Shown here in pieces: positions 1 to 48,037 of a stretch of 48,037 nt of DNA. The first letter of the stretch is position 1. Each line of letters starts with the position of its first letter. The position numbers and the translations under genes were made by a program. Under the pieces are notes generated by a model that had not been told where the DNA came from, made no database searches, and saw nothing but the letters and a program-made list of their open reading frames with translations. Origin of the DNA: Dehalococcoidia bacterium. Its GTDB lineage: Bacteria; Chloroflexota; Dehalococcoidia; GIF9; UBA5629. The stretch lies in contig JAFGHL010000092.1 of NCBI GenBank assembly GCA_016930155.1, positions 1-48,037 of the forward strand, written 5' to 3'.

Positions 1-407
1 CTCATTGAATCACAGAACGCCCATGGAGTATGCTTATACAACGGCCGGATTCTAAGCGCTGCTGCTGCTAAACGCGGGGGAAGGTCACAATCATCAAATG
101 ATGTTAATCCATATTTTGCAAGAACGGTATTCTCTATACGTTTTCTTCTTACCGAGCCATATTTATTTGCTACTATTTCAGAAATCTTGCGTACTCCCAT
201 ATGCCCAGTTATTTCTTTCTTAGCATCTTCTATTATTTCAGGTTCATGTATTGACCCAGTAGATAGCACAGAAATAAAATCACCTAGTCTATCCATTTTG
301 GTGTCATGCTCAAACCTTAAAATATTATCACCTCTTGTTACCATCCTATCTGATATTAGGATTATCTCTATCCCCTTATTAGCTTTAGCGGCGATAATTT
401 GTGTCAT
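1..407 (-). CDS. Proteasome beta-like Ntn-hydrolase family protein (partial, runs off left edge)
   Basis: Not in ORF track because it has no stop inside the window. Reverse-strand translation from ATG at 407 (SD AGGGAGG just upstream): MTQIIAAKANKGIEIILISDRMVTRGDNILRFEHDTKMDRLGDFISVLSTGSIHEPEIIEDAKKEITGHMGVRKISEIVANKYGSVRRKRIENTVLAKYGL...; open to position 1. Pattern (T-x-I-x-A-K...G...SDR.VT.G....TK...L.D....STGS) resembles proteasome beta/HslV. Confidence 0.5.
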   Translation of the reverse strand, partial: MTQIIAAKANKGIEIILISDRMVTRGDNILRFEHDTKMDRLGDFISVLSTGSIHEPEIIEDAKKEITGHMGVRKISEIVANKYGSVRRKRIENTVLAKYGLTSFDDCDLPPRLAAAALRIRPLYKHTPWAFCDSM

Positions 408-605
408 CCTTTGCCTCCCTATCCTTATTTGATATTCACTAATAATATTATCATGATAGTGGTTTGTATTAATACATTGCTTGTATGTATAGCGATATTC
501 TTTATCTATAATCATTAAATTACTCCATACATATTACTAATCATTGTTGACATGTTCTTTTGTGATGGTACAATAGTTATAATTTGTGATTGAGAGGTAC
601 AGGGT

Positions 606-854
606 ATGAGTAGCAGGATTAGCAGGGAGGCAAGGCGGATAGCAGTCCGAGACTTTATCCAAAATGGGAAACTCCGTTGTCAATGTAATTATCCTTTTCA
701 TACTAACCATATAGGAACAGGGTGTTCTACTATAGTTAAACGACCGCGTCCCCATATTCGTTGGGGCAGCGATCCACACTTTCTTAAGCAAAGCGACATT
801 ATCATTGTATGTACCCCTTGTTATGTGCAAATTGAGGACGAATATAAGAAATAA
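606..854 (+). CDS. Small Cys/His-rich hypothetical protein
   Basis: 82 aa ORF; CQC...H..H..GTGC...CTPC pattern suggests metal binding; GAGAGG upstream. Confidence 0.45.
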   Translation: MSSRISREARRIAVRDFIQNGKLRCQCNYPFHTNHIGTGCSTIVKRPRPHIRWGSDPHFLKQSDIIIVCTPCYVQIEDEYKK

Positions 855-1284
855 TATTTGTTATTTCATAAATTCGCCTATTCGGGAATTTAAGTAATAT
901 ATATGGAGGATTTACTATTGATTTATCTGCATCCCAAACAAGATGAATGCTGATTTCGTATTCCGGCGTCAGAATTTCATCTTTTTGATAGTGGCGTTTT
1001 GCTAATATAGTAGATAGTTTACAGCAGAATTTATAGAGATAATCAGTATTTTGTGCATCTCCACGACATTCTATGAAGATACTTGCGTAGTGAGAGTTAT
1101 CACCTTGGCAACTTTCAGTCGTCTTGATATTCGGGAATGTATTAAGTAACTCAATCATATCTTTAAGTTGTTCGTCTACATTCTCAAATACATTGAGACT
1201 AATTCGGGCTTTTATTTGCCTATGCGGGGTATAGCCACTTGGTATTAGAGGACAATTCTTACAGTTGTAGGCTCTTTTCCCCAT
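802..1284 (-). CDS. Hypothetical protein
   Basis: 160 aa ORF with N-terminal CKNCPL and ESCQGD...YASIFIEC motif; convergent, 3' overlap with the 606-854 ORF. Confidence 0.55.
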   Translation of the reverse strand: MGKRAYNCKNCPLIPSGYTPHRQIKARISLNVFENVDEQLKDMIELLNTFPNIKTTESCQGDNSHYASIFIECRGDAQNTDYLYKFCCKLSTILAKRHYQKDEILTPEYEISIHLVWDADKSIVNPPYILLKFPNRRIYEITNIISYIRPQFAHNKGYIQ

Positions 1285-1547
1285 CTACCTCACCCCCCAT
1301 CCATAAAGGGCTGAAAAATAGGGGAGTGGGGTGTGGTGCCCCACTTTTGGGGCAGATGGCTGACTTTTAGGACAAGTGGCACTTGTGGGGCAAAGCCATG
1401 ACGCACTTCTTAATAATCTGTTAATAATCTTAGTACATAATCAGTTATAGCGCAGGCTTTCAGGGAAGCTTACACGATATCGACAACTATATTGATAGCC
1501 ATTATAATACAATTATAAACGCCCTCCGCCCTACGGATTAAGATCGA

Positions 1548-3722
1548 GTGAACAGCTACAGGCACGTCCTTACCGCAACTTTCAGGATACTGTGCGCCTG
1601 CCTTATTTTGACCTGCCTTTATACAGGCCTATTTTACGGAAGGGTTGATGCGGCGCCACCCGTCATCTCAGGCTCACCGCCCAGCGGCGTGGTGGGTACA
1701 CCCTACAGCACCAGTTTCTCTGCCACCTGCAACAGCACAGCCTGCTCTGCTGGAGCCGTCTGGTCCATTTCCGGCACACCCCCGGGCCTGGTAGCCTCCG
1801 GCAGGACCATTACAGGAACACCGACTGCGCAGGGCACCTACTCAATAGACGTAAGCATCAACGATCCCACCTGGGGTAGCTCCACTGAATCTTACATCAT
1901 CTATATAACTGTACCCGCCCTGACCTTCTCCACCACGAGCATACCCACGGCGGCCGTGAGGCAGGCTTATTCGGCCAGCATCGTCGCCACGGGGGGCACC
2001 GGCACCATCAGCTATGCCATGACCAGCGGCACGCTGCCGTCCGGACTCACCTTCAACAACGGCCAGATATCAGGCACGCCCGCCAGCGGCACGTCGGGAA
2101 GCTATTCCATCACCGTCACAGCCACGGCGGGAAGCTCTACGGCACAGCAGAGTTACACCCTGACCGTTGAGAGAGGAAGTTACGATCTGACCGTCAGCAT
2201 CTCTTCCGGCCTGGAGGAGGGGCAGACCCGTGTTTACCTGAACAATACGCCCAGGGCCACGCTGCGGGGAGGCGAATCGTACAAGATTACCGGGCTGGAT
2301 CCCGACACGACATCGATAATATCGGTGGACAATATAGTAACGCCATCGGGGCGAACCGACATCCAGTACAGGGCGGAGTCCAACTCCGCCTCCGTCAGCG
2401 GCGGGATCAGCCAGTTGCAGTTCACGTACTATCCCGAATACGACATCGAGATCACCAGCAGCCCCACCGGCATAGCATCGATGAGCGGGTCCGGATGGCA
2501 CCGCGAGGGCAAGCCGCTCAACGTCAGCGCACCGCAGGAAGTGGCCAAGGACGCCGAATCCCAGTACAGGTTCGCCTACTGGCTGACGCCGACAGGCGAA
2601 AAGATCAGTTCGGCCACCCTCAATACCGTTGTCGAGGCGGCCGGCAAGTATATTGCGACCTACGACATGTATTACAGGCTTACCGTGGATTCGAAATACG
2701 GCAATACAACGGGGGGAGGGTGGCAGAAGGCCGGCAGCACCGTTAAGTGGAGCGTGTCCCCGGAAGAGGTGGCCATGCCCGGCATCGCCGGCTTCTTCGG
2801 CGGCAAGTTCAAGGCGCTGCTCACCTCGGGTTCCGCGCTTATAGAAGGGCCCAAGACCGTAACCGTGCAGTGGGACCCCGACTACTCGACGCCGGCGGTT
2901 ACCATCCCCATAACCGTGCTGGTAATTGCCGGGCTCATCTACGGCATCTATGCCCTGACCCGCCGCGGCCGCGTACCCCAACCAGTCAACCCCTGGACTA
3001 CACAGGTACAACAACCACCGCCTCCTCCTCCTCCGGTCTATTACCCACCTTATCCTGCCATGCCTCTACCACCACTACAGCCACCTCAGGCCGCCATACC
3101 TCCGCAGACAACTGTGGTCATGATCGGAGAAGGGCTCAAGAAGCCGCAGAGCACGCGCGAGCAGCTCATGGAGAAATTCGGCGAATTGCTGCAAAAATAC
3201 GAGGATGAGCTGTCCCAGGGGCGTGATCTGCCTGCGCCGACCATGCAGGAGCTGCCCGAGATGGCCACCCTGATCGATAAGAAGGAGCTGCCCGCGCCCG
3301 AATACGCCGGAGCCGTTGACTCCACGGCCAGGGAAGAATCGACCGTGGAGGAATGCGGCTCGACCTCCAAGAAGCTGTTGCGCACCGTCGTTACGCAGTG
3401 GAAAAACGCATCCATCAAACCTGTCACGGTGATACCGGGCGATAAGAAAAGCGCGGCGCTGGCGGGCGGAAGGACGGTCACCTGGACTCGTGAGTCATAC
3501 AATGAATGGGAGATGCATATCTGCAAGCTGCCGCTGGGGCACAAGGGCATGCATAAGGGCGTCACCGAGATCGTCTATAGCGTGCTTGACACTATCAGCG
3601 AGGAACGCGACTACGGGCCCAAGCAGCCGCTGAAACCACCCATTCCACACTACACCGACGGCATGCCGGAGATCAATATACCCGCATCGCAGATCATACC
3701 ACCCGACCAGTTGCCGGCCTGA
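1548..3722 (+). CDS. Secreted/surface protein with putative Ig-like (He_PIG) repeats, one C-terminal TM helix, polyproline linker and cytoplasmic domain
   Basis: GTG start; signal peptide; ISGTPPGLVASGRTITGTPTAQGTYSI and SGTLPSGLTFNNGQISGTPASGTSGSYSITVTAT repeats; TM ITVLVIAGLIYGIYAL followed by RRGR; PPPPPPPVYYPPYP linker. Confidence 0.8.
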   Translation: MNSYRHVLTATFRILCACLILTCLYTGLFYGRVDAAPPVISGSPPSGVVGTPYSTSFSATCNSTACSAGAVWSISGTPPGLVASGRTITGTPTAQGTYSIDVSINDPTWGSSTESYIIYITVPALTFSTTSIPTAAVRQAYSASIVATGGTGTISYAMTSGTLPSGLTFNNGQISGTPASGTSGSYSITVTATAGSSTAQQSYTLTVERGSYDLTVSISSGLEEGQTRVYLNNTPRATLRGGESYKITGLDPDTTSIISVDNIVTPSGRTDIQYRAESNSASVSGGISQLQFTYYPEYDIEITSSPTGIASMSGSGWHREGKPLNVSAPQEVAKDAESQYRFAYWLTPTGEKISSATLNTVVEAAGKYIATYDMYYRLTVDSKYGNTTGGGWQKAGSTVKWSVSPEEVAMPGIAGFFGGKFKALLTSGSALIEGPKTVTVQWDPDYSTPAVTIPITVLVIAGLIYGIYALTRRGRVPQPVNPWTTQVQQPPPPPPPVYYPPYPAMPLPPLQPPQAAIPPQTTVVMIGEGLKKPQSTREQLMEKFGELLQKYEDELSQGRDLPAPTMQELPEMATLIDKKELPAPEYAGAVDSTAREESTVEECGSTSKKLLRTVVTQWKNASIKPVTVIPGDKKSAALAGGRTVTWTRESYNEWEMHICKLPLGHKGMHKGVTEIVYSVLDTISEERDYGPKQPLKPPIPHYTDGMPEINIPASQIIPPDQLPA

Positions 3723-3774
3723 CCAGCCATAAACTGCACGACCAGCGAAAACGTTTTATAATCATCAATAGCGA

Positions 3775-6411
3775 ATGTTTAATCTCCTGAAACGCATGGC
3801 AAGGCCGTCGCTTGCGGCACTGGCGCTGGCGTTGTCTCTCTCTATCATACCCCTGCCCGCGCAGGCCGGACGCATGATCTGGAGCACGGTGGACACACCC
3901 GGTATCCAGTTCAATGTCGTTTCCAGCCCCGGCGAGATCAACTTCCTGGCCCAGTCCAGGGACGGCCGCACTTTTTATTCTTCGGACACATCGCAGGGCA
4001 GACTATATCGATCGGACGACTCGGGAGTGAGCTGGCTGGAGATCAGCGGCAATCTGATTGCAGCCGGGGCCGGACTTCCAGCCTGGAATATATCCGTCTC
4101 TCCCGACAACCCACAGTTCGTCGCCGTGGTGACCAGTTCCGGCAACCGTCCCAGGCAGGTTTACGTCTCGCAGGATGGAGGGCAAACGTGGAACGACACG
4201 GCCTTCCCCACCGCTGCCGACATCGGCGCGCTGGCAATATCCCCTTACTACGGGATTTGCGATATCGCAGCCGGCACTCGTTCAGGCGGCGCGGGCGATG
4301 TCTATATATACAAGGTCGGCGGCGTGGGCGGCGCCTGGTCCGCGCAGGGATTTAGCGGCGACGTGCTGTCTATATGCTTTCCATCGTCCTACCGGGCTGA
4401 TCCCTCCATAGCCGTGCTTTACTCCACTGCCGCAGGCGCCTTTTTCAACGCGGGCGTACATGATCTGAATGCCAATACCACCAGCTGGGATACGGTCTTC
4501 GGCGGCAACCCGCCCGAGATAACGGTGAGCGGGGCAGGCGGATCACCCAAAGCTGCGCAGATAGTGAGCGGTTGCCTTCAGCTCACAGCCGATTACTCGG
4601 GACAGGCGCCCGCATTGTGCCGGGCCTATATAAGCATCGATGCGCCGGGCGCCAACTCCGGTATATTCAGGGTGGATGACGCCGTGGTCTATCAGCTGAT
4701 GGCCGCGCAGCCCAACCGCCGCATCTCCAGCATAGCCTATTACGGCACCTATTCGGGCGGCAAACTGCTGGCGGGAGCGGTAACCGGTGACGCCGCGCAG
4801 GGTACGGTGTTGACCTGGTTCACCGATACTCCCATGACCTGTCCCACCGCCTGCTGGTACCAGACCGAGAAGCCGCCTACCGGCGCCGCCGCCTCCGGCT
4901 ACGGCAATGCCATTGTGATGTGGTCGCCTGACGGCAGCCGCGCTTTTTGCGGCACCGGGTCGGCGATGCTCAACGGCCCGGCCGCCTGGCCGGGAGGATA
5001 TCTCATCGGCACGCCGCTGGACGAATCCGCCTTCTCACTGAGCAAAGACAACGGTAAGACCTGGAACCAGCTCAGCCTGATAGATACACAGCTTAGCTTT
5101 CTCTCGGACGTGGCCGTCAGGGCGGATTCCAGCGTGATCTACCTGGCCTCGATCAACGATTCCGCCGCAGGCCTGGACAGCATCTGGCGCTCGGGCGGGT
5201 CGGTTACCGGCAAATCCTGGGAGCGCGTGCTCTGCCTGCCCGCGGCCCGCAACGACATCATACTGCGCATGAGCAACTACGGGAACGACAGGGCGATTTT
5301 TATGTCCTCACGCGGCACGGACGACCTGCGACAATCGCAGGACGGCGGACAGACCTGGAAAGCGCAACTTCCTGCAATGAATGTGACCGACTTCTCGGTT
5401 ACTATGATCGATAACACGCGCTATCTGTATGTTATCTCCATATCCTCCATGCGCAGAGCGAACGCTTCAAAGCTGACGCCGCAGTGGTCGCAGCAGGCGC
5501 TCGTTACACTGAACGGCTGCCACACTATCTTTGCCGCTCCCAACGGCATTGTGGTGGTGGGAGGCGACGGCTCCGACAACAGAGTGGCTGCTTCCTCCGA
5601 CGCCGGCCCATTTGCGGTTACGTCGTATTTGCCGTCCTCAGGCAATATCCACGCCGTGCTTGACTACAGGTTCAGCGACACTGCGGTAATATACGCCGCC
5701 GGCGACTCGGCAGACAGCGATATCTACTACTGGCTGATCGGCTACAGCCGCGATTGGGACATTATGGGAGCGCCCTCGTCGGGCTTCCGGGGTCTGGCCC
5801 AGATGGGCACGCTCTATGGAGCCGCAGCCTCCGCGGGTGGCTCCTCCGTCGACAGGACGCTCTATCCTGAGTCGCTGGGGCCTCCTGTAATCGAATGGGA
5901 CATGCTGACCACGGGACTGCCCGCGGGAGTGGTATTTACCCGTGAGCCTGTTTCGCTCAAACTGTCATCGGGCGTCAACCTCTGGGCCATAGACAACAGG
6001 CCGTACGATTATACGGCGGGCACGGGAAGCCTGTGGACTTTCTGCGACTGTCTCTCCCCCTCTCCCCGCTACAGCCTGCCGTCCCCATCGCCTGCACAAC
6101 AGGAGACGGCGCCCCAACCCCTCCCTCCCACAACTCCCGTGATCCCGGCGCCGCAGACCGAAACGCCTGAATCCACTCTGCCGGGCACGTCGGATAATAT
6201 CCAGTCGACACCAGCCACCCCATCGCCAAAGTTTACGACTCCACCCCCGGATACGCCATCGCCTGCAGGCGCCACGGATAACGCCACCCTCAATCTATCC
6301 ACACTATTCACCAACGACATCTATCTATGGATATGCGCCGTAGTGGCTGTCCTGGCCATTGTGCTGATCGTAGTATTGATCGCGAACTCCATCTCGCGCA
6401 GGCGTATTTAA
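3775..6411 (+). CDS. Secreted BNR/sialidase-like beta-propeller repeat protein with C-terminal TM anchor
   Basis: Signal peptide; repeated S.D.G.TW motifs (SDDSGVSWLEI, SQDGGQTWND, SKDNGKTWNQL, SQDGGQTWKA); Pro/Thr-rich stalk; terminal TM ICAVVAVLAIVLIVVLIANSI + RRRI. Confidence 0.8.
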   Translation: MFNLLKRMARPSLAALALALSLSIIPLPAQAGRMIWSTVDTPGIQFNVVSSPGEINFLAQSRDGRTFYSSDTSQGRLYRSDDSGVSWLEISGNLIAAGAGLPAWNISVSPDNPQFVAVVTSSGNRPRQVYVSQDGGQTWNDTAFPTAADIGALAISPYYGICDIAAGTRSGGAGDVYIYKVGGVGGAWSAQGFSGDVLSICFPSSYRADPSIAVLYSTAAGAFFNAGVHDLNANTTSWDTVFGGNPPEITVSGAGGSPKAAQIVSGCLQLTADYSGQAPALCRAYISIDAPGANSGIFRVDDAVVYQLMAAQPNRRISSIAYYGTYSGGKLLAGAVTGDAAQGTVLTWFTDTPMTCPTACWYQTEKPPTGAAASGYGNAIVMWSPDGSRAFCGTGSAMLNGPAAWPGGYLIGTPLDESAFSLSKDNGKTWNQLSLIDTQLSFLSDVAVRADSSVIYLASINDSAAGLDSIWRSGGSVTGKSWERVLCLPAARNDIILRMSNYGNDRAIFMSSRGTDDLRQSQDGGQTWKAQLPAMNVTDFSVTMIDNTRYLYVISISSMRRANASKLTPQWSQQALVTLNGCHTIFAAPNGIVVVGGDGSDNRVAASSDAGPFAVTSYLPSSGNIHAVLDYRFSDTAVIYAAGDSADSDIYYWLIGYSRDWDIMGAPSSGFRGLAQMGTLYGAAASAGGSSVDRTLYPESLGPPVIEWDMLTTGLPAGVVFTREPVSLKLSSGVNLWAIDNRPYDYTAGTGSLWTFCDCLSPSPRYSLPSPSPAQQETAPQPLPPTTPVIPAPQTETPESTLPGTSDNIQSTPATPSPKFTTPPPDTPSPAGATDNATLNLSTLFTNDIYLWICAVVAVLAIVLIVVLIANSISRRRI

Positions 6412-6439
6412 AACCTGCATGGCAGTCGCCACCCCACTG

Positions 6440-7453
6440 TTACGCTCCGGGCTGGGGATGGCGCAGCGCACTGCGCCTGGCGATCACCACCTGTGCCGCC
6501 TCGCGCCCTCGCTTCAGCGCCGATAAATAGATAGCCCTGAGATTCTGGGGCTTGAGCTTTTCGCCGTTGGCGCACCACTGATAGATGGCCTGCCCGATGG
6601 TATAGGTACCGGCATAGGCCACGGCAATTTTGGGTATGATGCCAAAGGCCGGTATCAGACCGACCAGCATTCTGGCCAACTGTCTCCAGAGAAAGGCGCC
6701 GCCCACCACGGCGGTCAACTTGGGGGCGGTCTCTTTCCAGTCTGCCGTCATTCCCATAGCCAGTGTTATTTTATAGGCCATGAGCGCCTGGTTCTTGGTC
6801 AGGATCACCATGTCGGCTATATTGAGCGGCAAGTCGAGAAATATGTTGATCTCGGCCAGTCCCGTGGTGAGGCTGTAGGTGCTGTTGACCAGGCATGTAT
6901 CATCGATCAACTTGCGGCAGGCCGCTTCGCGCAGCATAGGGAGATTGCGCGCAAGCTGAACCTCCCGTCCCGGGCAGGCGCGCAGCATGGCCGGCGCCAG
7001 CACCCTGATAAGTGATTCACGGTCCACCGGATTCACAGCCACCGTCTCTGCATCCTGCCATCCCTGAGTATCTATCGCCACATTCTTCCCAACCTGTGCC
7101 GGATCACTCCGGCTGTAACAGACGATTACAGGGATCTTATCCTGTTTCAGCCATTTGAAGACATCTTTCTCACGTCTGCAATCGTCTCCGGGTCCATCGA
7201 TTATTAAAATGGCCAGCGTGCACGTGCCCGCCGGCATCTCGCCGCCCAGGCCGTACTCGCGTACCTGAGGTATAAGTCCGCTTTCCTGCGAACGCGGCCC
7301 GGTGAGCAATTGAGTAACCAGCAGAGATCTCCCCTGAACCTCTTCACCCAGCACCGCCAGGTGAAAGGGTGATTCAGCCTGCCGGCGGATGGCGTTGAGA
7401 TCCACCTCGCGCAGCAGTTTGAAGCCGGCCGCAAGGTCAGGCCACTTAGGCAT
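6440..7453 (-). CDS. DUF697-type protein with degenerate GTPase-like N-terminal domain
   Basis: C-terminal TTGLAEINIFLDLPLNIADMVILTKNQALMAYKI...GLIPAFGIIPKIAVAYAGTYTIGQAI resembles DUF697; N-terminal LAVLGEEVQGRSLL resembles Walker A with K replaced by R. Confidence 0.6.
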   Translation of the reverse strand: MPKWPDLAAGFKLLREVDLNAIRRQAESPFHLAVLGEEVQGRSLLVTQLLTGPRSQESGLIPQVREYGLGGEMPAGTCTLAILIIDGPGDDCRREKDVFKWLKQDKIPVIVCYSRSDPAQVGKNVAIDTQGWQDAETVAVNPVDRESLIRVLAPAMLRACPGREVQLARNLPMLREAACRKLIDDTCLVNSTYSLTTGLAEINIFLDLPLNIADMVILTKNQALMAYKITLAMGMTADWKETAPKLTAVVGGAFLWRQLARMLVGLIPAFGIIPKIAVAYAGTYTIGQAIYQWCANGEKLKPQNLRAIYLSALKRGREAAQVVIARRSALRHPQPGA

Positions 7454-7543
7454 ATATACTCCCCATAGCCTAAAGTTTAGCGCAACCTCCGTCTTTATGG
7501 CTATAATCCGGCAACGACGGCATGTTAAAATCTGTATGGCAGA

Positions 7544-7563
7544 GGCGGGTCTTCAGACCCGCC
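7544..7563. repeat. Perfect GC-rich hairpin upstream of the DUF2284 gene
   Basis: GGCGGGTC-TTCA-GACCCGCC. Confidence 0.7.
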
Positions 7564-7593
7564 CGTATTAAGGCGGCAAGGAGCATTAAAATT

Positions 7594-8256
7594 ATGCAGA
7601 AAAAGAATACTCAGGCTATTCCTCTGTCAATTAAAACGAAGGGGAAAAAGTTGAAAGCCGACCTGGAACTGCTGAGGTCCAAAGCGCTGGAGCTCGGGGC
7701 GGCTGGCGCCGAGATCATCAGGGCCAATCAGCTTGTGGTGGATGAGCGCGTCAGGCTTAAATGCTCGATACCGCGCTGTTTGCGAGTTGGCGAGACGCCG
7801 AACTGTCCCCCACATGCGCCCGACCTCGACCTGGTCAGAAAGGCCTTCGCCAGATACTCATACGGTATATTGATAAAAACCCTGGTGGAACCTCTGGAGG
7901 ACTATGCGCCGGGAAAATCCAGAGACAACAGCGGCACCGATCGCAGCCTGCTCTTTCACCAGAAGACCGCCAAGATCGTTTACGAGATCGAGCGCATGGC
8001 TTACCAGCATGGGTACGCGCTCGCCATGGGCTTGGGAGGCGGATCCTGCAAAGATTACCTCTGCCATGGTCTGGTCTGCCAGTTCATGGATAGCGGGAGA
8101 TGCCGTTTCCCGCTCAGGGCCAGGCCGGCCATGGAGGCGCTGGGCATCGACGTGGTGGATATAATCAGCAAGGTCGGTTGGACTGCTTATCCGCTGCTGG
8201 GCGAGGCCAGCGAGATCCCCTGCGCCACCTCCGTAGGGCTGGTGCTAATCGACTGA
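7594..8256 (+). CDS. DUF2284 family predicted metal-binding protein
   Basis: LKCSIPRCLRVGETPNCPPHAPDLDLVRKAF and GGSCKDYLCHGLVCQFMDSGRCRFPLRARPAMEALGIDV; ORF open from 7522 but AAGGAG SD supports ATG at 7594. Confidence 0.8.
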   Translation: MQKKNTQAIPLSIKTKGKKLKADLELLRSKALELGAAGAEIIRANQLVVDERVRLKCSIPRCLRVGETPNCPPHAPDLDLVRKAFARYSYGILIKTLVEPLEDYAPGKSRDNSGTDRSLLFHQKTAKIVYEIERMAYQHGYALAMGLGGGSCKDYLCHGLVCQFMDSGRCRFPLRARPAMEALGIDVVDIISKVGWTAYPLLGEASEIPCATSVGLVLID

Positions 8257-8271
8257 AACAAGGAGGACGAT

Positions 8272-8433
8272 ATGGTCAGAAGCGCAATGGAGATAACCGA
8301 GGAATTCCTGTCGGACGATCCCAAAAAATGGGGCAAGCTGGCAAGCGATATCACCTGCCGGCGGCTGGAGCTGCTGCTGCTGCGCGAGATATTAATGGAG
8401 TTAAAGCGGCTGAACCAGGGCAAACCGGATTAG
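8272..8433 (+). CDS. Small hypothetical protein (53 aa)
   Basis: Below ORF-track cutoff; AAGGAGGACGAT SD before ATG; MVRSAMEITEEFLSDDPKKWGKLASDITCRRLELLLLREILMELKRLNQGKPD; follows DUF2284 gene. Confidence 0.6.
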   Translation: MVRSAMEITEEFLSDDPKKWGKLASDITCRRLELLLLREILMELKRLNQGKPD

Positions 8434-8442
8434 CCGAATTCT

Positions 8443-9792
8443 TCAGCCTTTCCAGAAAGGGTTGTAATATCCTTTGGATTTTTCCTTCGATATTTTGTGC
8501 ATATACATCGATCTGTCTGCCCTGTCCAGCATCTCCTTGATGGAAGCCGTCTCCCCGGGAGTACAAATAACAGTGCCAATACTGAGGGATACGCAATACG
8601 TATGGCTTCCCCGCATGTTCAGAATATCGAGTTGCCTGGCCAGTCGCTGCTTAATCACCGGCGCGCTGTCCTGATCTGTCAGCATAGCTAGAACGACAAA
8701 CTCGTCACCACCCAGGCGGCCGATGATATCTGATTCCCGAAATGTATTCTTGAGTACGCCGGCGGTTTCAAGCAGGGCAATATCACCCTCGGCATGGCCG
8801 AGGTTATCGTTGATCCATTTCATACCGTCCAGGTCAGCGTACAGGAGTAACATGCTGTCTTTGGCACGCTTGCTTATTTTCAACTGCTTGTCGGCAATGT
8901 TGAGAAAACCCCTGCGGTTATACAGTCCGGTAAGCTCATCTATTAATGAAAGCGTGCGGAGCTCTACCTCGCTGCGCTTTAAATTGCGGAACATGAGATC
9001 AAAGGGTTTTGCCAGGCCTGTCTGAATCAGCGCCTTGTAGATCAGGTAAAATGAAATGAGTATCAGCAGGTGCCCCAGCATATTCGAGAAGCCATAAACA
9101 CTTGCATAGGTTGTAAACGCAATTTCAGCGGCTATACTTAGAATTATCGACCCCGCTAACAGCCCCAGTACGAAGCGATCGATTGCTTTCCTCTCAATAA
9201 ACAGAAATATCAGGGAACCCGCAAAGATAAGCGAAATGACATACTCGCTGTAAATTTTAAACGGCGTTAAACCGGCGCCTTCCACGAAGCAGGCGGGAAA
9301 GATGCCCCAGTAAAAAATTGACAGCAGCGCAAGTGCGGTCGCCGCCGCATAAATAGCAAACTCCAGGGGCACATTGACTTTCCTGTTGATAAACACAGGC
9401 GCGATGAGAAAAGACAGCGCAACCATATATCTCATCACGATCCATAACTGGGTAGGCAGATCGGCATCAAAGCCCGGGAAAACGACCATACCCTTGTAGG
9501 CAAGAGTATGAAAGATATCGATAATCGCGATAAATAGAAAACTTATGCCGAGGAAGAGCACACTGTTGTTGTCCTGGAAGCGGCGCGAATTCCAGGCTAT
9601 GAGAAATATGCAGGATGCGACTATGATGGAAAAGATTTCAGCGAGGCTGTGAAACAAAAGGTAACTGTACAGGCTGCACCAGTATAAACCGCCGACCACC
9701 GCACACCATGCCGCTATCTGCAGAAGTACATTTACATACCTGCCGGTTACAGAAGGTCCTGAAGTGACTTCTCCCTCAGCCATGCAATCCAA
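8443..9792 (-). CDS. Diguanylate cyclase: MASE3-type membrane sensor + GGDEF
   Basis: N-terminal multi-TM with FLFIAIIDIFHTLAYKGM; LTGLYNRRGF..., GRLGGDEFVVLA, SLSIGTVICTPGE. Confidence 0.9.
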   Translation of the reverse strand: MDCMAEGEVTSGPSVTGRYVNVLLQIAAWCAVVGGLYWCSLYSYLLFHSLAEIFSIIVASCIFLIAWNSRRFQDNNSVLFLGISFLFIAIIDIFHTLAYKGMVVFPGFDADLPTQLWIVMRYMVALSFLIAPVFINRKVNVPLEFAIYAAATALALLSIFYWGIFPACFVEGAGLTPFKIYSEYVISLIFAGSLIFLFIERKAIDRFVLGLLAGSIILSIAAEIAFTTYASVYGFSNMLGHLLILISFYLIYKALIQTGLAKPFDLMFRNLKRSEVELRTLSLIDELTGLYNRRGFLNIADKQLKISKRAKDSMLLLYADLDGMKWINDNLGHAEGDIALLETAGVLKNTFRESDIIGRLGGDEFVVLAMLTDQDSAPVIKQRLARQLDILNMRGSHTYCVSLSIGTVICTPGETASIKEMLDRADRSMYMHKISKEKSKGYYNPFWKG

Positions 9793-9855
9793 ATACCCCT
9801 GAATTAATACCGCAGCATCGGTTCAGTTTCAGTCCCCGCTGCGCCGGCTGTTTTA

Positions 9856-10140
9856 TTACCTGCGCAGGCGGCCGCGGTTGCCCCACCATCCACCACCGTA
9901 AGCGGAGATATCGATAATGAATCCCAGTATGACCAGCGCCCAGGCGAAAGGATTGGCCATGCCCATATACAGATAGACAACGACATAGAATATGGCTGTA
10001 TAGGGCAGGAAGATGATTCCCAGTAGCGGGATGATGAAGTTGGAACCGAAGACCCTGGTAATTATATCGGAGAACAGCCACATGCAGACGAGTGCAAAAC
10101 GCGGACCGATCAATAGGAAAAGCGTGACAAAACAACACAT
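9856..10140 (-). CDS. Small membrane protein
   Basis: GGAGGAGGCAAC SD immediately before ATG at 10140; hydrophobic MCCFVTLFLLIGPRFALVCMWLFSDIITRVFG...; longer ORF start at 10335 unlikely. Confidence 0.6.
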   Translation of the reverse strand: MCCFVTLFLLIGPRFALVCMWLFSDIITRVFGSNFIIPLLGIIFLPYTAIFYVVVYLYMGMANPFAWALVILGFIIDISAYGGGWWGNRGRLRR

Positions 10141-10279
10141 GTTGCCTCCTCCTTGCCTGATGTACTGGCGCATTATTATGACAGATTTCAGTTCTTTATG
10201 ACAGTGCCGAATCATGTCGCTTGAACACGGCAGACCTGAATAAAAATGGCCGATGCTATAGAATACACGCAATAAAATT

Positions 10280-11158
10280 ATGACAAACTGGAGATCATCA
10301 CCTTTTGTGGCTCTGGCTGCGCTGGTAGGCATCACCGCGGTCTGGGGCTACACTTTCCTTATCGTGCAGTCGGCCGTCGAATTGATGCCGGTCATGGACT
10401 TTATGGCCTGGCGTTTTGCCGCGGCTGCCTTGGTCATGCTCATTCTGCGGCCGAAATGCCTGCGCGGTATCACCCGTCAGGAACTGCTGCGCGGCGCCGG
10501 ACTCGGTGTCGTGCTCGGCCTCGGGTATATCGCCCAGACTTACGGACTGCTGTACGCCTCCGCGGCTGTGTCCGGATTTATTACCGGCATGTTTGTGGTA
10601 TTGACACCTGTCATGGCATGGATCATCCTTCGCCACAAAACCGACGGGAAGACCTGGCTGCTGGTCGCGCTTGCCACGGTCGGAGTGGCCCTGCTGAGCC
10701 TGTATGGATGGTCGGTCGGCCCCGGAGAATTGCTCACGCTGGGATGCGCCGTGCTGTTCGCCATTCACATTGTCGGCCTGGGCGAATGGTCCCCCTGTTA
10801 CGATCCTTACACCTTTGCCTTCCTGCAGATCGCCACCGTGGGTGTGATATCTATTATCGCCGCCGCACCCGGCGGCATCACTCTGCCACCGGATGTGGAA
10901 GTCTGGACAACCGTCGGCATCACGGCGGTATTCGCAACCGCACTGGCCTTCATCGTGCAGACCTGGGCGCAATCGCTCGTTTCGCCCACGCGGGCCGCTA
11001 TCGTGATGACGATGGAGCCGGTATTTGCCGGATTGTTCGCCGTTATCGTAGGCGGAGAGCAGTTGACGCTGAGGACGCTGCTGGGGGGCGCCTGCATCGT
11101 GGCCGCCATGCTCATCATCAACCTGAGGTCCGTCCGCGCCACTCCCGGACATACCTGA
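10280..11158 (+). CDS. EamA/DMT family transporter
   Basis: Ten hydrophobic segments, WGYTFLIVQSAVELMPVMDFMAWRFAAAALVML, MTMEPVFAGLFAVIVGGEQLTLRTLLGGACIVAAML. Confidence 0.9.
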   Translation: MTNWRSSPFVALAALVGITAVWGYTFLIVQSAVELMPVMDFMAWRFAAAALVMLILRPKCLRGITRQELLRGAGLGVVLGLGYIAQTYGLLYASAAVSGFITGMFVVLTPVMAWIILRHKTDGKTWLLVALATVGVALLSLYGWSVGPGELLTLGCAVLFAIHIVGLGEWSPCYDPYTFAFLQIATVGVISIIAAAPGGITLPPDVEVWTTVGITAVFATALAFIVQTWAQSLVSPTRAAIVMTMEPVFAGLFAVIVGGEQLTLRTLLGGACIVAAMLIINLRSVRATPGHT

Positions 11159-11249
11159 AGCTGCCGCAATCGTTCTATTAACATCCATTTTCTCTTGCCT
11201 CAATAGCAGGCTGGAATCTTTTTATACTATACTGTTAAGCGGAACAGTA

Positions 11250-12173
11250 ATGGGAGAGACGACTCATATGATTAAACGGTTGTACAGTCACATTAATATA
11301 AAACTCACATTTATTATGCTGTGCTTGCTTCTTGTTTCGGGCGGCTGTTCAGCGCCGGGCCCTGAGGGATTCGCCATTTACCTGACCGAAGGAGATATAC
11401 CCCCTTCCAAGATGCCGATACTGAGCCATGTCGATCTCGCGGAGCAGCCCGTTCTCTCGGCGCAAGACATAATCTCGTATAATGTCATAACGCATGAGAT
11501 TCTACTGACTGCGGATGCCTTCGATCGCATCTGCAGTCTGGCTGTGCCGACCAGCGGCAGTTCGTTCATGGTCTGCATCGACCGTCAACCGATATACTGG
11601 GGCGCCTTCTGGACGCCGTTATCGTCCCAGTCATTCGGCGGCATCACTATTATGAAACCGCTCGGCTCCCAGTATACAAAGACCATACAGATTGAGCGGG
11701 GTTATCCGTCAGCGTCTTTCTTCAGCGGCGAAGACCCCAGGAACAATCTGGAGATAATGAGGTCGCTGCAGCAGGCCGGCAGATTATCGGTCATAACATC
11801 GGCTTCTCCTGTGGAAACGCTTCCGCATTCCCTTAAAGGATACGAGCTGTATTCCTGGCCGATAAATGGCCTGTGGCATTTCACACTGGTTACGGGCACC
11901 AACCGCGATAAAACACTGGATGAGATAATCAGCACGGAAAACATAGTGTCCGCAGAGGGATGGGTACATGTGCAAGTGGCAGGATTGGATGCGCTAAAAA
12001 CCCTTCTCGGCAGGCTTCCTCAAAACGAGCATGTCTTCTGGCTTGCGGGGCCGCGGTCGGAGCAAACTCCGCAATCGAACATTAACATCATGCTGCCCGC
12101 ATCAGAGATTATCGACACTATCAAGGATCACGCCAGGCAGTATGGTTTAAACCTCGTGGCGCAGTCTCCATAA
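11250..12173 (+). CDS. Putative lipoprotein, unknown function
   Basis: Signal peptide with lipobox LLVSGGC; start may be ATG 11268. Confidence 0.65.
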   Translation: MGETTHMIKRLYSHINIKLTFIMLCLLLVSGGCSAPGPEGFAIYLTEGDIPPSKMPILSHVDLAEQPVLSAQDIISYNVITHEILLTADAFDRICSLAVPTSGSSFMVCIDRQPIYWGAFWTPLSSQSFGGITIMKPLGSQYTKTIQIERGYPSASFFSGEDPRNNLEIMRSLQQAGRLSVITSASPVETLPHSLKGYELYSWPINGLWHFTLVTGTNRDKTLDEIISTENIVSAEGWVHVQVAGLDALKTLLGRLPQNEHVFWLAGPRSEQTPQSNINIMLPASEIIDTIKDHARQYGLNLVAQSP

Positions 12174-12340
12174 TGCATCACAGCATAACATCACATTGAC
12201 AAAGAAATTATGCAATAATATCCTACTATTAGAGGCAAGGACGTCTGTGATAGGGCCGGTACGCATTGACATGTGCGTTACGAATAAAAGTATTAACAAA
12301 TACCGATACTATTAATTAGCAGTTTATTAAGGGAGGCAGT

Positions 12341-13936
12341 ATGAAGCCGTCTGAGGAGAAGCGCTATGAGAAACTCAGTCCATTTGAGCTGAAAGATAAG
12401 CTCATAAAAATCGCAGGTACGAACAATGAGCGTATGATGATGAATGCCGGGCGGGGTAATCCAAACTGGATAGCCGTTACGCCACGATCAGCCTTCTATG
12501 AAATGGGTATTTTTGCCAACGAAGAAGCTCTACGCAACGTGGATTTGCCTGCAGTGGGCATGTCGCCTTTAAAGCCCGGCTCGGCTATCAGATTAAGACA
12601 TTACCTGGACCAGCATCAATCCTCACCCGGCGCCAGATTACTGCGTGAGTCACTGGATTATATCAGGGATGTGCTCACGATAGACGAGGACGACTTCACC
12701 TACGAGATGGTGGATGGCATCCTGGGCGACCACTATCCCGAGCCGGACAGGATGTTGTCGATCTGTGAGAAGGTAGTACAAAAATATCTTGACCAGGAGA
12801 TGTTCGAGGGCAATCCCCCGCCAGGCAACTTCGACCTGTTCGCCACCGAAGGCGGCACGGCCGCCATGGACTATATTTTCACCAGCCTTATGGAGAACCA
12901 CCTATTACACAAAGGGGACACTATTGCGATCGGTACGCCGATCTTCACACCTTACATTGAGATACCCCGGCTGAATGACTATGAGTTTGTTGAGCTCGAG
13001 ATAAAACAGAACGAGGATAAATACTGGCAGTATCCTGAGCAGGAAATAAACAAACTGGCCGACCCGGCCGTCAAGGCCTTCTTTCTGGTGCATCCCTCCA
13101 ATCCCACATCGGTAGCCATGGATGATTCTACGCTGAAGATGATCGCTGATTTAGTACACACCAGACGCAAAGACCTGATCATACTTACCGATGATGTATA
13201 TGGCACCTTTGTCAACGGGTTCCGGTCTATTGCAGCTGTGGCGCCGCGCAATACCATACTCGTATATTCGTTCTCCAAGTACTTCGGCGCCACGGGCTGG
13301 AGACTCGGGATCATAGGAATCCACCAGGATAATGCCTTCGATAAAATGATAGCAGCTTTGCCCGCGGAAACAAGGGCCGGTTTGCGTCAGCGTTACAGCA
13401 CTGTGGTGCTTGAACCCGATAAAATGAAGCTGATAGACCGAATGGTGGCAGACAGTAGATCGGTGGCTTTGCACCATACCGCCGGATTATCGACCCCCCA
13501 GCAGGTGATGATGACGCTGTTTTCACTCTATTGCCTGCTGGATAAGGAAAATGTCTACAAGAGAGTGGCTCAATATATAGTCGCGCACAGGTTTTCTACG
13601 CTCTATGACTCCCTGGGGATACCGGCGCCGGAGAACAAATACGACGCTCATTACTACACCACTATAGACGTACCTGCCCTGGCCAGACAACGCTACGGCG
13701 AGGAATTCACCCGTTATCTGGTTAACAAACACCAGCCCATAGATTTCGTGGTGAGACTGGCTGAAGATAAATCCATCGTGTTAATGGACGGCGGCGGATT
13801 CGACGCGCCGGAAATGTCGGTTAGAGTATCACTGGCCAACCTTCCCAACACTACCTATGCGGCCATAGGTAAAGGGATCAGCGAGCTTCTCGACACGTAC
13901 TACAACGAATGGCGGCAATCGAAGCGTAAATCATAG
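12341..13936 (+). CDS. aspD: Bifunctional aspartate transaminase / aspartate 4-decarboxylase
   Basis: 531 aa PLP fold-type I; NAGRGNPNWIAVTPRSAFYEMG, YSFSKYFGATGWRLGIIG (PLP Lys); GGGAGG SD; upstream of aspT. Confidence 0.88.
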   Translation: MKPSEEKRYEKLSPFELKDKLIKIAGTNNERMMMNAGRGNPNWIAVTPRSAFYEMGIFANEEALRNVDLPAVGMSPLKPGSAIRLRHYLDQHQSSPGARLLRESLDYIRDVLTIDEDDFTYEMVDGILGDHYPEPDRMLSICEKVVQKYLDQEMFEGNPPPGNFDLFATEGGTAAMDYIFTSLMENHLLHKGDTIAIGTPIFTPYIEIPRLNDYEFVELEIKQNEDKYWQYPEQEINKLADPAVKAFFLVHPSNPTSVAMDDSTLKMIADLVHTRRKDLIILTDDVYGTFVNGFRSIAAVAPRNTILVYSFSKYFGATGWRLGIIGIHQDNAFDKMIAALPAETRAGLRQRYSTVVLEPDKMKLIDRMVADSRSVALHHTAGLSTPQQVMMTLFSLYCLLDKENVYKRVAQYIVAHRFSTLYDSLGIPAPENKYDAHYYTTIDVPALARQRYGEEFTRYLVNKHQPIDFVVRLAEDKSIVLMDGGGFDAPEMSVRVSLANLPNTTYAAIGKGISELLDTYYNEWRQSKRKS

Positions 13937-13971
13937 TTGTTTTACACTGACGAAAACAGGGGGTAGCTCAC

Positions 13972-15654
13972 GTGGAACTTATCGTCAATATCTGCCGCAA
14001 TAACCCTCAGATTGTCCTTTTCCTGGCCATGGCCATCGGCTATGCTCTTGGCAAAATCAAATTTTTCGGTATAAGCCTGGGCGCCACAACGTGTACGCTG
14101 CTGGCCGCGCTGGTACTGGGACAAATGAACGTTGAAGTGTCCCCGCTGTTAAAAACAGTATGCTTTGCGCTGTTTATGTTTGCCATCGGTTACAGGGTGG
14201 GGCCGCAGTTCTTCGGTGCGCTGAAAAAAGACGGCCTGAACTATCTCTGGATATCACTCGTCGTATGCTTTGTGGGACTTGCCGCCGCAATCTTTCTCGG
14301 CAAGCTATTGGATTTCGACCAGGGCACCACGGCCGGCCTGTTCGCCGGCTCGATGACCCAGTCGGCCGCCATCGGCACAGCCGAAGGCGCCATTGCCCAA
14401 CTGCCCATCAGTGAAGCGCAGAAAACCCTGCTCGATACGAATGTGGCCGTGGCCTACGCCATCACTTACGTCTTTGGAACGGCCGGTACCATAGTATTTC
14501 TGAAAATGATCCCCCGCATGATGCGTATAAACTTGAAGCAGGAGGCCCGGAAGCTGGAAGAGCAGATGAACGGTGGCGCCGCCGCGGCGGATAAACCGGA
14601 GCTGTTTTCCTGGTCCAGGCAGCTTGAACTGCGCGCTTATCAAATACCGGCAAACGGCATAGCCGCTAAAACAGTCAGCCAGCTGGAGGCTCAATTTCCC
14701 GAGAAGGTTTACGTAACCAGGATCAAGCGTAACAGCGGAGCTATCAAGGTGGAGCCCGATACACTCATCCAGGCTAATGACCTGATCGCTCTGTCAGGCA
14801 ATGCCAGATCGCTGCTGGCAGCGCCGCGGTTGATAGGCCCTGAGATTGATAATGCCGACATTGCTGAAGTTTTGGGCGAGGTGCTGGAGGTCTGCATCCT
14901 GAATAAGAAGGTTGTTGGCCAAACGCTGGGCGAACTCAGCAAGAGCAAGCAGGCACACGGCATATTCCTGAGCCGGGTAACACGCCAGGGCCATGAAATT
15001 CCGATAACTCGAGATACGGAAGTGCATAAGTGCGACGTCTTCCAGCTAATTGGCGTAAGAGAGGATGTGGAGAGGGTGGTCAACTACCTCGGCTATCCCG
15101 AGCGACCGACCAATATTACCGACCTTGTTATGCTGGGCCTGGGTATAGTTCTCGGCACATTGCTGGGATTGATCGTATTGCACATAGGTGACCTGCCGAT
15201 TACGCTGGGAGTGGGTGGGGGCGTGCTGGTATCGGGACTGGTCTTCGGCTGGCTGCGCTCGATACACCCGACTTTCGGGCAGATTCCCGGGGGAGCCCAA
15301 TGGCTGCTTTCAGACCTGGGGCTTAACCTGTTCATCGCCTGTGTTGGGGTATCTGCCGCAGTACAGGCGGTGCAGGCCTTCGAGACCACCGGATTGAGTG
15401 TATTCCTTGCGGGCGTGGCATTATCTCTGCTGCCAATCATACTCGGCCTGCTTTTCGGCCGATATATACTGAAAATGAATATCGTATTGCTGCTGGGAGC
15501 GGTCTCCGGTGCAAGGGTGATAACGGCAGCACTAAACACACTGCAGGAAGACGCTGAGAGTACTGCTCCCGCCCTTGGCTACGCGGTGCCTTACGCTTTC
15601 AGCAACGTGATCCTTACGGTGTTTGGCAGCGTAATAATAAACGTAATGACCTGA
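13972..15654 (+). CDS. aspT: Aspartate:alanine antiporter AspT (AAE family with RCK_C domains)
   Basis: 560 aa; two AspT/YidE hydrophobic halves flanking TrkA_C-like domains; FAIGYRVGPQFFGALKKDG, LFAGSMTQSAAIGTAEGAI; adjacent to aspD. Confidence 0.88.
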   Translation: MELIVNICRNNPQIVLFLAMAIGYALGKIKFFGISLGATTCTLLAALVLGQMNVEVSPLLKTVCFALFMFAIGYRVGPQFFGALKKDGLNYLWISLVVCFVGLAAAIFLGKLLDFDQGTTAGLFAGSMTQSAAIGTAEGAIAQLPISEAQKTLLDTNVAVAYAITYVFGTAGTIVFLKMIPRMMRINLKQEARKLEEQMNGGAAAADKPELFSWSRQLELRAYQIPANGIAAKTVSQLEAQFPEKVYVTRIKRNSGAIKVEPDTLIQANDLIALSGNARSLLAAPRLIGPEIDNADIAEVLGEVLEVCILNKKVVGQTLGELSKSKQAHGIFLSRVTRQGHEIPITRDTEVHKCDVFQLIGVREDVERVVNYLGYPERPTNITDLVMLGLGIVLGTLLGLIVLHIGDLPITLGVGGGVLVSGLVFGWLRSIHPTFGQIPGGAQWLLSDLGLNLFIACVGVSAAVQAVQAFETTGLSVFLAGVALSLLPIILGLLFGRYILKMNIVLLLGAVSGARVITAALNTLQEDAESTAPALGYAVPYAFSNVILTVFGSVIINVMT

Positions 15655-15680
15655 GAAAGGCCGGGACGCGCTCACAACCA

Positions 15681-16610
15681 TCACCACATGTGCACCCATT
15701 TCCTGATCTCCGTCATGATTATTATGGTCTTTTTCTCAACGCCCTCCAGCGAATTGATGCGTTTGTTGAGAAATTCTGAGAAAGCTTCTATCGATTCAAA
15801 CCATGCCCATATGCCTATATCGTAATTGCCGGCTACCAAAAGGACCTGCCGGACCTCGTCCATAGCGGAGAAGTAGCCTGCAATGCGATCAAGAGCGCCG
15901 TTGTCGACTTTCAGGGCGATTACGGAAGTTACCATTTTACCTAAACGAACATTGGGGAAAGCCTGTATATGTATTACGTTACTACTTAATAGATTATTGA
16001 TTCTGCGTCTGATGGTTGCAGCACTGATATTGAGGCTTTTGGCCAGGCGGGTATTGCTCTGATGCGCATTCTTTTCAAGAGCTGTAATTATTTTTATATC
16101 GATATCATCCACCGGCTTGCCAATCATTTGACCACTGCCGCGAGTACCGGGAAGATTAATAAAGGCATACTTCCTATATTCCGTACAAATTGAGGTGTCG
16201 GTTTCCAGCACACCCTTCAGCGTGTATAACACGGTGTTTAAAAACCTTGAATAGGCCTCAACGGTAACAAACCAGCAGATCATAACCATGTTATAGTAGC
16301 CGGCGGCCAATGCCAGAAATCCAACCTCCCCTTGTTTTGTCAGAATATCAGCCGTATGTGATATGGCGTTATTATCAACTTTCAATAATATCGCTACGGT
16401 AAGTGAAGTCCTGGCACGGTTGATCTGCACTGCTTGTATACGTATGATATCCTCCCGGATCAGCCTGTTTACCCTGCGACGAACCGTAGGCGCACACATA
16501 TTAAGCGTTCCGGCCAGCTCCGCGCTGCTTACACAGGCATCCTTCTCCAGGGCAGCAATTATTTTTTTATCGATATCATCCATTTGCTTCATGGCCTTCA
16601 TTAGTATCAT
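15681..16610 (-). CDS. Tandem Lrp/AsnC regulator (two HTH+ligand-binding halves), copy 1
   Basis: MDDIDKKIIAALEKDACVSSAELAGTLNMCAPTVRRRVNRL repeated as VDDIDIKIITALEKNAHQSNTRLAKSLNISAATIRRRINNL. Confidence 0.85.
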   Translation of the reverse strand: MILMKAMKQMDDIDKKIIAALEKDACVSSAELAGTLNMCAPTVRRRVNRLIREDIIRIQAVQINRARTSLTVAILLKVDNNAISHTADILTKQGEVGFLALAAGYYNMVMICWFVTVEAYSRFLNTVLYTLKGVLETDTSICTEYRKYAFINLPGTRGSGQMIGKPVDDIDIKIITALEKNAHQSNTRLAKSLNISAATIRRRINNLLSSNVIHIQAFPNVRLGKMVTSVIALKVDNGALDRIAGYFSAMDEVRQVLLVAGNYDIGIWAWFESIEAFSEFLNKRINSLEGVEKKTIIIMTEIRKWVHMW

Positions 16611-16633
16611 ATACTACTTATGCTGTAAATGAA

Positions 16634-16790
16634 ATGATCAATTTGTTCATTTTTCATATCAATCCGATAATTTTGCTATATATTATTGAACAAATCATTG
16701 ACTTGCCAAAAAACAGTGTTATCATGCAAATACCTGTAAAAATTCATCACAACCGCAAAGTACAACGCTACTGTATTCTGGAGCAGGCAG
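16634..16790 (+). pseudogene. Possible frameshifted relic of the 28031-28216 small ORF
   Basis: CTGTAAATgAAATGATCAA and ATCATTGACTTG at equal spacing in both intergenic regions; ungapped translation shares M-I-6x-IN-x-I-..-IIDL-..-M-x-I; later TAKY similarity only after a frameshift. Confidence 0.4.
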
Positions 16791-18032
16791 ATGAATTCAC
16801 TACTTGACAGGATTAGAGTATTAGATCTGACCGACGACAGGGGTTTTCTCTGCGGGCGGATACTCGCAGAGATGGGTGCCGATGTTATAAAGGTTGAAAA
16901 ACCCGGAGGCGATCCCGCGCGCAATATCGGCTCGTTCTATCACGATGAGAATGATCCCGAGAAAAACTTGAACTGGTTCGCGTACAATTTGAACAAACGG
17001 GGCATAACGCTTGATATCGCTTCAAATGATGGGTGGACGATCTTCCTCAAGTTAATCAAAAAGTCAGATATTGTAATTGAGTCATTTCCTGCCGGTTACA
17101 TGCAGCAAATGGGGCTTGATTACGTAGTACTTAAAGCGATGAATCCTCGAATAATTATGACCTCCATCACACCTTTCGGGCAGACAGGCCCTTACAGGGA
17201 TTTTGCTGCTTCCGATATCGTCGTTCAGGCCATGAGCGGCTACCTGCATCTTTGCGGGGACCCCGGCCACCCCCCGGTGCGTATAAGCATCCCGCAGGCA
17301 TACCTGCATGCCTGCGGCGAAGCTGCCATAGCTACAATGATGGCGCTTTATCATCGGGAAAGCAGCGGAGAAGGACAGTATGTGGATGTTTCAGCGCAAC
17401 AGAGCATAGTCAGGAATACTGTAAATGCTGTCCCTTTATGGCTGACCTATGGTGAAATACTGGAGCGCTCCGGAGCATTCAGAGTCGGGCTCGGCAAAAA
17501 CCTGCGTGCGAGGCAAACGTGGGCCTGCAAAGATGGCTTTGTTAACTTTCTGTTCGTGGGAGGGATATTAGCGTCGGTAGCCGGGTCTTCGGGATTAACC
17601 GATTGGCTCGAGGAAGAGGGCATTTCAACCGATTATAAGAATAGATTGAAAGATTTCGATATATCCAAATTTACGCAGGAAGAGTGGGAGCAGATGGAGG
17701 CCCCGGTGGTAAAACTGTTCATGAAATATACAAAACAAGAGCTGTTTGACGAGGGTAATAAAAGGAGGGTCAGTATCTGTCCGGTTCATTCTCCCGAAGA
17801 GGTGGTGAACTACCCGCAACTGGAAGCCAGAGGATTCTGGACGGAGATCAGGCATGAGGAACTCGGCGCCGCAATCAAATATCCCGGAAGCTGCATCAGA
17901 TCCACTGCGATGCCTGCCGGTCAACTTCGCAGGGCGCCGCTTATCGGTGAGCATAACGTGGATGTCTATCACGGTGAGCTGGGACTATCCGAAGACGAGA
18001 TCGCAAGATTAAAGCAACTAAAAATAATTTAA
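16791..18032 (+). CDS. CoA-transferase family III, subunit A copy 1 (retains catalytic-position Asp)
   Basis: RVLDLTDDRGFLCGRILAEMGADVIKVEKPGGD; SITPFGQTGPYRDFAASDIVVQAMSG. Confidence 0.92.
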   Translation: MNSLLDRIRVLDLTDDRGFLCGRILAEMGADVIKVEKPGGDPARNIGSFYHDENDPEKNLNWFAYNLNKRGITLDIASNDGWTIFLKLIKKSDIVIESFPAGYMQQMGLDYVVLKAMNPRIIMTSITPFGQTGPYRDFAASDIVVQAMSGYLHLCGDPGHPPVRISIPQAYLHACGEAAIATMMALYHRESSGEGQYVDVSAQQSIVRNTVNAVPLWLTYGEILERSGAFRVGLGKNLRARQTWACKDGFVNFLFVGGILASVAGSSGLTDWLEEEGISTDYKNRLKDFDISKFTQEEWEQMEAPVVKLFMKYTKQELFDEGNKRRVSICPVHSPEEVVNYPQLEARGFWTEIRHEELGAAIKYPGSCIRSTAMPAGQLRRAPLIGEHNVDVYHGELGLSEDEIARLKQLKII

Positions 18033-18044
18033 TATGAAGTAATT

Positions 18045-19250
18045 ATGAGCAAACTGCCGCTGGAAGGAGTCAAGGTCCTTGATTTTACCTGGGTGATCGC
18101 AGGGCCACTTATTACGAAATGCCTTGCCGATTACGGTGCGACCGTGGTGAGAGTCGAATCCATGGCTCGCCCCTGTTTTCTGCGTGTATCGGGACCGTTT
18201 AAGGACCGTGTTGTCGGACCCGACAACACCACCTACTTCGCTTATTTTAATCCAAATAAATACAGCGCCTCTTTAAACCTGAAAAAACCGGTGGGGCTGC
18301 GGACAGCCCGGAAGCTGGCTGATTGGGCGGACATAATAGTGGATAATTACGTGCCGGGCAAACTGGCAAAACTCGGACTGGATTACGAGAGCGTAAAAAA
18401 AATAAACCCGGATATTATAATGCTCAGCACTTCGGGACAGGGCCAGTCGGGGCCGATGGCGGGAATCCCGATGACAGGCATGATCCTGGTAGCGCTCACT
18501 GGATTCATGTTCTTCAGCGGTTGGCCGGGCGAAGAAAGCACTCAGCCATTTGGGCCTGTGAACGATTTTATCACCCCTTCATTCGGCGTCCCGGCAATCC
18601 TGGCTGCTCTCCGTCACAGGAAATTGACCGGCGAGGGGCAATCCATAGATCTGTCACAACTTGAAGCCGGAATCCAATTTCTGGCGCCCGGCATACTGGA
18701 TTACACCGCTAACGACAGGCAAATCGGAAACGTCGGTAATTCGTCTCCTGATGCCGCTCCACATGGAGTCTACCCCTGCGCTGACAACAGGTGGTGCGCC
18801 ATAGCGGTTTTTTCAGACAACGAATGGAAATCGCTCTGTACGGCCCTGGAGCATACCGAGGCGGCCGACGATCCTTTGTTCAGCACTTTCCCAGGCAGGA
18901 AAAGAAACGAAGATGAACTCAATAAAATGGTCGGCCAATGGACCATCAAACATACTCCTGAATATATCATGCTCACGCTTCAGCGCGCCGGTGTACAGGC
19001 GGGAGTGGTAAAGAACTCCAGGGACGTCTGCGAAGACCCTCAGCTTAAAGCGCGCAATCATTTCTGGAACATGAACCATCCCGTCATGGAAGATTGCATC
19101 TGCTTTGGTGAGCCTTCCATACTATCGGAAACCCCCGCCCGGCTGCTCAGGCCCTCCCCCTGTTTGGGCGAACATACCGAATTTGTCGCTACCGAGTTCC
19201 TGAATATGTCCGGGCAAGAGCTTATCGAACTTTTATCAGATGAAAGCTGA
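18045..19250 (+). CDS. CoA-transferase family III, subunit B copy 1 (catalytic-position Asp replaced by Gly)
   Basis: VKVLDFTWVIAGPLITKCLADYGATVVRVES; TSGQGQSGPMAGIPMTGMILVALTG. Confidence 0.92.
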   Translation: MSKLPLEGVKVLDFTWVIAGPLITKCLADYGATVVRVESMARPCFLRVSGPFKDRVVGPDNTTYFAYFNPNKYSASLNLKKPVGLRTARKLADWADIIVDNYVPGKLAKLGLDYESVKKINPDIIMLSTSGQGQSGPMAGIPMTGMILVALTGFMFFSGWPGEESTQPFGPVNDFITPSFGVPAILAALRHRKLTGEGQSIDLSQLEAGIQFLAPGILDYTANDRQIGNVGNSSPDAAPHGVYPCADNRWCAIAVFSDNEWKSLCTALEHTEAADDPLFSTFPGRKRNEDELNKMVGQWTIKHTPEYIMLTLQRAGVQAGVVKNSRDVCEDPQLKARNHFWNMNHPVMEDCICFGEPSILSETPARLLRPSPCLGEHTEFVATEFLNMSGQELIELLSDES

Positions 19251-19321
19251 CTCGCGAGTCGTCCCCAAAAGAGGCATTTTCCTTCCGATTGTGGTAAACC
19301 GGCTGTTAATTAGAAAAAATA

Positions 19322-19855
19322 TCAGGGTAACGCCGCATCCGTCCAGCGGTCATAATGCACCCTCTCCTCCCTGAACCTGTCCTCACCATGCGGTTTTTCA
19401 TCAGCATATCCGAGGGAAACCAGCGCTATAGGAATAACGTGCTCCGGTATATCAAGTAACTTTCTTGTCTTTTCTATGCGCTCCTGCACCGGGAAAATTC
19501 CCACCCAGACCGCTCCCAACCCCAGGGCATGGGCAGCCAGCAGGATATTCATCGTAGCGGCAGCGCAGTCGAGCGGACCCCGGCCGGCGTTGACTTCAAA
19601 GGTTGGATCCTCACAAACCAGTATGGCCAGAGCCGCCTGGTCAAGCATATATGAGAATGTATGGATTTTGGATACCCGGCTGAGGATTGTACGGTCTTTG
19701 ATCACCACAAACTGCCAGGGTTGCTCGTTAGCTGAAGAAGGCGCAGCCATTGCCGCCTGTAACAATTGCTTCACGACGTCAGCGGCCACCGGCCTGTCAG
19801 TGTATTTTCGGATGCTCCTGCGTGTCAATATACATTCGATGGTATCCATGCACAT
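19322..19855 (-). CDS. Nitroreductase family protein
   Basis: ECILTRRSIRKYTDRPVAADVVKQLLQAAMAAPSSANEQPWQFVVI; GLGAVWVGIFP. Confidence 0.93.
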   Translation of the reverse strand: MCMDTIECILTRRSIRKYTDRPVAADVVKQLLQAAMAAPSSANEQPWQFVVIKDRTILSRVSKIHTFSYMLDQAALAILVCEDPTFEVNAGRGPLDCAAATMNILLAAHALGLGAVWVGIFPVQERIEKTRKLLDIPEHVIPIALVSLGYADEKPHGEDRFREERVHYDRWTDAALP

Positions 19856-19898
19856 CTCACCCTATCCACAGATTATATTTACAGTTCCGGGCATATCT

Positions 19899-20249
19899 TC
19901 ACATAGGAGGTTTGGCCGGCTTGAACCCGTCCGACGCCTCAACCGGCATGAAAAGCATGCCCAGGCACATGGCTTTCCCGGTCTCATCGAACCTGAGGGT
20001 GGAGGTGGCGCCGCCGCCCAGGGCTTTATACATGACCACCTGCAGAGCGTCGATGTTGGGCATCTCGTATACCTTGACTTCGCCTTTGACCAGATCTTTG
20101 TAATGGTCCTTGACCTTTTGCGGCGTAACCTGCTTTTTTATGATCTCGTAGTTCTCTTTATTGAACGCTATTATCCCCACGTTGGAGATATCGCCTTTAT
20201 CGCCGCTGCGGACATAAGCCAGTTCTTTAATCAGTACTTTCTTGCTCAT
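19899..20249 (-). CDS. AtuA-related C-terminal domain protein
   Basis: KVLIKELAYVRSGDKGDISNVGIIAFNKENYEIIKK...GGGATSTLRFDETGKAMCLGMLFMPV; ATG 20249 just beyond the AtuA stop. Confidence 0.85.
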   Translation of the reverse strand: MSKKVLIKELAYVRSGDKGDISNVGIIAFNKENYEIIKKQVTPQKVKDHYKDLVKGEVKVYEMPNIDALQVVMYKALGGGATSTLRFDETGKAMCLGMLFMPVEASDGFKPAKPPM

Positions 20250-20251
20250 CT

Positions 20252-21616
20252 TTATTCTAGCCTCTTCATAATAAAACTTGTTGGAACTTCTTCGCGTGGT
20301 ATCAGTGTCGGCCACAACGATATGTAGCTTCTCGGCTTTGAGGGAACGGACACTGTAAAACCCACCGGCGACATGTCCAGGAAAGACACGGCTATCATGC
20401 CCGCCTCGAGCGGGTTTTTACCCCTGGCCGCTACCCGCAGGCAGAGTTCATTAATCTGGTCTTCATCCGGCATGGGGACTATGGACTTGAGTATCGAATT
20501 TATACCAACGTAGTCGATCTGCACGTCCACGTCCTCACGCTTCATACCGTATTTGGCCAGGTTCTTCCAGCCCAGCTCCTCTACTCTTTTCGCTTTGGTC
20601 AAAGCTTTAGGCGCAGAGATGTAGTTCATGGTCTCCGCTATAAATCCTCCCGGATAACCTATAATCACCTTGAGTGTATCAGGCCTGCGTTTGCCGGTCA
20701 TATTGCTCAGCCTGACCCTGTTGTTGCCCAGGTCCTCCACCTTAACCGCCGTCATATCGGCCACGCCGTCCGGCATAATGTAGTTTTTAGGATCATGCAC
20801 CTCATAAACCAGCTGGCTTTTGACGGTCCATTCGTTGAGCAGGCCGCCTCCCGATGACGGCATCTCCAGTATCGCTGTACCATCCTCGCAAACCTCGGCC
20901 AGCGGGTAGACGATCTCATTCGGCTTTGGTACGTGTTCCCACACCGGGCTGGCCACTCCCGTAACGAAATCGGCGCATTCCAGCGTGTGTCCGATGGTTA
21001 TGGCGGCGCCAATGCGCGGCCAGTATGCGTCTTCAAATTTCCATCCGAACTCGTGCATCATAGGCGCCACGAAAAGCGCGCTGTCCGAACACCTTCCTGC
21101 CACTACCACGTCGGCGCCGGCTTCCAGGGCGGCGATAATGGAATCGGAACCGATGTAAGCATTGGCGATCAGGATATTGTCTTTGATCTGGCTGATATCG
21201 TCCTCGCCCGTCTCCAGGTTGGTGAATTTCCATCCTTTCTTGAGCAGCTCATCGATCCTGCCAGCAATGTTGTCGCCTTTGATCACGGCAACTTTCAAGC
21301 CCTGGATATTGCTTTCAGCGGCTATCTTGAGTATCTGGTCCGCCGCAGCTTCAGGATTGACGCCGCCGCCGTTGGTGATGATTTTAACACCCCTCTTGTG
21401 AGCTTCAGGCAATACCTGCTTCATACCATCGATGTGCTGGGTCAGGTAGCCCTTGGTGGGATCCTTCTGCTGGTTCTTGGACATGATGGACATGGTTAGC
21501 TCGGCCAGCTGGTCGAAGCAGATGTAATTTAAATTTCCTTCCCTGACGAGCCTCAGGGCTTCTCCCGTCTTGGAAGGCGCGTAGCCCGAACCCGCTCCGA
21601 TCCTGATTTTCTTCAC
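20252..21616 (-). CDS. AtuA family (DUF1446) protein
   Basis: KIRIGAGSGYAPSKTGEALRLVREGNLNYICFDQLAELTMSIM; ANAYIGSDSIIAALEAGADVVVAGRCSDSALFVAPM. Confidence 0.9.
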   Translation of the reverse strand: MKKIRIGAGSGYAPSKTGEALRLVREGNLNYICFDQLAELTMSIMSKNQQKDPTKGYLTQHIDGMKQVLPEAHKRGVKIITNGGGVNPEAAADQILKIAAESNIQGLKVAVIKGDNIAGRIDELLKKGWKFTNLETGEDDISQIKDNILIANAYIGSDSIIAALEAGADVVVAGRCSDSALFVAPMMHEFGWKFEDAYWPRIGAAITIGHTLECADFVTGVASPVWEHVPKPNEIVYPLAEVCEDGTAILEMPSSGGGLLNEWTVKSQLVYEVHDPKNYIMPDGVADMTAVKVEDLGNNRVRLSNMTGKRRPDTLKVIIGYPGGFIAETMNYISAPKALTKAKRVEELGWKNLAKYGMKREDVDVQIDYVGINSILKSIVPMPDEDQINELCLRVAARGKNPLEAGMIAVSFLDMSPVGFTVSVPSKPRSYISLWPTLIPREEVPTSFIMKRLE

Positions 21617-21646
21617 TTTAACGCTCCTTCTAAATTCATTGATTGA

Positions 21647-22462
21647 CTAAATACCTTTAAATACGGGCTTTCTCTTCTCGAGAAAAGCCTTTGTGCCTTC
21701 TCTGAAATCCTCTGTATTAAAGCAGATGTTCATTGCCAGGTTTTCGTTAAATAACTGCCTGGTTAACTCCTCATTGAACAAACGGTAAACCGTGCGATGG
21801 GTCAACTCGATCGACACCGAGGGCATCGCGGCTATTTTGCCCGCAAAGTCAAGGGCTGTTTTCATCAACTCTTCATGTGGAACAACCTGTGTAACAAGGC
21901 TTATCCGCTTTGCCTCGGCCGCGTCGATTGCCTCACCAGTATAAAATAGCTTCAGTGCATTATCAACCCCCACTATCCTCGGCAGCCAGTAACTTGCGCC
22001 CGCATCCGGCATTAATCCTATTCTTACCCATGAAGCTACGAATCTGGCTTTTTCTGAAGCTATGCGGAAGTCACACAACAGCGCCAGCGAAAGGCCCGAG
22101 GCGGCAGCGACACCGTTAACAGCGGCAATTACGGGTTTCCCCAGGTCCATAATCGCGTGGGGCATCACAATCATGCCGGGTTCCAGAAGCTCTGAGCGGG
22201 ATTTCTCCAGCGCTTTATAACCGCCGTCTCCTATCCGTTCTTTGAGCCGGCCGGCAGCATCAGCGCCGGCGCAGAAGCCTTCGCCGCTGCCCGTGATAAT
22301 CAGCACCTTGATATCATCCCTTTTTCTGGCCTGCTCCAGTATCTTGACAAAGCTCTCACCCATCGTGCTGGTGATCGCATTTCTCCTCTCCGGCCGATTG
22401 AGAGTGATAACGCCAATCCCGTTGTCGCATTCGAATAACAGTTCGTCTGTCGGATTATCCAT
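21647..22462 (-). CDS. Enoyl-CoA hydratase/isomerase family protein
   Basis: ELLFECDNGIGVITLNRPERRNAITSTMGESF..., GSGEGFCAGADA; AGGAGG with proper spacing to ATG 22462; the 5' extension to 22783 overlaps dctM. Confidence 0.92.
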   Translation of the reverse strand: MDNPTDELLFECDNGIGVITLNRPERRNAITSTMGESFVKILEQARKRDDIKVLIITGSGEGFCAGADAAGRLKERIGDGGYKALEKSRSELLEPGMIVMPHAIMDLGKPVIAAVNGVAAASGLSLALLCDFRIASEKARFVASWVRIGLMPDAGASYWLPRIVGVDNALKLFYTGEAIDAAEAKRISLVTQVVPHEELMKTALDFAGKIAAMPSVSIELTHRTVYRLFNEELTRQLFNENLAMNICFNTEDFREGTKAFLEKRKPVFKGI

Positions 22463-22479
22463 TGTTTGCATCCTCCTGT

Positions 22480-23784
22480 TCAGTTGCGCATCATATCGGG
22501 CAGGAACGTTGCCACCTGCGGGAAAAAGAAAACAATGAGCACGCCCACGATTATCAGTGCGACAAACGGCGCCGTCCCCATAATGATTCTTTTCATGGGG
22601 ATATCCGGAGCTATAGTCTTCATCACGAACAGGTTCAGCCCGACGGGAGGCGTCAGGTTGCCTATCATCATACACATTGTGACTAAAACCCCGTACCAGA
22701 TAAAGTCGATGTTCAGGATTCTCATAACCGGGACCAGCGTCGGCAGGGTGAGCACCAGAATCCCGGCAGGATCGAGCAGGCAACCGAGTAAAACGAAAAT
22801 AAACATGGTCAGTATCACAAAGGCGGTATTTGATATACCGCTCTTGACTATGGTTTCAGCGATCAGTTGCGGTATACCCAGGTAAGTGAGCAGATATGAA
22901 AAGGTAAAGGCGGAAAACAGGATGAAAATAATGAAGCATGAGATCCGGGCCGCGCTGAATAAAACGTCCCGCAGGCTGCGCCAGGTCAGCTTTCTGTATA
23001 CGGCTGCGATAACCAGGGAGAGAAAAGCGCCCACGCAGGCGCTTTCGGTCGGCGTGCAGATACCTGCATAGATTGACCCCAGCACACCTACCGCGATCAA
23101 TATGAATACCCAGATGTTCTTCAGCGATGCAAACCGGTCACGCCAGGTAACGTCGGACATGGCAGGTTCCACATCCTGAGGCCTGAATTTTGCGTAGACC
23201 AGAATATAAATAACGAAAACTACTGTGGTTACCATTCCGGGCAAGATACCCGCGATAAACAATTTACCGATGGATTCCTCGGTCAGCAGGCCGTATATGA
23301 TGAACATTGCGCTGGGGGGAATGATAATGCTCAGGGTTCCGGCGGCCGCAATTATGCCGGCCGCAAAACCGCCGTTATATCCGTGTTTCTTGAGTTGCGG
23401 CATAGCCGCCAGCCCTATGGTAGCGGTGCCTCCGGAACTGCTGCCGCAGCAGGCTCCGAACAACATGCCCGCAACTGAAGCTGTTGCCCCGAGGCCGCCG
23501 CGCACCCGGTTAAACCATTTGCTCCCCGCATCAAACGCCTGTTCGGCTACGCCGCTTTTGCTTAAAAGCTCCGCCATGACGACAAACATTGGAACCAGTA
23601 CCAGTGTAGAGTCCGTGCCGAATTTATAACTTATCACCGCCAATTGTGATAAGGCGTTTGGTCCTATGAAAATCCAGATCCCCAGCAGGCTGCTCAGGCC
23701 AATCGCAAAGGCGATCGGCATACCGACAAGAATCAACAAAACCAGAAAGGCGAACAGCAGTATCCCGATGATGCCAATGTCCAC
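22480..23784 (-). CDS. TRAP transporter large permease (DctM)
   Basis: LLILVGMPIAFAIGLSSLLGI; GGTATIGLAAMPQLKKHGYNGGFAAGIIAAAGTLSIIIPPS. Confidence 0.95.
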   Translation of the reverse strand: MDIGIIGILLFAFLVLLILVGMPIAFAIGLSSLLGIWIFIGPNALSQLAVISYKFGTDSTLVLVPMFVVMAELLSKSGVAEQAFDAGSKWFNRVRGGLGATASVAGMLFGACCGSSSGGTATIGLAAMPQLKKHGYNGGFAAGIIAAAGTLSIIIPPSAMFIIYGLLTEESIGKLFIAGILPGMVTTVVFVIYILVYAKFRPQDVEPAMSDVTWRDRFASLKNIWVFILIAVGVLGSIYAGICTPTESACVGAFLSLVIAAVYRKLTWRSLRDVLFSAARISCFIIFILFSAFTFSYLLTYLGIPQLIAETIVKSGISNTAFVILTMFIFVLLGCLLDPAGILVLTLPTLVPVMRILNIDFIWYGVLVTMCMMIGNLTPPVGLNLFVMKTIAPDIPMKRIIMGTAPFVALIIVGVLIVFFFPQVATFLPDMMRN

Positions 23785-24311
23785 TATATTTCTTCTTCCA
23801 CTTTATTTGCCGTATCCGGCAGTATGCCTGCTATGGCACCGGCAAGCAGCAGGATGTATTGAAAGAGTAAAACGAGCAGCCCGAAAGGGATCACCGCATA
23901 AAAAGGCCATAACGTTACTTCCAGTCTCGTTCTTGAAACCCAATGCAGGCTGTAGCTATCCCATGCCAGCGCCGCGCTCTTCCACAGCCATAAGGCGACA
24001 AACACAATCCCCAGTACATCAACGATGATTGCCAGTACTTTTCTGGGCTGCGGCTTCAGCAGCGTGGGGATCAGATCTATCTTGATGTGACCGCCCGTTT
24101 CAAGTGTGTATGCCGCCGATAGGAAAGTAGCCGTTAAAAGTATGTACGAAGATATTTCCAGAGTCCAGGCCGTTGGCGCTTTTAACGCATATCGTACAAC
24201 GACCTCATATACGGTTAGAAATATGATGATGAGGAACCCGATACCTGAGATGGAGGCGCAGATTTTATTGAATTTACTCAGCGCCGGCTGTATTCTGAAA
24301 TTATTTATCAC
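23784..24311 (-). CDS. TRAP transporter small permease (DctQ)
   Basis: VVVRYALKAPTAWTLEISSYILLTATFLSAAYTLETGGHIKIDLI. Confidence 0.93.
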   Translation of the reverse strand: MINNFRIQPALSKFNKICASISGIGFLIIIFLTVYEVVVRYALKAPTAWTLEISSYILLTATFLSAAYTLETGGHIKIDLIPTLLKPQPRKVLAIIVDVLGIVFVALWLWKSAALAWDSYSLHWVSRTRLEVTLWPFYAVIPFGLLVLLFQYILLLAGAIAGILPDTANKVEEEI

Positions 24312-24371
24312 AGCTATTTAATTCCATATATATTTTTTATCAGGGAAGCGTGTCCTGTCGGACTAGACCTG

Positions 24372-25433
24372 CTAATAACCCGCACCGTGTTTCCTGTATA
24401 TGTCTGTAAGCTGCTGCGCCTCAGGGCTGGATGCAGCATATTTGTCCCAGATGGCTTTAGCCGGCGCTTTCCAGAGCTTGATTTCATCCGGGGTCGGGAC
24501 ATACATGGTCTCTCCCATTTCAGGTAATTCCTTGCGGCCTTTCTCGATATTTGCACCGTTTACCTGCAAAACAACTCTCATGAACTCGGGAGTGACCTTA
24601 CCGATCGCTTCCTGGTCTGCGCTCGATATCTTGTTCCACTTGTCCTTATTTATGTAGAACAGGAAGCCTCCGGTTCCGATGTCAAGGTCACAATAATACG
24701 GGGCGACTTCGGGCAACTTGAAAGCCACCATGGACGGAACTGAAAGAAGCGTGCCGTCCGAAACACCGTATTGTATGGACTGGTACATTTCGGACGTCGG
24801 GAGGGTAACCGTGCTGCATCCCCAACCGGATATCAGCTCATCCATGGCGCCACCGGCGGATCTGATTTTGAGCCCTTTGGCTTCGGCAGGTACATGGACC
24901 GCTTTCTTTGTTGCCAGGCCGTATGCCGACGGGGCGCATGCATACCAGTTAATATGAATATTGTATTTTTCAAAACCTTTCTGGATTATGGGCAATCCTT
25001 CCTCAGCCGCCGCCAAATTGCTTTCTATATCAGATATTCCCACCCAGGGAAGCGCCCCAACATTGGCAAGAGGTACCTGGCCGACCACATAGTTGATTAC
25101 GGTCATGGCTGCGTCCACGCTGCCGCTGTTTACCGCAGCCAGCTCTTCCGCGCCCGGGCAAAGCGATTCGCCCGGATTGACAACGATTTTCACTCTTCCT
25201 TCAGTGGCTTGCAGGACTGCCGCGGCATATAATTGCGCTATAGTGGCATATGTATTACCCGCCGGGTACATGGTTGCAGCCACAAGGGTGATCGGCTCCT
25301 GCACGGCTGCTTGAGACGCATCGGTTTCCGATGGTTTGGTTGTCTGAGCTGCGGGCGCTCCGGCGCAGGCAGCGGAAATATATAGAATTACCAATGCCAG
25401 CGCGCATATGGTGACGATTGCTTTGTTTCTCAT
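24372..25433 (-). CDS. TRAP transporter substrate-binding protein (DctP), probable lipoprotein
   Basis: Signal peptide with Cys (ISAACAG); KGLKIRSAGGAMDELISGWGCSTVTLPTSEMYQSIQYGVSDGTLLS. Confidence 0.92.
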   Translation of the reverse strand: MRNKAIVTICALALVILYISAACAGAPAAQTTKPSETDASQAAVQEPITLVAATMYPAGNTYATIAQLYAAAVLQATEGRVKIVVNPGESLCPGAEELAAVNSGSVDAAMTVINYVVGQVPLANVGALPWVGISDIESNLAAAEEGLPIIQKGFEKYNIHINWYACAPSAYGLATKKAVHVPAEAKGLKIRSAGGAMDELISGWGCSTVTLPTSEMYQSIQYGVSDGTLLSVPSMVAFKLPEVAPYYCDLDIGTGGFLFYINKDKWNKISSADQEAIGKVTPEFMRVVLQVNGANIEKGRKELPEMGETMYVPTPDEIKLWKAPAKAIWDKYAASSPEAQQLTDIYRKHGAGY

Positions 25434-25529
25434 TGATACCCTCCATCTGTATTGTTCTCGTCATTTTCTATCATTGTCTTTTACAAAGTTGATTCATCTT
25501 CTAATTTACCATATGCGCCTCCTCAAATA

Positions 25530-26747
25530 TCAGGATCCTTCACTGGTTAACAATTTTATCAATTCATCTTCTGAAAGAGATAAAATCTCGCTGGCTACAA
25601 GCTCCGTATGCTCACCCAGGCAGGGAGCCGGCATACGGGGTTGCGCCGGCGTCTCCGACAGTATTGCCGCCTCGCCCAGATGCAGACAATCACCTATCGC
25701 AGGATGCTGCATAAGCCAGAAATGGTTGCGCGCTTTCAACTGCGGGTCTTCACACACATCTTTAGCGCTCTCCACGATGCCTGCCTGCACTCCTGCCGTC
25801 TGCAGCAGGCTCATTACGCTTTCAGGCGTCCTCTTTTTTGTCCATTGCCCGACCAGATCGTTAAGCTCCTCTTCGTTTTTCTTCCTGTTCTCTAATATAT
25901 CGAACTTTGGATTGTCAGCCAAAGAAGGATCGCCCATGGCGGCGCAAAAAGACCTCCACTCGGCAGAGGAGAATACCGCTATTGCACACCATCTGTTATC
26001 CAGACAGGGATAAACGCCATGCGGCGCCGCATACGGCGAAGTGTTGCCGACATTTTCCGGCAATCTGCTATTAGCAGTGTAATCCAGCATACCCGGCTCA
26101 AGGAACTGAATGCCCGCTTCCAGTTGCGAGATATCAATAAACTGCCCCTCACCCATTTTGCCCCGATATCTCAGTGCCGCCATGATAGCAGCAAGGCAGA
26201 AATAGGGAGTGACAAAATCATTGACCGGGCCAAAGGGTTGAACGCAATCCCGTCCCGGCCACCCGCTGAAACTATTGAACCCGGAAAGCGCTACCAGGAC
26301 GTTGCCTGACGTAGGCATCGGCGCCATCGGCCCGGTTTCCCCGAATCCCGAGGTGTTCAACATAATCACATCCGGATTGGTTACTCTTACTGTGTCATAA
26401 TCAAGGCCCAATCTCTTCATCACACCGGGTACGTAGTTGGTGACAACGATATCCGCCCAGTCTGCAAGCTTCCGGGCGACGTTGAGCCCGGCGGAACTTT
26501 TAAGATTCAATGCGATACTGTATTTGTTAGGATTATAATAAGCAAAATAGGCCGAATTATCGGGGCCGTTACCGTTTTTAAAAGGGGCGGAAGACCTGGT
26601 AAAACAGGGGCGTGTAATGGTTTCCACCCGTACAACTTTCGCGCCGTAATCAGCCAGGCCCTTCGTCACCAGTGGGCCTGCTATGACCCAGGTTAAATCA
26701 AGAACCTTTACTCCATCCAGCGCCTGCTTTCCCATACCGTTTTCCAT
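25530..26747 (-). CDS. CoA-transferase family III, subunit B copy 2 (catalytic-position Asp replaced by Gly)
   Basis: VKVLDLTWVIAGPLVTKGLADYGAKVVRVETITRPCF; GFGETGPMAPMPTSGNVLVALSG. Confidence 0.92.
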   Translation of the reverse strand: MENGMGKQALDGVKVLDLTWVIAGPLVTKGLADYGAKVVRVETITRPCFTRSSAPFKNGNGPDNSAYFAYYNPNKYSIALNLKSSAGLNVARKLADWADIVVTNYVPGVMKRLGLDYDTVRVTNPDVIMLNTSGFGETGPMAPMPTSGNVLVALSGFNSFSGWPGRDCVQPFGPVNDFVTPYFCLAAIMAALRYRGKMGEGQFIDISQLEAGIQFLEPGMLDYTANSRLPENVGNTSPYAAPHGVYPCLDNRWCAIAVFSSAEWRSFCAAMGDPSLADNPKFDILENRKKNEEELNDLVGQWTKKRTPESVMSLLQTAGVQAGIVESAKDVCEDPQLKARNHFWLMQHPAIGDCLHLGEAAILSETPAQPRMPAPCLGEHTELVASEILSLSEDELIKLLTSEGS

Positions 26748-28001
26748 TCAAATTATTTTGTGCAGTTTAAATTTGTCGATCTCCGCCGGCGATAAGCCGA
26801 GCTCACCGCAAAAGACCTCCAGATTGTGCTCGCCGATCAGAGGCGCCCTTCTAAATTTAATGGCGGGCATCGCAGGGAACCGCATACAACCGGCGGGATA
26901 CTTGATCACACAGCCGAGTTCCGGATGTTCCACATCCACCCAGAAATTTCTTTCCCTGAGCTGAAAAAAATCCACCACCTCCGCCGGATTTAATACCGGA
27001 CAGATAGGCATGTGCCTTTTCAAGGCTTCCCTGAATAGCTCCTTTTTAGTATATCTCGCAAAAAACTCGGCTACCGGGGCTTCGAGTTGCTCCCACTCTT
27101 CCTGTGTAAACCTGGTTACGTCAAAGTTGTCCCAATCCATCTCCTCTCTCTGTTTGGTGGACAGGCCTTCTTCTTTGAGCCATTCAGCAAGTATTTTGTT
27201 CATTACCGCTCCCGGCGCACCCCCGAATATGACGAAATTAACCAGACCGTCTTTGCATGGCCATGTTTGGCGAGCACGGGTGCCGCTGCCCAACCCCACC
27301 CTGTATGCGCCTGACCTTTCCAAAATCATCCCATAATTAAACCACAGGGAGTTAGCGTTTACCGTGTTCCTGACCATGCTCTGTTGCGCCGATACATCGA
27401 TATACTGCCCTTCTCCTGTGACGTCCCTGTGGTAAAGGGCAATTAAAGCAGCCACCGCCGCTTCCCCGCCTGCAAATAAAGGCGATTGCGGCAAACTAAC
27501 GCGTAACGGGGGACGGTCAGGATCTCCGCAGATATATAAATATCCACTCATCCCCTGGACGATAAGATCCGAACCTGTGAATTTGTTGTAAGGCCCGGTC
27601 TGCCCGAAAGGCGTGATAGACGCCATGATAATGTCCGCCCTGACTTTCCTCAGCTCGGGATAGTCCAGACCTATCTCTTTCATATATCCGACTGGATAGG
27701 ATTCCACAACGATATCAGACTTTTTCACAAGCTGCTTGAAAAGCTCCCGGCCATCCCCGGTTGTGATATCGAGGGTTATACCTCTCTTATTCAGGTTATA
27801 AGCAAACCAGGTCAGGCTTTTCTCGGGATCAGGTATATCGTGATAAAAGGGGCCTATACTGCGGGAAGCATCGCCTCCCGGCCTTTCAACCTTTATAACA
27901 TCAGCCCCCAGCTCGGCAATCATCCGTCCACATAGAAAACCATTTTCGTCGGTCAGGTCAAGCACGCGTATGCCATCAAGTAGCGTTTTCATCAGGCCCA
28001 T
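26748..28001 (-). CDS. CoA-transferase family III, subunit A copy 2 (retains Asp)
   Basis: IRVLDLTDENGFLCGRMIAELGADVIKVERPGGD; SITPFGQTGPYNKFTGSDLIVQGMSG. Confidence 0.92.
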   Translation of the reverse strand: MGLMKTLLDGIRVLDLTDENGFLCGRMIAELGADVIKVERPGGDASRSIGPFYHDIPDPEKSLTWFAYNLNKRGITLDITTGDGRELFKQLVKKSDIVVESYPVGYMKEIGLDYPELRKVRADIIMASITPFGQTGPYNKFTGSDLIVQGMSGYLYICGDPDRPPLRVSLPQSPLFAGGEAAVAALIALYHRDVTGEGQYIDVSAQQSMVRNTVNANSLWFNYGMILERSGAYRVGLGSGTRARQTWPCKDGLVNFVIFGGAPGAVMNKILAEWLKEEGLSTKQREEMDWDNFDVTRFTQEEWEQLEAPVAEFFARYTKKELFREALKRHMPICPVLNPAEVVDFFQLRERNFWVDVEHPELGCVIKYPAGCMRFPAMPAIKFRRAPLIGEHNLEVFCGELGLSPAEIDKFKLHKII

Positions 28002-28030
28002 TCTCTATAACGAAAAGCTTAAATACGAGA

Positions 28031-28216
28031 CTACCACCAACCATGTTTTCTATTGCTATGCCTTAGAGTCCCATCCCGGTATTTGGCCGTAGCCGAAACA
28101 GTATCTCCAGTTATGGATATATGCATGTTATCATTAATTTCATACAAGTCAATGATATGTTTATCTTCATCTAATATTTTTATCATATTGATCAATAAAC
28201 TATTATCTTTGATCAT
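28031..28216 (-). CDS. Possible small protein (61 aa) upstream of CoA-transferase A2
   Basis: MIKDNSLLINMIKILDEDKHIIDLYEINDNMHISITGDTVSATAKYRDGTLRHSNRKHGWW; mirror-position homologous DNA at 16634 (see findings). Confidence 0.35.
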   Translation of the reverse strand: MIKDNSLLINMIKILDEDKHIIDLYEINDNMHISITGDTVSATAKYRDGTLRHSNRKHGWW

Positions 28217-28240
28217 TTTATTTACAGTACTCAGTAATAT

Positions 28241-29170
28241 ATGGTATTAATATTGATTATGCATCAGCTGGACGAAATCGATAAGAAAATAATCAGCGTG
28301 CTGGAAGTAGACGCTCATATGAGCAGTATGCAAATGTCAAAACAGCTCAATGTATGCGCTCCAACTATTCGTCGCAGGATAAACAGGCTTATAAAAAACG
28401 ATATTATGCGAATACAGGCGGTTCAAATTAATCGTGCCAAAATATCGATAGCAGTTACCATTTTGCTCAAAGTGGAAAGCAATGCGATCACCCGGACGGC
28501 TGATTTATTAGCGAGTCAGAAAGAAGTGGGTTTCATAGTATTGACTGCCGGCTATTTCAACATAGTCTGCCTGGGCTGGTTCGAATCTGTAGAATCCTAT
28601 TCCAGGTTTTTAAATACAATACTTTATCCAATAAACGGCGTACTCGATATGGACACTTTGATTTGCACTGAATACAGGAAATATGCGTTCATTAAAATGA
28701 ACGGAGCTGCCAATCAAATCAAACCGGCTAATAAGCCGGTTGATGACATCGATATGAGAATAATCGAAGCGCTGGAAAAAGATGCACGCCAAAAGAGCAC
28801 CAGGCTGGCAAAAAGTCTCAATATTAGCGCTCCCACCATCAGATGCAGGATAAACGACCTGCTGAATAATAATATTATTCATATACAGGCTTTCCCAAAC
28901 TTGCGTATGGGTAAAACAATTGCAGCTGTAATAGCCTTGAAAGTAGCTAACGGCGCAGTTAACCGCATTGCAGATTGTCTATGTGATCTGAATGAAGTCA
29001 GACAGGTATTACTATACTCAGGCACTTACGACATAGGTGTATGGGCCTGGTTTGAATCTATCGAAGCTTTCTCCGAGTTCCTGAAGAATGTTATCAATCC
29101 TCTGGAAGGTGTTGAAAAAAAGGAAATTTCCATTCAAACAGAGATCAGGAAATGGGTACATATGTGGTAA
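28241..29170 (+). CDS. Tandem Lrp/AsnC regulator, copy 2
   Basis: Two HTH+ligand-binding halves; ends LEGVEKKEISIQTEIRKWVHMW, near-identical to copy 1 end; start may be ATG 28259. Confidence 0.85.
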   Translation: MVLILIMHQLDEIDKKIISVLEVDAHMSSMQMSKQLNVCAPTIRRRINRLIKNDIMRIQAVQINRAKISIAVTILLKVESNAITRTADLLASQKEVGFIVLTAGYFNIVCLGWFESVESYSRFLNTILYPINGVLDMDTLICTEYRKYAFIKMNGAANQIKPANKPVDDIDMRIIEALEKDARQKSTRLAKSLNISAPTIRCRINDLLNNNIIHIQAFPNLRMGKTIAAVIALKVANGAVNRIADCLCDLNEVRQVLLYSGTYDIGVWAWFESIEAFSEFLKNVINPLEGVEKKEISIQTEIRKWVHMW

Positions 29171-29215
29171 TAATATCTGCGCAGAGATAGCTGCGCAGAA
29201 TGAGAGTTACCTGCA

Positions 29216-30526
29216 TTGAGATCAACTGATTGTCCGCACAATTTCAACGGCACACGCAAACCTCTTTTTTATGGTTGGATCATTGTAATTGTTTGCGCCA
29301 TCCAGCAGGCCCTGCAAAACGGCATACAGTATAGTTTCGGAATTTTTTTTAAGCCCCTGGTTGCAGATTTCGGGTGGACCCGCGCTTCCCTTTCCGGCGT
29401 ATACGCTTTGTCCATGATCAGCGGAGGACTGTTTGCCATACCCGCCGGGTGGCTGGCGGATAGAATCGGCCCTGCTAAAATAGCGTTAATCTACGGCACC
29501 CTGATCGGCCTGGGACTGATATTGAGCAGCCGGATCACCGACCTGGTACAACTTTATATTACATATGGCGTTATTTTCGGTATCGGCACCGGCGGAGTAT
29601 TTGCCGTTAGCAGCGGCATCACAGCCCGCTGGTTCTTCAAGAAACGCGGCCTCGCGTTAGGTATTGTCTCGGCAGGCGTTGGCTTCGGCATTCTCGTCAT
29701 GCCGCCGGCAAACGAATATTTAATTCGCGCTATCGGCTGGTCGAACTCTTACCTGATTATCGGGATCATGGCTTTGATCATTTTTATCGCAACCGCCCTG
29801 TTTTTGCGGCGTGATCCGAAAGACATAGGTTGTTTACCTTACGGCGCTGTGAAACCCGAACCGGAGGATACGCTTATTCAGGGACAAAAACCATATCACC
29901 CGGCGTTCGACGGGGGGATGACATTATGGAACGCCTGTTTCACCCCATCCCTCTGGATACTTATTTTCACCGCAGTTCTTGTCGGCGTCTGTACGCAAAT
30001 GATCTCGCTGCATCTGGTTAACTACGCTACCGACATCGGGATATCCCCGCTGACGGCTGCAACGATCATCTCCGTTATAGGGATTGGCGGCATCTTCGGC
30101 CGCCTACTGATTGGAAGCGGCTCGGACAGGATCGGTAATATTAATGCCATGATCCTGTGTATGGTGATACAAACCGCCAGCCTGATCTGGTTAATTTTCT
30201 CCAGCGACCTATGGATGCTCTATGTCTTTGCCGCGTTATTCAGCTTTGCCTTCGGTGGAGAAGTGCCTTTGTTGACACTGCTGGTCAGTGAGCAATTCGG
30301 CCTCCGGGCAGTGTCGGCCCTGGTAGGAGTTATGTTGCTTGCTACACGCCTCGGCGCTGCCCTGGGTTCCTGGATGGGCGGCCGGATATTCGATGCCACT
30401 GACAGCTATATTGTTGCTTTTATTATTGCATCGGCAGCCAGTACGATAGCAATGGTCGCTGTAATTGCCCTGAAGAAAATGAAAAAAAGCCTTTTCTCCC
30501 GGACAACAACCGGTCCGCAGGGCTGA
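29216..30526 (+). CDS. MFS transporter (monocarboxylate/oxalate-formate antiporter-like)
   Basis: 12-TM; FYGWIIVIVCAIQQALQNGIQYSFGIFFKPLVADFGWTRASLSGVYALSMI...GWLADRIGP. Confidence 0.88.
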   Translation: MRSTDCPHNFNGTRKPLFYGWIIVIVCAIQQALQNGIQYSFGIFFKPLVADFGWTRASLSGVYALSMISGGLFAIPAGWLADRIGPAKIALIYGTLIGLGLILSSRITDLVQLYITYGVIFGIGTGGVFAVSSGITARWFFKKRGLALGIVSAGVGFGILVMPPANEYLIRAIGWSNSYLIIGIMALIIFIATALFLRRDPKDIGCLPYGAVKPEPEDTLIQGQKPYHPAFDGGMTLWNACFTPSLWILIFTAVLVGVCTQMISLHLVNYATDIGISPLTAATIISVIGIGGIFGRLLIGSGSDRIGNINAMILCMVIQTASLIWLIFSSDLWMLYVFAALFSFAFGGEVPLLTLLVSEQFGLRAVSALVGVMLLATRLGAALGSWMGGRIFDATDSYIVAFIIASAASTIAMVAVIALKKMKKSLFSRTTTGPQG

Positions 30527-30690
30527 CGGGTATGCTGATTGAGACAGATGCGATTAGAAGCCGCAAATACTCATTACTGCCGGGCAGTAAAGCCTCGAGA
30601 TATAAGTTGAGGTAGTCTATGTTAACTCAAGCGCAGTCATTGATTGAGCTGCGGAGACGGCAGTATAATGGAGATCGGCCGCTCCGGAGT

Positions 30691-30861
30691 ATGAAGCATC
30701 CCGTTATGGAAGATTATATTTGCTCTGGTGGGCCTGCTGTACTATCGGAAACTCCCACCCGGCTGCTCAGGCTGATCCCATGTTTGGACAAACATACGAG
30801 ATTTGTTATTCCCGGGTTTCTGAATATAGCCGGGCAGGAGCTTTTCGAGCTTTTATCAGAT
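30691..30861 (+). pseudogene. Truncated C-terminal relic of CoA-transferase subunit B (third copy)
   Basis: MKHPVMEDYICSGGPAVLSETPTRLLRLIPCLDKHTRFVIPGFLNIAGQELFELLSD aligns ungapped with the C-terminus of 18045-19250: 39/57 identical by hand count; upstream ~340 residues missing. Confidence 0.85.
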
Positions 30862-30934
30862 GCACACCGATCCCCCGGGCACAGGTAACAGGTTCAGGCA
30901 AGCGCAAAATCAAATATCGAAAGAGAGGGCTGTT

Positions 30935-32305
30935 ATGGATGCAAGTTATACACTGGCTGACAATGTCGCGAATGTCACCATGAGGGACCTTCCCCCGGAA
31001 GTGGTGGATATAACCAGGAAATGCATACTGGATACATTCGGATGTATATTGGCCGGCTCCGGTTTGTCCCCCGATAGCGTAAATGTAATCGACCTGTTCA
31101 TCCAGGCAGGTGGGAATAAAGAGTCCACAATAATAGGCTTCAACAAAAAGCTGCCTTCATGGTCGGCTGCCTTTGCCAATGGCGTGCTGGCTCATGCACT
31201 TGACTACGACGATATAGTTGACGAAGCCGGGGTCCATCCCAGCTTATGCACCATCCCCGCTACCCTCGCGCTGGCCGAGAAGGTGGGTGGCGTCACAGGA
31301 AAGGAGTTTATCACTGCCATCGCCCTGGGAAACGATCTGATATGCCGGCTGGGGACTGCGATCAAAAGGAAGCAGGAAGGATTATCGCTGGGATTCCGCC
31401 CTGCCCCGGTGCTGGGTATTTTCGGCGCAGCGGCTGCGGCAGGCAAGATTCTGAAACTCGACCGGGAACAGATTGTGGATGCCCTTGGAATCGCCTTCCA
31501 TCAGGCTGCCGCAGGGACATTCGAGGTGTTCCTGAGCCCCGGTGATCCTAAAATAAGGGAGCTCTACGGCGGTAGCATAGGAATGCAGGCAGCCCTGGCA
31601 GCGCTGATGGCGCAAAAAGGAGTCACAGGCATTAAAACGAGCTTCGAAGGACCGGCGGGGCTGTTTAACCTGTATTTCCAAGGCAAGTACGACAGGGATT
31701 ACCTGGTAGGCGATTTGGGCACGAGATACGATGGCGTAAACGTAGGATTGAAGGCCTGGTCGGCCAACAGAATCATGCATAATCACGTACAGGCGGCTCT
31801 GGAATTAACACGTGAGCATAACATTAACCCCACGGATATAGAGCAAGTCACTCTTTATGTTACGGACATACAAAAAAGATACGCCGGAGCAGACAGGAAG
31901 AAACCGGCCACCAGCACGGAAGCAAGGATCAGCCTGCCGTTTTGTGTGAGTGCTGCGATCGCCCATCAGGAACTTAGTATCAAGAGCTTTACCCCCGATG
32001 GGCTATCGGATAAGGTTACATTGATGCTGGCTGAAAAAATAATGGCCGAGGATACCAGCTACGGTGAGGTCAAGTCCTTTTTCGCGCCGGGCAAAGTGTC
32101 CATCAGGCTCAAATCGGGAGATACCTACACAAACCAGGTCGACCACCCCTTCGGGCATCCACGCAATCCCATGCGCCTGGAAGATGTCGAAAGGAAATTC
32201 AAAGACTGTGCTATGTACTCAAGGCGCCCCGGGGAAGCGATGCGCTTATGGCGGACGCTGAATGAGCTGGAAACAGTCAAGGATGTCAGGACGATTACCG
32301 GTTAA
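30935..32305 (+). CDS. MmgE/PrpD family protein
   Basis: VDITRKCILDTFGCILAGS, FANGVLAHALDYDDIVDEAGVHPSLCTIPATLALAEK; ATG 30935 preferred over 30860. Confidence 0.92.
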   Translation: MDASYTLADNVANVTMRDLPPEVVDITRKCILDTFGCILAGSGLSPDSVNVIDLFIQAGGNKESTIIGFNKKLPSWSAAFANGVLAHALDYDDIVDEAGVHPSLCTIPATLALAEKVGGVTGKEFITAIALGNDLICRLGTAIKRKQEGLSLGFRPAPVLGIFGAAAAAGKILKLDREQIVDALGIAFHQAAAGTFEVFLSPGDPKIRELYGGSIGMQAALAALMAQKGVTGIKTSFEGPAGLFNLYFQGKYDRDYLVGDLGTRYDGVNVGLKAWSANRIMHNHVQAALELTREHNINPTDIEQVTLYVTDIQKRYAGADRKKPATSTEARISLPFCVSAAIAHQELSIKSFTPDGLSDKVTLMLAEKIMAEDTSYGEVKSFFAPGKVSIRLKSGDTYTNQVDHPFGHPRNPMRLEDVERKFKDCAMYSRRPGEAMRLWRTLNELETVKDVRTITG

Positions 32306-32456
32306 TTCTCCTGGCTTAAACTAATACTAAAACTGTCACAAAGCTGTGAGCAACACCATTATAAAAGATGGAATGAACGGTCTAAGTCTGCACCTATCGT
32401 TAAAGAAATGATAAGATAACGATCAAAAATCCTCTTTGTTTGCTTAAAATCTATCT

Positions 32457-33356
32457 ATGACAAACAGGAACACCGGAAGAATTGAAATGAAGTCGTCGAG
32501 AACCGCGGCTTTCACATGTTTATCAAGAGCAGCCTCGTTTATGGACGAAAGAGAGTGCTACGCAGGGCCGGACCGCATTGCTTATTTGCTGGTTCCCACG
32601 TTCTTTAAACTGCTGATAAAATTAAAATGGCCTTTTGATCTCTTCAAGCGGTTTTTTTTCGCCAAGGGTATATATGAATATGTGATAGCCAGAACCAAAT
32701 ACTTTGATGCAGTATTCATAGATTCCCTTGAAAAAGGTTTTGACCAGATAGTGATTTTCGGCGCGGGATTTGATAGCCGGGCACTACGTTTCCATTATTT
32801 GAATAAGGGTAATACCATATTGTTTGAGCTTGATGCTCCCATAACTCAACAGAACAAGCTGAAAGCATATTTATCGAAGGGCTTATTTATCCCGCAAAAC
32901 CTCGTTTTCGTACCTATTGATTTTAACAAGGAAAGCCTGGCAGAGAAGACCGCCGGGGCCGGGTTCATTGCAGGTAAAAAAACCCTGTTCATGCTGGAAG
33001 GCGTCACAATGTATCTGTCTCAAGATGCCATACAAAGCACCTTCCGTTTTATTGCAGATGTCTCAGCCAAGGGAAGTATGATCGTCTTTGACTATATTTA
33101 TGGCGGCGTTCTACGCAAAGAGAACAGACTCTACGGAGAAAAAAATATCTATAAGACGGTGGCGGGCGTCGGCGAGGAGTGGACGTTTGCCTTTGAAGAG
33201 AACGAGATTGCTGAGTTCCTGGACAAGTACGGGTTCCAGCAAAATGACCACAGCAGCCCATCAAAGCTCGAAGACAGGTTTTTCCGGAATTCCAGCGGCG
33301 TTATGGCAGGGAAGATCAACGGTACTCACGCGATCGTAACAGGTATCAAGATGTGA
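32457..33356 (+). CDS. Class I SAM methyltransferase, LCMT/PPM1-like family
   Basis: IVIFGAGFDSRALRFHYLNKGNTILFELDAPITQQNK; LFMLEGVTMYLSQDAI. Confidence 0.88.
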   Translation: MTNRNTGRIEMKSSRTAAFTCLSRAASFMDERECYAGPDRIAYLLVPTFFKLLIKLKWPFDLFKRFFFAKGIYEYVIARTKYFDAVFIDSLEKGFDQIVIFGAGFDSRALRFHYLNKGNTILFELDAPITQQNKLKAYLSKGLFIPQNLVFVPIDFNKESLAEKTAGAGFIAGKKTLFMLEGVTMYLSQDAIQSTFRFIADVSAKGSMIVFDYIYGGVLRKENRLYGEKNIYKTVAGVGEEWTFAFEENEIAEFLDKYGFQQNDHSSPSKLEDRFFRNSSGVMAGKINGTHAIVTGIKM

Positions 33357-33383
33357 TGCAGCCGCCAGTGGTTAGCATTCCAT

Positions 33384-34079
33384 TTATATTGTACAGGATG
33401 TTATCTCCGTGATTTGTCCGGTTGCGGGAACCGCTGACAGCCCATGTCCTTTGCGGGCGATGACTGTTTGAAGAAAATATGGGAATGAAGTCCTGATCTG
33501 GAAACTGGTAATGCCCGTCCTGCGAAATATTGCTTCAATCTCTTGAGCGCTATAAGCGGCCCTGAAAGAATCAAGCTCCCCCCATTTCACGGGCAACGAG
33601 CACAACCATTCTATCCTGCGGAAATCCAGGATATACAGCGCGCCGCCGGGCTGCACAGCATCCCACAGATTGCGGATAGATACGTCGGGATCTTTCCAGT
33701 GGTGTAAAGAGAAAGTCGTATAAACCAGGGCAAATGTGCCCAATTTACGCATGAATTGCTCATCGCCGACATCGCCCGGAAGGCAATGTATTCTTTTTTC
33801 CAGTTGCTTTTCCCGGATAAATTCCTCGGCGACCGCTATCATGTCGGGCGAGATATCAACTGCGGTGATCTCACTGTCAGGTTTACGCCGCGCAATCATC
33901 ATCGCAAGAAACCCGGGCCCTGAACCCATTTCAAGATAGCGGCCCGAGATGTTCAGCCCCTCGATATTTTTAATCATATTGCCATACATCAGCCCGGCAT
34001 ATTTACCAATGGATAGCGCGTATGATCTCGCATTTTCCAATCCATCAATCGCCTCTTTATGCTCCATTCTTTCAGCCAT
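33384..34079 (-). CDS. Class I SAM-dependent methyltransferase
   Basis: YLEMGSGPGFLAMMIARRKPDSEITAVDISPDMI; ALVYTTFSLHHWKDP. Confidence 0.92.
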   Translation of the reverse strand: MAERMEHKEAIDGLENARSYALSIGKYAGLMYGNMIKNIEGLNISGRYLEMGSGPGFLAMMIARRKPDSEITAVDISPDMIAVAEEFIREKQLEKRIHCLPGDVGDEQFMRKLGTFALVYTTFSLHHWKDPDVSIRNLWDAVQPGGALYILDFRRIEWLCSLPVKWGELDSFRAAYSAQEIEAIFRRTGITSFQIRTSFPYFLQTVIARKGHGLSAVPATGQITEITSCTI

Positions 34080-34244
34080 TTTGACCTCCTTTGTAAATTC
34101 ATTAATTTACCTGCATTTAGCCGCACATATGAGAATAGCCCGCGCTCAAGGTCTGTAATCTTTCAGAATCAGTTCCACCATATATTAGTTAGTCCTTACA
34201 AAGTTATTAAGTTGTTAAAAAAGGCTGCCGCTTAAGACAACCTT

Positions 34245-34886
34245 TTATTGGCGAGCCTTACTTTTCTTAAGGCCTCCAATGAATATCTCAATAAGAGTTT
34301 CCACCACCTTATCGTCCGAGAAGGGCAGCGGAGGACCGGTTATCGCCACCGACTTATCGGCGATATGCATAAAAACCGCATCGATAAAAAGCCTCGCAGC
34401 GATCCCGGCATTGGTTTTCACGAATACCCCCTCATTTATTCTTTTTTGAATGTAATCGGTTATCAGCGTGATCATAAGAGGCTCGGTTTCATCAGACCTG
34501 GTCAGCTCCCAGAAATGGCCGCCTTCGATTGAGCTGAAAATAGCCAGTTTCATTATCCTGGGATCTTCACGATTGTGCTTGATGAAATGCAAAGCAAGCG
34601 TGCGGAAGAATCCGGCATCATCGTCTGTTTTTTTCAACTGTTTTACAAGTTCGCCACTGACCGGATGCGCATGAAACAATTTGGCCAGCGCCGCCCGTAT
34701 CAGCTCGTCCTTGGTCTTGAAATGCTGAAATATAAGCGTCTCACTGATGCCGGCGGCCTCGGCAATTTCACGTGTCCGCGTGCCGGCAAAGCCCTTCTGA
34801 GCAAAGATAGTCAGGGCGATATCAATAATCTGCGCCTTTCTGTTTTCGCCACTGAGACGCTCCCTGTCCTGCTTCTCTGATCGCAT
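34245..34886 (-). CDS. TetR/AcrR family regulator
   Basis: AQIIDIALTIFAQKGFAGTRTREIAEAAGISETLIFQHFKTKDELI. Confidence 0.95.
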   Translation of the reverse strand: MRSEKQDRERLSGENRKAQIIDIALTIFAQKGFAGTRTREIAEAAGISETLIFQHFKTKDELIRAALAKLFHAHPVSGELVKQLKKTDDDAGFFRTLALHFIKHNREDPRIMKLAIFSSIEGGHFWELTRSDETEPLMITLITDYIQKRINEGVFVKTNAGIAARLFIDAVFMHIADKSVAITGPPLPFSDDKVVETLIEIFIGGLKKSKARQ

Positions 34887-34898
34887 AACCCACCTGAT

Positions 34899-34918
34899 AT
34901 TAGTAATTACTTACTAAT
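34899..34918. promoter_or_regulatory. Candidate TetR operator upstream of the TetR gene
   Basis: ATTAGTAATTACTTACTAAT imperfect palindrome; 18-bp core identical to 42939-42956. Confidence 0.7.
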
Positions 34919-35054
34919 GTTATACCAGGGCGGAGGACGCTGTCAAGTCATTGTAAGCCTTCGTAACATATTGAAGTTTTAGGAGGGGGTCAAAAAATGG
35001 CGCTGTCTGCGCATTAATCCGGGGACCAACAATCGGTTATATACAGGATATAGA

Positions 35055-35630
35055 CTATTGGTGAAATTTCGGTATACCTATCCATCTGGGGGTTCTATCC
35101 ATATATTCAACGTAGGACTGGCCGAATTTCCGGCAGCAATACTGCTCTTCCTGAATCATCTGCAGCCGCTGCAGGAAAAAGGTGATCACCGTGATGAGCA
35201 AAAATAGCCACGAAGCGGCGGCGATGCTGACACCCAGATAGACAAGAATCATGGAAAGGTACATGGGATGCCGGGAAAAGCGGTAAATGCCTGCAGTAAA
35301 CGGCGTATCTGGCGCCGTCCGCACGACGATTAATGTCGCCCATACAAGAATCAACAATCCTATAACAAATACTCCCAGCCCAACGTAAAACCACGCCGTT
35401 CCCATCTTCAGCGGCAGAAAGATGGAATACAGGGTGGCGCCTATCCAGAAGATCTGCGTTACCCAGCCCGACACTCTCCCTCTCAGGTCTTTTTTAAACT
35501 CCTCGGGATGGCTGGTCCTCTCGCCGATTTGTCCGGGTAACACGAGCACGGCAATCCATTGCAAAGGATAAATCACCATGAACAACCAGGCGTTGCATAC
35601 ACCTATCTCGAACGATGGCATGAGTGACAT
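35055..35630 (-). CDS. Isoprenylcysteine carboxyl methyltransferase (ICMT)/PEMT-like membrane methyltransferase
   Basis: Multi-TM; GIYRFSRHPMYLSMILVYLGVSIA...EEQYCCRKFGQSYVEYMDRTPRW. Confidence 0.9.
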   Translation of the reverse strand: MSLMPSFEIGVCNAWLFMVIYPLQWIAVLVLPGQIGERTSHPEEFKKDLRGRVSGWVTQIFWIGATLYSIFLPLKMGTAWFYVGLGVFVIGLLILVWATLIVVRTAPDTPFTAGIYRFSRHPMYLSMILVYLGVSIAAASWLFLLITVITFFLQRLQMIQEEQYCCRKFGQSYVEYMDRTPRWIGIPKFHQ

Positions 35631-35731
35631 GATTGATTATTATACCCTTTTCACGCTATCAATATTCAAGCAAAGGCAACAGGCGCATATCAAAAGAGTT
35701 TCATAATTTGCACATCACCATTTAATATGCA

Positions 35732-35753
35732 ATAATTAAGCCAGCTTAATTAT
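35732..35753. promoter_or_regulatory. Candidate DtxR/MntR-type operator
   Basis: ATAATTAAG-CCAG-CTTAATTAT, 9-bp perfect inverted repeat just upstream of the dtxR-feoA-feoB cluster. Confidence 0.65.
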
Positions 35754-35781
35754 GATGGCTCGATCATTTGGAGATATTAAG

Positions 35782-36426
35782 ATGGAAAGCGAACGGATAG
35801 AGGAATACCTGGAAGCCATATACAAAAGGCAAGGCAGGGAGACCCCTGTTTCCACTTCGTCGCTGGCTGCCGACCTGGGCGTATCACAGCCTGCAGTTAC
35901 GGATATGCTGCGAACCCTGGAAAACAAGGGGTTGATCGACTACAAATCGAGGAGAGGGGCTGCGCTTACGCGCTTGGGTGAGCGAAGTGCGCTGGCAGTA
36001 ATAAGGCGTCACCGCCTTTGGGAAAGATTCCTGACTGATGTTCTGGGCATGAAATGGGACAAGGTTCATAAAGAAGCCTGCCGCCTGGAACATGCCACCT
36101 CCCCCGACATTGAGAAGGAGTTATCGAGCATACTACGCGGTATCGATACCTGTCCACACGGGCATTTCATACCGGATAAAAATGGAAATATCAAGCCGGA
36201 AAAAACCACGCTGCTGTCTGACTTCCGCCCACCACGCAAGGTGCGCATACTGGCTATCGACAATGAAGATCCCAAGTTATTGAGGAAGGTGGAGAAGTTG
36301 GGCCTGCGGCCGGGCGCGGTTGTCAGCGTATTGAAAAAAAACAAGGACGGCTCGCTCGATATTGAATTCCAGAATGCGAAATTTACGCTGGACAACGCCA
36401 CATCCTCCGTCCTGACAGCTGAGTAG
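35782..36426 (+). CDS. DtxR/MntR-family metal-dependent regulator with FeoA-like C-terminal domain
   Basis: MESERIEEYLEAIYKRQGRETPVSTSSLAADLGVSQPAVTDMLRTLENKGLIDY; ORF start 35752 lies inside the operator so ATG 35782 preferred. Confidence 0.9.
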   Translation: MESERIEEYLEAIYKRQGRETPVSTSSLAADLGVSQPAVTDMLRTLENKGLIDYKSRRGAALTRLGERSALAVIRRHRLWERFLTDVLGMKWDKVHKEACRLEHATSPDIEKELSSILRGIDTCPHGHFIPDKNGNIKPEKTTLLSDFRPPRKVRILAIDNEDPKLLRKVEKLGLRPGAVVSVLKKNKDGSLDIEFQNAKFTLDNATSSVLTAE

Positions 36427-36696
36427 GTGCCTGCGATGTTATCTCCCAACCAAGAAATCTTAATTGCTCTGGGCGAGCTTCCTCCCGGTGAAATTGCGGT
36501 GATCAAGACCTGCGGGGGCGGGCGAGGATCCATGGGAAGGTGCCTGTCATTGGGCTTCACGCCGGGCAGCGTCATTAAAATGTTAGAAAACTATCGCCGC
36601 GGTCCCGTACTGGTAAGGGTGCATGATACTGAAGTGGCAATCGGCAGGCAACTCGCTGAAAAAATAATAGTAATACGAAAGGGAGCCTCGTCATAG
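36427..36696 (+). CDS. feoA: Ferrous iron transport protein A
   Basis: 89 aa FeoA/SH3-like; MGRCLSLGFTPGSVIKMLENYRRGPVLVRVHDTEVAIGRQLAEKIIV; alternative ATG 36436. Confidence 0.88.
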   Translation: MPAMLSPNQEILIALGELPPGEIAVIKTCGGGRGSMGRCLSLGFTPGSVIKMLENYRRGPVLVRVHDTEVAIGRQLAEKIIVIRKGASS

Positions 36697-38693
36697 AAAG
36701 CACCGGGACTAAAGAAATTACGGTCGCCCTGGCCGGCGCGCCCAACGTGGGCAAAAGCACCATTTTCAACCTGCTGACCGGCCTTTCTCAGCATGTCGGC
36801 AACTGGCCGGGTAAAACGGTTGAACATAAAACAGGTGTATTTCGCCAGGGCGAACTTACGATGAACATCATCGATCTGCCCGGCACATACAGCCTTACCG
36901 CCAATTCGGTAGAGGAACAGATAGCCCGGGATTACCTGGTACATGATGATCCCGATGTGGTGGTGGCTGTTCTGAATGCTGCCAGCCTGGAACGAAATCT
37001 TTACCTTGTAGCCGAGCTGATAGAGCTTGCCCCACGCCTGGTAATTGCGCTGAACATGCTTGATGTAGCCGAGCAACAGGGTATTAAAATCGATACCGAG
37101 GCTCTGTCACGAACACTGAATATACCGGTTGTACCTATCGTAGCCCGCGCCAACCGGGGCATGCGTGAGCTGGTTAATCAGATCGAACAGGAGTACGGCA
37201 CGGCCGCCGGCCTGCCTGATGTAAAGCACATTGAATACGGTAATGAGATAACAGGCGTGATAGACCATGTTAATAGCCTGCTGGATGACGGGATAACCAC
37301 TCCATACCCGAAACATTGGACGGCCATGAAACTGCTCGAAGGCGACAAACAAATCAGCAAGCTGATCAGGGCGCGTATGCCGGCAGAACGTTGGCCGGTG
37401 CTCGATTCGTATTTGAGCGAACACGAGTCGGCAGCTGTCACTATCGCCATGCTGCGCTTCGAATGGATTGAAAGGATGATGGCGATAGCGCAGCAAAAAC
37501 ACCACGTAGGCCAGGTTTCTCTAACTGAAAAAATCGACCGCGCCGCCACACATCCCATATTAGGCCTCTTCATGCTTTTAGCCATTCTGGGAGCCATGTA
37601 CTGGCTGGTCTTTAGTATCGGCGTCCCCATGCAGGAATTCCTCGATATCAATTTGATTGTGAGGACGCGGGATTTTATATACACACTTTCATGTATGCCG
37701 CAATGGCTCCAGGGCTTTCTGGCCGACGGCGTTTTGAGCGGCGCAGGGACAGTCCTCACATTTATACCCATACTTTTCTTCTTCTTTGCAGCATGGGCAT
37801 TTTTAGAAGACACCGGCTATACGGCCCGGGCCGCGTTTGTAACAGACCGGTTTATGCATACTCTTGGGCTGCATGGCAAGTCATGCATGCCGCTGGTACT
37901 GGGCCTCGGCTGCAATGTGCCCGCTATCCTGGGTACACGCATTATAGACTCGCCTCGCGCCCGCCTGCTCACCATACTGCTGACACCGCTCGTACCCTGC
38001 ACAGGCAGAATGGCTGTAATAGCCATCATTGCCGCTGCATTCTTCGGCAGCGCAGCTGCATTGATAACAATCGGGATTATCATATTCAGCTTAATAATGA
38101 TGACTGTAGTCGGAGTGATACTCAACAAATTCGTTTTACGGGGAAAGAGCAGCGCATTGATCATGGAATTGCCGCTTTACCATGTGCCCGACCTTAAACT
38201 TATCGGCATTGTAACCTGGCAGAACATACTTGCGTTTATCAAGCGCGCCGGCACTGTGATACTGGCCGTCTCCATCCTGGTTTGGCTGCTGTCGGTAATC
38301 CCTAACGGGGATATCAACGACAGCCTGCTGGCGGAGATCGGCAAATGGCTCGAGCCTGTGGGGCGATTGATGGGACTAAACTGGCAAATGATGGTGGCGC
38401 TTCTATCCAGCTTCGTGGCCAAGGAAAATACCATCGCTACCCTGGGCGTGATTCTGAGCGGCAGCGGCGGCGATTTCACTCAGCAAATCAAGACCATTTT
38501 AACTCCGGCCGCAGCAATAGCCTTCCTGGTGGTACAGGTGCTGTTCATACCATGCGTGGCTACAATTTCCGCCATCCGACAGGAGACTGGAGGCTGGAAA
38601 TGGCCGATACTCGTACTGATCTTTCAAATGGTCCTGTCGTTTGCTATAGCTATACCGGTATACCAGGTGTTGAGGCTGTTCCCGGGCATGTAG
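36693..38693 (+). CDS. feoB: Ferrous iron transport protein B
   Basis: G1 GAPNVGKST, G3 DLPGTYSL, G4 NMLD, two gate domains. ORF track starts at a GTG inside G1 (36747); upstream frame (I/M)ESTGTKEITVALAGAPN has no ATG/GTG/TTG; AUA at 36693 with GGAG 7 nt upstream is the proposed start. Confidence 0.85.
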   Translation: MESTGTKEITVALAGAPNVGKSTIFNLLTGLSQHVGNWPGKTVEHKTGVFRQGELTMNIIDLPGTYSLTANSVEEQIARDYLVHDDPDVVVAVLNAASLERNLYLVAELIELAPRLVIALNMLDVAEQQGIKIDTEALSRTLNIPVVPIVARANRGMRELVNQIEQEYGTAAGLPDVKHIEYGNEITGVIDHVNSLLDDGITTPYPKHWTAMKLLEGDKQISKLIRARMPAERWPVLDSYLSEHESAAVTIAMLRFEWIERMMAIAQQKHHVGQVSLTEKIDRAATHPILGLFMLLAILGAMYWLVFSIGVPMQEFLDINLIVRTRDFIYTLSCMPQWLQGFLADGVLSGAGTVLTFIPILFFFFAAWAFLEDTGYTARAAFVTDRFMHTLGLHGKSCMPLVLGLGCNVPAILGTRIIDSPRARLLTILLTPLVPCTGRMAVIAIIAAAFFGSAAALITIGIIIFSLIMMTVVGVILNKFVLRGKSSALIMELPLYHVPDLKLIGIVTWQNILAFIKRAGTVILAVSILVWLLSVIPNGDINDSLLAEIGKWLEPVGRLMGLNWQMMVALLSSFVAKENTIATLGVILSGSGGDFTQQIKTILTPAAAIAFLVVQVLFIPCVATISAIRQETGGWKWPILVLIFQMVLSFAIAIPVYQVLRLFPGM

Positions 38694-38732
38694 CAGGCAG
38701 GTCCGCAAAACAATCATTGAAAGGAGACGGCC

Positions 38733-39308
38733 ATGTCTAAAATTTTTAATGAAAGAGAAGATATGAGATTAGGCAAATTTGAATATCATGCAATGAACAA
38801 TCCGCTCCGAAGGTGGGTGCAGAAACATATCGAGTTCAAGATATTTAAAGACCAGTTAACGAAAGCCCGCATTGAACTGAATAGCAAAGCAATCATGGAT
38901 GGGGGATGCGGATCGGGATACGGCACCGAGCTTATTCTAAGTGAATTCCATCCATCACGCATTGTTGCTTTCGACTTTATGCCGGAGCAGATCAGCCTGG
39001 CAAAAAAGCGCGGCCTTAAAGTCGATTTTACCGTCGGGGACCTGACGATTATTGATGCAAATGATGAAACCTTTGATGCTGTCTTCATATTCGGCGTCCT
39101 TCATCATATTCCGCAATGGATAGAAGCGCTGATGCAAATATCGAGGGTACTTAAACCCGGTGGAATTCTTATGATAGAGGAACCCAGATACAGGTTCGAC
39201 TGGAGCGATTTCGAATCGGGTATTGAGCAGGCAAATTTGGAAATTGTCGACCTGAAAACATCATTGGCCGGCTACTTTCATTTCTATCTGTGCAGAAAAC
39301 CTGACTGA
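38733..39308 (+). CDS. Class I SAM-dependent methyltransferase
   Basis: IMDGGCGSGYGTELILSEFHPSRIVAFDFMPEQISLAK; FGVLHHIPQWIEALMQISRVLKPGGILMIEEP. Confidence 0.92.
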   Translation: MSKIFNEREDMRLGKFEYHAMNNPLRRWVQKHIEFKIFKDQLTKARIELNSKAIMDGGCGSGYGTELILSEFHPSRIVAFDFMPEQISLAKKRGLKVDFTVGDLTIIDANDETFDAVFIFGVLHHIPQWIEALMQISRVLKPGGILMIEEPRYRFDWSDFESGIEQANLEIVDLKTSLAGYFHFYLCRKPD

Positions 39309-39370
39309 AACCTTTGCTTTGCGGATTATCCAAATTCACAAATGCTCTTTGATCCCCCCGGTTTGATCAC

Positions 39371-39420
39371 TTGACAACACCCTTAACCTTATCTATAATA
39401 TATCAAGATATATCTTGATA
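39371..39420 (+). promoter_or_regulatory. Sigma-70-type promoter plus perfect palindromic operator for padR
   Basis: TTGACA (39371-39376), 17-bp spacer, TATAAT (39394-39399), followed by 20-bp perfect palindrome TATCAAGATATATCTTGATA (39401-39420). Confidence 0.8.
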
Positions 39421-39457
39421 ATACTAATTATATCGAAACGAGCAAGAGGAGACAGAA

Positions 39458-39970
39458 ATGTTCAGAGGCCATTTCTACGGACGTGAGCGGTTTTTCCGTG
39501 GCTTCGGTCATGAAAGCCCTTTCAGCAAGGGGGATCTTAAATATGTGGTGCTTGACCTGTTGAAAGACAAGCCCAGGTACGGGTATGAAGTTATACGCGC
39601 GCTTGAGCAGCGCTCGCATGGCTTTTATACGCCGAGCCCCGGTGTAGTCTACCCGACATTACAAATGCTCGAGGAGATGGGCTATGCCGGCGCCGCGGAG
39701 CGAGACGGAAAGAAAATTTACACCATTACCGAGGAAGGCCGTAAATTTTTAACGGAGCAAAAAGACCTCACCGATGAAGTCAAGCGCCATATGAATCATC
39801 ACTGGAATCCCGAGAACATAGCTGCTTTAACTTTAATGATGCGTGAATTCGGTGAACTGGCGAGGGTTGTGCACTACCAGGCGCGCCGTATAGCTCCCGA
39901 TAAAATGCAGCGTATACGTGAGGTGGTCTCCCGCGCTGCGGTGGAGATCAAATCAATCCTGGAAGAATAA
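39458..39970 (+). CDS. PadR family transcriptional regulator
   Basis: LKYVVLDLLKDKPRYGYEVIRALEQRSHGFYTPSPGVVYPTLQMLEEMGY. Confidence 0.95.
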   Translation: MFRGHFYGRERFFRGFGHESPFSKGDLKYVVLDLLKDKPRYGYEVIRALEQRSHGFYTPSPGVVYPTLQMLEEMGYAGAAERDGKKIYTITEEGRKFLTEQKDLTDEVKRHMNHHWNPENIAALTLMMREFGELARVVHYQARRIAPDKMQRIREVVSRAAVEIKSILEE

Positions 39971-39985
39971 AGTGTGTGGAGGCAT

Positions 39986-40183
39986 ATGACCGTGTCAAGG
40001 AAAAATGAAATCCACGTAGAATTGGATGAGATAACTCACGATTACTATGCTGTCTGGGAGCCTATAGCCATGGGCGCAGGTAAAACGATTAAGGAGGCGC
40101 TGGATGACCTGAGGCAGGCAGCGCATTTCGGTATAGATATATGCATCAATTTAAAGTTGAAAGATATCGACCTTTCACTGTAA
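39986..40183 (+). CDS. HicB-like small protein
   Basis: EIHVELDEITHDYYAVWEPIAMGAGKTIKEALDDLRQAAHFGIDI; GGAGG SD before ATG 39986. Confidence 0.6.
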   Translation: MTVSRKNEIHVELDEITHDYYAVWEPIAMGAGKTIKEALDDLRQAAHFGIDICINLKLKDIDLSL

Positions 40184-40199
40184 AGCAGACCGCCATAAG

Positions 40200-40676
40200 T
40201 TATTCAGATGCTGCCGGGCTTATGCGCCAGGGTCCGCCGAAAAAATGGGGCTCGTTACTTACGCCACCCAGTTCTTTTTGTATACGCTCGGATTCATTGT
40301 AGGTAGTTTCCCGATAAATGCCACTAAACTCATCCCTCCTGGGCAAGTCCCTTGTAGCGTAATAGGGCGCGAGACACACAAACAGAAAAATGATTGCCAC
40401 GAGAGATAAGAGCAGCAGCGATCCCCTTTTAAAGTACTTATTAGTCAACGATTTTATCCAGCCCCAGTACAGTACGAGATGAAGGACTATCACGATGATA
40501 AATAAAAGGGATGCTCCCCAATGTAATGTGCCCCATGTATAGCGTGTGAGGCCCAAAACAGTAGTACCTGTCAATTCGGCTGGGAAACGATGAAGAATTA
40601 TGCCGGTAAACACCTGGCTCAATAACACTATAAGTATGAGTATATCCGCAATGTAGTTGGTCAATGCCCGTTTCAC
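40200..40676 (-). CDS. DUF4405-like cytochrome b-type membrane protein
   Basis: Four hydrophobic segments with LLSQVFTGIILHRFP and RYTWGTLHWGASLLFIIVIVLHLVLYWGWI (paired His). Confidence 0.7.
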   Translation of the reverse strand: MKRALTNYIADILILIVLLSQVFTGIILHRFPAELTGTTVLGLTRYTWGTLHWGASLLFIIVIVLHLVLYWGWIKSLTNKYFKRGSLLLLSLVAIIFLFVCLAPYYATRDLPRRDEFSGIYRETTYNESERIQKELGGVSNEPHFFGGPWRISPAASE

Positions 40677-40722
40677 AATTCTTCGCCTCCCGACTTATTT
40701 TTATAAATAGTCATGCTTAACC

Positions 40723-41298
40723 TCAGGTATTATGCTTGTTAACAAATATGAAAATCCGGCCTTTTCTCTCATTGCTGACGAATCCGGCTCTTTCAACATC
40801 TTCAATTAAGCCGGCGGCGGAGCCTGTTGTTTTTTCAAAAGACAGCAGCCCTCCCGGTTTAAGGATACGGTGCATTTCAGATAGCACTCGACTGAGGCCT
40901 CCGGAAATGTAGCGGAGACCGAAAACAAAGCATAGGTCAATGCTGCTATCCGGTAATCCGCTGGACGCAGCATTTATCAGCATCGGTTTAACATTCCGTA
41001 TTCCCTGGCTGCGAATCTTTTGCTCTACTCTTGCAATGGCCAGCGGGTTAACATCCGTTGCGTAGACAATGCCCGCATCTCCCACTATTTTCGCGGCCGG
41101 AATTGTGAAGAAGCCCGGTCCACACCCAACTTCCATCACTTTCTGTCCCTGGATCAATCCTGCAGCTTCCAGCAGCCTGTAGGGATCTTTAAGACGCGGC
41201 AGCAAGGGATTGTCGTGCATCAGGCTTATCATCCAGAAAGACAAGCGAGATGTATGCAGATCATTGAAATGATTTTTTCCCTTAAATTTTGTGCTCAT
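40723..41298 (-). CDS. Class I SAM-dependent methyltransferase
   Basis: VMEVGCGPGFFTIPAAKIVGDAGIVYATDVNPLAIARVEQKIRSQGIRNVKPM; similar to 47154-47705. Confidence 0.92.
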   Translation of the reverse strand: MSTKFKGKNHFNDLHTSRLSFWMISLMHDNPLLPRLKDPYRLLEAAGLIQGQKVMEVGCGPGFFTIPAAKIVGDAGIVYATDVNPLAIARVEQKIRSQGIRNVKPMLINAASSGLPDSSIDLCFVFGLRYISGGLSRVLSEMHRILKPGGLLSFEKTTGSAAGLIEDVERAGFVSNERKGRIFIFVNKHNT

Positions 41299-41366
41299 AA
41301 TTAATCCTTCCTTTAACCGATCGATTTGCCATGATTATTTCCATCCAGCCGGTAAGTGTGCCCGGC

Positions 41367-42917
41367 TTACGCGTCAGCTTTTTCCTGTTTTAGATCGCGT
41401 ACAGGCATGAACCTGAGCGTCATCACAGCGCCGGCCAGGCCAAGGGCACATATCATCAGTAATACTACCCGCCAGCCATCCATGTAACTCTGTCCCGCCA
41501 GTAATGCTATATCTCCCTGGATGTTCTCAGGAAGCGTACCTGCAATTTTCACTGCGGCTCCCACCGACTCCACGGCAATCCCGTAAATTCGATCCGGGAC
41601 AGACGAAAAAGCAGCAAGCGCCGCCGCCATCTGCAACTTATATACGCTGCTGAGCGCCGAGCCTATTGCAGCAACGCCCAGCGCCCCTCCAATTTGTAAT
41701 GAGACATTGCCAATAGCCGAACCGACACCCGCGCGGCCTGCCGGCACTGCACCCAGCACGGCATTCAGAGAAGGTGTCATGATGTTACCTAAAAAGAAAC
41801 TCAGGGCGAATATCAGCACACCGATCTGCCAGTAAGCAGTATCTATCTGCCAGAATGAGATAACAAAGGCCACGGCTGCCATGCCCAGGAAACCGGATGC
41901 TACGACATACTTTGTACCCCGGAGTCTGACAAAGCGGTTGCTCAGCACCGAGCCTGAAGCGTAGCCTAAAGCAATCGGCAGAAACCGTATACCTGTCTCC
42001 AACGGGGAATAGTTTTTAACAAATTGCATATACATCGTGAGTACGAAAAGCACCCCGAACATAGTGACAGCCATCAAGCCAATGCTACCGGCTCCCATGG
42101 ACAGGCTCGGGTTACGGAAAAGCCCGATATCCAGCATGGGTGCAACAGCCTTCTTTTCCCATTGGACAAACAGGTATCCAAGAATTATGGCGCCTGCCAG
42201 ACAGACCATCACTACCGGATTTGCCCAGCCCCAGTCGCTACCCTTGATTAGTCCGAAAACCAGTACAAACAATGTTAGGGCGGACAATAAGGTACCCGGG
42301 ATATCGAGCCTGCGGGGCATGGGATCGCAGCTATTGGGCACAAGGAACCATCCGGCAATCAGCGCCGTAGCCACAATCGGCACATTAATGAAGAAGACAG
42401 CATTCCAATCAAACTGCTCGATCAGCATTCCACCCAGGAGCGGACCCAGGGCCACTCCTACGCCATTCATGGCGCCCCATATTCCAATAGCCTTGCTACG
42501 CTCTTCTTCCGGGAATATGTTCGTAATTATCGCCAGAGTTGCCGGCATTATCATAGCAGCGCCTGCGCCCATGAAGACACGCGCCAGTATCAGTTGCCAG
42601 GCTGAGACGGAAAACACAGCAGCCAGGCTGGCTATCCCGAACACAGTCATACCGGCGCGCAGCATTGTTGCCCGCCCTATGCGGTCGCTGAGCGTACCCA
42701 TCGTAAGCAGTAACATGGCAAATGAAAGAATGTAGGCATCTACGATCCACTGAAGCTCCGACACGGTGGCGCCAAATTCACGCTGTATGGTCGGCAGCGC
42801 CACGTTAAGTATGGTGTGGTCAATAACAACGATCAGGATCGCCAGCGCCAGCACGGAGAAAGCCCACCATCGGCGACCGTAGATCCGTTCCTCATCCAAT
42901 GCCCGATTTATAATCAT
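41367..42917 (-). CDS. MFS exporter, DHA2/EmrB-QacA (14-TM) family
   Basis: IVVIDHTILNVALPTIQREFGATVSELQWIVDAYILSFAMLLLTMGTLSDRIGR. Confidence 0.95.
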   Translation of the reverse strand: MIINRALDEERIYGRRWWAFSVLALAILIVVIDHTILNVALPTIQREFGATVSELQWIVDAYILSFAMLLLTMGTLSDRIGRATMLRAGMTVFGIASLAAVFSVSAWQLILARVFMGAGAAMIMPATLAIITNIFPEEERSKAIGIWGAMNGVGVALGPLLGGMLIEQFDWNAVFFINVPIVATALIAGWFLVPNSCDPMPRRLDIPGTLLSALTLFVLVFGLIKGSDWGWANPVVMVCLAGAIILGYLFVQWEKKAVAPMLDIGLFRNPSLSMGAGSIGLMAVTMFGVLFVLTMYMQFVKNYSPLETGIRFLPIALGYASGSVLSNRFVRLRGTKYVVASGFLGMAAVAFVISFWQIDTAYWQIGVLIFALSFFLGNIMTPSLNAVLGAVPAGRAGVGSAIGNVSLQIGGALGVAAIGSALSSVYKLQMAAALAAFSSVPDRIYGIAVESVGAAVKIAGTLPENIQGDIALLAGQSYMDGWRVVLLMICALGLAGAVMTLRFMPVRDLKQEKADA

Positions 42918-42938
42918 TATACTGATACCTCCCTAATT

Positions 42939-42956
42939 TTAGTAATTACTTACTAA
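42939..42956. promoter_or_regulatory. Candidate TetR operator, MFS promoter-proximal
   Basis: TTAGTAATTACTTACTAA, identical to 34900-34917. Confidence 0.7.
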
Positions 42957-42970
42957 GTTTTTCTGCTCTT

Positions 42971-43005
42971 AAAAAAGGCGCGCGGGCCGCTAATCCCGGC
43001 GCGCC
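42971..43005 (-). terminator. Intrinsic terminator-like hairpin in MFS 5' leader
   Basis: On minus strand GGCGCGCCGGG-ATTAGCGG-CCCGCGCGCC followed by TTTTTT. Confidence 0.6.
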
Positions 43006-43028
43006 CAGATATTCACTCACCATCATTA

Positions 43029-43046
43029 TTACTAAGTACTTACTAA
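43029..43046. promoter_or_regulatory. Second candidate TetR operator upstream of MFS exporter
   Basis: TTACTAAGTACTTACTAA, 16/18 identical to the other sites. Confidence 0.6.
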
Positions 43047-43315
43047 TAATATATCACCTTGATTTTCTTTTGTCAAGACCCCCCCAGCCCACACGGGGAA
43101 AAGTATACATCTCCATCTGCTCTGTGGCGGGTCATTGGTGACAGTTCCCGAACTTTTCTTTGCGAAGAGGTAGTTGATTCCTGGCATACAGCAGTTACTT
43201 TTGGATTATTCGAGTATCACAAAATGACTTGATCGTGTCCTTTACTTTTGTTTATCCTAATATTACAATAAGTTTATTAGTGAATACTTATAGTATTTTG
43301 CATGGAGTAGCTAAA

Positions 43316-43645
43316 GTGAGCAGTATTGAGGATCAGGCAAATCTATTTGGTATCTTGGCCGACCCCACACGACTCAAGTTGCTAAGGCTACTCTCTCAGC
43401 AGCAAGCGTCAAGGGCACTTTGTGTCAATGCCCTGGCCTCCCAATTGGGTGTTTCGCAATCAGCCATCTCGCAGCATCTCAGAGTGCTAAAATCGGCTGA
43501 CCTGGTCAAAGGGGAAAGGCGCGGCTATCGTATTCATTATTTCCTGAACAAGGCAGCGTTAGTTCAGGCTCAGAAACAAATATCTGGAGTTCTCCCTTTT
43601 AGAGATAGGGAAATTGACGGAAAGGGCGCAGGTGGAGCGAGATAA
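43316..43645 (+). CDS. ArsR-family HTH regulator
   Basis: LFGILADPTRLKLLRLLSQQQASRALCVNALASQLGVSQSAISQHLRVLKSADLVKGERRGYRIHYFL; ORF open from 43229, GTG 43316 more plausible. Confidence 0.9.
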   Translation: MSSIEDQANLFGILADPTRLKLLRLLSQQQASRALCVNALASQLGVSQSAISQHLRVLKSADLVKGERRGYRIHYFLNKAALVQAQKQISGVLPFRDREIDGKGAGGAR

Positions 43646-44624
43646 CTTACCGGCTATTGTGGTTACAAACCTCACCAAGCGATTTGGTGAAGTCTTTGCA
43701 GTAAACGACATCAGTTTTCGGGTTAACAAGGGCGAGCTATTCGGCTTTCTCGGACCCAACGGCGCCGGTAAAACGACCACCATTAATATGCTTACCGGCT
43801 TATCCAGATCGGATGCAGGTAAGATTACTATTGGCGGGATAGACTGTACTCGCAATCCCAAAGCGGCTCAACACCTGACAGGTATTGTTCCCGACGAAAG
43901 CAACCTCTATCCTGAGCTGACTGGATTCGAAAACCTTGATTTCTGCGCAGCGCTCTACGGCATACGAAAAAACGAACGTGAGGCATGGTCACGAGAGCTA
44001 TTAGATACATTCGGCCTGGCCGATGCCGCCAAGCGCAAATTTGCCAATTATTCCAAGGGGATGAAACGTAAGCTCACTTTTGCTGCCGGCATAATCCACC
44101 GACCGCCCATACTGTTTCTCGACGAACCGACTACGGGAATTGATGTAGCCAGCGCTCGTCAGGTGCGGCAGATAATTGCCGATCTCCACAATAAAGGAAC
44201 GACGATCTTTCTCACCACACACTACATCGAGGAGGCTGAACGGCTCTGTGAACGGATTGCATTCATTGTAAATGGTAGAATCGTCCAGACTGACCGCACT
44301 GCAAACCTTTTGCAGCCTTTGATGGGGAAACACGTGATTATTTTCTCTGTTTCCGATTTGGAAAACCGCCTGATCAAAGAAATGGCCTCAGATTTTCCTC
44401 AATATCAATTCCAATCAGTCGCATCCAACCAGATAAGTATCGAATCAATCGAACCAGTCAACATCGGTCCGTTAGTGCGCTTTTTAGAAGAACGCAAGAT
44501 CCAAGTTACCGAAGCCCGCAGACACGCTCCCTCTCTTGAAGATGTTTTCGTCCAGGTTACCGGCATCGAAGCGGGACTAATGCGCAAGGAGAAGGAAAAA
44601 GCTGGAGGCGGGGGGAATCAGTGA
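43614..44624 (+). CDS. ABC transporter ATP-binding protein
   Basis: GFLGPNGAGKTTTINMLTGL, NYSKGMKRKLTFAAGIIHRPPILFLDEPTTGID; start TTG 43614 or GTG 43632. Confidence 0.95.
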   Translation: MTERAQVERDNLPAIVVTNLTKRFGEVFAVNDISFRVNKGELFGFLGPNGAGKTTTINMLTGLSRSDAGKITIGGIDCTRNPKAAQHLTGIVPDESNLYPELTGFENLDFCAALYGIRKNEREAWSRELLDTFGLADAAKRKFANYSKGMKRKLTFAAGIIHRPPILFLDEPTTGIDVASARQVRQIIADLHNKGTTIFLTTHYIEEAERLCERIAFIVNGRIVQTDRTANLLQPLMGKHVIIFSVSDLENRLIKEMASDFPQYQFQSVASNQISIESIEPVNIGPLVRFLEERKIQVTEARRHAPSLEDVFVQVTGIEAGLMRKEKEKAGGGGNQ

Positions 44625-45358
44625 AACGCTGGATCGCTTTCTCGAACATCTTTATCAAGGATATGCGGACTTATTACCTTAAGCCCCCCAACATCAGCTG
44701 GGGCATTATATTCCCACTGGCCTGGACGGGAATGTTTTTTATCAGGTCAGGGAGCGGATTGGAAAGCGTACTGGAACTCCTGCCGGGCGTAGTGACTATC
44801 GCCATACTGTTCGGCACTACTTCGTTGTTGTCAGTGACCATTACCTTCGAGAGACGAAGTCGGTCGTTTGAAAGGTTGCTTCTCGCACCTATCTCTCTTG
44901 AATTACTTATGCTGGCCAAGACCTCCGGAGCTATCCTCTTCGGTATCGTCAATGCGTTTGTCCCTATAGCAATCGCTGCATTTCTGGCAGATCTGTCGGG
45001 AATCGCCTGGTCTTCGGTTGTACCTGCCATAATCCTCATTAGTATCGTATCGACCTTCCTCGGGCTTTTTATATCGGTCTCTGTAAGCGAGGTATTTGAA
45101 GCGCAGACCTTTTCAAACTTCTTCCGATTCCCGATGATATTCCTGTGCGGACTATTCTTCCCGATATTATCGCTGCCCGTATTCATTCGCCCTCTTTCTT
45201 ATGTATTGCCTGTGATGTACGGTGTTGATATTCTCCATGGGGCGGTTAACAGCGAACACATCATGTCTTTCACCCTTGATTTCCTTATACTCTGTACATT
45301 CTGTGTTGTTCTATTTGTATTGAGCCTGTTTAATATAAAGCGGAAGTGGATTACTTGA
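44621..45358 (+). CDS. ABC-2 type transporter permease
   Basis: Six hydrophobic segments; ATGA-type overlap with the ATPase gene; FFRFPMIFLCGLFFPILSLPVFIRPLSYVLPVMYGVDILH. Confidence 0.9.
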   Translation: MKRWIAFSNIFIKDMRTYYLKPPNISWGIIFPLAWTGMFFIRSGSGLESVLELLPGVVTIAILFGTTSLLSVTITFERRSRSFERLLLAPISLELLMLAKTSGAILFGIVNAFVPIAIAAFLADLSGIAWSSVVPAIILISIVSTFLGLFISVSVSEVFEAQTFSNFFRFPMIFLCGLFFPILSLPVFIRPLSYVLPVMYGVDILHGAVNSEHIMSFTLDFLILCTFCVVLFVLSLFNIKRKWIT

Positions 45359-45456
45359 CCGCGGGCGCAGCATGAGCTCTCAGATAAATCCGGCTTCCGG
45401 CTATTTTGGTTACACCGCGAAATTTGGACCTTGAATCCACCTTTTTGGAAGGCTTT

Positions 45457-45518
45457 TACTCGGAAGAACCTGCCTCCGAGTAGCCCGGAATACAAGGATG
45501 CGAAACATCCTTGTCCGG
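45457..45518. repeat. Two adjacent strong inverted repeats (structured intergenic element)
   Basis: TACTCGGA-N10-TCCGAGTA and CCGG-AAT-ACAAGGATG-CGAAA-CATCCTTGT-CCGG. Confidence 0.7.
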
Positions 45519-45568
45519 AGAGTGTCTGAGGACGATGTGCTAATGGGATACCCGGGTGCTCATATATC

Positions 45569-45865
45569 CTATATACCGTCAAACCATCCGTAGTAATATT
45601 TTCGCAGGTACTCTTCATGAGCATATGTTACGGCGACGTCCTCCTCTCTAAAAGAATACCTGTAATCATTACAGTAACCCATTAGCAACTTATACGCCCA
45701 ATTCAGTTTCTTCATAATTTCAGTCTCATCAACACCACCACTATGCTTATCGGGATGATAACGGTGGGCAAGTCTTTTATAAGCACTTTCAATATCCTTT
45801 AGAGATGCTGTATCGCGCAGCCCCAGAAATTTTCGTGCCTCATCTATCTCATCAAAATTAGCCAT
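45569..45865 (-). CDS. Small J-domain protein
   Basis: EARKFLGLRDTASLKDIESAYKRLAHRYHPDKHSGGVDETEIMKKLNWAYKLL; HPD motif; ATG 45865 preferred. Confidence 0.88.
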   Translation of the reverse strand: MANFDEIDEARKFLGLRDTASLKDIESAYKRLAHRYHPDKHSGGVDETEIMKKLNWAYKLLMGYCNDYRYSFREEDVAVTYAHEEYLRKYYYGWFDGI

Positions 45866-45878
45866 AACCTCAATTATC

Positions 45879-46592
45879 CTACCTTGGCAGTGCCCCTCCG
45901 CTGCCTTTCTTCCCGGCCACAATTATCACAAACCCGGCGGAGGGCGAAAAGCCGTCCCGTGGTAATTCTACCTGTTCTACCTTGCCCGGATCTTGGAAAA
46001 GCGTCGAAATAACTGTCTCAACCAGGAAACCAGCTTGTTCCATCAATATCACCACTTCATCATAATTGTAAAAGTTAGCATACTTATAGAATCGATGGCC
46101 CTTTTTCTTCTTCTGCACGTAGAATTTACCCCAGGGGCTCTCTCTCAGTACCAGGCCCAATACTACCTTACCTTCGGGCGACAAAACACGGAGAGTTTCC
46201 TTCAAGACATTAAGGGGCGAGTGGAAAAAGCAGAAGGTCATGATAAAGAATGCGGTACCGAAGGATGCCGTATCAAATGGTTGCTGCTCTCCTTTACCTA
46301 AAAGTGCGGTGATTCCCCGCTTTCTGGCTATCTCAAGCAGTTTGATAGAAGGGTCCAGCCCTATCTCTATACCCAAAGCATAAGCGAAGCGGCCGCTACC
46401 TATCCCGATTTCAACCCAGGGTTTGGGCAGGGAAGCCAGAATTTTTTGGAAAGCTTGCACCTCGGTGGCGAATATGAGCTTGCCATCTACTTCATACCAC
46501 TCGTCGTAAACTGAAGACAGGGAGTCAAACAATGCTGCTCCGGCGCAGGGAGTTTCAGTTTTATTTGGAGATAGCTGTCTGTGTTTTTTCAT
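45879..46592 (-). CDS. Class I SAM-dependent methyltransferase
   Basis: WVEIGIGSGRFAYALGIEIGLDPSIKLLEIARKRG; VLKETLRVLSPEGKVVLGLV. Confidence 0.9.
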   Translation of the reverse strand: MKKHRQLSPNKTETPCAGAALFDSLSSVYDEWYEVDGKLIFATEVQAFQKILASLPKPWVEIGIGSGRFAYALGIEIGLDPSIKLLEIARKRGITALLGKGEQQPFDTASFGTAFFIMTFCFFHSPLNVLKETLRVLSPEGKVVLGLVLRESPWGKFYVQKKKKGHRFYKYANFYNYDEVVILMEQAGFLVETVISTLFQDPGKVEQVELPRDGFSPSAGFVIIVAGKKGSGGALPR

Positions 46593-46640
46593 ATTCTCCC
46601 TCCTTATCAGGATAGACCGATAGTATTTTATTTGGCAAGA

Positions 46641-46709
46641 TCAAAACCAGCCGGAAACAAATTCGCTCTTGCCGGTATTCATCCGGATGGTATGCTTCGT
46701 TGCAATCAT
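46641..46709 (-). pseudogene. ilvN: Truncated ilvN (acetolactate synthase small subunit) start relic
   Basis: MIATKHTIRMNTGKSEFVSGWF*; ATGA overlap with ilvB stop. Confidence 0.5.
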
Positions 46710-46936
46710 GCTTCTACCTCCTTTACCGGCATCTCCATAAGCTGGGCCAGGGACGCTCCCGGGGGTACCATTGGATAAACGTTTTCCTCGGGCTCTATCA
46801 CAAAATCTATGAGGAAAGGGCCCCGATATTTCATTGCCTTTTGAATGGAAGGAATCACTTCTTCTCTGTGCTCAACTCTCAGTGCCGGTATGCCAAATGA
46901 ATCAGCAAACTTAATAAGATGGTTGACTGATAATGC
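46706..46936 (-). pseudogene. ilvB: 5'-truncated ilvB (acetolactate synthase large subunit) C-terminal relic
   Basis: ALSVNHLIKFADSFGIPALRVEHREEVIPSIQKAMKYRGPFLIDFVIEPEENVYPMVPPGASLAQLMEMPVKEVEA*; in-frame TGA at 46937-46939 and no upstream catalytic domains. Confidence 0.8.
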
Positions 46937-47153
46937 TCAAAACGCATCCGCACAATCCAAGCAAATGCACCTAATATCTATACTACAGGTGAAAGCCTAT
47001 AATGGTAATAGTTTTATTGCCATAAATTGCGCAATGTTGGATCAACAATGATCTATTTGTTATTATTAGCATATGCGAATTTCACGCAATACGTCGCCTG
47101 AAAAGGTTAGCTAGCCAATAATACCGGCATTCAGGTACGAGAGGAATGGGGAT

Positions 47154-47705
47154 ATGAAAACCGAAGCAATTGCAAAGTCAGCAATTGGCAGTCTGATCAT
47201 CAAAGCATTGGGTGCTGCAATGGAGAGCCGGTTTCGCTATCGCTTTTTCAGCCCCATCAGTATTCTAAGAGGGACTGATAATCTGCGTGGGCATATCGTT
47301 TTGGAAATCGGATGCGGTACCGGATTTTTTACGATACCGGCAGCCCGGTTGATTGGCGATGGGGGCTCCCTGGTTGCTATTGATGTGCTGTCAGCTTCGG
47401 TTGAACTTGTCTCCAGAAAAATACAAGCTGCCAATTTGAAAAACGTCCGCGTGATTAAAGCCGATGCACTGGCTACGGGCCTGGATGCCGAAAGCTTTGA
47501 TACCGCGCTATTATTCGGCGTGATACCATCTCCAATGTTGCCTTTGTATCAGCTCGTACCTGAAATGCACCGCGTTCTCAAAGCAGAAGGGACCTTGGCT
47601 GTATGGCCCCCAATTCCTGGTTGGTTGCCAAAATCAATCCTTCGATCTGGTTTATTCTTGTATTCAAACAGACGAAACGGTGTATATAACTTCACGCGAA
47701 CCTGA
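47154..47705 (+). CDS. Class I SAM-dependent methyltransferase
   Basis: GHIVLEIGCGTGFFTIPAARLIGDGGSLVAIDVLSASVELVSRKIQAANLKNVRVIKADA; GAGAGGAATGGGGAT before ATG. Confidence 0.92.
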   Translation: MKTEAIAKSAIGSLIIKALGAAMESRFRYRFFSPISILRGTDNLRGHIVLEIGCGTGFFTIPAARLIGDGGSLVAIDVLSASVELVSRKIQAANLKNVRVIKADALATGLDAESFDTALLFGVIPSPMLPLYQLVPEMHRVLKAEGTLAVWPPIPGWLPKSILRSGLFLYSNRRNGVYNFTRT

Positions 47706-47931
47706 TATTAATAACTGCTTGAGACAGGCTGCGGGACGCCCCTGTTTGAAAGTAATTTGTCATGGAACGACATCCACATTCCCTACATCTCAGTTCTTCG
47801 AAAGGCCGCCACATCACAAAAGCCCGGATTGTATAATTTGGAATTTTTTATTCAGCCAATCTTGGCGCCAATAGTAAGCGATGCAGATGGTTCGGGAACT
47901 GTCCACACTGGTTTTGATTTTAGCTTCATCG

Positions 47932-48004
47932 TGGACCTGGGGAGATTCGAACTCCCGACCTCCTGAATGCAAATCAGGCGCTCTCCCAATTGAGCTACAG
48001 GCCC
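47932..48004 (-). tRNA. tRNA-Ala (TGC)
   Basis: GGGCCTGTAGCTCAATTGGGAGAGCGCCTGATTTGCATTCAGGAGGTCGGGAGTTCGAATCTCCCCAGGTCCA folds as cloverleaf; anticodon loop TTTGCAT. Confidence 0.97.
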
Positions 48005-48037
48005 GCAGACCTAATATTATACTAAGCAGAACATCAG

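Follow-up and report, generated by a model that had tools for sequence, protein, structure and literature searches.

A feoB gene without a canonical start codon in a draft Dehalococcoidia genome, with AUA and GUC as candidate starts

Initiation has reportedly been observed from all 64 codons, in the work of Hecht et al. in 2017. AUU is known as a rare start codon. In S. aureus, the natural AUA starts of infC, ccpN and citZ lie behind an extended Shine-Dalgarno (SD) sequence and give ~10-30% of the AUG output; that of citZ, an ordinary metabolic gene, is described for the NCTC 8325 lineage, i.e., for one strain lineage (PMC13009471). The GTC start of Streptomyces sigR is proven and is repressed by IF3 (PMC5472188). 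As to the iron genes considered here, genomic fusions of FeoA and FeoB exist (PMC8980893, PMC8749426) and a DtxR-type regulator with twin FeoA domains, PgMntR, is described in P. gingivalis (PMC4805248). A literature search for translational coupling of FeoA and FeoB returned no paper.

The window, i.e., the whole stretch of 48,037 nucleotides analysed here, belongs, as contig C8, to a draft genome of 2.62 Mb in 131 contigs (98% complete, 7.95% contamination). FeoB homologues at 62-87% identity were aligned at the feoA-feoB junction, 12 relatives being scored in detail, and the SD and junction comparison covers 13 loci. The homologues bearing names are mostly Dehalococcoidia/Chloroflexi metagenome assemblies, and the closest homologue is 87% identical over 666 codons. 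The features of the feoB frame are the following.

36690-38693, + strand: feoB coding region, i.e., G domain, cytosolic helical domain, Gate and FeoB_C (Pfam PF02421, PF17910, PF07670, PF07664).
36690-36692, + strand: GTC at the position of the relatives' ATG/GTG, candidate start or lost start (junction alignment).
36693-36695, + strand: ATA, candidate start, aligned to the relatives' second codon (CTA, TTA or CTG) and overlapping the FeoA stop TAG 36694-36696 (junction alignment).
36717-36719, + strand: ATT, third and weaker candidate start (junction and SD comparison).
36747-36749, + strand: GTG picked by ORF callers, internal to Walker A (GAPNVGKS), implausible as a start (frame scan).

The FeoB frame stays open over 36660-38693 (677 codons), between a TGA at 36657-36659 and the stop at 38691-38693. 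It encodes a ferrous iron transporter with the GxPNxGKS G domain, the helical domain, Gate and FeoB_C, all with Pfam scores above cut-off and with an intact alignment. Scanned from the TGA, the frame has no ATG, GTG or TTG upstream of GTG 36747, i.e., none upstream of the first essential motif. An earlier note on this DNA had said so, and had also discarded the GTG of the ORF track as a start; both statements hold, as do its coordinates for an AUA at 36693-36695 overlapping the FeoA stop, with GGAG (36682-36685) 7 nt upstream. A start at GTC 36690 is a possibility absent from that note.

The relatives place the start precisely. ATG or GTG stands exactly 12 codons before ALAGxPNVGKS in 10/12 of them, and the codon of the window at this position is GTC. 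The two others are G228, with ATG 10 codons before the motif, and L043, with ACG at 12 codons and ATG at 8, and a canonical start is present in the FeoB frame in 12/12. The proposed AUA aligns with the relatives' second codon. The Dehalococcoidia operons (L008-L013, L037-L044) share with the window the gene order, the overlap of FeoA stop and FeoB start and a 68-87% identical FeoB, but have an ATG/GTG start and a DtxR-FeoA fusion without TAG. A non-canonical feoB start is thus not conserved in the relatives, L043 having ACG but ATG four codons on; such conservation is usual for genes of this kind, though not for S. aureus citZ, and its lack argues against a genuine non-canonical start here.

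Two observations concern the relatives themselves. In the Chloroflexi LacPavin feoB (L043, near 1860-1900), the codon aligned with the relatives' start is ACG, the overlap reads ATAG and an ATG follows four codons later, apparently another instance of a moved start; a run of N lies inside feoB in this assembly. FeoB is matched by two adjacent ORFs in three genomes of the order (L014, L015 and L018, i.e., G057:C61, G053:C234 and G056:C106), a GTPase part (~residues 7-224) and a membrane part (from ~245), suggesting a split FeoB.

The distance between start and stop constrains what can be read from the ATA. For GTC the offset to the FeoA stop is 4, the same as in C69 (a contig of this genome), G017, G018 and G026, and a TAG at offset 4 forces the second FeoB codon to be NTA. 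The presence of ATA is weak evidence for a start, since the overlapping TAG leaves just four possible codons at this place, which makes ATA a one-in-four by-product.

The alignment also indicates which base would be wrong if the sequence were. Since the relatives' start aligns with GTC, and AUA with their second codon, the base to suspect is C 36692 (GTC vs GTG/ATG) and not A 36695. A G-to-A error at 36695, which would turn an ATG at 36693 into ATA and which had been put forward as the trivial alternative, was dropped as the main error model because the relatives start one codon upstream. In its corrected form, the explanation by a sequence or consensus error would make GTG (or ATG) the true codon at 36690-36692 and feoB an ordinary gene. 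It is unlikely but deserves serious consideration: the relatives are canonical at this very position, the assembly is a draft metagenome with the contamination given above, and one substitution is enough. The codon is moreover known from a single assembled genome, and one wrong base would give a picture identical to a true loss of the start. Against an error, the site is away from the contig ends, none of the 43 ABC_tran matches across the genome has an internal stop or a broken frame and the Pfam scan of the other window ORFs gives no visibly broken gene, a result that bounds indels better than substitutions. The unusual strength of the SD is likewise what a weak start would require.

36678-36686, + strand: Shine-Dalgarno AAAGGGAGC, -7.8 kcal/mol, with a spacer of 3 to GTC and of 6 to ATA (SD scan).

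This value is the strongest of the 13 loci compared, the next being -6.0; since no 16S rRNA was found in the assembly, the standard anti-SD was assumed for these energies. The spacer to AUA is suitable, that to GTC is short. Stop and start overlap as in a coupled pair (ATAG for AUA, GTCATAG for GTC), with offsets shared by the closest relatives (1 or 4). The AUA proposed earlier is thus viable, with the best spacing and the strongest SD of the 13, although the relatives start one codon upstream, at the GTC.

A second gene of the same genome bears on this point. infC (L063, G000:C125, reverse strand) has no ATG, GTG or TTG in the stretch from the upstream stop to the IF3_N domain; an in-frame, near-cognate AUA comes after AAGGGAGGG. 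This AUA is kept in 24/25 parsed family members, the remaining one having AUC, and several relatives also have a GTG four codons upstream of it, inside AGGAGGTG.

The strong SD, the AUA of infC, the AUA starts of S. aureus and the GTC of sigR together make AUA and GUC both credible as putative feoB starts, AUA by its better spacing and GTC by its homologous position. With infC, ccpN and citZ the window shares AUA and a strong SD; these were measured by Ribo-Ret and reporters, whereas the AUA of the window aligns to the relatives' second codon (PMC13009471). With sigR it shares a GTC in the place of a required start, a strong ribosome binding site and an operon context in which stop and start overlap; the sigR start was established by mutagenesis and Western blotting, whereas the window is known from sequence alone and has an AUA beside the GTC as an alternative (PMC5472188).

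The weights given to the explanations are a matter of judgement and were not computed. The leading one, which we hold at even balance between belief and doubt, is that the canonical feoB start is truly lost and that AUA or GUC supports weak initiation coupled to FeoA. The lineage's feoB would have lost its start, with GTC now at 36690-36692 where the relatives have GTG or ATG, and would still be translated at a reduced rate, most likely from AUA 36693 and less likely from GUC 36690. Ribosomes finishing FeoA would terminate at UAG 36694-36696, which overlies the candidate start, and the strong SD AAAGGGAG could hold them there; initiation would be coupled to FeoA translation because of these two circumstances. 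The expected rate would be low and IF3-sensitive.

A start further downstream, at AUU 36717 (MTVALAGAPNVGKS...), is very unlikely. Such a protein would retain the entire G1 motif, the first 8-9 FeoB residues are poorly conserved among the relatives, AUU is used elsewhere as a start and L043 has apparently moved its start downstream (ATG at -8). Its SD, however, reaches only -4.0 kcal/mol, it lies 23 nt beyond the FeoA stop, and its N terminus would be shorter than in the 12 relatives compared.

36678-36684, + strand: heptamer A_AAG_GGA, read in the FeoA frame; it forms part of the purine-rich Shine-Dalgarno and is absent from the relatives (junction comparison).

A programmed -1 frameshift at this heptamer, giving a FeoA-FeoB fusion product, was the other option proposed earlier. 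Its coordinates and frame were right, i.e., a -1 slip does enter the FeoB frame, and FeoA-FeoB fusions exist in genomes. Those of Bacteroides have the two domains adjacent as in the window, but are genomic fusions made without a frameshift, which is not the state of the window (PMC8980893). The earlier note itself had held that a normal ATG in relatives lacking the heptamer would refute its reading, and for the slip this is what the junctions give: the heptamer occurs in 0/12 relatives, which all have independent canonical FeoB starts. An in-frame heptamer also arises in 7.9% of the mononucleotide shuffles of the overlap, i.e., within chance, heptamers of the GGN type shift less efficiently in E. 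coli (PMC4066793), and no stimulatory downstream structure was found, the fold being no better than that of shuffles (z +0.45 and +0.61, for a test that covers folds other than pseudoknots). The relatives, finally, fuse FeoA to DtxR and not to FeoB. The frameshift, unconserved, of a weak motif class, lacking a stimulator and at chance level, was rejected as the main explanation and is the least probable of those considered.

The gene upstream also differs from that of the relatives.

35782-36426, + strand: DtxR-type metal-dependent repressor (HTH, dimerisation and SH3/FeoA-like domains; Pfam PF01325, PF02742, PF04023), starting in the alignment at MESERIEEYLEA and ending at TAG 36424-36426.
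36424-36426, + strand: in-frame TAG splitting the DtxR-FeoA fusion of the relatives, CAG in the closest relative G006 (alignment).
36436-36696, + strand: FeoA domain as a separate ORF, from ATG 36436 (SD TGAGTAGGTG, spacer 6) or GTG 36427 (Pfam PF04023, SD scan).

In the relatives examined, FeoA is the C-terminal domain of a ~304-residue DtxR-type regulator that already holds one FeoA-like SH3 domain, a fusion that had previously been missed; the separate feoA of the window is the product of the in-frame TAG. This fused regulator resembles PgMntR, i.e., DtxR plus two FeoA-type domains, whereas the TAG of the window detaches the second FeoA domain, which has a start of its own (PMC4805248). The TAG lies within the linker between the domains, with GTG 36427 and ATG 36436 after it. 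Since only 7 of the 288 nonsense substitutions possible in the closest relative's intact operon fall in the linker, it has the appearance of a tolerated split rather than of a lesion arisen at random. Its reading as a sign of decay was set aside on the grounds of its linker position and of the SD and ATG that come next.

L060 (G000:C69), 10497-13405, carries a second operon of a dtxR-feoA fusion and feoB, with a normal ATG and a FeoB 76% identical. It may be a paralogue or lie on a contaminant contig; in view of the contamination figure of 7.95%, it may belong to another cell.

The FeoB of the window has dN/dS = 0.125 vs G006; with its 666 codons and 87% identity to the closest homologue, this shows that the coding frame is no product of chance. 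Parsimony assigns 22 nonsynonymous and 36 synonymous changes to the window branch (random mutation would give 3.07 to 1, p about 2e-9); the sister branch of G006 has 26 and 31, so that the ratio of the window branch is not higher. No sign of a pseudogene (relaxed selection, stops, frameshifts) was found in the FeoB frame. Because of the low dN/dS, the branch ratios and the absence of stops and frame breaks, purifying selection must have acted on feoB at least until recently; a very recent loss is possible.

These results bear on a recent inactivation, in which the start would be lost, this copy no longer made and the C69 copy working. Such an event is improbable. The intact operon on C69 is in its favour and would, if it belongs to the same organism, let the window copy decay, a point that also stands against continued weak initiation; the in-frame TAG upstream, in the DtxR-FeoA gene, also counts in its favour. 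On the other side, selection shows no relaxation, the TAG is of the tolerated kind described above and C69 may be a contaminant contig.

If the start was indeed lost and feoB is weakly initiated at one of the two candidate codons, its product is predicted to carry the N-terminal peptide fMet-ESTGTKEITVALAG... in the case of AUA and fMet-IESTGTKE... in that of GUC. Should the codon be real, the locus also illustrates how automatic gene callers misplace starts of this type; here the start was put inside the Walker motif, which would lead to an annotated protein without its GTPase motif. If the codon is an error, the locus is a clean example of one base making an ordinary gene an apparent case of recoding. 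If the codon is real, a transporter gene joins the very short list of bacterial genes without ATG, GTG or TTG starts, and the non-canonical start of feoB would be a new case of a kind already known. It is doubtful, yet conceivable, that the whole operon was rebuilt in this lineage, with DtxR-FeoA split by the linker TAG and FeoB given AUA or GUC as its start, produced in sub-stoichiometric amounts relative to FeoA and controlled by IF3, whose own mRNA (infC) seems to start at AUA in this genome. Such an operon would be the transporter analogue of the sigR case.
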